Part shown: in pieces, positions 1-64,000 of the stretch
How the letters are laid out: every line of letters starts with the position of its first letter
Numbering within the stretch: the stretch's first letter is position 1
DNA from: Lachnospiraceae bacterium
Lineage (GTDB): Bacteria; Bacillota; Clostridia; Lachnospirales; Lachnospiraceae
Assembly (NCBI GenBank): GCA_017500935.1
Contig: JAFVXW010000046.1
Coordinates: forward strand, 1 to 64,000
Direction: 5' to 3'
Length of the DNA: 64,000 bases
Translations under genes and position numbers: made by a program
Notes under the pieces: model-generated
Database searches by the model: none
What the model was told of the DNA's origin: nothing
What the model saw: only the letters and a program-made list of their open reading frames with translations

Positions 1-26
1 AGCCAGGATCAAACTCTCATGTTTAA
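1..26 (-). rRNA. rrs: 16S rRNA, 5' end only
   Basis: The first 17 bases are the complement of the universal 16S start AGAGTTTGATCCTGGCT, so a 16S gene begins here and runs off the left edge. The exact 5' end (about 22-27) is not fixed by the sequence alone. Only the gene start is present, and the rest of the rRNA operon lies outside the window. Confidence 0.93.
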
Positions 27-256
27 TCTTCTGAACTGCAAAATCAACGATTGGCTAATTTTTACCGTTCTACTGTTTGTTTTAGGTTTTTGTTCTTCTG
101 AATTTTCCAGTCAGGACTTACCTGTGTCCTGTTTTGTCAATCCGATTAGGCAAAGCCTTATCGGTGGAATTATTCAGGGTTGCATTACTGTTTATTTGTC
201 AAGGTACTTCCAGTTCTCTCGAACTGGCGTTTGTTGTCGTTTCAAGCGACTTGGCT

Positions 257-285
257 ATCTTAGCATGTCGTTTCTTGTTTGTCAA
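257..285 (-). promoter_or_regulatory. rRNA operon promoter P2 (proximal)
   Basis: Reading on the minus strand: perfect -35 TTGACA (280-285), 17-base spacer, -10 TAAGAT (257-262). It lies about 230 bases before the 16S start, downstream of a second, stronger promoter, which is the usual tandem arrangement of rRNA operons. Between here and the 16S start I see no gene, only leader sequence. Confidence 0.65.
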
Positions 286-365
286 CAACTTTTTTAAGTT
301 TTTTGAAACTTTTTTTCGAAGCGTTTTTTCGCTTCCGTTTTGGCTTGTCCGCCGCAACGAATGAT

Positions 366-394
366 AATATAACACGGGTTTGGTCGAAAGTCAA
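366..394 (-). promoter_or_regulatory. rRNA operon promoter P1 (distal)
   Basis: Minus-strand -35 TTGACT (389-394), 17-base spacer, -10 TATATT (366-371). Further TTGACT/TTGAAT-like hexamers lie just upstream (to about 440) without a good -10. The whole 27-475 stretch is AT-rich, carries no convincing gene, and reads as rRNA promoter plus leader. Confidence 0.7.
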
Positions 395-475
395 CACTCT
401 TTTTTGTACTAATTCAAGAACAATTCAACATAAGTCAACACAATCCAACACGCTGTATATCAGTCTTTTATAATG

Positions 476-501
476 AAAAACCCGCCAGAGATTCTGACGG
501 G
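476..501 (-). terminator. Terminator after the UroD-family gene
   Basis: Minus-strand hairpin CCCGTCAGA / TCTGGCGGG (one G-U pair, 3-base loop, stem 481-501) followed by TTTTT. It ends the operon that stops at 564 and shields the rRNA promoters. Confidence 0.85.
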
Positions 502-563
502 GTTCTTCTTACTTTATGATATACTCAAACATTGACTGACACAGCCAGTGGATGACTCAAATT

Positions 564-1688
564 TTACTTAGCAACCGCTTCTCTAAGCTTCTCACAATAA
601 TACTTAACCAGTTCAAAATCTGCGTCGGGTGCGATTCTGTGGTCAGGACAGGGAATGTAGCCGCCAAGCTCGATAAGCTTTAACAGTCTTTCGATTTCAG
701 CATCCACTGCTGCCTTGTCTTTTGCAAACACAGTCTTGTTCATACCGCCCACACCGCGCAGATTCTTTCCGTACTGCTCTCTCCAGGGTGCGATGGAAGC
801 ATTCCAGGTACCTACTTCGATAGGGAACATGGTATTAACGCCGTTTTCGAGCCAGATGGGCACCAGCTTATCGATACAGCCGTCACAGTCTAAGGAAATG
901 ATATCGATTCCGTAGGAATTTACCAGATCTGCAATCTTTTTGTACCAGGGGCCCATCACTTCTTCAAATACGGAAGGAGATACCAGAGGACCGTTTTTAA
1001 AACAGATATCTTCCCAGTAATGTGCATAGTCAAATTTAACGCCGGTTTCCAGAATTGCCTTGGCACATTCGTAGCAAAGGCTGCACATGGTATTGGCGAT
1101 CTCCACATACAGTTCTTCATCATCCACATACATATAGGACATTTCTTCCACGCCCAGCATATTGCGCATATGACCTGCCAAAGATCCCAGATGAAGACCC
1201 ATGGGAATATCGCGGTTTAATTCTTTTACCTTTTCCAGTGCTTCAAAGTTGATTCTGTCCATGGACATCTGCAGCTTGGGCAGATACAGGGTTTCCCAGG
1301 CTTCTCTGTCAACCAGGGAGGTACCGATTTCAGAAGGAATGGTTACGGTTCCGGGTTTATCTTTTACGATCAGGCCCTGACTGTCGCGGATAATACGGCT
1401 GCCGTCAGGAAAACTTTCCAGAACTTCCACTTCAAAAGCAGGGCTTAACAAGACATTAGCACCAAAACAGGAATTCCAGTTAAAATCAAAGCCCAGTTTT
1501 TTCATAATGGAACGGTCGCCCTCGGAGTTATCACCGTTAGTGATGTAATCCTGCGCTTCTTCCATTGTAATATGACCTTCTTCTGCCCATTTGATCACGG
1601 TCTCTGCCCAGTAACCAAAAGATACGATAGGCATCTGTTCATACGGCTGATAATGTAAAATCGCCATTGTGTTTTCTCTGAAATTCAT
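564..1688 (-). CDS. Uroporphyrinogen decarboxylase (URO-D/MtaA) family protein
   Basis: 374-residue cytosolic protein with the TIM-barrel look of the URO-D superfamily. This superfamily includes HemE and corrinoid/CoM methyltransferases such as MtaA. The C-terminal stretch with CPDHRIAPDADFELVKYY is typical of the clostridial methyltransferase-like branch rather than of true HemE, so a methyl-transfer role is more likely than heme synthesis; the substrate is unknown. The start is chosen for the AAGGGGG site 8 bases before the ATG; a second ATG seven codons in has no such site. It is the last gene of the two-component operon, 24 bases after the kinase stop. Confidence 0.8.
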   Translation of the reverse strand: MNFRENTMAILHYQPYEQMPIVSFGYWAETVIKWAEEGHITMEEAQDYITNGDNSEGDRSIMKKLGFDFNWNSCFGANVLLSPAFEVEVLESFPDGSRIIRDSQGLIVKDKPGTVTIPSEIGTSLVDREAWETLYLPKLQMSMDRINFEALEKVKELNRDIPMGLHLGSLAGHMRNMLGVEEMSYMYVDDEELYVEIANTMCSLCYECAKAILETGVKFDYAHYWEDICFKNGPLVSPSVFEEVMGPWYKKIADLVNSYGIDIISLDCDGCIDKLVPIWLENGVNTMFPIEVGTWNASIAPWREQYGKNLRGVGGMNKTVFAKDKAAVDAEIERLLKLIELGGYIPCPDHRIAPDADFELVKYYCEKLREAVAK

Positions 1689-1712
1689 TGCTTTGTCCCC
1701 CTTGTATTTATA

Positions 1713-3179
1713 TTACGCCTGTTCCAGTTCAAACCAGAACGCGACGCCGTTTTCATAATTCTGTACCCCGTACGGCTGATGCACAGACTCCATGATCGCC
1801 CTGACGATGGAAAGTCCGACACCGCTGCCGCCGTATTCACGGGTTCTTGCCTTGTCCACCTTATAAAACTTATCCCAGATAAGCGGCAGAGATTCCTGCG
1901 GAATCGGTTCACCGGTGTTAAAAACCGTTACCCTGATCCGCTCATTGACAGGCTGCACTAAAACTTCTATGATTTTTTCTCTACGGCAGTGGTTGACCGC
2001 ATTGGAAAAATAGTTCATAAACACTTCTTCTATTCTGAATTCATCACCCCAGACATAATATGCCGGTGTTTCTTCCATCTTTACTGTAATCTCATTTTGA
2101 TTTGCCAAAAGTTCGGCAGACTGCAGGCATCCGCTCACCAGAGAAGTGATGTCAAACCGCTCCATAGCCACTTTTTCATTGCCAAATTCCAGCTGATTAA
2201 GGGTAAGAAGCTTTTTGACCATCTGATTCATCTTAGAGGCTTCATCCACGATCACTTCACAGTAATAAGCCCTGCTTTCCGGGTCTTCGCTGATTCCGTC
2301 CAAAAGTCCTTCCGCATACCCCTGAATCAAAGCGATAGGAGTCTTTAACTCATGAGAAACATTGGCAATAAACTCCCTTCGCATTTCATCTGTTTTTTCT
2401 ATTTTTTCGATATCTTTTAACAGCTCGTTATTTGCTGTTTTCAATTCGGAAATTGTTTTTTCCAGCGTATCCGAAAGCTGGTTGATATTGGCACCTAAAA
2501 GCGCGATCTCATTTTTATTTTTTCCTGTATATCGGGCTTCAAAATCTAAATTCGTCATTCGCTGCGAAATGTCTGCCAGCTCCAGAATCGGATCTGTGAT
2601 CTTTCTGGAAACCACCCAGATAATGATGCCGCAGGACACCATCGCCAGAACACCGATATACATCAAAAAACGGTTGGCGATCGTCACACTGTCACGAATG
2701 CCTTCCAACGCGGAACGGGCAATAAAAAAACTGCCGTCATCCAGAATTCCCCATATTTCAATGTAAACAAATCTGGAGCGCATATCATTGACTCTCTGCA
2801 GGACGTACTGATCAGTCTCCCGCATCACCTGCACATCACCGTCCATCTGCATCAGCACATGATCCAGAAGCTGCGGCCGCATAAAATCCGCATCTGCACC
2901 GGATGCCCGCAGTGTACGGGAATTGGCATCCAGCACCAGATAGGACATGTTGTGCTTTTCACAATACTGCTGCAGGTACAGTCCTGTTTCTTCTGCCCCC
3001 AATTTATCATTCTGTGTGACATCCTGCAATTCATCGTAAAAAGCAAGCAGAACATCCTGTTTATTGAGAATATAATACTTTTCCAGAAGTGTGGAATTCA
3101 ACAGCCAGCACAATAAGATCATTCCTGCCATCAGGCCGGTAAAAATAAAGGCAAATTGTCTGCGAATCGAATGTTTCAT
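1713..3179 (-). CDS. Sensor histidine kinase, membrane-bound
   Basis: 488 residues. It has an N-terminal membrane segment (about 10-30), an extracytoplasmic sensing region (about 35-170), a second membrane segment (about 172-193), a HAMP linker, a HisKA domain with phospho-acceptor His276 in the NVSHELKTP motif, then a HATPase domain with GVGLSIV. Of the genes here it should phosphorylate the OmpR-type regulator at 3946-4623. The stimulus cannot be read from sequence. The racemase gene sits between regulator and kinase, which is unusual. Confidence 0.93.
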   Translation of the reverse strand: MKHSIRRQFAFIFTGLMAGMILLCWLLNSTLLEKYYILNKQDVLLAFYDELQDVTQNDKLGAEETGLYLQQYCEKHNMSYLVLDANSRTLRASGADADFMRPQLLDHVLMQMDGDVQVMRETDQYVLQRVNDMRSRFVYIEIWGILDDGSFFIARSALEGIRDSVTIANRFLMYIGVLAMVSCGIIIWVVSRKITDPILELADISQRMTNLDFEARYTGKNKNEIALLGANINQLSDTLEKTISELKTANNELLKDIEKIEKTDEMRREFIANVSHELKTPIALIQGYAEGLLDGISEDPESRAYYCEVIVDEASKMNQMVKKLLTLNQLEFGNEKVAMERFDITSLVSGCLQSAELLANQNEITVKMEETPAYYVWGDEFRIEEVFMNYFSNAVNHCRREKIIEVLVQPVNERIRVTVFNTGEPIPQESLPLIWDKFYKVDKARTREYGGSGVGLSIVRAIMESVHQPYGVQNYENGVAFWFELEQA

Positions 3180-3202
3180 ATCTATCCTTATTATACTCCG
3201 GT

Positions 3203-3901
3203 TTACATATTGCTGTCCATCGAAAGTTCAGCAGCTTTAGCTGCATGAATCTGCGTGGTATCAAATACCGGAAGTTCTGTATGTTCCTGTTTTATCAAAA
3301 GTCCGATTTCTGTACATCCAAGAATCACTCCCTGTGCACCGTCTGCCATCATTTGGTCAATGATCCTGATATATTCTTTTCTGGATTCTTCCCGGATCAT
3401 GCCCAGACACAATTCTCCGTAAATAATATTATTTACGATCTCTATATCTGTATCATTGGGAATCAACACCTCAATCCCCGCTTCGATCAGTTTGCTTTTG
3501 TAAAATTCCTGTGTCATGGTATATTTTGTACCAAGCAATCCGACACGGCAAATTCCCTGCTCCTTTAAAACAGAAGCTGCTGCCTGCGCGATATGGATAA
3601 TCGGAATCCGGATCTGCTTCTGAATCTGAGGAACTACTTTATGCATAGTGTTGGTACATATCACAATAAAATCTGCACCTGCTTTTTCCAGGCTGACAGC
3701 TGCCTGTGCAAGCACTTCCGCACTTTTATCCCATTCTCCTTTTGCCTGATATTCTTCAATTTCTGCAAAATCCACACTGTATAAAAGGATTTTGGCCGAG
3801 TGAAGACCGCCCATTTTTTCTTTTACTGCTTCATTGATCAGACAATAATAAGTAACTGTACTCTCCCAGCTCATACCGCCGATAAGACCGATTGTTTTCA
3901 T
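3203..3901 (-). CDS. Aspartate/glutamate racemase family protein
   Basis: 232 residues from the preferred ATG. It begins MKTIGLIGGMSWEST, the hallmark of the YgeA/RacD-type Asp/Glu racemases, and keeps the two catalytic cysteines in CTNTMH and GCTEIGLL. It interconverts L- and D-forms of an acidic amino acid (family knowledge), with the exact substrate unknown. I prefer this start over one ten codons upstream because GGGAGAGG lies about 9 bases before it. It lies between the response regulator and kinase genes in the same direction. Confidence 0.85.
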   Translation of the reverse strand: MKTIGLIGGMSWESTVTYYCLINEAVKEKMGGLHSAKILLYSVDFAEIEEYQAKGEWDKSAEVLAQAAVSLEKAGADFIVICTNTMHKVVPQIQKQIRIPIIHIAQAAASVLKEQGICRVGLLGTKYTMTQEFYKSKLIEAGIEVLIPNDTDIEIVNNIIYGELCLGMIREESRKEYIRIIDQMMADGAQGVILGCTEIGLLIKQEHTELPVFDTTQIHAAKAAELSMDSNM

Positions 3902-3945
3902 CCTGTACCTCTCCCTCATTTTCGATTGCATCTATACCTATTATA

Positions 3946-4623
3946 CTACACTTCCAGCTTATATCCCATCCCCCAGATGGTTTTGATCAGTTCGCCTTTG
4001 CTGCCAAGCTTGCTACGCAGTTTTTTAACATGCGTATCTATCGTTCTTGCATCGCCAAAATAATCATAATTCCAGACACTGTTTAAGATTTTTTCACGAG
4101 AAAGCGCAATTCCTTTGTTTTCCAGAAAATAAGCCAGCAGCTCAAATTCTTTAAAACTCAATTCCACAGCCTCTCCATCGATTTCAACAATATGCGCGGC
4201 TTTATCCACCCGGATACCGCCGGCTTCCAGAATTTCTCCCGCATCTGCATGGACACCGGCTCTGCGAAGGATTGCCCCGACTCTCGCCACCAAAATTTTT
4301 GGACTGAAAGGTTTGGAAATATACTCATCCACGCCCAGTTCAAAGCCCTGCAGTTCATCCCGCTCATCTCCTCTGGCCGTCAGCATGATGATCGGCACCT
4401 TGGAATAACTGCGGATTTCACGGCATACCTGCCAGCCGTCCACCTTCGGCATCATGACATCCAGAAGAATCAGCGAAATTTCTGTCTGTGAGAAAAAAAT
4501 ATCCAGTGCCTCACTGCCGTCTGCTGCTTCCAGTACTTCATAATTTTCCCTTTGTAAAAAATCCTTTACAAGCTTGCGCATACGGGATTCATCATCCACT
4601 ACCAATATTTTTAAGCGTTCCAT
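3946..4623 (-). CDS. OmpR/PhoB-type response regulator
   Basis: 225 residues: receiver domain (1-120) with the acidic pair at 10-11, phospho-acceptor Asp55 in LLDVMMP and Lys104 in SKPFSP, then a winged-helix DNA-binding domain ending in GMGYKLEV. It is the first gene of the operon with racemase, histidine kinase and UroD-family protein. No clear promoter hexamers stand out in the 100 bases upstream. Confidence 0.93.
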   Translation of the reverse strand: MERLKILVVDDESRMRKLVKDFLQRENYEVLEAADGSEALDIFFSQTEISLILLDVMMPKVDGWQVCREIRSYSKVPIIMLTARGDERDELQGFELGVDEYISKPFSPKILVARVGAILRRAGVHADAGEILEAGGIRVDKAAHIVEIDGEAVELSFKEFELLAYFLENKGIALSREKILNSVWNYDYFGDARTIDTHVKKLRSKLGSKGELIKTIWGMGYKLEV

Positions 4624-4726
4624 ATCTATCCTGCCTTTCTGTTTTTATACAGCTGCACTAAAATTCCATCCTATCAATCACTATATCAGAAAAATATGTC
4701 CAAACTGTGTCTGTCCGCAAAATAAC

Positions 4727-4785
4727 AAAAATCTCTGTACCTGCATACGGCCGGATGACAGCCGATATCAAAGACAGAGATTTTA
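4727..4785 (-). terminator. Terminator after the J-domain gene
   Basis: Minus-strand stem AAAATCTCTGT (complement 4774-4784) with ACAGAGATTTT (4728-4738). The long loop carries a smaller GC-rich hairpin, and the stem is followed by T's. It separates the J-domain cluster from the two-component operon. Confidence 0.7.
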
Positions 4786-4813
4786 TTTTTTTATATAAAT
4801 GCCCTTTAACACA

Positions 4814-5575
4814 TTAACAGCAGCAAAAGCCTCCGCCACAGCACAGATTACAGAACAGATTAGCCAGACACAGCTTCATGCAAAAGCTGCTTCCGGTTTC
4901 CACCGGCATTCCGCCATACTGGGACTGTCTGCCCGCATACCAGGTGTTGCCGCTTTCCAGACGGCTTTTCCACTGGGCATATTCATAATTATCAGGTTCC
5001 AGAGAAACCGCTTTGCCGGCATGCTCCATCGCCACCGTATTGTTTCCCATCCTCTGATTGGCAACGGAACTGTAATAATACCAGACAGCAGAACGCTCCT
5101 GAATCTGTTCCAGTACGTTAAGTGCTTCTTTATAATGCCCGCTGTTGATATAATTGGCTGCTGCTTTCAGATATGCTTCCTGCTGCGTTCCAGCAGAACT
5201 CTGTCTTTGCTGTCCCTGATATCCGCCAAATCCAAATCCGCTGAAAAAGTCTTCAAATCCACCAAAACCGCCGTAATTGGAGCCATATCCCTGACCGCCG
5301 TAAGCTTGTCCGCTATATCCAGAGTTTCCATATCCGGATCTGCGCTGATAATCACCGTCATAAGTACCGTAACCGGCAGTTCCCTGTTCTCTCTGACGCA
5401 TGATCAGCTCATAAGCCTGCTGGATTTCCTTGAACTTTTCCTCAGCCTGCTCTTTGTTGGGATTGTTGATATTTGCATCCGGATGATAAATCCGGCTCAG
5501 TTTACGGTATGCTTTTTTTATTTCATCCTCAGATGCCTCTCTTGTTATTCCGAGAGTCTGATACGGATCACGCAT
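4814..5575 (-). CDS. J-domain protein with Gly-rich region, TPR-like region and Cys-rich tail
   Basis: 253 residues. An N-terminal J domain (1-70, with the YHPDAN motif needed to stimulate DnaK) is followed by a Gly/Tyr/Gln-rich stretch (about 75-130) and a TPR-like helical region with [16 protein letters not shown]. It ends in a very short tail holding eight cysteines (SFCMKLC...[10 protein letters not shown]). It lacks the zinc-finger and C-terminal domains of true DnaJ, so it is an accessory co-chaperone. The start overlaps the DUF5685 gene by 8 bases and has AAGAAGGA upstream, implying coupled translation. The Cys tail may bind metal or be lipid- or disulfide-linked (inference). Confidence 0.85.
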
Positions 5576-6413
5576 CTTTTTTATCCTTCTTCCTCTGCAG
5601 CATCTCATAGCGGCACCAAATGCCGGAATACAAAATGTTGCGTAAAATTTCCACATGTTCAAGTATCGGCAGCTGCTCAAATGCCCTGGAGCACTCTGCC
5701 ATCATCATTTCCAGAATCGTATACGCCTGTTTTTCAAACGTTTCCTCATTTTCCATATGTTGCTGCAGAAGCAAAAACGGGTTGTAATTGCCGCTCTTTA
5801 AATCCTTTTCCCTGTCCTCATAGGCATCCATCAGATAAATAAACTTACCAAGATAAAATCCCATGCGGCGCAGGATCTGTTCCCATTCATCTTCCCGCCA
5901 TGCAAAAATCTCTGCCATGATCTCGCCAAAACAGCCGCTGGCCAGATCCAGATTGGCTTCTTTCGTCTTTTCATACAGATGAATCTGTTCCAGAAGCGTA
6001 TAGATTTTCTCAGCCTTCTTCGGATACTGTTTAGTGACATAAGCATTTTTCTTTTTTAAAAAAGCGCCTGTTGTCAGTTTTAAAAGCTTTCGCTCATCGG
6101 TCCAGTCATCCAGGCATTTATAATAAGACAGCAAAATATTCATATCCGCTGCATATTCCGTAAAACGATTGATGCTCGTAGGATGTTTTTCAAAGGGATG
6201 AGCAATGCATTTACAACTGCTTTTTACTGTTTCCGGCTCATACAATCCGGTCAGAAGCACCACAAGAAATGTCATATCAAAACTCAGAGTCATCTGTCCG
6301 GTCAGCCCATAGCGGGATTTTAATTCACGGCAAAGCCCGCAGTAATAGGATCTGTAACAATCATATTCCCGAAACTTCATTTCCTGTTTGTTGACAATGA
6401 TATATCCAAACAT
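5568..6413 (-). CDS. DUF5685 family protein
   Basis: 281 residues, recognised as the clostridial DUF5685 family by its start [21 protein letters not shown] and the early motif [14 protein letters not shown]. Several conserved cysteines (YYCGLC, SSCKC) suggest metal or redox chemistry, and the rest is mostly helical. No signal peptide is visible. The function is not known. It lies between a zinc-ribbon membrane protein (8 bases upstream) and the J-domain protein (overlapping), so the three are one operon. Confidence 0.75.
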
Positions 6414-6421
6414 AAAACGCC

Positions 6422-6817
6422 TCAGCTTTTCTTAATAAAGGTCTGTCTGCATTTGGGACATCTGATCTCTATGCGGCCGCGTCCTCTGGGCACGCGAATC
6501 TTTTGTTTGCAGCCGGGGCAACGGTAAATGTGGTGTGTTTTTAACTGTTTCAGCTCATTTTTCTTTTTTGCCCAGGCATAGCGCACTTTTGAGCTCATTG
6601 CCAGATATTTCTGATTCTCTGCATATCTTTTAGGAATATTTCGGGAAAAGGTGCGAAACATCTGCAGCACAAGCAGCGCGATCGCCACATAATACATAAT
6701 GCCGCTCTTTACGATCATGGACAAAATCAACAGAATCATACAAGCCACTGACAGAAATCTGTTTAACTGATCATTGCCGTAACGCCCCTGCATAAAGCGA
6801 ATCAATTTATCTCTCAT
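6422..6817 (-). CDS. Small membrane protein with C-terminal zinc ribbon
   Basis: 131 residues. One hydrophobic hairpin of two membrane segments (about 22-55) is followed by a basic helix and a C-terminal zinc ribbon CPGCKQKIRVPRGRGRIEIRCPKC, with two CxxC pairs. The start has GGAGG 8 bases upstream; an earlier in-frame start lacks one. It probably binds zinc at the inner face of the membrane. The function is unknown; it is the first gene of the DUF5685/J-domain group. Confidence 0.72.
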   Translation of the reverse strand: MRDKLIRFMQGRYGNDQLNRFLSVACMILLILSMIVKSGIMYYVAIALLVLQMFRTFSRNIPKRYAENQKYLAMSSKVRYAWAKKKNELKQLKTHHIYRCPGCKQKIRVPRGRGRIEIRCPKCRQTFIKKS

Positions 6818-6988
6818 ATGTATTTGCCTCCATAATATATAAATCGTCACGATTTCTATTTTAAACAACTTTTTATGAAATACAATAAAGCGAAGACAAA
6901 TTATTTATGAATTCTTTATTAAAATCACATTATTTCTGCGGATTACCTGCACGCAGGCAGGTAACTCACAAAAATCCCCTTCACAGAC

Positions 6989-7180
6989 TTATACATTATT
7001 TTTTTCTTTTACAAAAAAATCAACCAGATGCTGTATATTCTCCCGGCAGCTGCCGCATACAGTTCCTGCCATTGTCTGTTCCTGTACCTCTTCCAGTGTT
7101 TTGGCACCAGCTTCAACCGCATCCTGAATCATTCCGTTTGTAATTCCCATACAGTAACAAACCGTTTTATCTCTATCCAT
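6989..7180 (-). CDS. BFD-like [2Fe-2S]-binding protein
   Basis: 63 residues with cysteines 8, 10, 42 and 45 in the spacing of the bacterioferritin-associated ferredoxin/NifU-middle/nitrite-reductase [2Fe-2S] fold (CYC ... CGSC). It is likely a small electron carrier or iron-sulfur regulator. A GAGAGGGA ribosome site precedes the ATG. It stands alone between the zinc-ribbon gene and tmRNA. Confidence 0.8.
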   Translation of the reverse strand: MDRDKTVCYCMGITNGMIQDAVEAGAKTLEEVQEQTMAGTVCGSCRENIQHLVDFFVKEKNNV

Positions 7181-7269
7181 AAAAATCCCTCTCTTTCAAA
7201 AACAGGATTTACCGGAAAGCAAATATTTATTCACTGAAAACGTGCGTGCTCGAGTGCGCATAATTGTGT

Positions 7270-7311
7270 TTTTTTATACGATAGGAAATAAAATTTCCTC
7301 GTATGAAAAAA
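7270..7311. repeat. Long palindrome beside the tmRNA terminator
   Basis: ATACGA.AGGAAAT pairs with ATTTCCT.TCGTAT around a 3-base loop. It is flanked by a T-run on the left and an A-run on the right, so the runs can extend the stem. The run polarity is wrong for an ordinary terminator on either strand. It could stabilise RNA or be a remnant element; the function is unknown. Confidence 0.5.
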
Positions 7312-7358
7312 CAGCCAAAAATCTCAGATTCCAATGAATCTCTGGATTTCCGGCTGTT
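7304..7358 (-). terminator. tmRNA terminator
   Basis: Minus-strand stem AACAGCC ... GGCTGTT (7352-7358 with 7310-7316) enclosing a second pairing of AGAGATTC with GAATCT, then a T-run at 7304-7311. It sits 7 bases after the CCA end of tmRNA. Confidence 0.88.
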
Positions 7359-7364
7359 CTCTTA

Positions 7365-7720
7365 TGGACTAGACGGGAGTCGAACCCGTGTCCAAAAGCC
7401 CATTCCCTGTCCTTCTACTATCATAGTCTGTTCTTTTCGGTCAGGCTTGCCCTGACCTGTTCCCGCCGATGCCCGAAAGCAGACATTCTGACACCATTGG
7501 TAGCTTCATGATACGCCTGCGGGGGCAAAGCTTAGCCCGCATCGTTTCTCACATAGTCGATGCCTGGGTCCTAATGTGTGAGTGCACTAGGTCAGACAGC
7601 TGCCATTAGGCAGCGTATGCTAAATTATCTTCAGCGTTTGTATTTAATTTGTGGGATAACGCAACCACCGTCGGATAGCTTCTCCAGCTGCAAGACCCCT
7701 GTCGAAACCTTGACTAGCCC
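7365..7720 (-). ncRNA. ssrA: tmRNA (transfer-messenger RNA)
   Basis: 356-base one-piece tmRNA. The 5' part GGGCTAGTCAAGGTTTCGACAGGGG and the 3' part GGTTCGACTCCCGTCTAGTCCA form the tRNA-like end with encoded CCA. It rescues stalled ribosomes with SmpB (family knowledge). The tag frame reads ...NTNAEDNLAYAA then TAA (stop at complement 7606-7608), ending in the AA that marks proteins for proteolysis. The resume codon is not certain from sequence alone. It has its own consensus promoter and terminator. Confidence 0.96.
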
Positions 7721-7734
7721 TTAAAGTGAAATTT

Positions 7735-7763
7735 ATTATACAGCCCGATTTTCGTATTGTCAA
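7735..7763 (-). promoter_or_regulatory. tmRNA promoter, full consensus
   Basis: Minus strand: TTGACA (7758-7763), exactly 17 bases, TATAAT (7735-7740), placing initiation at or a few bases before the tmRNA 5' end. This is a perfect sigma-A promoter, fitting a highly expressed RNA. Confidence 0.92.
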
Positions 7764-7841
7764 GTGTGGTTTGGTATACAAAATCTGACAGTTTCAGCCA
7801 GACACCTAAGGTATCCGACAACAAGCATTTTTACACCACCC

Positions 7842-7875
7842 AAAAAAGAGATGCCCGCCTGAGCACCTCTTTTTC
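7842..7875 (-). terminator. Terminator after the sugar ABC operon
   Basis: Minus-strand stem AGAGGTGC / GCATCTCT (7863-7870 with 7847-7854, one G-U) followed by T's. It lies 30 bases past the last permease stop. Confidence 0.82.
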
Positions 7876-7905
7876 TCTTATACAAATATTGAACAAATAA
7901 AAAGA

Positions 7906-8745
7906 TCAGCCTTTAACAGCGCCGCTGGTCATACCTTCCACGATATACTTCTGTGCTACTGCAAACAGAATCGCAGAAGGAATCAATGCCATCATACCGC
8001 CGGCAGTCATTTCGCCCCATTTAATGGAATACTGACCGACATAATAACTTAAACCAACAGGAATGGTTCTCTTGGTTTCAGAGTTGATGAACATGATACC
8101 GCCAAGCAGATCATTCCAACCGGATACGAATGCAAAAATGAATACCGCAATAATACCGGGAAGCATTACAGGAAGAACGATCTTCATAATCGTCTGTCTT
8201 AAAGTACATCCATCGATCTTGGCTGCTTCTTCAATTACAACAGGGATATTGATAAAGAAGCCCTGCATGGTGATCGTACAGAACGGAACCTGAAGAGCAG
8301 TATAATAAATGATCAAGCTCCAAAGAGTATCCTGCAGTCTGATATTGGCAAAAACGATGAACAGAGGAACTAAAAGCAGAGTTCCGGGAATCATCTGTGT
8401 TACCAAAAATCCGATCATTGTTGCACTCTTTCCTTTGTAGTTATATCTGGAAAGTGCATATCCGCCGGGAATCGCAACCAGCAGCACTAAAAAGCCGGAT
8501 ACAACTGCAACAATAAGGCTGTTTTTTAAGAAAGCAACAAACTGTGTCTCCATCAGAACTGCTCTGTAGTTCATCAGAGTCGGATTTTTAGGCCAATACT
8601 GAATATCAAGGGAGATCGCGTCTGCCTGTGTCTTTAAGGAAGTTACAAACATCCAGTAAATGGGAATGATTACGACTGCAAGGAAAAAGCCCAGAAGTAA
8701 AATTCTTCCCACTAATAATATTTTATTCTTTACCTTCATATTCAT
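7906..8745 (-). CDS. Carbohydrate ABC transporter permease (MalG type)
   Basis: 279 residues with six predicted membrane segments and the cytoplasmic EAA loop EEAAKIDGCTLRQTIMKIVLP, which docks on the ATPase. It forms a heterodimer with the permease upstream, and its start overlaps that gene's stop (ATGA). No ATPase gene is in the operon; a shared MsmK/UgpC-type ATPase elsewhere is expected for this family. The substrate cannot be named from sequence. Confidence 0.93.
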   Translation of the reverse strand: MNMKVKNKILLVGRILLLGFFLAVVIIPIYWMFVTSLKTQADAISLDIQYWPKNPTLMNYRAVLMETQFVAFLKNSLIVAVVSGFLVLLVAIPGGYALSRYNYKGKSATMIGFLVTQMIPGTLLLVPLFIVFANIRLQDTLWSLIIYYTALQVPFCTITMQGFFINIPVVIEEAAKIDGCTLRQTIMKIVLPVMLPGIIAVFIFAFVSGWNDLLGGIMFINSETKRTIPVGLSYYVGQYSIKWGEMTAGGMMALIPSAILFAVAQKYIVEGMTSGAVKG

Positions 8746-9629
8746 ACATTATCACCTGCCTGATTATACTTGGTAATCTTCATAAACCAAAGTATGTAAA
8801 TGGTAAGTCCCATCATGAACAGTACGCCCAGTGCACTTACAAAACCGAAGTCAAGAGTACTATACGCCTTAATAAACATATAGGAAGACAATGTATCGGA
8901 AGTATTTGCAGGACCGCCCTTTGTCATAATGTAGATAAGATCCGCATTATTAAAGATCCAGATGGTTCTTAATAATACTGTAACAACGATGGTGGGCTTG
9001 ATACAGGGAATTGTTACATTCCAGAATCTTCCCAGTGCGTTTGCACCGTCAATCTTGGCCGCTTCCATTAATTCCTCCGGAACAGACTGCAATGCTGCCA
9101 GAAGCATAATTCCAAAGAAAGGAATTCCCTGCCATACAAGAGCTACAATAACAGTCCACAGAGAAACACCGGGTGTTCCCAGGAAGGATATCTTTTCTTC
9201 GATCAGACCAAGTTTTAATAAAACATCGTTGATCAGACCATATTCACCGTTAAACATCCACTGAAAGATCAGACCTACAAGGAAACCTGAAAAAGCCCAG
9301 GGAGTGAATACAAATGCCTGATAAATACCTCTTCCTTTAAAAGGCTTCTTTAATGCAAGAGCAAGAATAAATCCGAGTGTCAGCTGCAGAAGCAGTGTGA
9401 TCACAACGAATTTTAAAGTGTTCATGGCAATCATGCCAATCTGCGGATCATTAAAAATCTTTGAAAAATTATCAAATCCTGCAAAGCTGATCTTATTTTT
9501 AGCTGTAAGCTTGTAATTGGAAAACGCAAGTCTCAGCGTATTGATCAGCGGATATCCCATACAGGTAAGCAGGACGATATATGCGGGCAGCATAAAAAGA
9601 TGCGGCTCCAGTTTTTTTCTGCTTTTCAT
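8742..9629 (-). CDS. Carbohydrate ABC transporter permease (MalF type)
   Basis: 295 residues, six predicted membrane segments, EAA loop MEAAKIDGANALGRFWNVTIP. It starts at an ATG with AAGGAG upstream. It is separated from the binding-protein gene by a strong hairpin at 9661-9704, which should lower permease expression relative to the binding protein. Confidence 0.93.
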   Translation of the reverse strand: MKSRKKLEPHLFMLPAYIVLLTCMGYPLINTLRLAFSNYKLTAKNKISFAGFDNFSKIFNDPQIGMIAMNTLKFVVITLLLQLTLGFILALALKKPFKGRGIYQAFVFTPWAFSGFLVGLIFQWMFNGEYGLINDVLLKLGLIEEKISFLGTPGVSLWTVIVALVWQGIPFFGIMLLAALQSVPEELMEAAKIDGANALGRFWNVTIPCIKPTIVVTVLLRTIWIFNNADLIYIMTKGGPANTSDTLSSYMFIKAYSTLDFGFVSALGVLFMMGLTIYILWFMKITKYNQAGDNV

Positions 9630-9655
9630 CTCGTCTTATCTCCTTAGTAAAGAGG

Positions 9656-9704
9656 GATAAAAAGTGGGCCCTTACGGGTACTTTCACCCCATAGGGCCCA
9701 CTTT
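9656..9704 (-). terminator. Intercistronic attenuator between binding protein and permeases
   Basis: Minus-strand stem AAAGTGGGCCC / GGGCCCACTTT (9694-9704 with 9661-9671) and five T's. It lies between the binding-protein stop and the permease ribosome site. It probably works as a partial terminator and 3' RNA stabiliser so that binding protein exceeds permease, as in many sugar ABC operons. Confidence 0.75.
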
Positions 9705-9725
9705 GTGACTACATAATATTATGTC

Positions 9726-11084
9726 TTATTCAACAACACTGCCGTCTCTTCTGGTAGCACGAGGAAGAGGAGTATCAGGATTTTCTTTCATGAATGCCTG
9801 CTGCTTTTCGGTAAGGAATGCTGCAACATTGTCAAGAGCTTCCTGAGCGGTCTGCTGACCTAACAGATATCTCTGTACTTCCTGGTCATGAATGGTTTCA
9901 GAGAACTCAGTAACTTCGGAGAAGTAACCGTAAGTAGGTCTTCTTACAAAGTTAGGATCTTCCAGAGTCTCAATGAAGCCTGCCATCTTACCAGTTTTGA
10001 ACTTAGGATCGTTAGCCAGAGATCTGGTAACAGGGATGTTGTAGAACAGTTCACACCATTCTGCATTGGGTTCGTCAGTCATTAAGAACTTGATGAACTC
10101 CCATGCTTCTTCAGGATATTTGCAGGAGCTGGTGATGGAGTAATACATACTGTCAGCTTTTGCATAAATGTTGCCGTCTGCGGAACGAGGGAACTGAGCG
10201 GTTGTCCATGTATCGGGATCCATGGTTTCTTCACAAACCTGAATAACTTCAGGGTTGTTGTTTAAGATACCGGTCAGACCGGAGGTAAAGCCCTGAACCT
10301 GTTCAGCGTAACCCCAGTTGATGGAATCTACAGGAGCCCAGCCCTTCAGATACAGATCACAGAAATCAGTGAATGCTTCAACTGCTTCAGGATAGTTATG
10401 ACGGCAGGTACCGTCTTCTTCGTAAATCTTACCGTTTAATGCACCCTGCAGAGGGAAGGTTGCATGGTCAGCACCGCCTCTTGCGCCACGGAAGGAATAA
10501 CCATAACGATCTTTAGATGCATCGGTCATCAGTTCAGCTGCTTTGTAGTAATCTTCCCATGTATCAAGATCTTCTACAGTCATGCCAACTTCTTCCAGCC
10601 AGTCAGTTCTTACGAACATTGCGTGACCACCGGTAGACTGAGGAATACCATAAACATGTCCGAATACCTTCTGCTGGTCATAACCGATCAGAGTACCGAT
10701 CGCGAAATCAGTCAGAGTTTCTTTCCAGGGTTCATAATAATCATCCAGAGTTACCAGCCATTCAGCGGAAGTAAATTCAGCCAGCCAGTCCTGATGCATG
10801 ATTGTAATATCAGGAAGATTATTTGCACTGCCCAGAGTGATCAGCTTATTATGTGCCTGATCCCAAGGAGTAGATTCAAATGTAACCTTAATGTTGTCAT
10901 GCTGTGCATTGAAGTCTTCAATAACCCCTTTGAAGTACTCTTCACGCTCTGCACTGGGCATAATATCATGGAATCTTAATTCCACTACTTTGCCTTTGCC
11001 GATTCCTGCACAACCAGTAACAGATAATACCATACCTGCCACCAGAGAGAGTGCAATTAATTTGGAAATGTTTTTCTTTTTCAT
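9726..11084 (-). CDS. Sugar ABC transporter substrate-binding lipoprotein
   Basis: 452 residues. Basic start MKKKNISKL, hydrophobic core and lipobox VTGC, so it is an exported lipoprotein anchored outside the membrane. The mature part fits family-1 solute-binding proteins (EFNAQHDNIKVTFE early, aromatic residues typical of oligosaccharide sites later). The start follows AAGGGGG by 7 bases; a longer frame upstream has no support. It is the first gene of the transporter operon and is preceded by three repeats beside a gene for an AraC-type regulator. Confidence 0.93.
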   Translation of the reverse strand: MKKKNISKLIALSLVAGMVLSVTGCAGIGKGKVVELRFHDIMPSAEREEYFKGVIEDFNAQHDNIKVTFESTPWDQAHNKLITLGSANNLPDITIMHQDWLAEFTSAEWLVTLDDYYEPWKETLTDFAIGTLIGYDQQKVFGHVYGIPQSTGGHAMFVRTDWLEEVGMTVEDLDTWEDYYKAAELMTDASKDRYGYSFRGARGGADHATFPLQGALNGKIYEEDGTCRHNYPEAVEAFTDFCDLYLKGWAPVDSINWGYAEQVQGFTSGLTGILNNNPEVIQVCEETMDPDTWTTAQFPRSADGNIYAKADSMYYSITSSCKYPEEAWEFIKFLMTDEPNAEWCELFYNIPVTRSLANDPKFKTGKMAGFIETLEDPNFVRRPTYGYFSEVTEFSETIHDQEVQRYLLGQQTAQEALDNVAAFLTEKQQAFMKENPDTPLPRATRRDGSVVE

Positions 11085-11176
11085 ACAGAACCCCCTTATA
11101 TATGTTTTGTATATTTTGTATGAATTCATATAAATAATTCTACATATATCATACTTTTTCCACAATGTTCTCATCA

Positions 11177-11204
11177 ATTATGTATGTGTATTATTCAGCG
11201 TCAA
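11177..11204 (-). promoter_or_regulatory. Promoter of the sugar ABC operon
   Basis: Minus-strand -35 TTGACG (11199-11204), 16-base spacer, -10 CATAAT (11177-11182). It begins inside the end of the regulator gene region and overlaps the first two of three direct repeats, so it is probably activator-controlled. It leaves a leader of about 85 bases. Confidence 0.6.
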
Positions 11205-11240
11205 TGTGTACTATTCAACTCCATGTGAATTATTCAACTC
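11184..11240. repeat. Three phased 20-bp direct repeats, likely operator
   Basis: Three copies of an ATGTG(T/A)A(T/C)TATTCA core start at 11184, 11204 and 11223, i.e. 20 and 19 bases apart, about two helix turns. They span the -35 of the binding-protein promoter and the last codons of the AraC-type regulator gene. Phased direct repeats are how AraC-family proteins bind DNA, so they may be that regulator's sites (inference). Confidence 0.55.
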
Positions 11241-12683
11241 TTCTTTTCTAAAGATATACTCTGTCGGACTGCATCCGAAGGTTTTCTTAAATACTCTTGA
11301 AAAATAACGCTGATCAGCTATCCCTACCATCTCTGCCACTTCACTCACCTGATACTGTCTTGTAAGAAGCAGCCTTCCCGCATTCTCCATACGTACTGTA
11401 TTAATATAATCTTTCAGATACTCTCCTGTATGAAGATAAAACATTTTTCCAAGATAATTGGGAGACAGATGAACATAATCTGACAGATTCTGAACAGTCA
11501 AAGCTTCATGATAATTGATTCCTATATATTCTTTAATTCTGTCTATGTAATAATTACTATTATCTTTCTCCTGATCCTGCATAGCCCCCACATATTCCCT
11601 GAGCACACGGAATATATGATCCAGATCAAAAGAATCCTTCAGTTTTTCATATTCAGCAGCGGCATTTATTTTTTTGTCATTTTCACTGATGATATTTATG
11701 ATATGAAAAATTCCTTCTGTCAAAAGCGACGGTGCCGGATATTCTATCATTTTATTTTCCGCAGCAAGCAGCAGCTCGGATGCACGGCTGTATTGCCTGA
11801 ACTTAAGGCATTCACTAAATTCCCACAAAAGGTTTATGACATCCTGCCGCACTGACATTTTCTGACCTTCCTCTGCAGAACCGTATTTTTTTCCGAAACG
11901 GCATCTATGTTCAAATAATGTCAGTGTATGATAAATGGCCTCTTTCATATTAAGATACTCAGAAAGTTCATTGGAATTTACAAGCACTGCTTCTTCTGCC
12001 GCATATCGCTTGAGCATAATCTCAATCCGGTCTGAACGCAGATCATCTTTTTCTTTATCTGTTCCGCACAAAAACCAGCATCCTCTGTCCGCTTCCAGTC
12101 TCATACACAATGCATGATTACGGACAAATAAATCCTGTATCATGCTTTCAATCAGATTATAATCCGCCTTTTCAAACCGCATATACAGCAGATATACCTT
12201 TTTCGGAATAACCTTCCATACCTGATATACCCGCTGCATCAACGATTTATAAACAGATAATTCCTGTATATGTATTTTCCAATTATCCAGCTGCTCAAAA
12301 CTTCTCATCTGATAACGGATTCTAAGATTTCTTAACACTCTGAGCATTTCCTCTGCATGAAAACTGCTTTTCATAAAACAAGCTTCCACACCGCATGCAT
12401 CAATTTCTTTTTCAAAAGAAAGCGCATCAGACGCTGACAGCGCAATAAATGCCGTATCATTTCCTTGTTTCCGGATTTCTTTCATCATCTCAATGCCATT
12501 CATTTTAGGCATTGTGACATCTGTGATAACAATTGCCGGAGAACAACGCTTATACAACCTCAGTGCTTCTTCTCCATCAGATGCCTCTGCGACAATATCA
12601 AAACCTTCCTTTTCCCAATTGAGACAGTTTTTTAATCCTGCACGGACCAAAAACTCATCTTCAACAATCATTACTGATATCAT
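11211..12683 (-). CDS. YesN-type response regulator with AraC DNA-binding domain
   Basis: 490 residues: receiver domain (1-120) with Glu8/Asp9, phospho-acceptor Asp55 in VITDVTMPKMNG and Lys105, a long middle region, and two AraC helix-turn-helix motifs at the C-terminus (NLSDYVHLSPNYLGKMF and VSEVAEMVGIADQRYFSRVF). Such regulators usually pair with a YesM-type kinase and control sugar ABC operons. No kinase gene is adjacent. Its ATG overlaps the stop of the SGNH hydrolase gene (TAATG), and the sugar transporter follows. Confidence 0.92.
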   Translation of the reverse strand: MISVMIVEDEFLVRAGLKNCLNWEKEGFDIVAEASDGEEALRLYKRCSPAIVITDVTMPKMNGIEMMKEIRKQGNDTAFIALSASDALSFEKEIDACGVEACFMKSSFHAEEMLRVLRNLRIRYQMRSFEQLDNWKIHIQELSVYKSLMQRVYQVWKVIPKKVYLLYMRFEKADYNLIESMIQDLFVRNHALCMRLEADRGCWFLCGTDKEKDDLRSDRIEIMLKRYAAEEAVLVNSNELSEYLNMKEAIYHTLTLFEHRCRFGKKYGSAEEGQKMSVRQDVINLLWEFSECLKFRQYSRASELLLAAENKMIEYPAPSLLTEGIFHIINIISENDKKINAAAEYEKLKDSFDLDHIFRVLREYVGAMQDQEKDNSNYYIDRIKEYIGINYHEALTVQNLSDYVHLSPNYLGKMFYLHTGEYLKDYINTVRMENAGRLLLTRQYQVSEVAEMVGIADQRYFSRVFKKTFGCSPTEYIFRKEELNNSHGVE

Positions 12684-13735
12684 TAGTTTATTCCCATCAT
12701 TGCCATGTAATACTGATACAGCACCAGATTTGTCACCGGCAGATAATGAATGCCGTCATTGCATTTGATTCCGGTCTGTTTTAAATAAGTATTGGAATCG
12801 ATCCAGGTAATCTGCGGAATCAGCCCCGCGCGGAGTTCTCTGTTAAACACCGTAACACGCTCCTCCGTCATGTTGTAAGGATTTGCAAAAACAGGATTTA
12901 CGGATGCATAATACACCTGAGCCCCTCTTGCTGTCCATGCTGCCGCAAATGCATTCACCAAGGGCAGATAATCCTTTACATGTCCCAGATCGTTCACGCC
13001 CATATTGATCAAAACTTTAGTTCCTTTGCCGATCACTTTGTCTGCACGGGGAATGCCGTTGGATTCCAGCCATTCATGACGGGCACCGTTTTGAGCCACC
13101 ACTGTCACAGGGCAGTGTCCCACTGCTTCGATCAGGTCTCTTTCCATCCCTACCATCCGGGAATCCCCGATAAATACAACCGCCGCTGTCTGTGCAGGCT
13201 GAACCTGTGCCGCAGCTGCAGCAGCTGTCTGCTTTGCAACTGCCGGTGCTGCGGTCTGTGTCTGCGCTGCTGCCGCAGTCTGTGCCGCCTGTACTGCTGC
13301 TGCCTGCCCGGTCTGCTGCTGATATGCTGCAAGCGCAGCAGCCTGTGTCTGGGCATCCATCAGTTCAAGCGGTACTGCCGCTTCATATCTGACATAGGCA
13401 ACTGTTCCTGCAAATTCCACAAAATACCAGCCGGTATCAGTCTGTCCCCACGCATTGACAAAAGTATCCTTCTGCAGCTGTCCAAGCTTTTGGGCGGAAG
13501 TATTGGGCTGCACACGTACATTATAATTCTTCGCCACCAGCATAAGCTTGGGCGCTGACCATTGTTCCAGCACATAGCCCGGCATCTGTATCATCTGGGC
13601 GGATGCACCTGCAGGCGGTGCTGCCAATGTCTGAGTGGGCACTGACATTCCCAGTGAAAAAGCCAGCGTCAACGCAAGCACCATATATGCTGTTTTCTTA
13701 CGGACTGCCATTATTTTTTTCATACTACTCTCCAT
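12683..13735 (-). CDS. Secreted SGNH/GDSL hydrolase with SH3-like domain
   Basis: About 350 residues. Signal peptide, then a bacterial SH3-like domain (about 60-110, NYNVRVQPNTSAQKLGQL), an Ala/Gln/Thr-rich linker (about 115-185) and an SGNH esterase-type domain. Block I is VVFIGDSRM with the nucleophile Ser, block III is GVND and block V is DGIHY with the catalytic pair. Probably a wall-associated esterase or deacetylase. The start could equally be the ATG four codons further in (13723). It is translationally coupled to the AraC-type response regulator downstream. Confidence 0.85.
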   Translation of the reverse strand: MESSMKKIMAVRKKTAYMVLALTLAFSLGMSVPTQTLAAPPAGASAQMIQMPGYVLEQWSAPKLMLVAKNYNVRVQPNTSAQKLGQLQKDTFVNAWGQTDTGWYFVEFAGTVAYVRYEAAVPLELMDAQTQAAALAAYQQQTGQAAAVQAAQTAAAAQTQTAAPAVAKQTAAAAAAQVQPAQTAAVVFIGDSRMVGMERDLIEAVGHCPVTVVAQNGARHEWLESNGIPRADKVIGKGTKVLINMGVNDLGHVKDYLPLVNAFAAAWTARGAQVYYASVNPVFANPYNMTEERVTVFNRELRAGLIPQITWIDSNTYLKQTGIKCNDGIHYLPVTNLVLYQYYMAMMGIN

Positions 13736-13798
13736 TCCGCCGCCTTTATTTGGCAGCACAAACAAAATCTGTATGTTCTTTATCTTAATACCCTTGGT

Positions 13799-15886
13799 CT
13801 AAAATTGCAACAAAGACCAGATTTTGGAATACAGCACCGGATTGCCGTTTCGGATGCTCGCACTGCTGTCTGCATTGATCAGGATCAGCACCAAAAATGC
13901 CATATGAAGGAGCAATGCTGCCGCCATCCAGCCTCTGAATTGTCTGCTGATCCCTTTTTCTTCGCACCATTCTACTATAGTCAAAAGCATCACTGCTGCT
14001 GCCAGCGCGATTCCGGGCATCATATCCGCCATATACCGCTGCAGAACTCCCGCGCCGGAGGCATCCGCCGCACAGATGATCAGCGCCCCTGCAATACCGG
14101 CAGCTGCAAAACCGCAGAGTTTCTTTTCCCGAAGCCGTCTTCTGCCCCAGCCAAATGCCAAAACCGGCCAGTACAGCATACTGCAGGCAAAAATACCGCC
14201 AAAGCAGTTTTCACTCACCAGACGCCCCGGGTAATCTGCCAAAATCACGGCACTTTGCAGATAAGGAAATGCCCCTTCGATCTGCGGCGGCGCAAACAGA
14301 TAATACCAGGCACTGTATACAATTCTTGACAGATTAAATCCCCGGTGGGTCATGTCATTGCTGGTCATACTGTAGGTCGCGCCAAAATCAAAGGGCGAGC
14401 CAAACCGGACTGCATTGTAATACATAATCCCTGCGGCAACCGCCAGATAAGGGACCGCCATTGCGGCCAGAACCTTCATACTTTCCTTTCGGCGGCTTTT
14501 TTCAAAAATGCCCCACAGTTCTTTTCCGCCAAGCACCGGCAATAACAGCGAAAAGATCAGAAACTGAGGTCGGCATCCAGCATTGAGCGCCATGCACAGC
14601 GCGCCTGCTCCCCACAGAGACACCTTCCAGTTTTCCAGTCTTTTTCCCAAAAGGATCAGCCACAGCGATAAAAATGTGAACATACAGGAAGCGGCAATGG
14701 GAACATGATACAGATCAGGCCGCAGCTGCATGTAAAAAAGCGGATAGGCAAATGCCAGCAGAAATACCAACACAGGATACAGTACAAAAGAAATCTTTGA
14801 AAAATACTGCCGCATCAGTTCATAGGCAAAACCTGCGCAGGATGCCGCAAATCCAGTTACAAACAAAAGCATCGCCAGATAATTGGGCAAAGCATGTCCT
14901 GTCAGCAAATAAACAGGCAGGTAGCATAACAGTTCCGGCACAATGCCGAAATAGACATAATATTTTCCATCCCGATATGCATAATCAGCCTGATAGGGAA
15001 TCTGATTTGCCTGCAGATAAATCGTGTCGTACGGATTTTCCACCTGCAAAAGTCTCTCATCCGCCCGTGCAACCCAGGTCTCTCCCTTTGACAAAGCAGC
15101 CGCCAGTTCCTGATACTGTGCATGATGCAGTCCCAGATTTTTCCGACAGGCAGGGTTGCTCAACACCGCAGCAGCTGCCAGAAGAATAAAAACTGCCGCG
15201 CAAAGAAGCACAATCGCGTTTCTACCCTGTCTTTGCCGCACAGACATCTGTTCCGGCCAGAACGCAAACTCTGCAGAACTGTTTATTCCCGCCGTTATGT
15301 ATAAAATCAGCAAAACACCACAAACAAGGAGTACACGCAGAAGCGAAAAAGAAAAGTCTGCACGTCCATTGAGCACCACGCCGTCGAGCTTATACATAAG
15401 CTCCTCTCCCAAAACCGGTGTATAAAGCCGGATGGCAATATCCTGTACTTCTCCGTAAGGATATACCATAAATACATGGCTTTTGGGCTCCCACTCCCAG
15501 ATCGTCCGCTCCTCTCCCAGCTTATAGGGATATGCGTTGCCTTCATCTGTCATATAGATTTCTGCCCGTATCTGAGCCTTTTGGGGCAGTGTCAGAAGCA
15601 GGCGGATCTGCTCTGTTTTTTCGTTCACATCACGCAGCCTAAGCAGTATTTCTCCGCCGCTTACATGGATATATCCGGTTTCATCCTGCCAGACTTCCTG
15701 CTCTGACCAGCCGGCAGGCACTTCCAAAATCTCCTGCATATCCACATGTCCAAAGATGATTTCCGGTTCTGTCACCTGTTCTGCATTGCCGCGCGTTTTC
15801 CAGAATGAAAAAGAAAACACTGTCAGCTCTAAAATAACTGCTGCCAGCAAGATATATATATAAGGCATTATCCGTTTTGTCTTCAT
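13799..15886 (-). CDS. Large multi-spanning membrane protein, GT-C-like
   Basis: 695 residues. A membrane anchor is followed by an extracytoplasmic beta-rich domain (about 40-180) and then roughly a dozen membrane segments. The arrangement and the loop with VENPYDTIYLQANQIPYQADYAYRDGKYYVYFG resemble clostridial GT-C-type glycosyltransferase-like membrane proteins; I cannot name the substrate or family with certainty. The start is the ATG after GGAGG; two earlier in-frame starts lack a proper site. It lies 63 bases upstream of the SGNH hydrolase start in the same direction, so the two may act together on the cell surface. Confidence 0.7.
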   Translation of the reverse strand: MKTKRIMPYIYILLAAVILELTVFSFSFWKTRGNAEQVTEPEIIFGHVDMQEILEVPAGWSEQEVWQDETGYIHVSGGEILLRLRDVNEKTEQIRLLLTLPQKAQIRAEIYMTDEGNAYPYKLGEERTIWEWEPKSHVFMVYPYGEVQDIAIRLYTPVLGEELMYKLDGVVLNGRADFSFSLLRVLLVCGVLLILYITAGINSSAEFAFWPEQMSVRQRQGRNAIVLLCAAVFILLAAAAVLSNPACRKNLGLHHAQYQELAAALSKGETWVARADERLLQVENPYDTIYLQANQIPYQADYAYRDGKYYVYFGIVPELLCYLPVYLLTGHALPNYLAMLLFVTGFAASCAGFAYELMRQYFSKISFVLYPVLVFLLAFAYPLFYMQLRPDLYHVPIAASCMFTFLSLWLILLGKRLENWKVSLWGAGALCMALNAGCRPQFLIFSLLLPVLGGKELWGIFEKSRRKESMKVLAAMAVPYLAVAAGIMYYNAVRFGSPFDFGATYSMTSNDMTHRGFNLSRIVYSAWYYLFAPPQIEGAFPYLQSAVILADYPGRLVSENCFGGIFACSMLYWPVLAFGWGRRRLREKKLCGFAAAGIAGALIICAADASGAGVLQRYMADMMPGIALAAAVMLLTIVEWCEEKGISRQFRGWMAAALLLHMAFLVLILINADSSASIRNGNPVLYSKIWSLLQF

Positions 15887-16067
15887 ACCATTTCTATCCT
15901 CCATGCCTTTCATTCTATAATAAACAGAAAAGTATTTCAATTTCTTCATACTTTTTTATGAGATTTAAGACCTTTTTTATGGTTTGGACATACTTTCAAC
16001 ATATTTTTTGTCTATGATAAATACAGATAGTTGATGAACTCACTATCTCCCCCCTCATAAGAAATGC

Positions 16068-16096
16068 AAAAGCCTCACTTTCCCGGTGAGGCTTTT
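16068..16096 (-). terminator. recJ terminator
   Basis: Minus-strand stem AAAAGCCTCAC / GTGAGGCTTTT with a 7-base loop, directly after the recJ stop. The 190 bases between it and the membrane-protein gene hold only AT-rich sequence in which I cannot fix a promoter. Confidence 0.85.
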
Positions 16097-16099
16097 GTA

Positions 16100-17896
16100 T
16101 TATTGAAAATGCTGCATAGTCAGCTGCAGTTTGGTTGTTCCCTGCCAGGTGTTGATCCCCGGATAATAAACCACATGCAGACGGATGCCGTTTCCTTTTG
16201 CTTCATAAAGCTGATCCAGCGCTTTTTTACCATATTTCTCTGTTACATGCGCATCAAAAACATCTCTGCTGCCAAAATACATCATTTCCCAGCGTTTATC
16301 CTGGTCATCCATCACAATACATTTCAGTGCATTTCCTGTTTTTCCCATCACTCTCGCAGATAAAAACAAAAGATCTTTCTGCGCAAATACAGGTTTGGGA
16401 TTGCCTGTTCCAAAGGGCTCCAGCCGGCTTAACTCTTCCACCAGCGAAAAGGTCACATAGGAAACCGGCATCGGCACATCAATATGTACTCTCTCTTCCA
16501 TATCTTCCGGTGTCAGCGTACAGATCCGGTTGATCTCTTCCCGGAATGCGTCCACATTTTCTTCCGTCATTGAAAGTCCCGCTGCCATTTTATGGCCTCC
16601 GTACTTGGTGAAAAAATGCTTTATTTTTGTCATCTCTTCATAGACATGATAGGTTTCTATGGAACGGGCACTTCCCTTTACCCCTTCTTCTCCCAAAGTC
16701 AGCACAAATACAGGCTTAAAATATCTTTCCCGCAGTCTTCCCGCAATAATTCCTGCAATACTCTCATGACAATCAGGGAGAAAAACAACCAGCACGCGGT
16801 CCTTATGCATGGGGCTGTTTTCGATCAGATCAACCGCCTTCTGCACACAGCGTTCCGTCATTTCCTTTCTGCTGTCATTGAGCTGTTTTAACGTTGCCGC
16901 AAGCATGACCGCTTCCCTGTAATCACTGCATTCCAGCAGTGCCAGTGCCCTGGATGCCGTATCCAGACGCCCGGAAGCATTCAGACAGGGCCCCAGCACA
17001 AATCCAATCTGAAAAGAGCCCAGTGCCTTATTGGTCTGCGCAGGTAAAATGCCGTTTACTTCCATCAGCGCATGCAGTCCTGTATTCTTGGTTTTTTCCA
17101 TATATGCCAGCCCCTGTCTGACAAGAATGCGGTTTTCATCCTGCAGGGGCATCACATCGCAGATCGTGGCAAATGCCGCAAATTCCAGAAGTTCTTCCAG
17201 CAATTTTTCTACTGCATTTTTCTGAAGCATTTCCTTTTTGCATAACTGTCCTGTCAGAAAGCTGATCAGTTTATAAGCCACAAATGCCCCGCAGATTTCC
17301 TTAAAAGGATACTCACATTCCGGCAGCTTGGGATCGATCAGTGCATCTGCCGGAGGCAGTTTGTAGATGCGTCCGTTTTCCGACTCTTCATAGGGAATCT
17401 CATGGTGATCCGTCACGATCACAGTCATCCCTTTTTGTTTTGCCAATGCGATCTGTTCTCCGGCTGCTATGCCGTTATCGCAGGTGATAATGGTATCGAT
17501 TCCGTCTTCCCATGCTTCCAGCACCAGATTCTCATTCAGACCATATCCATCCTTCATGCGGTGCGGAATTGCACTGTCTGCCACTGCACCGCAGAAAGAA
17601 AGCCCTTTTTTTAAGATAAAAGTCGCACAGACGCCGTCTGCGTCATAATCACCGATCACACGGATTTTTTTCCCTTCCCGGATTTTCTGTTCCAGAATCG
17701 CCGCAGCAGTTTCCATCCCGCACAAAAGTACGGGATCATAAAATTCCTCTGCGGTTCCATACAGATATTTCCGAATGGCATCTTCCCCGACCACATCACG
17801 GTTTCTGATGATACGCGCCAGAACCGGGCTGATCTGAAACTGACGGCCAATCCCTTCAAAATCCGCCTTTTTGGCGGCTACAAACCATTTTGCCAT
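16100..17896 (-). CDS. recJ: Single-stranded-DNA exonuclease RecJ
   Basis: 598 residues with the DHH phosphoesterase motifs: GDYDADG (metal-binding), TDHHE (the DHH triad) and the C-terminal DHHA1 region with GGHKMAAGLS, followed by an OB-like tail. A 5'-3' exonuclease in recombination and mismatch repair (family knowledge). Start ATG with AGGAG. It lies downstream of secDF, the usual order in Clostridia, but a terminator separates them. Confidence 0.93.
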   Translation of the reverse strand: MAKWFVAAKKADFEGIGRQFQISPVLARIIRNRDVVGEDAIRKYLYGTAEEFYDPVLLCGMETAAAILEQKIREGKKIRVIGDYDADGVCATFILKKGLSFCGAVADSAIPHRMKDGYGLNENLVLEAWEDGIDTIITCDNGIAAGEQIALAKQKGMTVIVTDHHEIPYEESENGRIYKLPPADALIDPKLPECEYPFKEICGAFVAYKLISFLTGQLCKKEMLQKNAVEKLLEELLEFAAFATICDVMPLQDENRILVRQGLAYMEKTKNTGLHALMEVNGILPAQTNKALGSFQIGFVLGPCLNASGRLDTASRALALLECSDYREAVMLAATLKQLNDSRKEMTERCVQKAVDLIENSPMHKDRVLVVFLPDCHESIAGIIAGRLRERYFKPVFVLTLGEEGVKGSARSIETYHVYEEMTKIKHFFTKYGGHKMAAGLSMTEENVDAFREEINRICTLTPEDMEERVHIDVPMPVSYVTFSLVEELSRLEPFGTGNPKPVFAQKDLLFLSARVMGKTGNALKCIVMDDQDKRWEMMYFGSRDVFDAHVTEKYGKKALDQLYEAKGNGIRLHVVYYPGINTWQGTTKLQLTMQHFQ

Positions 17897-17910
17897 AAAA
17901 CTCCTGTCAC

Positions 17911-17949
17911 AAAAAGCCGCAGCCTCTTTTACGCAGACTGCGGCCTTTT
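17911..17949 (-). terminator. secDF terminator
   Basis: Minus-strand stem GCCGCAG / CTGCGGC (17938-17944 with 17916-17922) followed by TTTTT, 13 bases after the secDF stop and just before the recJ ribosome site. Confidence 0.85.
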
Positions 17950-17961
17950 ATTTCTTATTTA

Positions 17962-20130
17962 TTAATCTGCTTTCTTTTCAGCTTTCGGCACAAATTTCTG
18001 GCGAAGAATAAACCACATTGCACCGGTCAGGCAAACGGAGGAATATCCGCCGCACACAATACCTACCATCAAAGGAAGCGCAAATTCCTTGACACTGGAA
18101 ACGCCCAGCACATACAGTGCAGCAACCATAACGAAAGTGGTAAAAGAGGTGAAAATACTTCTGCTGAGAGTCTGTGTCACACTCATGTTAACAATATCCT
18201 TCAGATCAGCTCTCTCATTTTCCAGAAGATTCTCACGTACACGGTCGAAGATAACGATCGTCGCATTGATGGAGTAACCTACAATGGTCAGCATACATGC
18301 GATAAAGGTATTGCCGACAGATACTTTTGCAGCTGCATAGAACGCAAGTACAACAAGCACATCATGCACCAGCGCAGCCACACTGCTGGCACCGAAACGG
18401 AAATCCTTGAATCTGAACCAGATATAGATCAGCATACATACTGTGGAAACCAAAACAGCCTTAATGGCACTTGCTTTCATTTCAGATCCGATGGTGGAGC
18501 TGATGGTTTCTGCCGTGATCTTATTCTCATCCACACCAAACTGCTCAGCGAGAGCTTTATTCAGTTCTTCTCTCTGTTCCACAGACATGGTGATTGTCTT
18601 AAAGATAACTTCCTTGGTACCCTGTACCTTCTGTGTCTGGACATTGGCATCCTTTGCGATCTCTTCGATCACAGGCACCACCTTTTCATCCAGTTCTTCA
18701 ATGCTCATATCCTCTTCAAATGTTACATTGGCTGCGGTACCGCCCATAAATTCCAGAGAATAATTCAGTCCCTTGCCGGTGGACACTTTGTTGACGCCCA
18801 TGAACACAAAACCGCCGATGATCAGTACAGCAGAAACTGCAAAAAACAGAGTTTTTCTGGAAAGAAAATCAATCTGTTTTCTGTTCTTGGCACGGCCATA
18901 AAACTTTTCAGAGGTAAAACCAATTTCATAGAAAGCATACATAAGCACTCTTGTGATAACCAGTGCAGTAAACATGGACAGTACAATACCAAGCGCCAGT
19001 GTCTGCGCAAAGCCCTTGATGGTACCGGTTCCCATAAATCCAAGCACTGCTGCTGCGATCAGAGTGGTGATATTTCCGTCAAAGATTGCAGAAAATGCCT
19101 TCTGATAACCGCTCTTGATGGAGTAACGGATGGTCTTTCCTGTTGCAATCTCTTCTCTGATACGTGCAAAAATAATAACATTGGCATCCACCGCCATACC
19201 GATGGACAGAATAATACCTGCAATACCGGGAAGTGTCAGGGTCATATCAAAGCCATATAACAAAATAACCATCATTGCGGTATAAATAATCAGTGCCAGA
19301 GAGCTTGCCACACCGGGGATCCAGTAGATCGCAATCATAAACAGCATGACAATTCCCAGACCGATCGCACCGGCAATAAGGCTTGTCTTAATTGCTGCGG
19401 AACCAAGCTGTGCGCCTACCACATTGGAACGCAGCTCTTCCAGTTCCAGCTTCAGGCCGCCGATACGGATGGTGGAAGCCAGTCTGTCAGCAGCTTCAAA
19501 AGTTCCCATACCGGAAATGATCGCGCTGCCGTTGGCAATTTCATCATTTACAGCAGGAGCGCTTACAATCTGACCATCATAAATGATATAAATAATATCT
19601 CTGTTGGGAGCAGCTTTTCTGGTCGCTTCCGCAAATTTCTTTGTTCCTTCTTCGTTTAAGGTAAGCTGTACCACAGCCATCTGATTGCCCATATTATCCT
19701 GGGTATAACCAGCCTGTGCATCAGAAACCTCTGTACCGGTCAGCACTACATTGCCGTCCTTATCCTGGAAAACCAAAGAACCAGGCTTACCGAGTTCTTC
19801 CAGAATCGCATTTGCATCGGATACACCGGGAATCTCGATATTGATACGGTCATCGCCTTCCTGATAAACCTGCGCCTCTGTGGAATAACCGTCCACACGC
19901 TGCTGCAGTTTAAAAATGGTGTCACCCATATCAGCAGCATCCGGAATTTCTTCTCCGACTACCTGATAAGTGATGCTCACACCGCCTGCCAGATCCAGAC
20001 CCAGCTTAACACTGGACGCAGAACCGGCCTTATCAGCACCGACACCACAGACAGCCAGATAAATGCATCCTGCCATCACAAGAAGCATGGCTGCCAAAAT
20101 TGCAAAACCTTTCTTTTTGTTTGTCTTCAT
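17962..20130 (-). CDS. secDF: Protein translocase subunit SecDF (fused)
   Basis: 722 residues. The SecD half has LGLDLAGGVSITYQV after the first membrane segment, a large external P1 domain and five more segments; the SecF half begins near residue 430 and has LNYSLEFMGGTAANV. Each half carries the conserved proton-channel segments. It assists Sec-dependent export with the proton gradient (family knowledge). The ATG chosen has AAGGAG 8 bases upstream; one two codons earlier is too close to it. It begins 12 bases after the SCIFF-maturase-like gene, so they are co-transcribed. Confidence 0.95.
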   Translation of the reverse strand: MKTNKKKGFAILAAMLLVMAGCIYLAVCGVGADKAGSASSVKLGLDLAGGVSITYQVVGEEIPDAADMGDTIFKLQQRVDGYSTEAQVYQEGDDRINIEIPGVSDANAILEELGKPGSLVFQDKDGNVVLTGTEVSDAQAGYTQDNMGNQMAVVQLTLNEEGTKKFAEATRKAAPNRDIIYIIYDGQIVSAPAVNDEIANGSAIISGMGTFEAADRLASTIRIGGLKLELEELRSNVVGAQLGSAAIKTSLIAGAIGLGIVMLFMIAIYWIPGVASSLALIIYTAMMVILLYGFDMTLTLPGIAGIILSIGMAVDANVIIFARIREEIATGKTIRYSIKSGYQKAFSAIFDGNITTLIAAAVLGFMGTGTIKGFAQTLALGIVLSMFTALVITRVLMYAFYEIGFTSEKFYGRAKNRKQIDFLSRKTLFFAVSAVLIIGGFVFMGVNKVSTGKGLNYSLEFMGGTAANVTFEEDMSIEELDEKVVPVIEEIAKDANVQTQKVQGTKEVIFKTITMSVEQREELNKALAEQFGVDENKITAETISSTIGSEMKASAIKAVLVSTVCMLIYIWFRFKDFRFGASSVAALVHDVLVVLAFYAAAKVSVGNTFIACMLTIVGYSINATIVIFDRVRENLLENERADLKDIVNMSVTQTLSRSIFTSFTTFVMVAALYVLGVSSVKEFALPLMVGIVCGGYSSVCLTGAMWFILRQKFVPKAEKKAD

Positions 20131-20142
20131 TATCATTACTCC

Positions 20143-20844
20143 TTATTTATCTTCGTCTGCCAAAGCAGCTTTGATCATAATCGCATATTCCACACATTTC
20201 TTATACCGTTCGCACTCAGGTTCGTGAATACTCTGGGATTCATCATATCCCCCTTCATTCTGAAATCTGTCGCCGCTGCAATAATATCTTGCAAAACACT
20301 TTCTGCATTTTTCCGGCATTGTTTTTCCGGAGAGCACATCCGACTCACAGCCTTTTTGAAAATCCGGCTCTCTTTCAGAACCCTTTTGTTTAAGCTCTGC
20401 AATCAGCTCCAAAGCAGCCTCACCATAATAGTTCACATGCTGCAATTCCTCTGCATGACATGCCTTGTGCGCTTCTGCACAGACTTTTTGGCGGACCTGT
20501 TCTGCTATTGTCATAACCTGCCGTGCAAATACCTGATCAGAATGCTGATGCAAATGTATCTGTTCCTGTACCGGATGAACAATAGGATCTTCTGCGAATA
20601 AAATACCTCTTTCTGCCAGAGAAATAACTTCTCCCACAGCTTCTGTCACCTCACGATGTGAAAACGGCAGTTCCTGTAAAGTCTCTACCGCGATCGTTAC
20701 AGTATCCACATCCCGTATTCCCGCGCTCACCAGCTGCTGCGCCAGCGGGATCACCTCGTAAACGATATCATCAACCACATGTACGCTGCCGCTGCTGATA
20801 TCCATTACGATATTATAACCGTTATTTTTATACCGGTGTATCAC
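20143..20844 (-). CDS. SCIFF-maturase-like protein lacking the radical-SAM core
   Basis: 233 residues from a GTG with AAAGG 9 bases upstream. The N-terminal 88 residues (HRYKNNGYNIVMDISSGSVH, then VVDDIVYEVI) match the leader-binding N-terminus of SCIFF-peptide maturases (CteB/ScfB type, normally about 450 residues). The C-terminal 60 (GKTMPEKCRKCFARYYC ... AIMIKAALADE) match their SPASM-like Cys-rich end. The roughly 220-residue radical-SAM barrel with CxxxCxxC is absent, replaced by about 85 helical, His/Gln-rich residues. Eight Cys remain (122, 129, 166, 180, 183, 189, 211, 217); the fourth Cys of the SPASM run is replaced (CSGDR for CSGGC). The frame is intact, so this is not a simple wreck. 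Its place before secDF is the family's normal one. It cannot form radical-SAM chemistry alone; it may bind leader or be a relic. Confidence 0.8.
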   Translation of the reverse strand: MIHRYKNNGYNIVMDISSGSVHVVDDIVYEVIPLAQQLVSAGIRDVDTVTIAVETLQELPFSHREVTEAVGEVISLAERGILFAEDPIVHPVQEQIHLHQHSDQVFARQVMTIAEQVRQKVCAEAHKACHAEELQHVNYYGEAALELIAELKQKGSEREPDFQKGCESDVLSGKTMPEKCRKCFARYYCSGDRFQNEGGYDESQSIHEPECERYKKCVEYAIMIKAALADEDK

Positions 20845-20896
20845 TGAATATTTCCTTTCATGATCTCCAGTCCACCCGACTGCTTCAACACATAAT

Positions 20897-20920
20897 AAGC
20901 AGCGACTCACATCGCTGCTT
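20897..20920 (-). terminator. Hairpin between SCIFF-like precursor and maturase-like gene
   Basis: Perfect 9-bp stem AAGCAGCGA / TCGCTGCTT with a 6-base loop, followed only by TATTATG, so it is a weak terminator or an RNA stabiliser. In precursor-peptide loci such a hairpin usually lets precursor mRNA exceed enzyme mRNA. Confidence 0.55.
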
Positions 20921-20950
20921 ACAGATTCTTTGCTACAGTTGAATGACTGG

Positions 20951-21088
20951 TTAACTTACCTTCTCACAGCTATTGTTTTCCGCACAGGAAATAACGTCTG
21001 CCGACGGCTTGGAAGACGGGGATTCATGACTGCTGATCTCCCACAGATCTTTCACACTTCCTGTCGTTAAAGTTTTGATGTGTTTCAT
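20951..21088 (-). CDS. SCIFF-like precursor peptide (45 residues, two Cys)
   Basis: A 45-residue frame beginning MKHIKTL, the conserved start of SCIFF (six Cys in forty-five) precursors, and of the same total length. Only two cysteines remain, near the end (ISCAENNSCEKVS, positions 35 and 41); the middle is Ser/Pro-rich instead of Cys-rich. GAGGGAGG lies about 8 bases before the ATG and a promoter-like extended -10 lies 63 bases upstream. Gene order (membrane protein, precursor, maturase, secDF) is the usual one. It is a real expressed-looking gene, but whether it is modified, and by what, is unknown. Confidence 0.75.
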   Translation of the reverse strand: MKHIKTLTTGSVKDLWEISSHESPSSKPSADVISCAENNSCEKVS

Positions 21089-21150
21089 CAATACGGCCTC
21101 CCTCTCATTTCAGTCGCAACACAACATTCTTATCACATAAAACTCCAAAC

Positions 21151-21179
21151 AGTATACCATATTTTTTATGACAGGAAAA
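21151..21179 (-). promoter_or_regulatory. Candidate promoter of the SCIFF-like/secDF operon
   Basis: Extended -10 TGGTATACT (TATACT at 21151-21156, minus strand) with a poor -35 (TTTTCC) 17 bases upstream. It would give a leader of about 56 bases before the 45-residue peptide. Confidence 0.45.
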
Positions 21180-21207
21180 GTCTTTTTTTACTTAATTTTG
21201 TATTTTA

Positions 21208-21594
21208 TCAGGAAATCATACCTCCCAGCATGCCGCTGCCTGCACAGATCATCCATGTTGTAAAAAAATGGGAACCAAAATCGGTAAACTCCTGCTTTAC
21301 CACCGCTGTCATGCATACCAGTACCAGAAAATAAAAAGTACCGGAAAGCAGTCCCCACATAAAGCGCCGGACCTGTACACATTTACCGGCAATCAGCCCT
21401 GCCAAAAGACCAGACAGCATATACACAATCAATACTGCTGTCGCAAGCACCGTATTTTCCAGTTCCAGCCTGTACATCAGCAATGCCAGAAGTAAAATGC
21501 CTCCTGCCGTCAGAAGATATGCTGCTGCAAGACTTTTTATCAGTCCGACAGCTGGTTTTGTCTGCGTATTTCGCAATTTAGTGCCTCGTTCCAT
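21208..21594 (-). CDS. YrzE/TIGR04086 family membrane protein
   Basis: 128 residues with four predicted membrane segments and short loops, matching the TIGR04086 (YrzE-like) family often found near yajC/secDF in Firmicutes. Start ATG with AAAGGAGG. The function is unknown. It precedes the SCIFF-like precursor in the same direction with 119 bases between, so it may share its chromosomal neighbourhood rather than its transcript. Confidence 0.72.
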   Translation of the reverse strand: MERGTKLRNTQTKPAVGLIKSLAAAYLLTAGGILLLALLMYRLELENTVLATAVLIVYMLSGLLAGLIAGKCVQVRRFMWGLLSGTFYFLVLVCMTAVVKQEFTDFGSHFFTTWMICAGSGMLGGMIS

Positions 21595-21653
21595 ACCCGT
21601 TCCTCCTTTGGAACATCCTATTCGGATACAGGCAAAAACTTGACACTTCCTCT

Positions 21654-22361
21654 TTATTTATTTTGAATACACACGGAAAGATAATACTTTCCCTCCTCCG
21701 TATACTCTTTCACCGCTGCATCCGGAAATTCTGCTCTCCGGTCTTTTACGGTCAATCCTGCATCTGTCTGTGCCTTCTGAATCAGTATTCGATCAAATCC
21801 CATGGTCATTCCCTGTCCGGTCAGCTTCATATAGCTTTCCTTCACAGTCCACTGACGCAAAAATGCATCCTGCGCAGCAGAATTTAAATAGACCTCATCC
21901 GGTTTGCAGCCATATACTTCCAGAAACGCTTTTCGTTGGTTTTCATCAAAAAAATGTTTCAAAATCCCTGTTCTGACCTTTTGCGGCCTTTGAATATCTA
22001 TGCCGACAGGCTTGTCGCATACGGCACAAACCGCATAATCTCCCGAATGGGAAAGACTGATATAAACAGACTCTCCGGATACAACCGGTGCACCGCGATC
22101 TGTATAGCCAATCTCACACTCTGCATATCCTGCAGACTTTAACGCATATTCTGCCAGAAATCCCACCGCCAGACAGGCAGCTTTGGCAGATGTATGCTTA
22201 CAGCGGTCCGCTTTTTTCTGCCGCGCAGGCGGCAGACGGTCATACACCGCCTGCTGCAGTTTTTCATCATATAATGGCCGGATATCTGCCAGATATATCT
22301 TGTAATATTCCCTGTTTTTCATAGTTTCTGCCGTCTGTTTTTGATCCCCCGGCTTTTTCAC
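21654..22361 (-). CDS. 4'-phosphopantetheinyl transferase, Sfp type
   Basis: 235 residues with the family signatures SLSHSGDYAVCAV, VGIDIQ (Mg-binding Asp) and WTVKESYMKLTGQG. It moves phosphopantetheine from CoA to a carrier protein (family knowledge). The Sfp class usually serves NRPS/PKS carriers, but none is in this window, so its partner is elsewhere or is the fatty-acid ACP. The GTG start overlaps the stop of the lysozyme gene (GTGA); the ATG at 22322 (MKNREYYKIYLADI) is an alternative closer to the family's usual N-terminus. Confidence 0.88.
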   Translation of the reverse strand: MKKPGDQKQTAETMKNREYYKIYLADIRPLYDEKLQQAVYDRLPPARQKKADRCKHTSAKAACLAVGFLAEYALKSAGYAECEIGYTDRGAPVVSGESVYISLSHSGDYAVCAVCDKPVGIDIQRPQKVRTGILKHFFDENQRKAFLEVYGCKPDEVYLNSAAQDAFLRQWTVKESYMKLTGQGMTMGFDRILIQKAQTDAGLTVKDRRAEFPDAAVKEYTEEGKYYLSVCIQNK

Positions 22362-24307
22362 TGTGCATCCACCAGATAATTGCTTACCGCATACAAAATC
22401 TGGCCGTTATAATTCACCTTTGTCCAGCCTTTGTCTTTATCCACAGCAATACGGACAGCTGTCGCACCGCCGGAAAGCTGTGCCGCAACCTGTGACGGTT
22501 CATTGGTCGTCGGAAGCGTCCGCAAATTGGTCACATCCTTGGCTTTTACATTGCCGGATGCCGCTGTAAAATGAAATCCTGCTTCCGGATTCTCTGCCGT
22601 GGGTTTTTCCTGATTTTTATAATCCATGCTTGTTGCCAGCAGACGCGAGGATGCGTACACCACCTGACCGTTTACCTCAAGTCTGGACCATCCTGTGTCG
22701 GCACTGCCGCTGATGCCGGTTCTTACCACCGCTTCTCCGTAGCTTAATACTCCAACCACATTACCGGTCTCTGTGCTGGGTTTATCGCGCAGATTTACCT
22801 TATCTCTGGCGGTAACAGCTTCGGCAACCGCTGTAAAGGTCATTCCTTCCACCACATCCGTTTTCTGGGGCTGCTGGCTTTGTGAACCGCCGCCGGACTG
22901 CTGTGGTGTCAGATCCGTGATCAGATACTGATGAACTGCATAAACAGTCTGTCCGTTCCAGATCAGTCTGTCCCATCCGTTGGAGCCGATACCGGTACGC
23001 TGTACCACTTCTCCGTTTTTTAACAGATGTACCACCTGACTCTCCTGGGTACTGGGAATGCTGCGCAGGTTCGTTTCATTTTTGGCTGTTACCTGTTCGT
23101 TTACCTCCGTAAAATCGATGCCTGTTTCCGGATTGGCTTTTACCTCTTCTGCCGGTGTCTGGTCCTTTGCCTGCGCTTCCTGGGAATAGCCAAAATACGC
23201 CACATTAATATCTACATTGCCCTTGATGCCGTACACTTTTCCTTTACTGGTATACTGCCACATGGCATGCACACCGCTGTAAGTGGAAGCAGGTGTTTCC
23301 GGAAACGGCTTGTCCGGATATTGGGATACCCATACTTTATATCTGCTGCCCAGCCTGCTCATATCCCACTGCGCGCTGTTCTCCATTTCATTGCGGGAAG
23401 CGTAAAACATAGGCGTATATCCTCTTGCTGCAATGGTATCCAGAAACGCACATGCAAGCGCAGATCTTTTTTCTTTGCTCAATGTATACTGACGGCTTTC
23501 CGGAGAATTGAATCCCTCACAGTTAAAGGCCACCGGATAAGTAATCTTATATTTGGAAATAAAATCCGCAACCCAGTTTGCTTCTTCGATTGCTTCTGCC
23601 TCTGTCACAGCCGTGGAAAAAAAGTACGCACCCACTTTAAGTCCGTTCTTTGTCGCTTCCTGCAGATTATACCGGGCTCCTGCATCTTCTTTGATCAAGC
23701 CGGACTCAGTCGTGCGGTATCCCACACGCACAATGGCAAAATCCACGCCGGCAGTTGCAACAGCCGCCCAGTCAATATTACCCTGATATTTGGAAACATC
23801 AATTCCAAGTGTTGCGTCCTTGGTTTCCGTATCCGCAGGTTTCACCGTGCTGATATCCACAACAGCTCCGGTTTCTGCTTCCTGATTTGTTTTGGTGGAT
23901 TCCTGCGGATCCTGAGCATCGTCACTACTTTCTGTATCCGGGGCTGCCGCAGATTCCGGCGGCTGTGTCTGCTCTGTGATCTGGGGGGCTGATTCTGTCT
24001 CCTGATCAGGCTGCTGTGTCTGCTGGTCAGTTTCCTGTTCCTGCATTTCCGGAGTTGTTTCGGTTTCTGCAGGCTCTGCTGCAGATTCCTGTACGGTCTG
24101 TTCATCCGCTTTTTCCGTATTCTGCCCTTCTTTTGCATCTTCCTGATCTATCTGTGTCTGCACAGACACGACCTCTTCTTTTTTTTCATCCTGAAACACC
24201 CAGAAAATCAAAAGTATCAGCAATAAAGCTGCAATAAATACAGATGCAGCGATCAGCAACGGTTCGTATTGACGCAGATTTTTACGTTTTCTTTTCTTTT
24301 TTGCCAT
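22358..24307 (-). CDS. GH25 lysozyme with membrane anchor and three SH3 domains
   Basis: 649 residues: basic start, one membrane segment (15-38), a long Glu/Gln/Thr-rich linker (40-165), a GH25 muramidase domain (about 166-375, starting GIDVSKYQGNIDW) and three bacterial SH3 repeats (about 400-465, 490-555, 580-645). The GH25 Asp-x-Glu pair reads Asn262-Cys-Glu264, so one expected Asp is Asn while the acid Glu and Asp170 are kept. It is an anchored wall hydrolase facing outward. Start ATG with GAGGTGG. Confidence 0.92.
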   Translation of the reverse strand: MAKKKRKRKNLRQYEPLLIAASVFIAALLLILLIFWVFQDEKKEEVVSVQTQIDQEDAKEGQNTEKADEQTVQESAAEPAETETTPEMQEQETDQQTQQPDQETESAPQITEQTQPPESAAAPDTESSDDAQDPQESTKTNQEAETGAVVDISTVKPADTETKDATLGIDVSKYQGNIDWAAVATAGVDFAIVRVGYRTTESGLIKEDAGARYNLQEATKNGLKVGAYFFSTAVTEAEAIEEANWVADFISKYKITYPVAFNCEGFNSPESRQYTLSKEKRSALACAFLDTIAARGYTPMFYASRNEMENSAQWDMSRLGSRYKVWVSQYPDKPFPETPASTYSGVHAMWQYTSKGKVYGIKGNVDINVAYFGYSQEAQAKDQTPAEEVKANPETGIDFTEVNEQVTAKNETNLRSIPSTQESQVVHLLKNGEVVQRTGIGSNGWDRLIWNGQTVYAVHQYLITDLTPQQSGGGSQSQQPQKTDVVEGMTFTAVAEAVTARDKVNLRDKPSTETGNVVGVLSYGEAVVRTGISGSADTGWSRLEVNGQVVYASSRLLATSMDYKNQEKPTAENPEAGFHFTAASGNVKAKDVTNLRTLPTTNEPSQVAAQLSGGATAVRIAVDKDKGWTKVNYNGQILYAVSNYLVDAQ

Positions 24308-24320
24308 GGTTCCACCTCAT

Positions 24321-24352
24321 AAAAAACTGGCGGTGTATACCGCCAGTTTTTA
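24321..24352. terminator. Bidirectional terminator after ddh
   Basis: Perfect 12-bp stem AAAACTGGCGGT / ACCGCCAGTTTT with a 4-base loop and A/T runs on both sides. On the minus strand it ends ddh just before the lysozyme ribosome site. Confidence 0.9.
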
Positions 24353-24414
24353 TTATACTTCCCATCCTCTTTTGTCTGCAAGAGACCGGATAAAATTTAA
24401 AGAAATCTTAACGA

Positions 24415-25401
24415 TTACAGCAGATGCGCTCTTAATTCTTCACCGCTCTGTGCGGAAAGATATGCGGGTGCGATGTCAAAAATAGTCTTGCAGCCGCTCA
24501 TGCCTTCTTTCTGCATACGGTAAGCTGCTCTTGCGCAGGCTACGATCACAGAACCTGTAAATTCGGGATTGGAATCCAGTTTCAGGCTGTATTCGATCAC
24601 ATGCTTATGCTCACCGTTTAAGCCGGTCACACCGGTTCTGATCACAGAACCGCCATGGGGCAGTCCGCTGTGGTCACGTTTCATCTCTTCTTCTGTAATA
24701 AAATGTACGGTTGTATTGTAATCTGCAAAATAGTTGGGCATGGTCACGATCTGTTCACGGATCTTTTCAATATCTGCGCCTTCCTCTGCCACCACAAAGC
24801 ATTCTCTGGTATGCTTGTCTCTGGTAGTCAGTTCAGGATTGCTGCCGCTTCTTACCGCCTCCTGTGCTTCAGGCACCGGAATGGTGTACTGTCTGCAGTC
24901 CTTAACTCCCTCAATTCTTCTTACGGCATCGGAATGTCCCTGGGAAACACCTTTTCCCCAGAAGGTATAATCCTGTCCTTCGGGCAGCACGCAGTTGGCG
25001 TACAGACGATTTAAAGAAAACATACCGGGATCCCATCCGCAGGAAATGATGCCGATCTTGCCGGACTGTTTTGCTGCTGCATCCACTGCCGCATAGTGCT
25101 GCGGGATCTTTGCGTGGGTGTCAAAGCTGTCAACCACATTGTACATGGAAGCATATCGGGGAGTCTGCACAGGCAGGTCTGTCGCAGAACCGCCGCAGAG
25201 AATCAGCACATCGATCTGATCCTGCATGGTTTCCAGTGCATCGATTCCGTATACAGGCACATCTGCACTCGCGATCTTTAAACTCTCCGGATTGCGGCGG
25301 GTAAATACCGCAGTCAGCTCCATATCCTTATTCTGACGCAGGGATGCTTCCACACCTCTGCCAAGATTTCCGTATCCTAAAATACCAACTCTGATACTCA
25401 T
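24415..25401 (-). CDS. ddh: meso-Diaminopimelate D-dehydrogenase
   Basis: 328 residues with an N-terminal Rossmann motif (GILGYGNLGRGVE) and the Ddh features VVDSFDTHAKIP and CGWDPGMFSLNR. It makes meso-DAP from tetrahydrodipicolinate in one NADPH-linked step for wall and lysine (family knowledge). Start ATG with GAGGAG 9 bases upstream; an upstream GTG is less likely. Its neighbours are also wall genes (lysozyme, amidase). Confidence 0.95.
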   Translation of the reverse strand: MSIRVGILGYGNLGRGVEASLRQNKDMELTAVFTRRNPESLKIASADVPVYGIDALETMQDQIDVLILCGGSATDLPVQTPRYASMYNVVDSFDTHAKIPQHYAAVDAAAKQSGKIGIISCGWDPGMFSLNRLYANCVLPEGQDYTFWGKGVSQGHSDAVRRIEGVKDCRQYTIPVPEAQEAVRSGSNPELTTRDKHTRECFVVAEEGADIEKIREQIVTMPNYFADYNTTVHFITEEEMKRDHSGLPHGGSVIRTGVTGLNGEHKHVIEYSLKLDSNPEFTGSVIVACARAAYRMQKEGMSGCKTIFDIAPAYLSAQSGEELRAHLL

Positions 25402-25519
25402 AATATTCACTCCTCATTCACTTGTCACAGGATCATCTCCGTCATGCCTGTGTTCTGGACTTTACACTCTGCTATTTTAACATAAACACATAAAATGTAA
25501 AACGTTTTTTTCTGTCACT

Positions 25520-26317
25520 TTATTCCATGTACTCAAAATCCTTATTTCCTATCAGGGTATTTTCCAGATAAATATCAATATCCGCAAGCAGATATTCCCA
25601 TTCATCCGGATTTTCCACATAATAGACCGGACAGGGCTTTCCACCGGCATCAAAATGGCGTTTCACATCAAAAATGCCCAGATCATATTCCATCAAAAGC
25701 CAGGCTGTCAGCTCGATCAGCGATTGTCTGGTCGCTTCCGTAAAAACGCCGCTTTCATCCAGATAACAGCACTCAATGGAAACAGAATTATAATTATGCT
25801 CCTTCACCGCATATCCGATTTCTTTAAGCGGCAGACACTGTATGATCTCCCCTTCATATCCGATCACATAATGCGCTGATGCTGAAGTTTCTCCCGTGCT
25901 GCCAAGATTTTCAAAATAGCTGCGGTTCTGCAAAGCAGTCGTTCCCGGATTGGCTGTATAATGAATAAAAATCTCTGTCACAGCTTCCAGTTTTTCCTGC
26001 GGTCTGGAATATTCATTGGGAGTCAGAAACTCTTCCTCTATTTGGGGCTTTGGCAGCGGATTGACCCAGTCTGCCGGCCTTTTGTCTCTCTGTTCCTCAT
26101 TTGTATCTGCTGTTTCCTGTACAGTCTCTGCCTGTACTTCCTGTGTTTGTTCAACTGCGGCAGCAGGCTCACTGTTTTTCTCAGCTTTAAACCGCCCGAT
26201 CTTCCACGCACAAAACGCAGCCGCCGCTGCACATATTACAATGCCCGCATAGATCAGCAATCTGATTTGTTTTGAATATGATCTTTTGCCCATTTTTTTG
26301 TTTCTATTCTTTTGCAT
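25520..26317 (-). CDS. N-acetylmuramoyl-L-alanine amidase (PGRP/Amidase_2), membrane-anchored
   Basis: 265 residues: basic start, membrane segment (about 18-40), Glu/Gln/Thr-rich linker, then an Amidase_2 domain with zinc ligands expected in EIFIHYTA, SAHYVIG and RHFDAGGKPCP. It cleaves the lactyl-amide bond of peptidoglycan (family knowledge). The ATG follows AGGGGGAAACGG; this site lies in the 3' arm of the aspS terminator hairpin and the U-run is the spacer, an unusual arrangement. Confidence 0.88.
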   Translation of the reverse strand: MQKNRNKKMGKRSYSKQIRLLIYAGIVICAAAAAFCAWKIGRFKAEKNSEPAAAVEQTQEVQAETVQETADTNEEQRDKRPADWVNPLPKPQIEEEFLTPNEYSRPQEKLEAVTEIFIHYTANPGTTALQNRSYFENLGSTGETSASAHYVIGYEGEIIQCLPLKEIGYAVKEHNYNSVSIECCYLDESGVFTEATRQSLIELTAWLLMEYDLGIFDVKRHFDAGGKPCPVYYVENPDEWEYLLADIDIYLENTLIGNKDFEYME

Positions 26318-26371
26318 AAAAACCGTTTCCCCCTGCATGATATTTCTACGATACAGAGGAAAACGGTTTTT
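26318..26371 (-). terminator. aspS terminator that contains the amidase ribosome site
   Basis: Minus-strand 5' arm AAAAACCGTTTTCC (26358-26371) pairs with GGGGAAACGGTTTTT (26318-26332) around a loop of about 25 bases. The U-run runs straight into the amidase ATG at 26317. It should stop aspS transcripts and hide the amidase GGGGGA site when folded. Confidence 0.75.
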
Positions 26372-26402
26372 CATTTTTAACAGTTTCTTATGGATTTCTT
26401 AA

Positions 26403-28202
26403 TTATTCTTCTGTTTCTGCAGGTGCCGCGATCGCAATGCCAAGTTCTGTAAGCTGCTTGTCTTCTACCACGTCAGGTGCATTGGTCATCAGACAGGAAG
26501 CGTCTTTTACCTTAGGGAATGCGATAACTTCACGGATGCTGTCTGCACCGGTCAGAAGCATTACCAGACGGTCAAGACCGTATGCCAGACCTGCATGAGG
26601 GGGTACACCGTATTTGAATGCATCCAGAAGGAAGCCGAACTGCTCATGTGCTTTTTCCTTGGTAAAGCCAAGTGCAGTAAACATTCTTTCCTGTACGTCA
26701 TCCTGGAAAATACGCACGCTGCCGCCGCCAAGTTCCACACCGTTTAATACGATGTCGTAAGCTTTAGCGCGAACCTTGCCGGGATCGATTTCCAGCAGAG
26801 GAAGGTCTTCTTCCATGGGCATGGTGAAAGGATGATGCATTGCCATGTATCTGCCTTCTTCTTCGCTGTATTCAAACTGAGGGAATTCAACTACCCAAAG
26901 GAAATTGAATTTGGAGTGGTCGATCAGGCCCATCTGTTCGCCCAGTTCCAGACGCAGTGCGCCTAAAACGCTCCAAACAATATTGTTTTTGTCAGCTGCA
27001 AACAGCAGTAAGTCGCCGGGCTGACCGTCCATAGCTGCAACTAACGCTGCCAGTTCTTCTTCTGTCATGAATTTTGCAAAAGAGGACTTGTAGGAGCCGT
27101 CTTCCTGTACTGCCAGATAAGCCAGACCCTTTGCGCCGTAGCCCTTTGCAAACTCAACAAGAGCGTCGATTTTCTTTCTGGGCATACCAGCCTGTCCCTT
27201 CGCATTCAGACCGCGAACAGAACCGCCGTTTTCCAGAGCGCCCTTAAATACTGCAAAATTGCAGCCTGCAACTACATCAGATACATTTACCAGTTCCATG
27301 CCGAAACGGGTATCAGGCTTATCAGAACCGTAACGGTTCATGGCATCTTCCCATCTGATACGGGGCAGAGGAAGTTCAATATCCAGTCCGATCGCTTCTT
27401 TGCATACATACTGGATCAGTCTTTCATTTACATCGATAACATCGTCAACATCAACGAAGGAGAGCTCCATGTCAACCTGGGTAAATTCAGGCTGTCTGTC
27501 TGCACGCAGGTCCTCGTCACGGAAGCACTTTGCGATCTGGAAGTATCTGTCGTAACCGGAGCACATAAGCAGCTGCTTAAAGATCTGGGGAGACTGGGGC
27601 AGCGCATAGAAAGTGCCGGGATGTACACGGGAAGGAACCAGATAGTCACGTGCGCCTTCGGGTGTGGATTTGCACAGAATAGGGGTTTCAATTTCCATGA
27701 AACCTTCATCTGTCAGGAATCTGCGGTAAGCTGCTGCGATCTTGCTTCTTAAAATGATCTTCTGCTGCTGGTCAGGTCTTCTTAAATCCAGATAACGGTA
27801 TTTTAAACGGATATCTTCCTTGGTCTTGGAATTGGACTCAATGGGGAAAGGAGGGGTCTGTGCTTCGGAAAGAATACGAACTTCCTTTGCACGGATCTCG
27901 ATATCGCCTGTAGCCAGATTTTCATTGACTGCGCCGGAACGCTTCTCAACAGTACCTACAACTGCGATAACGAACTCACTGCGCAGCTTTTCAGCCTTTG
28001 CAAAGTTCTCTGCGCCGCAGTCGCTCTCTTCAAAAATAACCTGTAAAAGGCCGGCACGGTCTCTCATATCCACGAAAATGATGCCGCCTTTGTTTCTCTG
28101 TTTTGCAACCCAGCCCATTACGGTAACACTCTGACCAACCAGTGCATTGGTCACTTCGCCGCAGCGGCAGGTTCTTTTTAAACCTTTCATTGTTTCAGCC
28201 AT
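26403..28202 (-). CDS. aspS: Aspartate--tRNA ligase
   Basis: 599 residues, bacterial class IIb AspRS: OB-fold anticodon domain (GWVAKQRNKGGIIFVDMRDR), catalytic core with YRYLDLRR and FRDEDLRADRQPEFTQ, GAD insertion, and motif 3 GLAYGLDRLVMLL. Charges tRNA-Asp (family knowledge). It follows hisS by 14 bases; no T-box fits in that gap. Start ATG with GGAGG. Confidence 0.97.
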   Translation of the reverse strand: MAETMKGLKRTCRCGEVTNALVGQSVTVMGWVAKQRNKGGIIFVDMRDRAGLLQVIFEESDCGAENFAKAEKLRSEFVIAVVGTVEKRSGAVNENLATGDIEIRAKEVRILSEAQTPPFPIESNSKTKEDIRLKYRYLDLRRPDQQQKIILRSKIAAAYRRFLTDEGFMEIETPILCKSTPEGARDYLVPSRVHPGTFYALPQSPQIFKQLLMCSGYDRYFQIAKCFRDEDLRADRQPEFTQVDMELSFVDVDDVIDVNERLIQYVCKEAIGLDIELPLPRIRWEDAMNRYGSDKPDTRFGMELVNVSDVVAGCNFAVFKGALENGGSVRGLNAKGQAGMPRKKIDALVEFAKGYGAKGLAYLAVQEDGSYKSSFAKFMTEEELAALVAAMDGQPGDLLLFAADKNNIVWSVLGALRLELGEQMGLIDHSKFNFLWVVEFPQFEYSEEEGRYMAMHHPFTMPMEEDLPLLEIDPGKVRAKAYDIVLNGVELGGGSVRIFQDDVQERMFTALGFTKEKAHEQFGFLLDAFKYGVPPHAGLAYGLDRLVMLLTGADSIREVIAFPKVKDASCLMTNAPDVVEDKQLTELGIAIAAPAETEE

Positions 28203-28216
28203 GATTTGCCTCCTGC

Positions 28217-29476
28217 TTATTTCAACGGATTCTTATAGAATTCCTTAAATTCTTCGTATCCTTCTTTGATCAGCTGATCCTTCTGGAACTTCTTGTTCTT
28301 GTTCATACGTGCAACCAGTACCTGGGTACCGTCTGCTCTTGCAGCCTGTGCCTGTGCGATCACGTCGCAGAGAGTCTGACCTGCAACGCCTTTTTCCACC
28401 AGATATGCCACTTTTTTAGGCTGGCTGGGAATCTGGAAGCCATTTTCCATCATGATCAGAATGATTCTTTCAAAACCGATGGAGAAACCGCATGCGGGAA
28501 CATCGTTGCCGGTAAACTTGCCTACCATCTTGTCGTAACGTCCGCCGCCGCCGCAGCTGCCGCCGAACTCAGGCATTGCAATCTCAAAAATAGTACCGGT
28601 GTAATAGGACATACCGCGCACCAGAGTAGGGTCAAATACGATCTCAAACTGGGATGCCTTGGTTGCTTTTACGCTGGCAATGATCTCCTGTAAGCTTGCT
28701 TCCACTTCAGGATCCAAAAATCCGGTCAGTGCCTGTGCCAGATAGGAAAGTCCGTCTTCTGCCTTCTCCAGATTTACAAACAGATCCATATATTTTGCAA
28801 CAGATTCTTCTGCAAAACCTGTCTTCTTTAATTCTTCCGCAACACCGTCAACACCGATCTTGTCCATCTTGTCAAGAATGATGAATACGGTATCAAACTC
28901 TTCCTCCGGGAAACCGCTGTAAGCAGCCATCGCCTTTAAGATACGTCTTTCGTTGATACGGATCTGGAAATTCTTAAAGCCAAGCTTGCCAAGAGTGGTG
29001 GTGGTAGCCAGGATCAGCTCAATCTCTGCCAGATTGGAAGGTTCTCCCAAAATATCAATGTCACACTGCATAAACTGACGGTAACGGCCCTTCTGGGGTC
29101 TGTCAGCACGCCATACATTGCCCATCTGCAGTGCCTTGAAAGGAGAGGGAAGTTCGTTGGCATGATTGGAATAGTAACGAACCAGCGGCACAGTCAGGTC
29201 ATAACGCAGACCGCCGTCCACCAGATCAGCTTCTTCCTTTGCAGTCTCCAGATTCAGCTTCTCGCCTCTTTTTAAGATCTTAAAGATCAGTTTTTCATTT
29301 TCACCGCCCTGCTTGTTGCTTAAGTTGGCGATGTTCTCCACGCAGGGAGTCTCGATGGATGTAAAACCAAACTGTGCGTAGGTTTCCTTGATCACACCGA
29401 TACAGTAATCCCGCAGCTGCATTTCTGCGGGCATGATATCTTTCATGCCGGTAACCGGCTTTTTGCTCAGTGCCAT
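28217..29476 (-). CDS. hisS: Histidine--tRNA ligase
   Basis: 419 residues, class II HisRS with GMKDIMPAEMQLRD at the start, the histidine-binding RGMSYYTGTIFEIA motif, motif 3 GFSIGFERIILIM, and a C-terminal anticodon domain. Start ATG with AGGAGG. It is in the apt-relA operon run, 39 bases after hemZ. Confidence 0.96.
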   Translation of the reverse strand: MALSKKPVTGMKDIMPAEMQLRDYCIGVIKETYAQFGFTSIETPCVENIANLSNKQGGENEKLIFKILKRGEKLNLETAKEEADLVDGGLRYDLTVPLVRYYSNHANELPSPFKALQMGNVWRADRPQKGRYRQFMQCDIDILGEPSNLAEIELILATTTTLGKLGFKNFQIRINERRILKAMAAYSGFPEEEFDTVFIILDKMDKIGVDGVAEELKKTGFAEESVAKYMDLFVNLEKAEDGLSYLAQALTGFLDPEVEASLQEIIASVKATKASQFEIVFDPTLVRGMSYYTGTIFEIAMPEFGGSCGGGGRYDKMVGKFTGNDVPACGFSIGFERIILIMMENGFQIPSQPKKVAYLVEKGVAGQTLCDVIAQAQAARADGTQVLVARMNKNKKFQKDQLIKEGYEEFKEFYKNPLK

Positions 29477-29515
29477 GTATTCCTCCTAAGTATCATTCAT
29501 CAGATTCTATCTATT

Positions 29516-30988
29516 TTACACTGTTTGTTCCTGTTTTTCAAGACACAAAAGCTGTCTCTTGCGCTCGATCATCTCGTCAATGCGGTCAATATAAAGAGCC
29601 ACATCCTTTACATTGTCACAGCGTTCGATCCTGCCGTCACCAAAAACCACCTTGGAAATAGTTCCCGCGCCGATGGCCATGATGGATTCCTTTTCTTCCA
29701 TGATCAGAATATTGTAAATACCGGCCTTTCCGGGCTTTGCATATCCCACATTTTCAAAATTGCCGGACATATTTTTCTGACGGTACAGATAATACGGCTC
29801 CATTCCCATTGCCTTTGCGCCTGCTGCCGCAATTTCCATGGTCTGATCGGTATTGTTGAGCGTGGAAATTCCATTATCCTGTATCCACTGCGCCAGTCTG
29901 GATGCCCGCTTAACAGCAAGGGAATGCACTGTCAGGCTGTCAGGATCCAGTTCTTTTACCCGCTCAATGGTATTGGCAACATCTGCCTCATCCTCTCCGG
30001 GAAGTCCCAGGATCAGATCCATATTAATGTTGTCAAAACCGATCTCCCGCGCCAGCTTATAGGCTTCGATCACCTGCTCCACGGTATGGCGCCTGCCGAT
30101 CATGCGCAGCGTTTCATCCTTCATGGTCTGGGGATTGACAGAAATTCTGGTCACGCCGTATTTTTTGAGCACTTCCAGCTTTTCTCTTGTAATGCTGTCT
30201 GCGCGTCCCGCTTCCACGGTAAATTCCTGCACATGACTAAAGTCAAAGCTTTCCCTGACTTTGGAAAGCAGTCTTTCCAGTTCGTCTGCCTCCAGCGTTG
30301 TGGGCGTTCCGCCGCCGATATAAACACTGTCCAAAATCCTGTCCCTGCAGGCTTCTTTTACAAAGTCAATTTCCTTTTCCATGGCGGCAAGGTATTCGCT
30401 GACCCTGTTTTTCCATGCACAGATCGGATAGGATGTAAAAGAACAGTACAGACATGTGGTTGGACAAAACGGAATTCCGATATAAAGGCTGTAACCGTCC
30501 TCATAATGAATATCTGCTAAAATTTCCTGCTCTCTTTTTGCAATATCAATGGAAAGCTCTGTTTTTTCTGCGGATGCAAGATAAGTATCCTGCATGTAGC
30601 TTCGGATCTCATCCTCGCTTTTTCCTTCTTCCAGAAGCTGCATGGCAATCTTGGTGGGACGTATTCCTGTCAGGGTTCCCCAGGGGAGCTTTTGTCCGGT
30701 CAGTTCAGAAAGCATACCGTACAAAAGCTGCTTTAAGCTGTTTTTTACCTCACTGCGTTCAAGCTTATTTGTGTTACAGGCATAAAAATAAGACTGCGGA
30801 CCGCAATTATAGCCTGCTGTAATACTTTCTTCTGCAAAGCGCACGAAAAACGCCGGTAAACCGGCGTCGCTTGTAAGCTCCTTTTCCCCTTCCACAAAAA
30901 CCTTAACATCCTGCGCAGGATAAAAAGCTTTGATCAGGGAATGGATATCGTAGGCAAATTTATCTTCATTTAATGTTACAACTATCAT
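29516..30988 (-). CDS. hemZ: HemZ-type radical-SAM coproporphyrinogen dehydrogenase
   Basis: 490 residues. An N-terminal HemZ-specific region (1-160) is followed by a radical-SAM core with CPTTCLYC (CxxxCxxC) and GGGTPTT, and a HemN-like C-terminus. The family is named for oxygen-independent coproporphyrinogen III oxidation, but many HemZ-like proteins in anaerobes lack a proven role, so the exact reaction is uncertain. It lies between the MBL hydrolase and hisS. Confidence 0.88.
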   Translation of the reverse strand: MIVVTLNEDKFAYDIHSLIKAFYPAQDVKVFVEGEKELTSDAGLPAFFVRFAEESITAGYNCGPQSYFYACNTNKLERSEVKNSLKQLLYGMLSELTGQKLPWGTLTGIRPTKIAMQLLEEGKSEDEIRSYMQDTYLASAEKTELSIDIAKREQEILADIHYEDGYSLYIGIPFCPTTCLYCSFTSYPICAWKNRVSEYLAAMEKEIDFVKEACRDRILDSVYIGGGTPTTLEADELERLLSKVRESFDFSHVQEFTVEAGRADSITREKLEVLKKYGVTRISVNPQTMKDETLRMIGRRHTVEQVIEAYKLAREIGFDNINMDLILGLPGEDEADVANTIERVKELDPDSLTVHSLAVKRASRLAQWIQDNGISTLNNTDQTMEIAAAGAKAMGMEPYYLYRQKNMSGNFENVGYAKPGKAGIYNILIMEEKESIMAIGAGTISKVVFGDGRIERCDNVKDVALYIDRIDEMIERKRQLLCLEKQEQTV

Positions 30989-31016
30989 CTGTCGATCTTT
31001 ACCTCTTTCAAATCAA

Positions 31017-31649
31017 TCACTGCACAAAGGGATTAAATTTCTTTTCTGCAGCGATAGTGGTTGCATTTCCGTGACCGGGATATACTTTTGTCTCGTCCGG
31101 AAGCACAAACAGCTTTTCTTTAATGGAATTGATCAGTTTTGTCATGCTGCCTGTAGGAAAATCGGTTCTTCCCACTGAGGATTCAAACAGGGTATCTCCT
31201 GATACTAAAAATCCGGCTTCCTCCACATAATAACAGCAGCTGCCGATGGTATGACCGGGTGTTGCGATCACTTTGATCTTCATGCCGCAAAGTTCCAGCT
31301 CCTGACCGTCAACCAGCCATTCATCAGGAATAATGGTGCATTTTCTGCCGAAGTTGGCAGACACGTTCACATGCGCATCCTGACAAACCACTTTTTCTGC
31401 CACAGTCGCATAAATCTTTGCACCGCTTTCTTCACGCATCTTCTGTGCGCCGTAAATATGGTCAAAATGACCGTGGGTCAGCAGAATTTCTTTTACCAAA
31501 AGACCTTTCTGCTTCAGTGCTGCATACAGTTCTGCACCGCGGTCAGCAGGATCGACCAGTACCACATCAGAACTTCCTTCACGGTATAAAAAATAACAGT
31601 TGGTTGCACATGCGCCAAGGGTCATGCGTCCGATCTTAATCTCGCCCAT
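31017..31649 (-). CDS. Metallo-beta-lactamase-fold hydrolase (glyoxalase II-like)
   Basis: 210 residues with zinc-binding THGHFDHIYG, then PGHTIGSC, SGDTLFESSVGRTD and a final PGHGNATTI. This is the glyoxalase II/YqgX pattern; the usual activity is thioester hydrolysis. Start ATG with GGAGG 7 bases upstream, chosen over a 24-codon extension that overlaps relA. 16 bases follow the relA stop. Confidence 0.88.
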   Translation of the reverse strand: MGEIKIGRMTLGACATNCYFLYREGSSDVVLVDPADRGAELYAALKQKGLLVKEILLTHGHFDHIYGAQKMREESGAKIYATVAEKVVCQDAHVNVSANFGRKCTIIPDEWLVDGQELELCGMKIKVIATPGHTIGSCCYYVEEAGFLVSGDTLFESSVGRTDFPTGSMTKLINSIKEKLFVLPDETKVYPGHGNATTIAAEKKFNPFVQ

Positions 31650-31665
31650 ATATTCCTCCGTTGTT

Positions 31666-33993
31666 TCAGCCGCTGGTTCTTTCAATATCCACAACGCTTT
31701 CAATGCTGCGAAGCTTTGCAATAACCTGATTCATTTCCTCTCTGTTGGAAATCTGGAATGCGGTGGACAAAGTTACCAGTCCCTGTTTATTGATTCTAGT
31801 GTTCATGGAAGCAATGTCAATATTGCGTTCTGTCAAAGTCTTACTGATATCTGCCAAAAGACCGCTTCTGTTGTGTGCAAAAATATTGACCTCAACCACA
31901 TATTTTTCATTGGGTGCGCTGGATGCACTGTGTTCCCAATCTGCCTCGATCAGACGTGCGCGTTCCATTTCAGGAAGATTAAGCACATTGATACAGTCTG
32001 TACGATGGATCGTCACACCTCTTCCGCGGGTCACAAAACCCACGATCTCATCTCCGGGCACAGGGGAACAGCACTTGGAAAAACGCACTGCCACATCATG
32101 AATCCCCTTAACAGTAATGCCGTTTTTGCTGCGGGGACGCATCTGACGGCTTTGATTTGCCGCACTCTCCGCAATAGATGCCAGTACTTCTTCATTGCTG
32201 ATGATTCTGGGATGATCCTTGTCATACAGCTCCTGCATACGGTTGGCCACCTGACCTTCTTTTAAGGCGCCGTGACCGATCGCAGCCAGAACACTGTCCC
32301 AGTCCATAAAGCCGTATTTTCTCATGACCCCGTTCTGATATTCCGGTTTCATGATATCGCCAAGATTGATGGCGCGTGCTTTACAGTATGCATAAAACAT
32401 ATCCTTGCCTTTGGATATGTGTTCTTCTTTCAAAGAACTCTTAAACCACTGATTGATCTTATTCTTGGCCTGTGTACTCTTAACGATATTGAGCCAGTCG
32501 CGGCTGGGGCCTTTGGTGTTCTGGGAAGTCAGAATCTCGACTCTGTCGCCGTTTTGCAGCTCATAATCAATGGTAACCAGTCTGTCATTGACTCTGGCGC
32601 CGATCATACGGTTGCCGACTGCGGAATGAACGCAGTATGCAAAGTCAATAGGGGTAGATCCTGCCGGCAGTGTTTTTACATCACCGGTAGGAGTAAAACA
32701 GTATACACTGTCCGAAAACAGATCCAGATCGCTCTTTAACATCTTCATGAACTCTCTGTTGTCGGACATATCCCGCTGCCATTCCAGAATCTGGCGCAGC
32801 CAGGAAAGCTTCTCTTCTTCCTGCGCCTCCACTTTTTTGCCGTCGGAGGCTTCTTTATATTTCCAGTGGGCAGCAATACCAAACTCAGCCACTTTATGCA
32901 TTTCCATGGTACGGATCTGAATCTCAAAGGGCTGACCCATCGTACCGATCAGTGTGGTATGCAGTGACTGATACATATTGGGCTTGGGCATTGCGATATA
33001 ATCTTTGAAACGGCCGGGAATCGGCTTATACATTTCATGGATCACACCAAGAGACGCATAACAGTCTTTTACAGAATCCACAATAATGCGGACTGCAAAC
33101 AGGTCATAAATCTGATCCAGCGTCTTATTCTGGTTTTTCATCTTTTTATAGATACTGAAAAAATGCTTGACGCGTCCGTCCACTCTTGCCTTGATGCCTG
33201 CGTGGTGAATATGCTTCTGCACTTCCATAACAATGTTCTGGATATACTGCTCGCGTTCACTTTTACGCATGGAAATCTTATCCACCAGATCATAATACAC
33301 ATCCGGCTCCAGATATTTTAGGGAAAGATCATCCAGCTCAACCTTGATCTTGGAAATACCAAGACGCTGGGCCAGCGGTGCATAGATGTCCATGGTTTCA
33401 CGGGCAATACGCTGCTGCTTTTCCGGCGGCATATGCTTTAAGGTACGCATATTGTGCAGGCGGTCAGCCAGCTTGATCATGATAACGCGGATATCCTTGG
33501 CCATTGCAAGAAACATCTTACGAAGGTTCTCAGCCTGCATCTCAAGCTGTGCCTCTGTCTTATTCCCGGCATTGTTGGTCAAAGTCAGCTGTTTTAATTT
33601 GGTCACACCGTCAACAAGCAGTGCTACATCACTGCCGAATCTGGCACTGATCTCTTCGCCGGTCATAATGGTATCTTCCACAACATCATGCAAAAGACCT
33701 GCGATGATCGTTTCCTTATCCAGTTCCAGATCAGCCAGAATGATCGACACGCAAAGCGGATGTATGATATAGGGCTCACCTGATTTGCGCACCTGTGACT
33801 TATGTGCTTCATAAGCGATCCGGTAAGCCTCCTCGATCATGGTAAAATCGTCGGAGGGATGATACTTGCGGATGTGATCGATCAGATCCTTATAGAGTTC
33901 TTCCGGGCTTTTAAATTCCTGAATATCCTCAATACGTCCGTCATCCAGCACAAATTCAGTTGCTATAGGTTGTAATATCTGTTCTTCTGTCAT
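31666..33993 (-). CDS. relA: Bifunctional (p)ppGpp synthetase/hydrolase (Rel)
   Basis: 775 residues: HD hydrolase domain (LLHDVVEDT), RelA/SpoT synthetase domain (PIPGRFKDYIAMPKPNMYQS), TGS domain (VKTLPAGSTPIDFAYCVHS), zinc-finger/helical region and C-terminal ACT domain. Makes and degrades the stringent-response alarmone (family knowledge); HD residues look intact, so it should do both. It follows apt by 27 bases, the common Firmicute apt-relA pair. Confidence 0.96.
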   Translation of the reverse strand: MTEEQILQPIATEFVLDDGRIEDIQEFKSPEELYKDLIDHIRKYHPSDDFTMIEEAYRIAYEAHKSQVRKSGEPYIIHPLCVSIILADLELDKETIIAGLLHDVVEDTIMTGEEISARFGSDVALLVDGVTKLKQLTLTNNAGNKTEAQLEMQAENLRKMFLAMAKDIRVIMIKLADRLHNMRTLKHMPPEKQQRIARETMDIYAPLAQRLGISKIKVELDDLSLKYLEPDVYYDLVDKISMRKSEREQYIQNIVMEVQKHIHHAGIKARVDGRVKHFFSIYKKMKNQNKTLDQIYDLFAVRIIVDSVKDCYASLGVIHEMYKPIPGRFKDYIAMPKPNMYQSLHTTLIGTMGQPFEIQIRTMEMHKVAEFGIAAHWKYKEASDGKKVEAQEEEKLSWLRQILEWQRDMSDNREFMKMLKSDLDLFSDSVYCFTPTGDVKTLPAGSTPIDFAYCVHSAVGNRMIGARVNDRLVTIDYELQNGDRVEILTSQNTKGPSRDWLNIVKSTQAKNKINQWFKSSLKEEHISKGKDMFYAYCKARAINLGDIMKPEYQNGVMRKYGFMDWDSVLAAIGHGALKEGQVANRMQELYDKDHPRIISNEEVLASIAESAANQSRQMRPRSKNGITVKGIHDVAVRFSKCCSPVPGDEIVGFVTRGRGVTIHRTDCINVLNLPEMERARLIEADWEHSASSAPNEKYVVEVNIFAHNRSGLLADISKTLTERNIDIASMNTRINKQGLVTLSTAFQISNREEMNQVIAKLRSIESVVDIERTSG

Positions 33994-34020
33994 GTCAGTA
34001 ATTACCTTTTATTGTCACGA

Positions 34021-34542
34021 TTATTTGCCGGGATAACGGATTGCTGAATCCAGTCTGTATCCTTCTATCTTCTTTCTTCCTTCCAGTCCTGCCAGCTCGA
34101 TCATTACAACCACACCGGCAACCACGCCGCCCAGGGATTCGATCAGCTTGATCATGGCTTCCGTTGTACCGCCGGTCGCGATCAGATCATCCACCAGAAG
34201 AACTCTCTGTCCGGGCTTGATGGAATCCTTATGCATTTCGATCACAGCAGTGCCGTATTCCAGATCATATTCCTGTGCGACAGTTTCGCAGGGAAGTTTT
34301 CCTTTTTTACGGATCAGCACAAGAGGCTTATGACGGTTATATGCAATAGGTGCACCAAAAATGAATCCCCTGGATTCTGCTCCGGCAACCACATCATATT
34401 CCAGATCTTCCACCAGCTTTTCCATGGTATCCACTGCAAGCTTAAATCCGTCTGCATCTTCCACAACACTGGTCACATCTCTGAAAACAATTCCTTCGAT
34501 CGGGAAATCCGGTATGCTTCTAACATATTCTTCCAGTTTTTT
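34021..34542 (-). CDS. apt: Adenine phosphoribosyltransferase
   Basis: 173 residues, the usual length, starting MKKLEEYVRSIPDFPIEGI. PRPP-binding motif VLLVDDLIATGGT. Converts adenine to AMP (family knowledge). The ATG with GAGAGG upstream is preferred over an earlier TTG frame. It is the first gene of the run to aspS, behind a strong promoter. Confidence 0.95.
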   Translation of the reverse strand, partial: KKLEEYVRSIPDFPIEGIVFRDVTSVVEDADGFKLAVDTMEKLVEDLEYDVVAGAESRGFIFGAPIAYNRHKPLVLIRKKGKLPCETVAQEYDLEYGTAVIEMHKDSIKPGQRVLLVDDLIATGGTTEAMIKLIESLGGVVAGVVVMIELAGLEGRKKIEGYRLDSAIRYPGK

Positions 34543-34610
34543 CATCAGCCTATGCCTCTCTTTTCCTGTTTTTGTGATCAAAATATGAACAAATTATAAA
34601 AATATACTCT

Positions 34611-34639
34611 ATTATATTATTTCTTCTTTGTAAAGTCAA
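34611..34639 (-). promoter_or_regulatory. Promoter of the apt-relA-hemZ-hisS-aspS operon
   Basis: Minus strand: TTGACT (34634-34639), 17 bases, TATAAT (34611-34616), giving a leader of about 60 bases before apt. No other convincing promoter or terminator appears before the aspS terminator 8 kb on. Confidence 0.85.
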
Positions 34640-34646
34640 TAAATGA

Positions 34647-34690
34647 CAAAAAAAGCGGCTGATCCATACTCCTGTGTACGATTCAGCCGC
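34647..34690 (-). terminator. Terminator after the YdcF-like gene
   Basis: Minus-strand stem GCGGCTGAA / TCAGCCGC (34682-34690 with 34655-34662), a 19-base loop, then seven T's. It directly precedes the apt promoter. Confidence 0.88.
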
Positions 34691-34709
34691 ATCGTTTCCT
34701 TTCTGTGCA

Positions 34710-35468
34710 TTACCACAGCATCATTCCATTAAAAATCCAGTCCTTCACCACGCCAAAGAACTCTCTTAACATGTTATTGGGTAAAAAATACATGCCTGAA
34801 CCGGCACCGATTCCTTCCGCATCCAAAAAACCGTGAAGCTTTGAAAGCTGAACTGCCCGGTAGACGTGAAAATTACTGGTCACGATCCCCACTTTTTCGA
34901 TTTGCTCCGGAATCAGCTTTCTGGAAAATTCCAGATTTTCAAAGGTATTGCGCGATCTGTCTTCTTTGATGATCCGCTCTGCTTCTATTCCTTTTGCAGT
35001 CAGATACCGGTACATCCCTTCCGCTTCGCTGACCGGCTCGTTGTTTCCCTGACCGCCGGAGACCACACAGAGCGTATCCGGATTCTTTTCAAGATATGCA
35101 GCTGCAGCATCCAGACGTCTGGCAAGTGCAATACTGGGACCGTTTTGCTTTATCTGTGCTCCAAGCACCACAATATAGGACAGATTTTCAGAGGCTTTTG
35201 CATGAAAACCGGATAAAATCAGTCCCTGTACCAGAACAAAGAAAAAGACAGCTGTACCTATCATCCCGACCAGTCCGATTCTGTACATTTGGGGCATCCG
35301 GTACCAGATTCCTTTCTGAAAAAAGATCCCACCAAGAACAAGCATTGCCGCAATCCCAAACCAGACCATAAAAAATCTGGTTCCGGCTGCTTTTGTCATC
35401 ACAATGCCCACTGCGTAACACACACAGACTGCTGCTATGATATAAAATACAACTGCCATCTTTTTCAT
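34710..35468 (-). CDS. YdcF/SanA/ElyC-type (DUF218) membrane protein
   Basis: 252 residues: three or four N-terminal membrane segments (about 1-105) and a C-terminal DUF218 domain with YIVVLGAQI, VVSGGQG, DRSRNTFENLEFS and VTSNFHVYRA. Members are linked to wall or envelope integrity (ElyC, SanA), but the reaction is not settled. The ATG has GGAGGTGCAGGAG upstream, better than a 20-codon extension. It follows the asparaginase gene by 77 bases. Confidence 0.82.
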   Translation of the reverse strand: MKKMAVVFYIIAAVCVCYAVGIVMTKAAGTRFFMVWFGIAAMLVLGGIFFQKGIWYRMPQMYRIGLVGMIGTAVFFFVLVQGLILSGFHAKASENLSYIVVLGAQIKQNGPSIALARRLDAAAAYLEKNPDTLCVVSGGQGNNEPVSEAEGMYRYLTAKGIEAERIIKEDRSRNTFENLEFSRKLIPEQIEKVGIVTSNFHVYRAVQLSKLHGFLDAEGIGAGSGMYFLPNNMLREFFGVVKDWIFNGMMLW

Positions 35469-35545
35469 CTCCTGCACCTCCTGCCTAAACAGTCTAACAT
35501 ATTTCTTCCGGCAAAAGGCGCACTTCATAAAAGCTTAAAAAAACA

Positions 35546-36550
35546 TTATTCATTTCTAAAGATATCGAAGTTGATCTTTTTATAGAACAGCTTTTCAATC
35601 TCTGCACGGTCAGTGATATGCAGACCAAGAATCCACATAATCTTTGCAAACACTGCTTCCAGAGTCATGTCGTAGGTTTCCAGGAAAGGCAGATTATCCT
35701 TTGCAGCCTTACCAACTACATAGGTATCCATGCTGCTGCCCTCATAAGTAACCTGGGTTGACATGATCAGAATCTTTTCATAGGGCTGGTAACGCTTCAT
35801 TGCTTCGGTAAATGCCTTGTTTAAATGTTCCGGCAGACCTCCCACGCCAAAGCCTTCCACAATGATGCAGTCATACAGTTCCAGAATCGCGTCAATGATT
35901 TCCACAGAAAGACCGGGGGTAAGCTTTAACAAAAATACCTTGCGGTCCATGGTGTCATAAAAACGCACGCCGCCCTTACCCTTATTTTCAATATAGTATA
36001 AAACCACTTCGTCCTGAATCTTACCGATCACGGGGAAATTGATACTGGAAAATGCATCATAACTGAAAGTAGCTGTCTTTTTGGCTCTGGTTCCGGCGAT
36101 GATATTGCCGTTAAATACCACCATAACATCACAGCTTCTGTCATCCAGTGCACATAAAATACTGTCGTGCAGATTCTTTCTTGCATCTGTGATCTCGGAA
36201 AGCAGAGATTTCTGTGCACCGGTAAATACAATGGGTTTTCCGGAATTCTGGATCAGATAGGACAATGCAGCAGCAGTATAGGCCATGGTATCGGTTCCGT
36301 GACAAACCACAAAGGCATCGTAATCCACATAGTTTTCACGGATCTTGTTTGCTAAAAGCAGCCAGTATGCTGCGTCCATATTGGTACTGTCAATGGAACA
36401 TACTTCACAGGGAACCACTTCGCAGATTTCCGCAAATTCCTGCACATACTGCAGAATGTCTGCAGGGGTCAGAACCGGCGCAAGGCCGTTTCCTGTTTCT
36501 CCTGACGCGATGGTACCTCCGGTGGTAAGTAGTAAAATTCTTTTCTTCAT
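35546..36550 (-). CDS. ansA: L-asparaginase, type I
   Basis: 334 residues with the asparaginase threonine motifs TTGGTIASGETGNG near the start and VVCHGTDTMAYTAAAL. Lack of a signal peptide marks it as cytosolic. Hydrolyses asparagine to aspartate and ammonia (family knowledge). Start ATG with GGGAG. Confidence 0.93.
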   Translation of the reverse strand: MKKRILLLTTGGTIASGETGNGLAPVLTPADILQYVQEFAEICEVVPCEVCSIDSTNMDAAYWLLLANKIRENYVDYDAFVVCHGTDTMAYTAAALSYLIQNSGKPIVFTGAQKSLLSEITDARKNLHDSILCALDDRSCDVMVVFNGNIIAGTRAKKTATFSYDAFSSINFPVIGKIQDEVVLYYIENKGKGGVRFYDTMDRKVFLLKLTPGLSVEIIDAILELYDCIIVEGFGVGGLPEHLNKAFTEAMKRYQPYEKILIMSTQVTYEGSSMDTYVVGKAAKDNLPFLETYDMTLEAVFAKIMWILGLHITDRAEIEKLFYKKINFDIFRNE

Positions 36551-36697
36551 AATATGTCGTCTCCCTTTGTCTTTTGCATACAGTGTTTTTTGACCACAAA
36601 ATGCGGGATTTTATTCTTATTCAAAATTATACGCATAACTGACAAAAAAAGCAAATGCATTATATCAAAGATTTCTACCTATGTTTTCCTGGACAAA

Positions 36698-37711
36698 TTA
36701 TACCAATGCAAACTCCTGATATAACCGTTTTCTCACTTCCGGACTTTCCGTAACAGCAAGTATTTCTGCATTTCGTCCTGCTTCGATCAGTTTTTTTATC
36801 AATTTTATTATTTTTTCCTCACCAAGCAGAGTTCCCTGCTGCATTCCTTGCTGCATGCCATCCTGAATACCTCGCTGTATTCCATCCTGATATCCTCTTT
36901 CTCTTGCCTCATCTTCCATCTCCTGAAATGCCTTGCACATATTGACTCCTCCTTCTTTTGTTCGGTTTTGTTCCTTAAAATATTCTAACTTTTTATGGTT
37001 TGTCATAACACTTATCACATCATAAGTATCATCATCCAATTTTTGAAAACGCTGTTGATTTTCTTCCAGATACTCCTGCATTCTCTGCTTGTCACTACTT
37101 CTTTTCATGACTCCGATCAGTTCCCGCAGCCCAGTCTCATACTTGTTTTCATCCATTTCCTGAAGTGATATGATCAAAGATTCGTAATTAGGTGTATATC
37201 TTCTCATTATTACGTTTTCTTTTTTAAAGTTTAACATATCATGCAAGGATTTACAAGTATTCCATGTACCTTCTCCGTGATAAAATATAACCGTTACCAC
37301 AGGATTTAATTTATCTTCTTTTTTAATTCCTGACAGAAATTCTGCACTGTCTTTTAAATCTCCATCACGTTCATGCCGTTTTTTGATTCGTCTTATCTGC
37401 TTGGCATAATCCTCGACATCATATTCCATACATCGAAACGGCATGATATAATTTAATTCATCCTGATTTTCCACAGCTATAACCGCCAGCTGTTCACCGC
37501 CTTTTCTGAATTTGACAACATCACGATTTCTTAATTTGCTGACAGTTTTGCCTTCTCTGTCTTTATGCATTTCCTTTCCGGTAAAAACAGGAGTTTCCAG
37601 TTCCTCAACTGAAATCACCTTGTTTCCCGAAAAAAGACTGCCATTGATAAAATCAGCAAAAATATCTGGTTTGTTCAGATATGAACAAATACTTTCATTC
37701 TTTTCCCCCAT
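36698..37711 (-). CDS. Rpn family recombination-promoting nuclease/putative transposase
   Basis: 337 residues. The PD-(D/E)xK-type core with FRKGGEQLAVIAVENQDELNYIMPFR (Glu in VENQ), FYHGEGTWN and the C-terminal Gly/Gln repeats (GIQRGIQDGMQQGMQQG) are those of the Rpn (RpnA-D) / PDDEXK_2 family, DNA nucleases found in many copies in Lachnospiraceae. Some may defend against phages. Start ATG with GGAGG. It has its own promoter and a palindrome between -35 and -10. Confidence 0.85.
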   Translation of the reverse strand: MGEKNESICSYLNKPDIFADFINGSLFSGNKVISVEELETPVFTGKEMHKDREGKTVSKLRNRDVVKFRKGGEQLAVIAVENQDELNYIMPFRCMEYDVEDYAKQIRRIKKRHERDGDLKDSAEFLSGIKKEDKLNPVVTVIFYHGEGTWNTCKSLHDMLNFKKENVIMRRYTPNYESLIISLQEMDENKYETGLRELIGVMKRSSDKQRMQEYLEENQQRFQKLDDDTYDVISVMTNHKKLEYFKEQNRTKEGGVNMCKAFQEMEDEARERGYQDGIQRGIQDGMQQGMQQGTLLGEEKIIKLIKKLIEAGRNAEILAVTESPEVRKRLYQEFALV

Positions 37712-37880
37712 TTTTCCTCCTGTATATTCAATTTTTTTGACTGGAAAAACTGACGATTTTGTCACAAGAATTTGACAGAACTGCTATAAAAAAACAGCTT
37801 AGACAGATAGAATTTCCAGATCAGTTGGGTTCTGCGCAGACTGCATCATTGCAAAATTTATTGCTTGATACGGTATAAGA

Positions 37881-37908
37881 ATTATAGCATACATGTATGA
37901 AAATACAA
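37881..37908 (-). promoter_or_regulatory. Promoter of the Rpn gene with palindromic spacer
   Basis: Minus strand: -35 TTGTAT (37903-37908), 16-base spacer, extended -10 TGCTATAAT (TATAAT at 37881-37886). The spacer holds the 12-base perfect palindrome CATACATGTATG (37888-37899), a likely repressor site. The leader to the ATG is about 165 bases with no gene in it. Confidence 0.6.
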
Positions 37909-38055
37909 GATAGGGGGAGAAAACAGGGTACTGTGGTATTGAAAACAGAGTACTGGATGGCACCGCATAGGTTGTGGCCGGCCTCGCGATGCTTAGCCGC
38001 GCATTTGCTTCGCAAACGCACGGCTACCGCTTGGCGCGGTATGGCTCTAAAATAA

Positions 38056-38090
38056 AAAGCACCGGTGAGAGCGAGCTCTCCCGGTGCTTT
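38056..38090 (-). terminator. Second (duplicated) terminator copy
   Basis: Stem AAAGCACCGG/CCGGTGCTTT continued by GAGAGC/GCTCTC, followed on the minus strand by T's. Same as the copy at 38195-38229, 139 bases away. Confidence 0.8.
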
Positions 38091-38194
38091 CCATTTTATC
38101 GCCGCTTAGGTTGTGGCTGGCCTCGCGATGCTTAGCCGCGCATCTGCTTCGCAAACGCACGGCTACCGCTTGGCGCGGTATGGCTCTAAAATAA

Positions 38195-38229
38195 AAAGCA
38201 CCGGTGAGAGCGAGCTCTCCCGGTGCTTT
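38195..38229 (-). terminator. groESL operon terminator
   Basis: Nearly perfect 16-bp stem (AAAGCACCGG plus GAGAGC arms) with a 2-base loop and a T-run on the minus strand, 30 bases past the groEL stop. Confidence 0.9.
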
Positions 38230-38260
38230 CCATTTTATCGCCGCATCGCTTGTTATACGC

Positions 38261-39907
<1,647 letters not shown>

Positions 39908-39948
39908 TCAGCAGATATCTGTGCCTGCACGGATATCCTGTTACATTT

Positions 39949-40224
39949 TTAGTCTGCTACGATAGCTACGATATCAGCCTGCTTGATCACGATGAATTCT
40001 TCGTTTTCAAACTTTACTTCGGTACCTGCGTACTTGGAGAAAATAACCTGATCGCCAACCTTAACTTCCATCTTCACTTCTTCGGTGCCGGGGCCAACAG
40101 CGATAACTTCTGCCTGCTGGGGCTTTTCCTTGTTCTGACCGGGAAGAACGATGCCGGATTTGGTGGTTTCTTCAGCTACTAACTGCTTTAATACGACTCT
40201 GTCACCTAAAGGTACTAACTTCAT
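39949..40224 (-). CDS. groS: Co-chaperonin GroES
   Basis: 91 residues, beginning [15 protein letters not shown] with the mobile loop region [12 protein letters not shown]. Caps GroEL (family knowledge). First gene of the operon; start ATG with AAGGAGG. Controlled by the CIRCE operator 46 bases upstream. Confidence 0.98.
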
Positions 40225-40269
40225 AATTTTGCCTCCTTATATGAAAGATTACTCTTCTTTTGTCGTTTG

Positions 40270-40296
40270 TTAGCACTCTTATACATCGAGTGCTAA
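40270..40296 (-). promoter_or_regulatory. CIRCE operator (HrcA site)
   Basis: Perfect consensus inverted repeat TTAGCACTC, 9 bases, GAGTGCTAA, between the groES promoter and its ribosome site. HrcA binds it and represses groESL until heat stress (family knowledge). Confidence 0.98.
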
Positions 40297-40307
40297 ACAC
40301 TACAGAT

Positions 40308-40336
40308 ATATTATGTTTTGGGATGCTTTTATGCAA
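40308..40336 (-). promoter_or_regulatory. groESL promoter
   Basis: Minus strand: -35 TTGCAT (40331-40336), 17 bases, -10 TAATAT (40308-40313). Initiation would fall at the edge of the CIRCE repeat, as in other HrcA-controlled operons. Confidence 0.7.
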
Positions 40337-40452
40337 CACCATCCAGCATATATTATCTGCGTTTTTCTCTTATTTTCTTCATTTTGCTTAATTTTACTTA
40401 ATTTTTCTTATTTTGCCCCAGATTCTGGAATTTCATACTTTGTTTAGAAAGT

Positions 40453-41820
40453 TTATTCTTCCGCAAGATTGCGCACCCAGCGTCCTTTTTTCAGAAGCCA
40501 TACCGCAAAAAACATCTTGACCACTTCAAGCATCTGCACTGCCAAAAACAGTTCGATCAGACCGATATCCGTAAACAGTGACAACAGCGTGGAAAGCAGC
40601 ACCGGTCCTGCCCATAAAAATCCGGAATCGATCAGAAGCGTTGACAGCGTATCTCCGCCTGCCCGCAGGATAAAAAAGGTACTTACATGTATGATGTACA
40701 TCGGCAAAAATACACTTCTGATTCTGAGCAAAATCCGCAGAGCCTCTTTAGCATCTTCTGTAAGCGTATAAAGATGATGGATATACGGAGCCGCTGCAAA
40801 CATGATGCATCCAATTCCTGTTGCTACCAAAACCGCAAAAACCACAATTTTTTTTGCATCCTGCTTTGCTTCTTCCAGCCTGCCTGCTCCCAGCTTTCCT
40901 CCGATAAATATGGAAATGGAAGAAGAAAGTCCGCCGAAAATGATAAACGCAATATTCATGACCGTATCCACAATGGATATCGCTGCAACCAGAATTTCAT
41001 TTGTCCGCATATAAGCTTTGAATATCACGGAATTTCCGACGGAATAGACCAGCTCGTTGATCGTCAGAGGCAGCGCTTTTTCGATCAGCTGTTTTAACAT
41101 GCCCGAATCTATCTGAAACATTCCTTTTATATCCAGCCGGTAAAAATGTGTTTTCCTGATCAGCAGCATCAGATAAATCCCCATTTCTAACACCCGGGCG
41201 ATCAGGGTTGCAAGCGCTGCTCCTTTTACTCCCATCGCAGGCATTCCCAGATATCCATAGATCAGGATCAGATTCAGTACAGAATTGGTCACAACAGTCA
41301 GTGTTCCGACTTTAAGCTGTATTTTGTTCAAACCGATCGAGCGCATGGCCATGATACAGGTCACGGAAATTGCATACGGGACATAACTAAACCTTACAAA
41401 TTTGACATAATCAAGCCCCAGCTGTGCAATCTCCGGAGTTCTGGTAAATATATAAATCGTCCACTCCGGCGCCAAGAGCAGCACAAAGGTTGCAAACGCA
41501 GCAATGAGAATGCTCAGTAAAAGTGACAGGTTGAAAAAACTCTGACATTTTTCCTCATTCTTTGCTCCATAATGCTGGGCAATAAAAATCCCCGCTCCTC
41601 CTGTCAGCCCAAACAGCAAAGAATTTACCAGCATATAGCAGCAGTTGGCCACGGTTACAGCTGTCAGTGCGTTTTGTCCCACCCCTCCGACCATAACATT
41701 GTCGACCAGATTGACACACGCAGTCACAAGCTGCTGGGCCATAACAGGGAGTGCAACCGCTGTCACCTGTTTATAAAAATTTTTATCACCAAAAAAGCTT
41801 TTGATATAACCCCGTCCCAT
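40453..41820 (-). CDS. MATE family efflux transporter
   Basis: 455 residues, twelve predicted membrane segments in two related halves, with the MATE-type start FYKQVTAVALPVMAQQLVTA. Exports drugs or metabolites using Na+ or H+ (family knowledge); substrate unknown. The ATG with AAAGGA is preferred to a 29-codon extension of poor composition. No terminator is clear after it. Confidence 0.9.
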   Translation of the reverse strand: MGRGYIKSFFGDKNFYKQVTAVALPVMAQQLVTACVNLVDNVMVGGVGQNALTAVTVANCCYMLVNSLLFGLTGGAGIFIAQHYGAKNEEKCQSFFNLSLLLSILIAAFATFVLLLAPEWTIYIFTRTPEIAQLGLDYVKFVRFSYVPYAISVTCIMAMRSIGLNKIQLKVGTLTVVTNSVLNLILIYGYLGMPAMGVKGAALATLIARVLEMGIYLMLLIRKTHFYRLDIKGMFQIDSGMLKQLIEKALPLTINELVYSVGNSVIFKAYMRTNEILVAAISIVDTVMNIAFIIFGGLSSSISIFIGGKLGAGRLEEAKQDAKKIVVFAVLVATGIGCIMFAAAPYIHHLYTLTEDAKEALRILLRIRSVFLPMYIIHVSTFFILRAGGDTLSTLLIDSGFLWAGPVLLSTLLSLFTDIGLIELFLAVQMLEVVKMFFAVWLLKKGRWVRNLAEE

Positions 41821-41856
41821 ACTATGTTTCCTTTGCCAAAATAGTGTGCATAAACA

Positions 41857-41891
41857 TAAAAATGAGGCACAGGATCTCTCCCATGCCTCAT
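41857..41891 (-). terminator. efp terminator
   Basis: Minus-strand stem ATGAGGCA / TGCCTCAT (41884-41891 with 41862-41869), 14-base loop, five T's; 30 bases past the efp stop. Confidence 0.85.
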
Positions 41892-41920
41892 ACTTGTCTT
41901 CATCCAACAGTGTTACAGAC

Positions 41921-42478
41921 TTATACTCTGGACAGATATTCTTCAGTTCTGGTGTCGATCTTAATTACATCGCCTTCGCTTACGAACAGAGGAACGTAAA
42001 CAACAGCACCAGTTTCAACGGTAGCAGGCTTGGTAGCACCGGTAGCGGTATCACCCTTAAAGCCAGGTTCAGTTTCAGTAACTTTCAGTTCAGCGAACAT
42101 AGGGGGTTCTACGCTGAATACGCTGCCGTTATGAGAGCAGATCTTGCATACGTCGTTTTCTCTAACGAACTTAAGAGCATCGCCGATTACGTCAGCAGCC
42201 AGAGCGATCTGGTCGAAGGTTTCGTTGTTCATGAAGTAGAACAGATCACCATCATTGTACAGATACTGCATATCCAGTCTGTCGATACGTGCTGCGGGGA
42301 ATTTTTCGGTAGGTCTGAAGCTCTTTTCAATTACGCCGCCGCTCTTTACATTTTTTAATTTGGTTCTAACGAATGCAGCACCTTTACCGGGTTTTACGTG
42401 CTGGAATTCGATGATCTGCCATACAGCATTGTCCATTTCAAGTGTAATACCATTTCTGAAATCACCTGCAGAAATCAT
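41921..42478 (-). CDS. efp: Elongation factor P
   Basis: 185 residues, three beta-barrel domains, KOW-like N-terminus and loop [10 protein letters not shown] with Lys32 at the tip that reaches the peptidyl-transferase centre. Relieves stalls at proline runs (family knowledge). Whether Lys32 is modified cannot be judged here. It follows the aroK-aroQ fusion in the same direction. Confidence 0.96.
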
Positions 42479-42545
42479 AATATATATCCTCCTAAAATTA
42501 AATTTCTGTTAACCTTTTAAAGTGTATACTAAAAATCATCATTTT

Positions 42546-44139
42546 TCAACTGTTTTTTTTGAAATGTGCGATAAAATCAATCGCCTGCAGATATCCGTCC
42601 AGTCCCTGACCGTAAATCTGCTTATCGCATGCCGGTGACGTTACAGAAATCCGTCTGAAAGTCTCTCTTTCCATGATATTGGAAATATGCACCTCCACCT
42701 TGGGTACATTCAGACATGCCAGCGCATCCCTGATCGCATAGCTGTAATGGGAATATGCACCGGGATTGATCACAATACCGTCTGTGCCGTCAAAATAAGC
42801 AGCCTGCAGCTTGTCAATGATCGCACCTTCATGATTGCTCTGATATACTTCAATGGCAATACCGCTTTCAATTCCCTTTTTCGCGATCAGATTCAGCAGA
42901 TCCTGATAGGTCTGTGTGCCGTAAACAGCCTTTTCGCGGATTCCAAGGAAATTCAGATTCGGACCGTTGATCACAAGAAGTCTGGTCACTTTCTTTTCAC
43001 ATTCGCATACAGAAGGCTGTGTACATTCTTCTGCAGTTTCCTGTGCTTTATCTGCATCTTCCGCAGCTGCTTCCTGCGCTGCTCCCCCAGCAGTTTCTTC
43101 TGTCAATCCTTCTGCTGCTTCTACTGCCACTTCCTCCGCTGCAGTTTCTTTTCCCGCTGCTTCCTCTGCAGCTACAGTTTCTGCCATTACGGTTTCTGCT
43201 TCTTGCTGTGCGGTCTCTGCGGTTACTTCTTCTGCAGCGATCTGCACATTCTCATCAGCAGCTTCTGCTGTTTCAGTCTGCTCCTGATCCATGCGCTTTA
43301 GCCATCTTTCCTGACGCTGCGCATCCTCCTGCAGTGCAAACTGGATATTCTGTGCATGCTGGCTGATCGGTGCACTCTCCTGCTCTGCATTGGCAGCCGC
43401 ATTTACACCGTTGTCTCCAAATCTCTTAAATCCATTATAACCGCCAAAACGTCTCTCACCATAGGAACGTTTTTCGCCGTCATATTTTCTTTCACCCTCG
43501 AATTTTCTTTCGCCGTAAGGACGTTTTTCGCCGTCATAACGCTTTTCACCATCAAAGCGTTTTTCGCCGTCAAAGCGCTTCTCGCCAAAGGAGCGCTGTC
43601 CGTATTTTTCTGCACGCAGTGCATTCTCTCTGTCCCGCACTGCCTTTTCAATTTCAAACAATATCTGCCCGAAATGCTTATCGTCCACATCCACGATCAC
43701 ATGGGCACATTCTTCATATAAAGGACCTCTTTTTTCCAGAAGTTCGGTGATCTTTGCAAGCGGGTCTTCACAGTCAAGAAGCGGTCTTGAGCCATCCAGT
43801 CTGACACGTGCAAGTGCCGTTTCCGGTTTCAGACGCAGATAAACAACTGTACCCATCTCTTTCATAAGACTGCGGTTTTCCTCACGCATAGGAGTTCCGC
43901 CGCCCACAGAAATGATGTCATTGCGGGAACTTTGTTTGATGCTCTTTAATGCCTGTGTCTCCAGATCTCTGAACACATCTTCGCCATCCTGTTCAAAAAT
44001 CTCTGCTACTCTTTTTCCCTGTTTCTTTTCAATCCACTTGTCAGTGTCTACCACTGCTTTTTTTGAGACGGTAAGATAATTTAATTGCCACACTGCTCTT
44101 ACCGCAGCCCATGAACCCGGTCAAAATCACATTGCCCAT
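42546..44139 (-). CDS. aroK-aroQ: Shikimate kinase-dehydroquinate dehydratase fusion, frameshifted as given
   Basis: Read from the ATG at 44139 (GGGAGG 8 bases upstream) the protein starts MGNVILTGFMGCGKSSVAIK, a shikimate kinase with its P-loop. An A7 tract (complement 44058-44064) then puts the rest out of frame and a stop follows five codons later. With one base fewer the frame runs on for 530 residues: kinase (1-165), a basic repeat region of F/Y-D/G-GEKR units (about 178-237), an acidic Glu/Ala-rich region (about 287-372) and a type II dehydroquinase (383-530; INGPNLNFLG, NPGAYSHYSYAI, EVHISNI). Kinase and dehydratase act two steps apart in aromatic synthesis, with aroE between them upstream. 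The shift may be a sequencing error, slippage at A7 or a real mutation. Confidence 0.8.
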
Positions 44140-44153
44140 GGAAAAAACCTCCC

Positions 44154-45026
44154 TCACTTCTTTTTGTAACTGATACTTCTTATTACTTCATATACTTCCG
44201 ATGCCAGCTCATCCGGTACTGTTACTTCATTCCATTTTTCAAACGCTTCTATGCCCTGATAAAGCAGCATCTTCAGACCATTATAAGCTTTTCCGCCTGC
44301 ATTCTCAACCATCTGCATAAATTTTGTCACTGCAGGGCGATAAATTAAATCATATCCCGTATGGATTCTGTCATAAAATGCCGCCTCTTCAATGATTGCC
44401 GCATCCTGGTCCGGATACAGTCCCACACTGCTGCACTGGATTGCCAGAAAACGCTCCCGGGGCAGTCTGTCCCACTCCGAAAGAGCCATGGCCCGGATAT
44501 GGCTGTATCCTGTTTTTTCCTCTACCTCCTGCGCCAGAGCCTGTGCCCGTTCTACACTCCGATTCAGAATATAAACAAAAGAGGCGCCTTTTTGCGCACA
44601 TAAAAACGCAGCGGTCCGCGCCACGCCTCCCGCACCAAGGATCAGCACTTTTTCCCCTTCCAAAGCTGCACCGTCTTCCTGCATTGCACGGAACAATCCG
44701 TTTAAATCCGTATTATAACCTTTCCAGCCCCCATCTGTGCGGACAAGGGTATTTACAGAGCCCATGACCTCTGCCATCGGGTCAATTTCCTGCAAATATG
44801 CGATCACATCTGTCTTGTAGGGAATGGTCACATTCACGCCCAGCGCATACAAAGCCTCTGCGCCCCTGACCGCATCTTCAAGTCTGCCCTTTTCCACATA
44901 AAAGGGCAGATACGCCAGATTTATCTCCATTTTCTCTGCCAGCGTATTGTGGATCTGCGGAGACACCGTATGCTCCACCGGATTTCCGATCAGACCGCAA
45001 AGCCTGGTTGTACCATTGATTTCCAT
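44154..45026 (-). CDS. aroE: Shikimate dehydrogenase
   Basis: 290 residues: substrate domain with GNPVEHTVSPQIHN and NVTIPYK (catalytic Lys), NADP domain with LGAGGVARTAAF. Reduces 3-dehydroshikimate to shikimate (family knowledge), the step between the two activities of the downstream fusion. It starts 2 bases after the yqeG stop and ends 14 before aroK. Confidence 0.95.
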   Translation of the reverse strand: MEINGTTRLCGLIGNPVEHTVSPQIHNTLAEKMEINLAYLPFYVEKGRLEDAVRGAEALYALGVNVTIPYKTDVIAYLQEIDPMAEVMGSVNTLVRTDGGWKGYNTDLNGLFRAMQEDGAALEGEKVLILGAGGVARTAAFLCAQKGASFVYILNRSVERAQALAQEVEEKTGYSHIRAMALSEWDRLPRERFLAIQCSSVGLYPDQDAAIIEEAAFYDRIHTGYDLIYRPAVTKFMQMVENAGGKAYNGLKMLLYQGIEAFEKWNEVTVPDELASEVYEVIRSISYKKK

Positions 45027-45028
45027 TG

Positions 45029-45529
45029 TTATTTCATCTTTCTTTTATAAAACCACAGAACAATATTTTCCAGCTTCCGCTTAAAAACAATCTGAATCTC
45101 TTCCTTCGGATCGATAGGCTTTACCAAAATATTGAAAAGCCCGCTTCTCTTTGCCCCCCATACATCGGTAAACAGCTGGTCTCCGATAAACAGGGTATTG
45201 TCTGTTCCGGTTTTCATCAGTTCCATTGCCCTGCAGTAGCCTTTTACGGAAGGCTTGTCCGCCTTAAAAATATAGCCCGCATATTTTACCTGCTGTGCAA
45301 AGCTTTTGACACGCGGCTCCTTATTGTTGGACAAAAGCATGACGGAAAATCCGATCCGGTGCAGTCTTTCAAACAAAGCGATCGCCCGTGCATCTGCCTC
45401 TGCTCCGTGTTCCACCAAGGTGTTGTCCACATCAAAAATAATTCCGCGGTATCCTTTCTGATACAGTGCTTCATAGTCCACCTCATAGGCACTGTCCATC
45501 CAGACATCCGGATAAAAAGTCTTAAACAT
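45029..45529 (-). CDS. yqeG: YqeG family HAD IIIA phosphatase
   Basis: 166 residues with HAD motif I FDVDNTLVEHG, motif II LLSNN, conserved Lys and motif IV GDQLFTDVWGAKR. The YqeG group is usually next to aroE in Firmicutes, as here; its substrate is not established. Confidence 0.88.
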   Translation of the reverse strand: MFKTFYPDVWMDSAYEVDYEALYQKGYRGIIFDVDNTLVEHGAEADARAIALFERLHRIGFSVMLLSNNKEPRVKSFAQQVKYAGYIFKADKPSVKGYCRAMELMKTGTDNTLFIGDQLFTDVWGAKRSGLFNILVKPIDPKEEIQIVFKRKLENIVLWFYKRKMK

Positions 45530-45564
45530 AATTCATACCTGCTTTGACCGTGAAAAAGTGTGCT

Positions 45565-46338
45565 TTAGTCCCCTTCTTCAATGATTCCTGCCGCTTCCAG
45601 AAGCTCTCTGGTATAGGGATGCTGACTTTCAAAATAGACATCATCCACATCGCCGATCTCCACAATTTTTCCTTCCTGCATAATCATAACCCGGTCACTG
45701 ACCTGATAGACCACGCGCATATCGTGAGAAATAAACAGAATGGAAAGTCCCATCTGCTCTTTTAACTGCAATAAAAGTTCAATGATCTGTGCCTGAATGG
45801 TAACATCCAGCGCAGAAACCGCTTCGTCTGCGATCAAAAGTTTCGGTTCCAGCATCAGCGCTGCCGCAATACAGATTCTCTGTCTCTGACCGCCTGAAAG
45901 CTGATTCGGATAACGTTCTGCGATCTTTTCGTCCAGCCCGACTTTGCCCAGCATATCAAAGACACGTTTTTTTCGTTCTTCCTTTGAAAAACCGCCGCGC
46001 AGACGCAAAGGTTCTTCGAGGATCCAGCCGATTTTTTTAGCAGGATTTAAGGAACTGTAGGGGTCCTGAAACACCATCTGGGGGCGCATACTCTCATGAA
46101 TCACGTTGCCGCTGTCAGGCGTTTCCAGACCAAGAATCACCTTGGCAAGCGTGGATTTTCCGCATCCGGATTCCCCGACCAGACCAAGGACCTCTCCCTC
46201 TTTTACCGAGAAGGCAATCCCTTTTAACACTTCCTTTTTTTTCCTTTTCAAACTCCAGGGTGCATTCTGGTCCCTAAAGGACTTATGAACATTTTCCACC
46301 CGTAAAATATCTTTTTCTGCGGAAAGCTTATTTTCCAT
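45565..46338 (-). CDS. Oligopeptide/dipeptide ABC transporter ATPase (F-type)
   Basis: 257 residues with Walker A GESGCGKST, Q-loop VFQDPYSSLNP, signature LSGGQRQRI and Walker B LLIADEAVSALD. It pairs with the D-type ATPase upstream to power uptake. 3 bases separate them. Last gene of the five-gene dpp/opp operon; without substrate data I do not fix dppF versus oppF. Confidence 0.92.
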   Translation of the reverse strand: MENKLSAEKDILRVENVHKSFRDQNAPWSLKRKKKEVLKGIAFSVKEGEVLGLVGESGCGKSTLAKVILGLETPDSGNVIHESMRPQMVFQDPYSSLNPAKKIGWILEEPLRLRGGFSKEERKKRVFDMLGKVGLDEKIAERYPNQLSGGQRQRICIAAALMLEPKLLIADEAVSALDVTIQAQIIELLLQLKEQMGLSILFISHDMRVVYQVSDRVMIMQEGKIVEIGDVDDVYFESQHPYTRELLEAAGIIEEGD

Positions 46339-46341
46339 ATG

Positions 46342-47151
46342 TCAGCCCTCCTTTACCGCGCGTTTTTTCTTTTCGCATTTCGGGATCGCCGCGATCAGTC
46401 TCTGGGTATACGCCTCTTTTGGATTTTCATAGATCTGCTCGATCGTACCGCTTTCCACAACATTGCCGCCCTGCATGACTACCACACGCTGACACAGCTG
46501 CCGGACCAGACTCAGATCATGGGAAATAAACAGGATCGCTGTTTTCTTTTCCCGGTTGATACGTTTTAAAAGCTTTACGATCTGTGCCTGTACCGTCACA
46601 TCCAGCGCGGTGGTAGGCTCATCTGCGATCAAAAGCTTGGGGCCGCAGATCATGGCTGCCGCGATCATAACACGCTGACGCATACCGCCGGAAAGCTGAT
46701 GCGGATAACAGTCATATACGCGCTGCGGATCGTCAAGATCCACATCTGCAAGCATTTTCAGCGCCTTTTGCTTTCTTTCTTCCTTTGACATCTCCGGATA
46801 ATGGATACGCAAAGGCTCCTCCACCTGCCAGCCGATCTTATAGACAGGATTTAAGGAAGTCATCGGCTCCTGGAACACGATGCTGATCTCATCTCCCTGC
46901 AGAGAACGCAGATGGCTTCTTTCACAGCTTAACAGATCCGTTCCTTCAAACAGGATCTGTCCTCTTTTTTTCATGTCACGGCGGGACAAAAGACCGGCGA
47001 TCGCCATAGCACTCATGGATTTGCCGGAACCGGACTCTCCCACCAGGCCCACAATATCACCCGGATCCATGTGCAGATCAAAATCATACACCACTGTTTC
47101 CGGAATCAGATGATCGTGAAATTCAATATTTAAATCGATAACGTCCAGCAT
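46342..47151 (-). CDS. Oligopeptide/dipeptide ABC transporter ATPase (D-type)
   Basis: 269 residues with Walker A GESGSGKSM, signature LSGGMRQRV, Walker B LLIADEPTTALD, and the D-type C-terminal extension. The ATG overlaps the stop of the permease (TGATG) with GGAGG before it. Confidence 0.92.
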   Translation of the reverse strand: MLDVIDLNIEFHDHLIPETVVYDFDLHMDPGDIVGLVGESGSGKSMSAMAIAGLLSRRDMKKRGQILFEGTDLLSCERSHLRSLQGDEISIVFQEPMTSLNPVYKIGWQVEEPLRIHYPEMSKEERKQKALKMLADVDLDDPQRVYDCYPHQLSGGMRQRVMIAAAMICGPKLLIADEPTTALDVTVQAQIVKLLKRINREKKTAILFISHDLSLVRQLCQRVVVMQGGNVVESGTIEQIYENPKEAYTQRLIAAIPKCEKKKRAVKEG

Positions 47152-47948
47152 CACTTTTCCTCCTTCAGACCTTCTGCAAGCAGGGAAAATCCCAGTACCA
47201 TTAAAATGATCACCAGACCGGGAAAGATTGCATAACCGGGTGATGAGAACAGATATGTCTGTGCCTCAGACAGCATATAGCCAAGGCTGGGCTGCGGAGG
47301 CTGCACACCGATTCCCAGATAACTCATGCCGGCTTCGGAAAGCACTGCATTATTAAATCCGATCATAACCGCTGACAAAAGCACGGTCAGGGTATTGGGC
47401 AGGATATGCACAAACATGATACGCAGATCACTGGCACCGGATAATTTGGCGCTTTTTACATAATCCATATTGCGGCAGCGGATAAATTCACTGCGCACAA
47501 TACGGGCAAAACTGGGAATAAAGGCGATTCCCAGCGCAATGATCACATTATTTCTGCCCGGTCCCAAAAGACTGATAAATACAAGCGCCAGCAAAATATT
47601 GGGAAACGCAAACACTGCGTCCACCACACGCATGATCACTTCATCCAGAATACCGCCGTAATAACCGCAGACAGCCCCCAGAATGATACCAAAAAAAGTA
47701 CCGATGGCAACTGTTCCCAAAGCCACCAGCAAGGTGGTGCCGCTGCCTTTTAACACACGGGAAAAAATATCCCGTCCAAAATCATCGCATCCCATAATAT
47801 GGGAAAAAGACACGCCTGCAAGCTTGTTGGCACCGTCCATGGTCTCCGGATCATACGGTGTCCACACCACGCCAAGCAGCACAAACAAAAGCATAAAGCC
47901 TGTCAGAAATGCACCTATGATAAAATTTTTGCTTCTTTTCTTTTTCAT
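47151..47948 (-). CDS. Oligopeptide/dipeptide ABC transporter permease (C-type)
   Basis: 265 residues, about six membrane segments, with the binding-protein-dependent permease loop and AGMSYLGIGVQPPQPSLGYML, typical of DppC/OppC. Cytoplasmic membrane. Starts 6 bases after the B-type permease. Confidence 0.92.
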   Translation of the reverse strand: MKKKRSKNFIIGAFLTGFMLLFVLLGVVWTPYDPETMDGANKLAGVSFSHIMGCDDFGRDIFSRVLKGSGTTLLVALGTVAIGTFFGIILGAVCGYYGGILDEVIMRVVDAVFAFPNILLALVFISLLGPGRNNVIIALGIAFIPSFARIVRSEFIRCRNMDYVKSAKLSGASDLRIMFVHILPNTLTVLLSAVMIGFNNAVLSEAGMSYLGIGVQPPQPSLGYMLSEAQTYLFSSPGYAIFPGLVIILMVLGFSLLAEGLKEEK

Positions 47949-47954
47949 ACTTTT

Positions 47955-48896
47955 TCAGTCCAGTGTGATTCTGGGATCGATCTTTTTATAAAGCAGATCC
48001 ACCAGAAAGTTAATAAGGATAACAAGGAACGAAACACAGACAATAATGACCATAACCACCGGATAATCACGGTTTGAGATGGATGTCAGAAGAATTCTTC
48101 CGATTCCGGGCACATTAAACACCTGCTCTACAATGATACTTCCCGCAACCATATCTGCCAGTGTCATTCCCAGAAATGTAACCACCGGGATCAGAGCATT
48201 TTTCAGCACATGTCCGTATAGAACACCCTTGGTACGGTTGCCTCTGCTGTAAGCGGTGCGCACATAATCCAGCTTCATCTGTTCTGTCACAGAGCTGCGC
48301 AGAAGCTTTACTGCCATGGCGATCTTGGGAAGTGCGATGGCAACAGCCGGATAGATCAGATAGCCCAGAAATCCCCAGAAATTTTTCTGATAAGACACAT
48401 AACCGCCCGGAACAAACAATTTTAAGATCAGACCAAAGACCAGTGTGATCACAATACCCGAAAAGAAAGAAGGTACCGCCATGATCACCTGATTTAAGAT
48501 CATAACCGTTCTGTCAAGCCAGCCTCCTGCTCTTTTTGCGCAGAAAATCCCCAGAGGAACAGATACTGCCACCAGGATCACAAAAGACATGGCTGCCAGA
48601 GACAGCGTCACGGGAATCTTTTCCGCCACCATCTTTGTCACCGGCATTTTATAATTATAGGATGTACCCATATCCCCTCCGGCAAAATCCGCCAGCCAGC
48701 GGACATAACGTACAAGCAGCGGATCATTTAATCCCAGCTCCTCTCTAAGGGCCTGCACCTGCTCAGGTGTCGCCTCTGTTCCCAGCATGGAAGTCACCGG
48801 GTCTCCGGGAATAATGGAAAATGCGGCAAATACTAAAAATGAAACAACTAAAACTGTGATCAGCATTGCCGCCAGTTTTTTACCAAAATATTTCAT
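47955..48896 (-). CDS. Oligopeptide/dipeptide ABC transporter permease (B-type)
   Basis: 313 residues, six predicted membrane segments and the DppB/OppB marks SFLVFAAFSIIPGDPV, LREELGLNDPLLVRY and FNVPGIGRILL. The ATG with GTGGAGG upstream is preferred to an in-frame GTG four codons earlier. A hairpin separates it from the binding-protein gene. Confidence 0.92.
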   Translation of the reverse strand: MKYFGKKLAAMLITVLVVSFLVFAAFSIIPGDPVTSMLGTEATPEQVQALREELGLNDPLLVRYVRWLADFAGGDMGTSYNYKMPVTKMVAEKIPVTLSLAAMSFVILVAVSVPLGIFCAKRAGGWLDRTVMILNQVIMAVPSFFSGIVITLVFGLILKLFVPGGYVSYQKNFWGFLGYLIYPAVAIALPKIAMAVKLLRSSVTEQMKLDYVRTAYSRGNRTKGVLYGHVLKNALIPVVTFLGMTLADMVAGSIIVEQVFNVPGIGRILLTSISNRDYPVVMVIIVCVSFLVILINFLVDLLYKKIDPRITLD

Positions 48897-48941
48897 AAAT
48901 TCCTCCACTTAAAAAAGTGATTTGGATTTCTCTTTAAGAAC

Positions 48942-48966
48942 ACGCCGGATCAAAAAGACCCGGCGT
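48942..48966 (-). terminator. Hairpin between peptide-binding protein and permease genes
   Basis: Stem ACGCCGG / CCGGCGT with an 11-base loop and a weak downstream T-run, so more an RNA stabiliser or partial terminator favouring the binding protein than a full stop. Confidence 0.5.
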
Positions 48967-48979
48967 TGCAAAAAAAACA

Positions 48980-50500
48980 TTATTGAGCTTCCACAATATA
49001 CAGCTTGGAAATATCCTGAATATAAAGCGGATAAAATTCATAACCCGCGTACTTTTTGTTCAGGATCACCAGTGAAGCCATATCCTGCAGATATACATTG
49101 GCAGCCTGGTCAGCAAGGATTTTTTCACATTCCTTGTAGTAAGCAGTCTTTTCCTCATCATCGGTGCTTGCCACAGCATTTGCATATGCTTCATCATAAG
49201 CAGCATCAGAGAAATTCACAAAATTTTTGCCTGCGCCGGTCACAAAACGGGATAAAAGCGCAGAAGCAGATAGTGTGGACGCATCCAGACCTACGATGGT
49301 AGTCTCAAACTTACGGTCAGAATATACATCAGAAACCCAGCTTTCCCATTCGATCAGCTCGATCTCAGCCTTGATATTGCTGGCCTTGAACTGCTCTGCA
49401 AGGATCTGTGCCGTGCTGACATGCTGTGCATAATTGGACGGAACGGAAATCTTAAAGGAAATGCCGTCCGGATAACCTGCTTCTGTCAGCAAAGATTTTG
49501 CCTTTTCGGGATCGTAGGGATACAGGTCATTTAATTCTTCCATATAATACTTGCCAAAGGAAGGGAACATGCTGGAACCGATGGGAGTACCCATACCGTC
49601 AGAAAGCATATCCAGTAAAGCCTGTTTATCCACAGCATAACAAAGAGCCTGACGAACCTTTACATCATCAAAGCGCTCGTCTGCATTGTTCAGATACAGT
49701 GCCTGCACCAGATTCATGGAACCTTCCAGCACATTAAACTCATCTGACACCTGGGAAAGCTGTGACTGCGGAAGACGTGCGTACATATCGATCGCACCGC
49801 CGTTTAAGTTGGTCACAACCAGATCAGAATCCGCGATCACCTTAAAGGTCACCAGCTCGATATTGGCGGGAGTTCCCCAGTATTCATCGAATTTTTCCAT
49901 TACAAACTCTTCCTGCACAGAACGGGATACGAATTTGTAAGGGCCGGTACCGATGGGAATATTGTCAGGATCTTCATTGGAAGCAGGAATGATGGCCGTG
50001 GTCAGATACGGCAAAAAGTCTGTATCTGCTTCCTTAAGCACCACTTCCACCGTGGAATCATCCACGATATTGATACTGTCAATTGCAGTATAAGCAGCCA
50101 CCAGCGGTGCTCCGTTGCTGGTATCTGCACATTTATCAAGGGAATATTTTACGTCTTCTGCGGTAACAACACTGCCGTCATGAAACTTTACATTCTCGCG
50201 CAGCGTAAATGTGTAGACTTTGCCGTCCGCCGAAATACTGTGGGAAGCTGCCACAGCATCGATCAAATTACCCTGACTGTCAGGTTTGACAAGGCCTTCA
50301 TACATATTGAACAATACCTCTTCAGTTCCTGCCGCCAAAGTATCATGGGGGTCAAGACTGTCCTCAATATCCTGAGGTATGCCAATTGTGATCTGAGAAG
50401 AATTCTCGCCTGCCTTATCACCTGAACATGCGCTCAGTGCAACAGTAAGTGCGGTACACGCTAAAGTCACAAGGATTTTTTTCCATACCTTCGTCTTCAT
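48980..50500 (-). CDS. Peptide ABC transporter substrate-binding lipoprotein
   Basis: 506 residues: signal with lipobox LSAC, then a family-5 extracellular binding protein (GENSSQITIGIPQDIEDSL near the start, VKFHDGSVVTAEDVKYS). Catches peptides outside the membrane for the permease/ATPase genes downstream. Start ATG with AAAGGAG; an upstream TTG is less likely. Confidence 0.93.
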   Translation of the reverse strand: MKTKVWKKILVTLACTALTVALSACSGDKAGENSSQITIGIPQDIEDSLDPHDTLAAGTEEVLFNMYEGLVKPDSQGNLIDAVAASHSISADGKVYTFTLRENVKFHDGSVVTAEDVKYSLDKCADTSNGAPLVAAYTAIDSINIVDDSTVEVVLKEADTDFLPYLTTAIIPASNEDPDNIPIGTGPYKFVSRSVQEEFVMEKFDEYWGTPANIELVTFKVIADSDLVVTNLNGGAIDMYARLPQSQLSQVSDEFNVLEGSMNLVQALYLNNADERFDDVKVRQALCYAVDKQALLDMLSDGMGTPIGSSMFPSFGKYYMEELNDLYPYDPEKAKSLLTEAGYPDGISFKISVPSNYAQHVSTAQILAEQFKASNIKAEIELIEWESWVSDVYSDRKFETTIVGLDASTLSASALLSRFVTGAGKNFVNFSDAAYDEAYANAVASTDDEEKTAYYKECEKILADQAANVYLQDMASLVILNKKYAGYEFYPLYIQDISKLYIVEAQ

Positions 50501-50649
50501 GTGTCTCTCCTTTTTCAATTAGGGTTATTTTTATAATGCGGTCAGATGCACGCTTTTTTGTCTGCGACGCTTTCTGCCGTGTTCATTGTATACAAAACAT
50601 AACGAGAATGCAAGATTTATTCGTCATTCCGATTGCATTTTCTCTTAAA

Positions 50650-50679
50650 CAAAACAGACGGCTTTTGTCCGCCGTCTGT
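50650..50679 (-). terminator. nrdR terminator
   Basis: Perfect 9-bp stem ACAGACGGC / GCCGTCTGT, 8-base loop, followed by TTTTGTTT on the minus strand. Confidence 0.85.
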
Positions 50680-50690
50680 GCATAAAATTC

Positions 50691-51149
50691 CTATTTACCT
50701 TTTTCGATCACTTTTTTAAGTTCGTCCATAAAGGTATTAATATCCTTAAATTCGCGGTAAACAGACGCAAAACGAACATAAGCCACGGCTTCGAGATCCT
50801 TTAACTTGTCCATCACAAGCTCACCGATCACTGCGCTGGGGATTTCTTTTTCCTCACGGTTGAAAATCTCATTCTCCACTTCGTCAATCAGCTTATTGAT
50901 CTCATTGACACTGACAGGCCTCTTATGACAGGCACGCAGAACACCTGCTTCAATCTTGGCACGGTCATAAGGCTCTCTGTTATCATCCTTTTTGATGACG
51001 ATCAGCGGAATGGTCTCTATCTTTTCATAGGTAGTAAAACGCTTGCTGCATTCATCGCAGGCGCGTCTTCTTCTGATGCTGTTATTTTCATCTGAGGGTC
51101 TTGAATCAATAACTCTGGTATTCTCATGACCGCAGTAAGGACATTTCAT
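50691..51149 (-). CDS. nrdR: Transcriptional repressor NrdR
   Basis: 152 residues: zinc ribbon CPYCGHENTRVIDSR ... CDECSKRFTTYE, then an ATP-cone domain. Senses dATP/ATP and represses ribonucleotide reductase genes (family knowledge). Start ATG with GGGAG. Confidence 0.97.
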   Translation of the reverse strand: MKCPYCGHENTRVIDSRPSDENNSIRRRRACDECSKRFTTYEKIETIPLIVIKKDDNREPYDRAKIEAGVLRACHKRPVSVNEINKLIDEVENEIFNREEKEIPSAVIGELVMDKLKDLEAVAYVRFASVYREFKDINTFMDELKKVIEKGK

Positions 51150-51274
51150 AACCTGTGACTCCCTTCAAAAAGGTTCTTTCCTCTCTTATTTTATCCAAAA
51201 CCAAAACTTATGTCAATTGATTTCCACAGTCATCCAATCCGCATTTTCCCCGCAGATACCTCCAAACTGCCGCT

Positions 51275-51505
51275 TCAGGGCACATCCACCAGAATGATAT
51301 CCGGGCCGATCTGACGGATATCCTTATAGCAGATCGCATAATCCGCATCCTGACAGAAAAAAGATTTCCATTTTGCAGAACCGGGCACGATCAGCTTGCA
51401 GATGCATCCGCTGCACTCATCAAATTCAAAATCCACCACATTCCCCAATTTCCTGCAGTCTCTGACATTGATGACTTCCTTGCATTTCAATTCTGAATAC
51501 AGCAT
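51275..51505 (-). CDS. YlmC/YmxH family sporulation protein (PRC-barrel)
   Basis: 76 residues, beginning MLYSELKCKEVINV, then DCRKLGNVVDFEFDE and a final IGPDIILVDVP, the PRC-barrel pattern of YlmC/YmxH. Linked to sporulation by family naming; role unknown. ATG with GGAGCA upstream. It is divergent from sigG. Confidence 0.85.
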   Translation of the reverse strand: MLYSELKCKEVINVRDCRKLGNVVDFEFDECSGCICKLIVPGSAKWKSFFCQDADYAICYKDIRQIGPDIILVDVP

Positions 51506-51670
51506 TTTTTCTGCTCCACCCAAACTGTTCTTGATCTATCCTATGCATCTGCCGCTTTTTAAGTTCCGCTGTACCAAAAAGTCTGCTGCCGGACGCATAA
51601 AAAAAAGCCTCTCTGTCCATGCTGTGTATATCCGTTTCCCACAGACAGACAATTGCAGGAGGCTAAAAAA

Positions 51671-52447
51671 ATGGCATTGAATAAAGTAGAAATCTGCGGC
51701 GTCAATACATCCCGCCTGCCGGTACTTACCAACGAAGAAAAAGAGAAGCTTTTTATCCGTATCCGTCAGGGGGATGAAAACGCCAGAGAACTCTTTATCA
51801 AGGGAAATCTGCGTCTGGTTCTTTCCGTCATCAAACGCTTTTCTGCCAGCAATGAAAATGTGGACGATCTGTTCCAGATCGGCTGTATCGGCCTGATCAA
51901 ATCCATTGACAATTTCAACACCGAACTTGGCGTTCGCTTTTCCACCTATGCAGTCCCCATGATCATCGGCGAAATCCGGCGTTTTTTACGCGACAACAAC
52001 TCCATCCGGGTCAGCCGTTCTCTGCGCGATACCGCTTACAAAGCCATTTATGCACGGGAAAATCTGACAAGAAAAAATCAGAAAGAACCCTCCATCACAG
52101 AAATCGCCGCCGAGGTCGGCATTGCGCGGGAAGACATCATTTACGCGCTGGATGCCATCCAGAATCCCATGAGCCTCTATGAGCCGGTCTACACAGACGG
52201 CGGCGACACGCTCTATGTGATGGATCAGATCAAGGACAAGAAAAACAAGGAAGAAGTCTGGTTAGAGCATCTTTCTTTGTCCGATGCCATCAAAAAATTA
52301 AACAGCCGGGAGCGTGAAATCATCACACTTCGCTTTTTTGAAGGCAAAACCCAGATGGAAGTGGCTTCCCTGATCGGGATTTCCCAGGCGCAGGTTTCAA
52401 GGCTTGAAAAAAACGCCCTGCGCATCATGCGCGCTTATCTGACATAA
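51671..52447 (+). CDS. sigG: RNA polymerase sporulation sigma factor SigG
   Basis: 258 residues, starting MALNKVEICGVNTSRLPVLT with the SigG-specific N-terminus, region 2 (DLFQIGCIGLIKSIDNF), region 3 and region 4 (EVASLIGISQAQVSRLEK). Late forespore sigma factor (family knowledge). AGGAGG lies before the ATG. A weak sigma-F/G-like GCATA (about 51595) and CATGCTG pair lies upstream with an over-long 18-base spacer. It is the only plus-strand gene in the window and points toward sigE, not away from it as in the canonical spoIIGA-sigE-sigG order. Confidence 0.96.
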   Translation: MALNKVEICGVNTSRLPVLTNEEKEKLFIRIRQGDENARELFIKGNLRLVLSVIKRFSASNENVDDLFQIGCIGLIKSIDNFNTELGVRFSTYAVPMIIGEIRRFLRDNNSIRVSRSLRDTAYKAIYARENLTRKNQKEPSITEIAAEVGIAREDIIYALDAIQNPMSLYEPVYTDGGDTLYVMDQIKDKKNKEEVWLEHLSLSDAIKKLNSREREIITLRFFEGKTQMEVASLIGISQAQVSRLEKNALRIMRAYLT

Positions 52448-52531
52448 CCGCTCTGTTGCATGTGTCAAAAACCTAAGATGCAGATATCAGATCGGCAGAT
52501 CCCAAATGTGCATATGCCAGTTCTGCAGGCG

Positions 52532-53275
52532 CTAGACTTCTTTGCCCAGCTCGCGTTTGAGCCGCTTCATGATCCTTTTTTCCAGACGCGAAATATAGGA
52601 CTGTGAAATTCCCAAAAGACTGGCCACCTCTTTTTGTGTCATTTCCTGTCCGTCTGGCGTATTTAAACCAAAACGGAGATTGATGATCGTCCGCTCCCGC
52701 TCCGACAGTCTGGAAATGGCCCGCCTAAGCATCCGGCATTCCGCTTCATTTTCGATATCTTTACAGATCACATCCTCATCCGTACCAAGGATATCCGACA
52801 AAAGCAGTTCATTGCCGTCCCAATCCACATTCAGGGGTTCGTCGATGGAAACCTCCATTCTGGTTTTGGAATTTCTTCGCAGGTACATCAGAATTTCATT
52901 TTCGATGCAGCGCGATGCATAAGTGGCAAGCTTGATATTTTTATTGGGATTAAAGGTATTGATAGACTTGATCAGCCCGATGGTGCCAATGGAGATCAGA
53001 TCCTCCACGCCGACACCTGTATTGTCAAATTTTCTGGCTATATAAACCACCAGACGCAGATTGTGTTCGATCAGGATCGATCTGGCCTCCGATGCATACT
53101 CTTCCGAAGCAAGATCCTGGATCACTTCATTTTCCTGTGCGGTTTCCAGAGGCGGCGGCAGCACATCCGCGCCTCCTATGTAATGAATCTCCCCTTCTTT
53201 TGCCATAAAAAAAGAAGGTTCCCTGCGAATCATCTTAAACTGCATCTTCCCCGGCATCGCAACTTTTAAAATCAT
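52532..53275 (-). CDS. sigE: RNA polymerase sporulation sigma factor SigE (pro-sigma-E)
   Basis: 247 residues: a 25-30-residue pro-sequence ([14 protein letters not shown]..., before YIGG), then region 2 ([19 protein letters not shown]) and region 4 ([18 protein letters not shown]). Mother-cell sigma factor cut from its pro-form by SpoIIGA (family knowledge). The ATG with AAGGAG lies 41 bases inside the end of spoIIGA, so translation is overlapping. Confidence 0.96.
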
Positions 53276-54074
53276 GTTTTTCTCCTTTCTCTTCTTCCAG
53301 TAACGCAGGATGCAGAAGCATCTGATACCCCTTATGAGGCAGCAGCTGATCACTCTGTGCTAAAAGCACCTTGTGAAACATACGTTTCTGTCCCGCCAGA
53401 TTCACTTCCATCTTTTCCACGACCCATGCATAAAGGATTCCGTTTGTTCTGCCTATGGAATGATACGGAATCACACGGAATACTTCCGGTCTTTCTGCCA
53501 GATGCAGTGCTTTTACAGCACTTGTATGTACCACACAGACCGGTTTATGGCTGACCGGATCATACAGACTGTTTCCGGTATCCACCAGCGCCTTCAGCTT
53601 ATAACTGTATTTCCTGTCACTTAACTGGACACGCCGTAGAGCACTTTGACTTTGCCTCTTTTCATGTATATTCCAGCATACCCCCAGAAACGCAAGCGCC
53701 AGTGCCCAGGCAAGAACCAGCCATAAATTTCCGTTTCTGCGGCACAGAACATGCAGCGCACCTCCCATAAAAACTGCGCAGATTCCATAATACATACCTG
53801 CGCGGATACAGGCTTTCATACTGTCAAAACCAAATGCAGCCTGCAGCATTACCAAAGTTCCCGCCATCTGCAAAATAACCTTGACTCCTGCATACATTTG
53901 TCCGGACGGCCACAGAAAAACCACCACCAAAAACAGACTCCCTCCGGCGGCTGCGGTTACTGTTTTCCATCTGACAAGCCGGTAGCGGCCTGTGATCGCA
54001 GTAAGTACCAGAAGAATCAGATGCATGACAAACTGTGAAAAGAAGAAGCGGTCCACATACAACTCGTAATGCAA
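53235..54074 (-). CDS. spoIIGA: Sigma-E processing peptidase SpoIIGA
   Basis: 279 residues from a TTG with AGGAGG 7 bases upstream: about five membrane segments (1-140) and a C-terminal aspartic-protease domain with [12 protein letters not shown]. Cleaves pro-sigma-E at the forespore septum (family knowledge). The longer frame upstream lacks a ribosome site. First gene of the spoIIG operon. Confidence 0.92.
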
Positions 54075-54117
54075 AACCAATCCTCCTGTTTCAACATCGT
54101 GTTTGATGTATGGACTC

Positions 54118-54150
54118 ATTATAGAAGAGATCCTGTGCAGAATTTGTCAT
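54118..54150 (-). promoter_or_regulatory. spoIIG promoter with long spacer
   Basis: Minus strand: perfect -10 TATAAT (54118-54123), and the best -35 ATGACA (54145-54150) 21 bases upstream instead of 17. The spoIIG promoter of Bacillus subtilis has the same long spacing and needs Spo0A to fire (established knowledge). Initiation would be about 37 bases before the TTG. Confidence 0.7.
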
Positions 54151-54173
54151 ATCAGGGCAGCTTTCACGGATAT

Positions 54174-54184
54174 TTTTCGACAAA
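54174..54184 (-). promoter_or_regulatory. Spo0A box upstream of spoIIG
   Basis: Minus strand TTTTGTCGAAA contains the full 0A-box core TGTCGAA. It lies about 60 bases upstream of the -10 of the spoIIG promoter, a position where Spo0A-P can contact RNA polymerase. A weaker TTTGTCAT-like match overlaps the -35. Confidence 0.65.
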
Positions 54185-54202
54185 AAAGTGTGCGCGAGTG
54201 CG

Positions 54203-54232
54203 AAAAAAAACCAGCTGATCGCTCAGCTGGTT
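54203..54232 (-). terminator. ftsZ terminator
   Basis: Perfect 10-bp stem AACCAGCTGA / TCAGCTGGTT with a 4-base loop, followed by eight T's on the minus strand, 20 bases past the ftsZ stop. Confidence 0.92.
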
Positions 54233-54251
54233 TTCATATTTGTCTGATAAC

Positions 54252-55451
54252 TTATTTTTTCTGAAGGAAATCCGGAATCTTTAAAGATTTCTCGCCCACA
54301 TTGCTGCGAAGCTGTGTAGGGGTTTTCTGCAGTCCGGACAGATTGGTGCGCAGTTCAGGCTGTGCCTGGGTTACAGGTGCAGCAGGCTGTCTGGAAGAAA
54401 TTCCGCCGGGAACATTTACTGTCTGTTTTGCCTGATTCACACCTGTCAGATTGGGCGCTGTGGGCTTCTTGGCAAAAGCAGAGGAGAACTTGGCAGCGGG
54501 TGTCTCATCAATACCGGTTGCAATTACGGTAATACGGCAGTAGTCCGCCATATTTTCATCATACATTGCACCGAAAATGATATTTACATCATCGCCGGTC
54601 AGTTCACGGATGTAATCAACCGCATCAGATGCGTCAAACATGGAAATATCACCGGATACGTTTACGATGATATCGGTAGCGCCAGAAATAGTGGTCTCTA
54701 ACAGGGGGCTCTCTACAGCCATCTTAACAGCTGTCACAGCCTTGTCATCGCCCTTGCCTTCACCGATACCGATATGTGCAATACCCTTGTCGCGCATTAC
54801 GGTCTGTACGTCCGCAAAGTCAAGGTTGATGACTGCGGGTACATTGATCAGGTCAGTGATACCCTGAACTGCCTGCTGCAGGACTTCGTCAGCCTTCATC
54901 AGTGCTTCGGGCATGCTGGTACGCTTGTCTACAATTTCAAGGATCTTATCATTGGGAATCACGATCAGGGTGTCTACACTCTCACGAAGCTTCTCAATTC
55001 CCATCATCGCATTGTTCATGCGGGTTCTTGCTTCAAAACGGAAAGGCTTGGTCACAACGCCTACAGTCAGGATTCCTTTATCCTTGGCAAGCTTTGCCAC
55101 GATGGGAGCTGCACCGGTTCCGGTTCCGCCGCCCATACCGCAGGTAACAAATACCATGTCCGCACCTTCAATTGCCTTGGCGATCTCTTCGGAGCTTTCA
55201 ATTGCAGCCTGTTCACCGATCTCAGGCTTTGCGCCTGCGCCGAGACCTTTGGTAAGCTTCTCACCAATCTGCAGCTGCTGTTCCGCTTTACAAAACTGGA
55301 GAGCCTGTCTGTCGGTATTGGCTCCGATAAACTCAACACCGTCAATCTTTTCATCGATCATTCTATTTACAGCATTATTGCCTGCGCCGCCAACACCGAT
55401 CACGATAATCTTTGCTGCAGACTCAGCCTCATTTACTTTAATTTCAAGCAA
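54252..55451 (-). CDS. ftsZ: Cell division protein FtsZ
   Basis: 399 residues: GTPase domain with [15 protein letters not shown] and the tubulin signature [10 protein letters not shown], then a variable linker and the C-terminal partner-binding tail (SLKIPDFL). Forms the Z ring (family knowledge). Begins with TTG; AAAGGAGG lies 8 bases before it. No ftsA lies next to it. Confidence 0.97.
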
Positions 55452-55562
55452 GGGTACTTCCTCCTTTTGTCCTCAATAACTCCACATTAATTATCATAAA
55501 GCCATTTTCTGAATTACGCAATAACTTTTTTCATTTTCTTTCACTTTTCTTCGACAGAAAGC

Positions 55563-56369
55563 TTACTGATTTTCATCCTGTAAAAATGTGATATTTTCAC
55601 TTTCATCATCATAATTTTCCATCTGCAGAACGCCGCTTAAGCCTTCCAGATTCGGCAGAATATGGGTAAGACGCATGATCTTTTCCTCAAAATCTGCGCT
55701 TCCCAGACGCACGCGCACATTTCCGAAATACAGGGTCATTTCATTGGCTTCGTTAAAATAAATCTTATCTGCCAGAATGTCATATTTTGACGAAATCTGC
55801 GTGATATTCAGAACATGTTTAAACACGCTGCTGTCCGTGACCGGCAGCGGCTCATACAAAACCACATGGTCAAAACGAATTCCCGTCACTTCCGGCACAC
55901 TTGCCGTACGTGTTCCGGAAGATTCCACCACAATACCGTCCCGGTCAAAGTAAATGAATTTACCCATGTATTCCACATATCCGGCAACTGTTTTCTCATA
56001 TACCATGATTTTAATCGTGTCTGGTGAAACCACTTCCACACTCATCGTCTGAATAAACGGTATATCCCGGATCTGTTTTTCCTTATATTTGAAAGAAAGG
56101 TACAAAGAATTATAGTCCATTTTTTCTTTGAGCACCATTCTTACAATGTCTTCCCTGGTGTAATGAACATTGCCTTCCACCAGCACATTCTTTACATGAT
56201 AGGTATTACGGATATATATAAACGCACCGACAGCAATCCCTATCACAACCAGCAGAATGCCAAAAACAATTCCTGTTTTTTTTGTCCCTGCCTCTGCTTT
56301 TAATACTTTTTTCTTCTGATCAGCAGCTTTTCCGCCTTTGATCAGTCTGTATGACTGTTTTTTTGCCAA
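55563..56369 (-). CDS. ftsQ: Cell division protein FtsQ/DivIB
   Basis: 268 residues: basic cytoplasmic tail, one membrane segment (about 33-55), POTRA-like domain (VKNVLVEGNVHYTREDIV) and beta domain. Part of the FtsQLB/DivIB-DivIC-FtsL complex (family knowledge). I choose the TTG with GGGGGC just upstream; a GTG ten codons earlier has no ribosome site. Acidic C-terminal tail. Confidence 0.85.
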   Translation of the reverse strand: MAKKQSYRLIKGGKAADQKKKVLKAEAGTKKTGIVFGILLVVIGIAVGAFIYIRNTYHVKNVLVEGNVHYTREDIVRMVLKEKMDYNSLYLSFKYKEKQIRDIPFIQTMSVEVVSPDTIKIMVYEKTVAGYVEYMGKFIYFDRDGIVVESSGTRTASVPEVTGIRFDHVVLYEPLPVTDSSVFKHVLNITQISSKYDILADKIYFNEANEMTLYFGNVRVRLGSADFEEKIMRLTHILPNLEGLSGVLQMENYDDESENITFLQDENQ

Positions 56370-56431
56370 ATTCTGCCCCCGGTATGTAAATATTATCACT
56401 GTTTTTTATCAAAGCTGTATTGTTTGCCGGC

Positions 56432-57625
56432 TCATACGTCCTTAAGCTTGATTCCGCGCGCAACACTCATGACAAGCCCCATCTCGATCATCAAAAACAG
56501 CACCGATGTGCCGCCGTAGCTGATAAAGGGCAGGGAAATACCGGTGTTGGGAATAGTGTTGGTTACAACCGCAATATTCAGGATTACCTGAATCGCAATA
56601 TGTCCCATAACACCCACCACCAAAAGCGCACCGAACAGATCCGGTGCATTGTTGGCAATGACCATAAAACGCCAGATCAGCAGCACAAATACCATGATGA
56701 CTGCAAAGGCCCCAAACAGGCCCAGTTCTTCACAGATAATGGAAAAGATCATATCATTCTGCTGCTCGGGCAGATATCCAAGCTTCTGCATACTCTGTCC
56801 CAGCCCTTTTCCAAAAATTCCGCCGGAGCCGATCGCATACAGTGCCTGCAGGGTCTGGAATCCTTTTCCGGACGCATAGGCCTCCGGATCCAGCCATGCC
56901 AGAATACGCTCACCTCTAAAACCCATACCTTCTGTACTGGAAGCACGCGTGATCAAAAATACAGCCAAAGCTGCTACAGCCGCTACAGCCAGTGCCATCA
57001 GCACAAAACGTTTATAGTCCGGGCTTGCCACAAACAGCATCAAAACCGCGATTCCCGCGATAATGATCGCAGAACTTAAATTGTCTGTAAACTGCCATAC
57101 CGCAAAACTCATAAGGCCGGCAGCCCCCAGAATCACCAGAAAGCCTTTATTTGTCTTAACTTTCCGTCCCATTTTGCAGATCAGCTGTGCCAGAAACAAA
57201 ATCATGGCAAGCTTTGCAATCTCTGCCGGCTGCACGGAAATACCCAGATTCAGCCATCTTCTTGCGCCGTTTGCCTCTACTCCCAAAGGAGATAAAACCA
57301 GTGCAACCAGTATAAAAGCAACAATATATCCAATCACCGCAAAACGTTTCCAGAAATGGTACGGAATCCAGGAAACCACAAACATGGCTCCGATCCCCAA
57401 AACGGCTGCCTGCCCCTGATGTTCCAGGAAATACCGTTCATTATCCATCGTCACCGCCGCATCATATGCGCTGGCCGAATAGATCATGACAAGGCCAAAC
57501 ATCAGCAAAAACAGTACAATAAACAGCAGACTGTAATCAAAATAAGAATCTTTGCGGTAATCGCGCAGTCTGGCAGCAATCCCTGTCCCGGAACGCCTTA
57601 CCGCAGTTTTTCTTCCTTCTGCCAC
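56432..57625 (-). CDS. ftsW: SEDS peptidoglycan polymerase FtsW/SpoVE
   Basis: 397 residues, ten predicted membrane segments, SEDS motifs GVEANGARRWLNLGI and ISLPFISYGGTS. Polymerises glycan strands at the septum with a class B PBP (family knowledge). FtsW and SpoVE cannot be told apart here; no other SEDS gene is in the window. GTG start with GAGGAG; 4 bases after murD. Confidence 0.93.
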   Translation of the reverse strand: MAEGRKTAVRRSGTGIAARLRDYRKDSYFDYSLLFIVLFLLMFGLVMIYSASAYDAAVTMDNERYFLEHQGQAAVLGIGAMFVVSWIPYHFWKRFAVIGYIVAFILVALVLSPLGVEANGARRWLNLGISVQPAEIAKLAMILFLAQLICKMGRKVKTNKGFLVILGAAGLMSFAVWQFTDNLSSAIIIAGIAVLMLFVASPDYKRFVLMALAVAAVAALAVFLITRASSTEGMGFRGERILAWLDPEAYASGKGFQTLQALYAIGSGGIFGKGLGQSMQKLGYLPEQQNDMIFSIICEELGLFGAFAVIMVFVLLIWRFMVIANNAPDLFGALLVVGVMGHIAIQVILNIAVVTNTIPNTGISLPFISYGGTSVLFLMIEMGLVMSVARGIKLKDV

Positions 57626-57629
57626 ACCA

Positions 57630-58991
57630 TCACTCCTCTAATCCGTTTACATATTCCTTAAACATCTGTCCGCGTACTTCATAATTGGGAAACATTCCCC
57701 AGCTTGCACAGGCAGGGGACAATAAAACCGCATCGCCGGGCACTGCGTTTGTCACACAGATGTCCAGTGCTTCCTCAAAGGTATCTGCCATCACGATATT
57801 CTCCAGACCATGTGCTCTTGCACAGGCAGCGATCGCCTCCCTTGTCTGGCCAATCAGTACAAAAAGCTTAACCTTTCCGTCAAAAGATTCGATCCATTCA
57901 TCATATGTATTCTGCTTGTCATAGCCGCCGCCGATCAAAATGGTCGGTCTGCTCATCGCACGGATGGCTTTGATGGCCGCATCCGGATTGGTTCCCTTGG
58001 AATCATTATAATAAATTACGCCCTTTTTTTCTGCCACATATTCAATTCTGTGTTCCACTGCACGAAAATGCTTTACTGTCTCAAGGATCACATCCATCGG
58101 CACCCCAAAGGCGGCACTGACTGCGATGGCGGCCATTACATTTTCATAGTTGTGAACGCCGATCAGATGCATGTGATGCACATTTAAAAGAGCAGTTTCT
58201 TTCTTGTCAAAACGGCTGCAGATCATATCACCGTCCAGATAATATCCGGTTTCCAGTTTTTTCCGGGAAGAAAACAAAATGACGGATGCCTTACATTTTG
58301 CCGCAATTTCTTCGGTATAAGGATCTTCTGCATTCAAAATACAGAAATCCTCTGCTGTCTGATTTTTGGATACGGACGCCTTGACTGCCGCATAATTTTC
58401 CATGGTATGATGGCGGTCCAGATGATCCGGGGTAATATTTAAAACAGCTGAAACGGCAGGGTGAAACTCTCTTACGGTTTCTAACTGAAAACTGCTGATC
58501 TCTGCCACGGTCACGGAATCAGATTTCATGGAAAGAGCAGCATCTGTATAGGGATTTCCGATATTGCCCACCACAAAAACAGACCCAAAATAGTTTTTCA
58601 TGATCTCACCAACCAAAGTAGTGGTGGTGGTCTTTCCGTTGGTGCCGGTAATTGCGATCACACGGCCGCTGCCAAACTGATATGCCAGCTCGATCTCACC
58701 CCATACAGGCAGTCCGGCGTCAAAAAACTGCTTCATAAAAGGGGTATCTGTCTGAACTCCGGGACTTACCACAACCAAAGAAAGCTGCTTTTTAAGCTCC
58801 TCTCCGACTTCACCCAACACGATTTCCGCACACACACCGGGTGCCAGCTTTTCCTTTATTTTCTGCACATCCAGATCTGTTTTTGCGTCAAACAAAACAG
58901 GACATGCACCTGCCTGATGCAAAAGACCGGCTGCACCGATGCCGCTTTTGCCGCAGCCAATGATCAATACTTTTTTATCTTTAAGATTCAT
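57630..58991 (-). CDS. murD: UDP-N-acetylmuramoylalanine--D-glutamate ligase
   Basis: 453 residues: N-terminal Rossmann domain (VLIIGCGKSGIGAAGL), ATP-binding GTNGKTTTTTL, and the DHLDRHHTMENY region. Adds D-Glu to UDP-MurNAc-Ala (family knowledge). ATG with GGGAGG; an 8-bp hairpin (59002-59022) lies just before the ribosome site. mraY, which commonly precedes it, is absent. Confidence 0.96.
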   Translation of the reverse strand: MNLKDKKVLIIGCGKSGIGAAGLLHQAGACPVLFDAKTDLDVQKIKEKLAPGVCAEIVLGEVGEELKKQLSLVVVSPGVQTDTPFMKQFFDAGLPVWGEIELAYQFGSGRVIAITGTNGKTTTTTLVGEIMKNYFGSVFVVGNIGNPYTDAALSMKSDSVTVAEISSFQLETVREFHPAVSAVLNITPDHLDRHHTMENYAAVKASVSKNQTAEDFCILNAEDPYTEEIAAKCKASVILFSSRKKLETGYYLDGDMICSRFDKKETALLNVHHMHLIGVHNYENVMAAIAVSAAFGVPMDVILETVKHFRAVEHRIEYVAEKKGVIYYNDSKGTNPDAAIKAIRAMSRPTILIGGGYDKQNTYDEWIESFDGKVKLFVLIGQTREAIAACARAHGLENIVMADTFEEALDICVTNAVPGDAVLLSPACASWGMFPNYEVRGQMFKEYVNGLEE

Positions 58992-59050
58992 ATTATGCCT
59001 CCCAAAATTCCCTGCGGAATTTTCCGACTGTCTTATGATTTACAATCGCA

Positions 59051-60784
59051 TTATTCTTTAGTATACTCCATCTTCTCCAAATAGGGAAGAATATTTTCAA
59101 AAAGCTGTCGGACAACCGGTGCCGCGATCTGTCCGCCGTAATAAAGTCCCTGCGGATGCCTGATAATGCAAAGCGCCAGAACTTTCGGGTCTTCTGCCGG
59201 TGAAAAACCCACAAAAGACGCTATATAACGTCCGGTTCCGCGCGGCAGCGTTTCACTGGTTGCTGTTTTTCCGCCGACAGAAAAACCTTCTACTTTCCCG
59301 TTTTTTCCGCCGCCGTTTTCCACCACTTCAAACAGGATCGCCCGCAGTCTTTTGCTGCAGTCTTCAGAGAGAATCCTCTTGTTTTCCTGTTGTGTAAAAA
59401 GAGTCTGTATATTTCCCTGTGCATCCACGGTTCTGACACCAATATGGGGTGTCACCAGATATCCGCCATTGATCAGTGACGCTACGCTTGTAAGCAGACG
59501 GATCGGGGTAATCTGAAAGGACTGCCCAAAGGAAACCGTTGCCAGCTCCACATTCCCCATATTTTCCATTTTATGCATGATCGTGGAGGCCTCGCCCGGC
59601 AGGTCGATGCCGGTTTTGTTTTTTAATGCAAACTTTTCAAAATAGTGATAGTACCGTTCTATGCCAAGACGCAGCCCCACTGTCACAAAAACCGGGTTGC
59701 AGGAGTTCATGGTTCCCTGTACAAAACTCTGACTTCCATGTCCCTGTACTTTGGCACAGCGGATTTTTCTGTCATCCACCACCACAAAGCCCGGACAGGA
59801 AAAACTGTCCTGCTCTGTCACCACACCTTCCTCCAAAGCCGCAGCTGCCGTAATGATCTTAAAAGCAGAACCCGGTTCGTAAGTATCATTGATACACGCA
59901 TTTCTCCACATCTGATTCTGCAGATCCTGTGCATTCTCCCCTGTCAGCTGCTCCTGCAGGCTTTCGCTTAAGGTAAACGGCGCATTTAAGTCATATTCCG
60001 GCACATCCACCATCGCAAGTATCTCACCGTTGTCCGGCTTCATGACCAGAATGGATACACTTTGTGCTTCCTTGGCTGCCATCACCTGTTCCGCCAGCTG
60101 TGTGGCATACATCTGAATGTTGATATCAAGACTTACATACAGATCACTGCCGCTTACTGCTTCAATCCTTTCTTCTCCCTGAGAAGAAATCTCTACGCCC
60201 CGCGCATCTGTGGTTTCCAGAATTGTCCCGGGTGTTCCCTGCAGGCAGGATTCATAATAGCTTTCCAGCGCCAGAATCCCCTGATTGTCCGCTCCGGTAA
60301 ATCCAAGCACCTTGGATGCCAGCTTGCCAAAGGGATAACTGCGCTTATAATCTTCATCCACTTTGACGCCATCCAGTTTATATGCACGGATGGCATCGCC
60401 GGTTTCCTTCTCCACATTGCTTTTTATCTTCTCTATAGAAGAAACCTTTTCCACACGTTTGCGTACCGTTTCTTCCGAAATCCCCAGTTCCCGGCATAAA
60501 ACTGCTATCACCTTTTCCGGCTCCCTGATCTGGTTGTGGATCACACTTACGGTACATACTTTTTTATTGTCAGCCAGAACAGTACCTGTAGAATCGATGA
60601 TCCTGCCTCTTTTGGCCTTGATCCTGCGCTCGCGCTGATGAAGCTCTTCTGCCATTTCAGTGTAATGTTCTGCACAAAAAAGCATCAGATATGCCATCCT
60701 TGTCATAAGTCCGATGAGCAAAAGGACACAGATAAAAAATGTGACTACGATCTTTTTCCGATGATATGTTTTATTCTTTTCCAA
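59051..60784 (-). CDS. Class B penicillin-binding protein (SpoVD/FtsI type)
   Basis: 577 residues: one N-terminal membrane segment (about 11-32), a PBP dimer domain (50-210) and a transpeptidase domain with Ser306 (SAFK), Ser361 (SCN) and KTA at 506-508, where the usual third motif is KTG. No PASTA domain. Likely the sporulation (SpoVD-like) or second septal PBP. TTG start; the GAGG site is in the 3' arm of the hairpin at 60790-60839, so expression is probably separately controlled. Confidence 0.88.
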   Translation of the reverse strand: MEKNKTYHRKKIVVTFFICVLLLIGLMTRMAYLMLFCAEHYTEMAEELHQRERRIKAKRGRIIDSTGTVLADNKKVCTVSVIHNQIREPEKVIAVLCRELGISEETVRKRVEKVSSIEKIKSNVEKETGDAIRAYKLDGVKVDEDYKRSYPFGKLASKVLGFTGADNQGILALESYYESCLQGTPGTILETTDARGVEISSQGEERIEAVSGSDLYVSLDINIQMYATQLAEQVMAAKEAQSVSILVMKPDNGEILAMVDVPEYDLNAPFTLSESLQEQLTGENAQDLQNQMWRNACINDTYEPGSAFKIITAAAALEEGVVTEQDSFSCPGFVVVDDRKIRCAKVQGHGSQSFVQGTMNSCNPVFVTVGLRLGIERYYHYFEKFALKNKTGIDLPGEASTIMHKMENMGNVELATVSFGQSFQITPIRLLTSVASLINGGYLVTPHIGVRTVDAQGNIQTLFTQQENKRILSEDCSKRLRAILFEVVENGGGKNGKVEGFSVGGKTATSETLPRGTGRYIASFVGFSPAEDPKVLALCIIRHPQGLYYGGQIAAPVVRQLFENILPYLEKMEYTKE

Positions 60785-60839
60785 GAAAAAACCTCATAAA
60801 CCGGTCATTATTATAATCTATTTGCCTGTTTATGAGGTT
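60785..60839 (-). terminator. Terminator hairpin enclosing the SpoVD-like PBP ribosome site
   Basis: Minus-strand AACCTCATAAAC (60828-60839) pairs perfectly with GTTTATGAGGTT (60790-60801), followed by a U-run that ends at the TTG start. The loop of about 26 bases contains TATAAT (60810-60815), so a start in the loop would yield an mRNA lacking the 5' arm and a free GAGG site (inference). Confidence 0.75.
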
Positions 60840-60848
60840 ATGTCTTTT

Positions 60849-63140
60849 TTAGTTGGGAGCTTCCTGTCCGCTTTCTGTTGTCTGTCCGCCAAGAAGTCCT
60901 GATACCGGTGTGGAGAATTCTCCGTTTTCCAGATCATAGGGCTGTCCGGTTGCCGGATCTATCGGCACACCGCCGCTTTCCTGTGTGTCTTCAGGCTCTT
61001 TTTCCTGCTCAGTCTGCTGTGTTTCTTCCCCTTCCTGTGTGCCTTCTGTTTCTGCAGTTCCCTCTCCCTGCTCCTGACCTTCTTCCAGCTCCTGTTCGGG
61101 CGCAGTTGCTGCCAGCTGTTCACGGATCTGTACCTGCATTTCTTCCAGATATGCCCTGTCATCTTCTGAAAGCTCTTCTGTCATAAAGATATTCAGATAA
61201 GGAAGTACTTCTGAAAATACATTTTTTGCGATCAGACAGGCTTTTCTGGTTTCCAGATCCTGCTGTACTGCATTGGGACGGTCCAAAACCACATAAACCG
61301 CAATCTGCGGATCGTCTGCAGGGGCATATCCCATAAAGGATACAACATATTCGTCCTTCTGACGTGTACCGCTGGCAGAAACAGTTTCTGCCGTTCCGGT
61401 CTTGCCGCCAATACGGTATCCAGGCGGAATCGCTCTTTTACCGGTGCCGTGTTCCCCGTAAACCACCTGTTCACAGTATTCGCGAACCTTTGCAGATGTC
61501 TCGGCAGAGACTACCTGTTTTAACAGACGGGGCTCGATATTTTCCACAACCGAACCGTCTGATGCCGTGATCTTGTTTACCACATGGGGTTCATAATAAT
61601 AGCCGCCGTTGATAAGCGCGCTGAAACCGGTGATCATCTGGATCATGGTTACGTTAAAGCCCTGGCCGAAACTGGAAGTTGCAAGTTCAGTGGGTCCAAG
61701 TGTATTTTCATTAAATACTAAAGATGCTGTTCTTGACTCACCCGCAAGGTCAATATTGGTACGAAGTCCGAAATTGAAATCCTGGGAATATTTCAAAAAG
61801 GTAGTGCCGCCGATCACCTGTGCCATACGCACCAGAGCCACATTACAGGAACATTCCACAGACTGTCCGATGGTCAGCCATCCTTCCGCGCCGCTTCTGT
61901 AGTTATGACAGCGGATCGGCCAGCCGCCCACTTCGATCACACCGGTACACTCAAAGAACTCATTGCCTGTAAGCTTTCCAGATTCCAACCCCATCGCCGC
62001 GATAAAAGGCTTCATAACAGAACCCGGTTCGTAGGTGCTGGTCACACAGTAATTTTTCCACAGATTATTTAAATTCTGCAAAACCGTGTCACTATCCATG
62101 GCATCCAGCGCCTCCTGGGTAACAATGGTATCCTCCACTTCCTTCCCTTGCGCATCGATCATGGGTCTTCCCAACAGCGGCTGTGTATTTCTGGTATCAT
62201 TGAGATCAAAATTGGGATATTCTGCCATTGCAAGCAGCTCGCCGTTATTGACATCCATAACGATGCAGGCTGCATATTCCGCACCGTTTCCCGGGCGGGC
62301 AACATCCTTGTTTTCTTCATTGAACTGTTTTAAATTCTTTTCTACAATGTTCTGGATCGTGGCATCGATGGTGGTATACAGACTGTAGCCGTCCACTGCA
62401 GGCTTGGTGGTCCGTTCCACATTGCTGTCATCATTTAAATATCCGTATTCCCTGCCGTTTACTCCGCTTAAAACATCATCATAATACTCTTCCAGTCCAT
62501 AAGTACCGTTCAGACCGTCAATTGTGGTAAAACCGATCACATCGCTGGCTAAAGAACCGTTGGGATAGACTCTTTTATAGCTTTCTTCAAACCAGACACC
62601 TTTAATGTTTTTCCCAAGCTCTTCATCTGCCGCAAGCGCTTCAAAAGCACTGATCTGGTCATAGGGAAGGCGTTTTGCCAGTACATGATACTGGCTGGTG
62701 GGATGTTCCTGCGCATAGCGGCGTACTTCTGCTGTATTAACGCCAAAACATTCTCCAAGTGCTTTGATCGTCGGTTCGATATAGTCCTTTTTGCTGTTTA
62801 ACTGTTTGCAGTCCAGCACCACATCGTAAACTTTCTCACTGACTGCCAGCTTGGTTCCTCTTGCATCCAGAATTTCGCCGCGCTTATAGGGAATTGTCAT
62901 GCTGGAATACTGCTGCTGCGAAAGAACCTGTTTTTTATACTGTTCTCCGTTATCTTTGGTAATTCCGATCAATCGGACGCTTAATCCGGCAAAAGCCAGC
63001 AATACTATCATAAACAGTACTGCCAGCTTCTTCTGCATTTTCGTTGTAAATCTGTTACGGCTCATATCCCGCTGACGGATACTCTCACCTTCTGACCGTC
63101 TAACGGTTTTGTCCCTGTTGTCATTTCTGCCCAAAACCAC
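60849..63140 (-). CDS. Class B penicillin-binding protein (PBP2/FtsI type)
   Basis: 763 residues: basic tail, membrane segment (about 36-58), dimer domain, transpeptidase domain with Ser374 (SVMK), Ser431 (SCN) and KTG at 580-582, then a Glu/Gln/Thr-rich C-terminal tail (about 670-740). Cross-links septal peptidoglycan with FtsW (family knowledge). The start is uncertain: a GTG at 63140 has only a weak site; the ATG at 63065 is an alternative. 7 bases after ftsL. Confidence 0.9.
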   Translation of the reverse strand: MVLGRNDNRDKTVRRSEGESIRQRDMSRNRFTTKMQKKLAVLFMIVLLAFAGLSVRLIGITKDNGEQYKKQVLSQQQYSSMTIPYKRGEILDARGTKLAVSEKVYDVVLDCKQLNSKKDYIEPTIKALGECFGVNTAEVRRYAQEHPTSQYHVLAKRLPYDQISAFEALAADEELGKNIKGVWFEESYKRVYPNGSLASDVIGFTTIDGLNGTYGLEEYYDDVLSGVNGREYGYLNDDSNVERTTKPAVDGYSLYTTIDATIQNIVEKNLKQFNEENKDVARPGNGAEYAACIVMDVNNGELLAMAEYPNFDLNDTRNTQPLLGRPMIDAQGKEVEDTIVTQEALDAMDSDTVLQNLNNLWKNYCVTSTYEPGSVMKPFIAAMGLESGKLTGNEFFECTGVIEVGGWPIRCHNYRSGAEGWLTIGQSVECSCNVALVRMAQVIGGTTFLKYSQDFNFGLRTNIDLAGESRTASLVFNENTLGPTELATSSFGQGFNVTMIQMITGFSALINGGYYYEPHVVNKITASDGSVVENIEPRLLKQVVSAETSAKVREYCEQVVYGEHGTGKRAIPPGYRIGGKTGTAETVSASGTRQKDEYVVSFMGYAPADDPQIAVYVVLDRPNAVQQDLETRKACLIAKNVFSEVLPYLNIFMTEELSEDDRAYLEEMQVQIREQLAATAPEQELEEGQEQGEGTAETEGTQEGEETQQTEQEKEPEDTQESGGVPIDPATGQPYDLENGEFSTPVSGLLGGQTTESGQEAPN

Positions 63141-63147
63141 ACCTGCT

Positions 63148-63663
63148 TTACTGATGAATCTCTGTATATTGTCTTACATAGTCACTGCCGTCATGAGGAA
63201 TTTCAACGATCTGTCCTTCGGCAGCATAATTCATTCCCAGTTCAGTGATCGCGATTCTGCGGATCTGCTCTAAATCAACAGAACTTTCAATTCTGCTTAA
63301 ATGTTCGTCGTTGCTCATCTTAAGGCTGTTTAACTGACTTTCCAGCCTGGAGATCTGTTTGACACTGGAAGTGATGGAAGATTCCATTCTGATGTAGCCG
63401 ATCAGAACGACCGCTGTCAGAACAAGCGCTGCAGACAAAAATGCCACATAGGCAAAATTCATGTAATGTGCCTTCTGACGGTTTTTGTAAGCGGCATGGC
63501 TTAACTGCTTTTTAGGCTGTTCCAGCTCTCTTCTGATATCTGCCTGACGGCTGACTTCACGGTAACGCTCTCCGATCTCTAACTGTCTGACGGCACTTCC
63601 GTTTACATATGCACTTCTTGTTGTATGATGATTACTTCTTGCAGTCGTTTTATTGGACGCCAT
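63148..63663 (-). CDS. ftsL: FtsL/DivIC-like cell division protein
   Basis: 171 residues: long basic cytoplasmic region, one membrane segment (about 70-92), then a coiled coil (ESSITSSVKQISRLESQLNSL). Position after rsmH and before the PBP is that of ftsL in the dcw cluster. ATG with GAGGAAG. Confidence 0.85.
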   Translation of the reverse strand: MASNKTTARSNHHTTRSAYVNGSAVRQLEIGERYREVSRQADIRRELEQPKKQLSHAAYKNRQKAHYMNFAYVAFLSAALVLTAVVLIGYIRMESSITSSVKQISRLESQLNSLKMSNDEHLSRIESSVDLEQIRRIAITELGMNYAAEGQIVEIPHDGSDYVRQYTEIHQ

Positions 63664-63711
63664 GTATTACTTCCTCTTTTCTCCCGTAAACTGACGTCTC
63701 ATTTCAGACTG

Positions 63712-64000
63712 TCAGTCTGCGGCTTTTTCAAATATGCGCAGCTTCGCGCTCTTGGATCTGGAATTGTATTCCAGCTCTTCCTTTGTGGGAAGGATCGGTT
63801 TTCTGGAGATCACTTTTCCTTTGCTCTTTTGTCCGCATACACAAACCGGAAATTCCACCGGACAGGTGCAGGGATTTTCATTTTTGCGGAATGCTGATTT
63901 TACCATTCTGTCTTCCAGAGAATGGAAGGTAATGATACAAAGTCTGCCGCCCGGCGCTAAAAGGTCAATAAAAGTATCCAGTGCATTTTTTAAAACATCC
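63712..64000 (-). CDS. rsmH: 16S rRNA m4C1402 methyltransferase RsmH, 3' part
   Basis: The C-terminal part only; the 5' end lies beyond the right edge. It reads [20 protein letters not shown] then HSLEDR and ends [20 protein letters not shown], matching RsmH (MraW). Methylates N4 of C1402 (family knowledge). The last complete codon in the window is at 63997-63999. Confidence 0.95.

Follow-up and report, generated by a model that had tools for sequence, protein, structure and literature searches.

What does a SCIFF maturase homologue do once the catalytic core of the enzyme is gone? To our knowledge the role of SCIFF peptides is itself largely open, and a locus in which the substrate persists beside a reduced enzyme bears directly on it. 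The available part of PMC8326336 describes SCIFF peptides as widespread among Clostridia, and according to the accessible text of PMC5300114 every SCIFF precursor should have an accompanying maturase. The known enzyme (TIGR03974; CteB of Clostridium thermocellum, PDB 5wgg/5why) has an N-terminal leader-binding domain and a C-terminal SPASM tail, and its gene stands, in 12 fetched relatives, with the SCIFF peptide on one side and secDF on the other. The protein described here, encoded in a stretch of 64,000 nucleotides that we refer to as the window, shares both ends and this position, but lacks the radical-SAM core with its CxxxCxxC motif, has an incomplete set of SPASM cysteines and carries an orphan middle of 90 residues. 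Titles and abstract openings from the SCIFF/ranthipeptide literature, among the matches listed, describe no SCIFF maturase without its core.

A maturase homologue reduced to its two ends

The gene occupies positions 20143-20844 on the minus strand and is open from a GTG start through 233 codons in all to its stop, in agreement with the intact frame reported in a preliminary description of this DNA. The GTG start is common to this gene and to the maturases of all 12 compared relatives, and the good ribosome site noted in that description corresponds to a site of AAGG type ahead of the GTG, as judged by eye. That the protein is a SCIFF maturase homologue with its core missing also holds, since TIGR03974 and 5wgg/5why match the two ends only. 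NCBIfam TIGR03974 gives 88.8 bits, with the best stretch at profile positions 1-118, and the whole protein does not reach the family cut-off of 425 bits; when the genome is searched with the same profile, the gene appears in two pieces (profile 1-118 and 401-451). The solved maturase aligns with two stretches of the query, residues 1-89 and 176-225 in a numbering that omits the start residue. A profile built from 95 maturases places a C block at residues 178-232 and an N block that is stretched to residue 145, although residues 1-87 alone give the entire N score of 97.0 bits. We divide the protein into parts of 87, 90 and 56 residues, so the sizes given earlier (88, 85 and 60) are about right. 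Neither the CxxxCxxC motif nor the radical-SAM barrel is present in the 233 residues.

The N-terminal, RRE-like leader-binding domain (residues 1-87; 20584-20844, minus strand) is assigned by sequence, through TIGR03974, the 95-maturase profile, 5wgg/5why and its conserved columns. Of 86 aligned residues it shares 63 with the relative G003, and three other relatives share 67-70 with G003. The window protein keeps 24 of the 27 N-domain columns that are at least 90% conserved (the median relative keeps 27); four of these lie beyond residue 87, two kept and two not, and with them excluded residues 1-87 keep 22 of 23. The C-terminal remnant of the SPASM part (residues 178-233 plus the stop; 20143-20313, minus strand) has diverged further, with 30 of 52 residues identical to G003 against 47-51 of 52 in three other relatives. 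It keeps 18 of 30 conserved columns, and the 12 lost include two cysteine columns, at residues 193 and 220, which are Arg and Tyr and leave the SPASM cysteine set incomplete. A related N-domain is found in the ScfB-related orphan maturase NF040492 ('not_ScfB'; 47.7 bits), which differs in being, by its description, a radical-SAM/SPASM maturase with a model length of 450.

The segment that replaces the radical-SAM core (residues 88-177; 20314-20583, minus strand) is rich in His, Gln, Glu and Ala. Its score against the 95-maturase profile is not above that of shuffles, it has no Pfam match and no match in 397 sampled family genomes other than its own, its best E values are 0.02 in PHROGs and 0.42 among PDB sequences, and its own genome holds no second copy. 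Its codon periodicity is strong (chi2 37; none of 5000 shuffles as high), and its codon score is low, at the 5.5th percentile of the window's real genes, a level reached by 0.4% of wrong-frame stretches. This middle without a recognisable relative appears to be coding.

Two readings of the middle in terms of the enzyme core were tried and not adopted. The profile alignment and MAFFT both set C122-x3-H126-x2-C129 on CxxxCxxC, as would a modified cluster motif CxxxHxxC, and BLAST matches extend through it to residue 144. Shuffled middles reach the true score in 1779 of 2000 cases for the whole protein, 263 of 2000 for the best domain and 64 of 2000 for the middle alone; because they score equally well, we do not claim the motif. 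Nor do the other five frames give the match expected if the middle were a core remnant altered by frameshift or point mutation. Comparison of the middle's DNA with nine relatives, in which 7 to 111 of 200 codon shuffles are equally good, and profile alignment at six settings (2, 7, 22, 23, 36 and 60 of 150 shuffles equally good) give weak hints only.

The adjacent peptide lacks the mapped thioether residues

The preliminary description was silent on the degenerate core of the adjacent peptide; the loss affects the peptide as well as the enzyme. This SCIFF-derived peptide of 45 residues (20951-21088, minus strand) ends 106 bases ahead of the start of the maturase homologue. It shares with the SCIFF precursor (TIGR03973; CteA) its length, its position, alignable DNA, the C-terminal SCEK and the leader MKHIKTLTT, in which all nine residues are identical to those of G003. 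It differs in its core, where four of six cysteines are lost and two are left, and it is missed by the family model in a TIGR03973 search. The positions of Cys32, Thr34 and Thr37 align with Asp, Ile and Ala, respectively. In characterised SCIFFs Cys32 is the thioether donor and Thr34 or Thr37 the acceptor, according to the available portion of PMC8326336. The core DNA can be aligned to all five relatives tested, none of 200 shuffles being as good for each, and the core has therefore changed mainly by substitution.

Among the other distinct SCIFF peptides that we collected with a pattern demanding at least five cysteines, which places degenerate peptides beyond reach, 78 of 79 fit a single fixed six-cysteine core pattern. 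The exception (L135, from G031, with the same gene order) has Ser in place of Cys32 and of Thr37, and its neighbour is a maturase-like frame with 463 codons or more. As a separate observation, the maturases at L150, L151 and L152 (G008, G012 and G010) have an insertion of about 20-40 residues within the N-domain, and the SCIFF peptides at these loci read GGCMEC rather than GGCGEC.

The state of the peptide bears on the possibility that the short protein acts in trans, in the manner of PqqD, by handing the peptide over to another enzyme for modification. In other RiPP pathways discrete RRE proteins have this function, as described in the accessible part of PMC7470986, which gives their size as less than 100 residues. 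The window protein resembles PqqD and others of this kind in that it would bind a leader peptide without chemistry; it differs in having 233 residues, in its derivation by loss from a fused enzyme, and in that the SPASM search found no partner enzyme. That search of its own genome returned two hits. One lies beside a sulfatase and is presumably, by reading, of the sulfatase-maturase type, and the other resembles, in length and score alone, hits in G005, G007 and G015 (three of the five relatives searched). A radical-SAM hit on contig C82 was considered as an intact maturase and rejected, as it adjoins a sulfatase and we take it, again by reading, to be of the sulfatase-maturase type. As no SPASM enzyme of the genome stands out as a partner in this search, and donor and acceptor residues are gone from the peptide, we regard delivery to a separate enzyme as very improbable, and the earlier suggestion that the protein works with one is left without support.

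Conserved signals around the two genes

A promoter-like block (ACTTTTCC ... TATGGTATACT; 21151-21181, minus strand), picked by eye in an alignment of 12 relatives, lies upstream of the peptide; the block and the ribosome sites of both genes are kept, as judged by eye. Between the peptide and the protein gene, alignment identifies an intergenic RNA hairpin with a 12-bp stem (AUAAGCAGCGAU ... AUCGCUGCUUAU; 20895-20922, minus strand). Eleven of the 12 relatives (L142-L153) carry the same stem in the gap separating the peptide gene from the maturase gene, and in G011 we read an unrelated hairpin at the same spot. In the window the stem has undergone two A-to-G changes, each turning an A-U pair into G-U and so keeping the pairing; for 24 stem bases evolving neutrally 9.7 changes would be expected (P 0.0006). 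Rfam gave one sub-threshold hit on 19900-21700 (17.3 bits versus 103.4) and none at the hairpin. The hairpin may determine how much peptide is made relative to protein. In a neutral simulation the peptide core together with stretches of 90 and 55 codons stays free of stops in 0.2% of runs (P 0.002). Taken singly, the peptide core does so with a probability of 0.20 and the 90 codons with 0.036, so that the simulation convinces only for the stretches combined, and it starts from the G003 core, which need not be the source of the middle.

The assembly is a draft of 87 contigs with 5.67% contamination, which raises the question of an assembly or sequencing artefact. We find this scarcely credible, as a joining error would not scatter point changes across the peptide core yet spare the leader and the hairpin, and the middle is an open, periodic frame without a second copy in the genome. 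We conclude that the locus of this one gut-type bacterium is real and intact, and that it is more than a simple relic.

Occurrence of the locus in relatives

Upstream of the SCIFF locus the window encodes a TIGR04086 membrane protein and, on the minus strand, frames that we take by reading to be a 4'-phosphopantetheinyl transferase-like protein (21654-22361) and a GH25-like lysozyme with SH3-like repeats (22358-24307). Downstream, secDF (17962-20136, minus strand) begins six bases from the 233-codon gene. The order peptide-maturase-secDF is identical in all 12 fetched relatives (11 congeners and G015), which confirms that the gene stands in the family's usual place before secDF.

The preliminary description had named as checks a search for an intact TIGR03974 copy in the genome and for the same 233-residue form in relatives. 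Nothing in the genome exceeds the TIGR03974 or TIGR03973 cut-off; as the assembly is 95% complete, a missed maturase copy is possible. Eleven of 12 congeners have a full maturase, in frames of 464-525 codons from stop to stop, and a SCIFF peptide above the family cut-off, and the twelfth (G002, 58% complete) has neither. TIGR03973 detects the peptide in 34 of 40 other relatives, including 23 of the 28 outside the genus. In the family sample, 365 of 397 genomes match the 233-residue protein. Among the roughly 150 matches listed there is no other short form save two frames of 363 and 317 codons, which we took as contig ends, and so the form sought in relatives did not appear; the 80 loci taken from named genome records all have matching frames of 445 codons or more.

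We checked 20 of the 32 family genomes without a match (among them G081, G106, G108, G137 and G145). None has a TIGR03974 hit over the cut-off and no hit starts before profile position 30, so that maturase loss in these 20 seems complete, though most of the family keeps the system. The idea that sporulation is lost alongside SCIFF, taken from the part of PMC8102284 available, was rejected: all 12 genomes searched, this one included, score above the cut-off for the sporulation marker SpoIVA.

Selection on the window's branch

We fitted to 13 taxa a codon model in which the window's branch has an omega of its own, taking the branch length from secDF as a yardstick. Only columns free of gaps in all 13 taxa were used, 86 N and 52 C codons, and confidence ranges were computed with other parameters fixed. 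On this branch omega is 0.23 (0.21-0.26) for secDF, 0.32 (0.21-0.43) for the N-domain, 0.02 (0.005-0.18) for the leader, which has nine codons only, and 0.71 (0.48-0.99) for the C-tail. For the peptide core it is 1.28 (0.88-1.80), compared with 0.024 elsewhere on the tree. Within the N-domain, codons 1-30 have an omega of 0.12 and codons 31 onward are looser, at 0.49 (0.30-0.69). The yardstick itself evolves faster in the window's lineage (omega 0.23 versus 0.086 elsewhere on the tree).

Over four topologies the likelihood-ratio statistic is 19.3-21.7 for N-domain versus core and 18.0-18.4 for leader versus core. With a free branch length, N-domain and leader jointly give 0.15-0.18 versus 0.63-0.75 for the core (LRT 23.4-25.9); the core value is below 1, and part of the branch may therefore predate its release. 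Under a free length the LRT for the leader alone was negative, and for codons 31 onward the fit ended at its upper bound; in both cases the fixed-length and joint fits are quoted instead. On secDF, pairing the window's lineage with G003 (lnL -15689.4) or with G015 (-15689.2) fits equally well and the other two trees are worse by 16 to 21; with G015 as partner, omega is 0.39 for the N-domain and 1.45 for the core. Our main result, obtained in one lineage, is that the peptide core is near-unconstrained on this branch and the leader and N-domain are still constrained. Because the N-domain has drifted unlike the core, a simple joint death of substrate and enzyme is rejected, and so, in its simple sense, is the in-frame relic of the preliminary description, for which a Ka/Ks comparison such as this had been named as the check.

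Selection might instead have acted solely on an open frame that lets ribosomes reach secDF six bases downstream. The coupling to secDF is tight, with a ribosome-site-like GGAG directly behind the stop of the 233-codon gene. Selection for an open frame predicts no conservation of amino acids, in conflict with the omega of the N-domain, and the leader sits in a separate frame upstream; we consider this explanation quite improbable.

The main rival is a staggered decay, in which the chemistry was lost first, N-domain and leader remained useful or selected along a portion of the branch, and the locus, without a present role, is now disappearing. It owes this standing to the fact that the form is found in one genome only and that binding is something we infer. 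The omega values of the C-tail and of N-domain codons 31 onward would agree with it, and the maturase seems to be gone entirely from other lineages of the family. Against it, neither frame is broken, the two ribosome sites and the hairpin are preserved, the middle keeps its codon periodicity, and a joint release of N-domain and core would give a shared omega, which is rejected (LRT 19-22). On balance we think staggered decay unlikely.

A proposed role in binding

The peptide core and the enzyme core are both without the residues needed for the reaction, and the leader, the N-domain and the intergenic hairpin have changed far less than the peptide core on the same branch. We propose, with somewhat better than even confidence, that the SCIFF locus gave up thioether chemistry and kept its recognition part, such that leader peptide and binding domain serve in a non-enzymatic role beside secDF. 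A function by binding is likely, judging from the sequence. In the available part of PMC8326336, the CteB leader forms a strand where helix 3 meets strand 3 of the N-domain. Like the leader in the CteB crystal structure, the MKHIKTLTT strand would still dock on the RRE-like N-domain. The orphan middle could be a new spacer or a new binding surface, and the complex would act through binding and nothing else, with a regulator or adaptor linked to its Sec operon as the most likely role. Of the three readings in the preliminary description, a leader-binding protein or regulator fits best, as one that we infer.

A regulatory role of the locus is not far-fetched given that, in C. beijerinckii with precursor and enzyme genes disrupted, sporulation genes are down and the agr locus is up (Chen 2020, via the accessible part of PMC8102284), effects that are silent on a role without chemistry. 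More specifically, and a little short of even confidence, the locus may be a two-part, catalysis-free binding system, in which the leader is the active portion of the peptide and the receptor combines the enzyme's old recognition domain with the new middle, the whole being selected beside the Sec translocase. Selection after the loss is read from one branch, because the form is known in one genome only.

The TIGR03973 and TIGR03974 cut-offs would score the window locus as a clean loss. A locus where substrate and enzyme have lost the chemistry and kept recognition separates two functions, and it offers a direct test of whether leader and binding domain act on their own. If the two-part reading is true, the contact between leader and domain in ordinary SCIFF systems may have a role beyond thioether formation.
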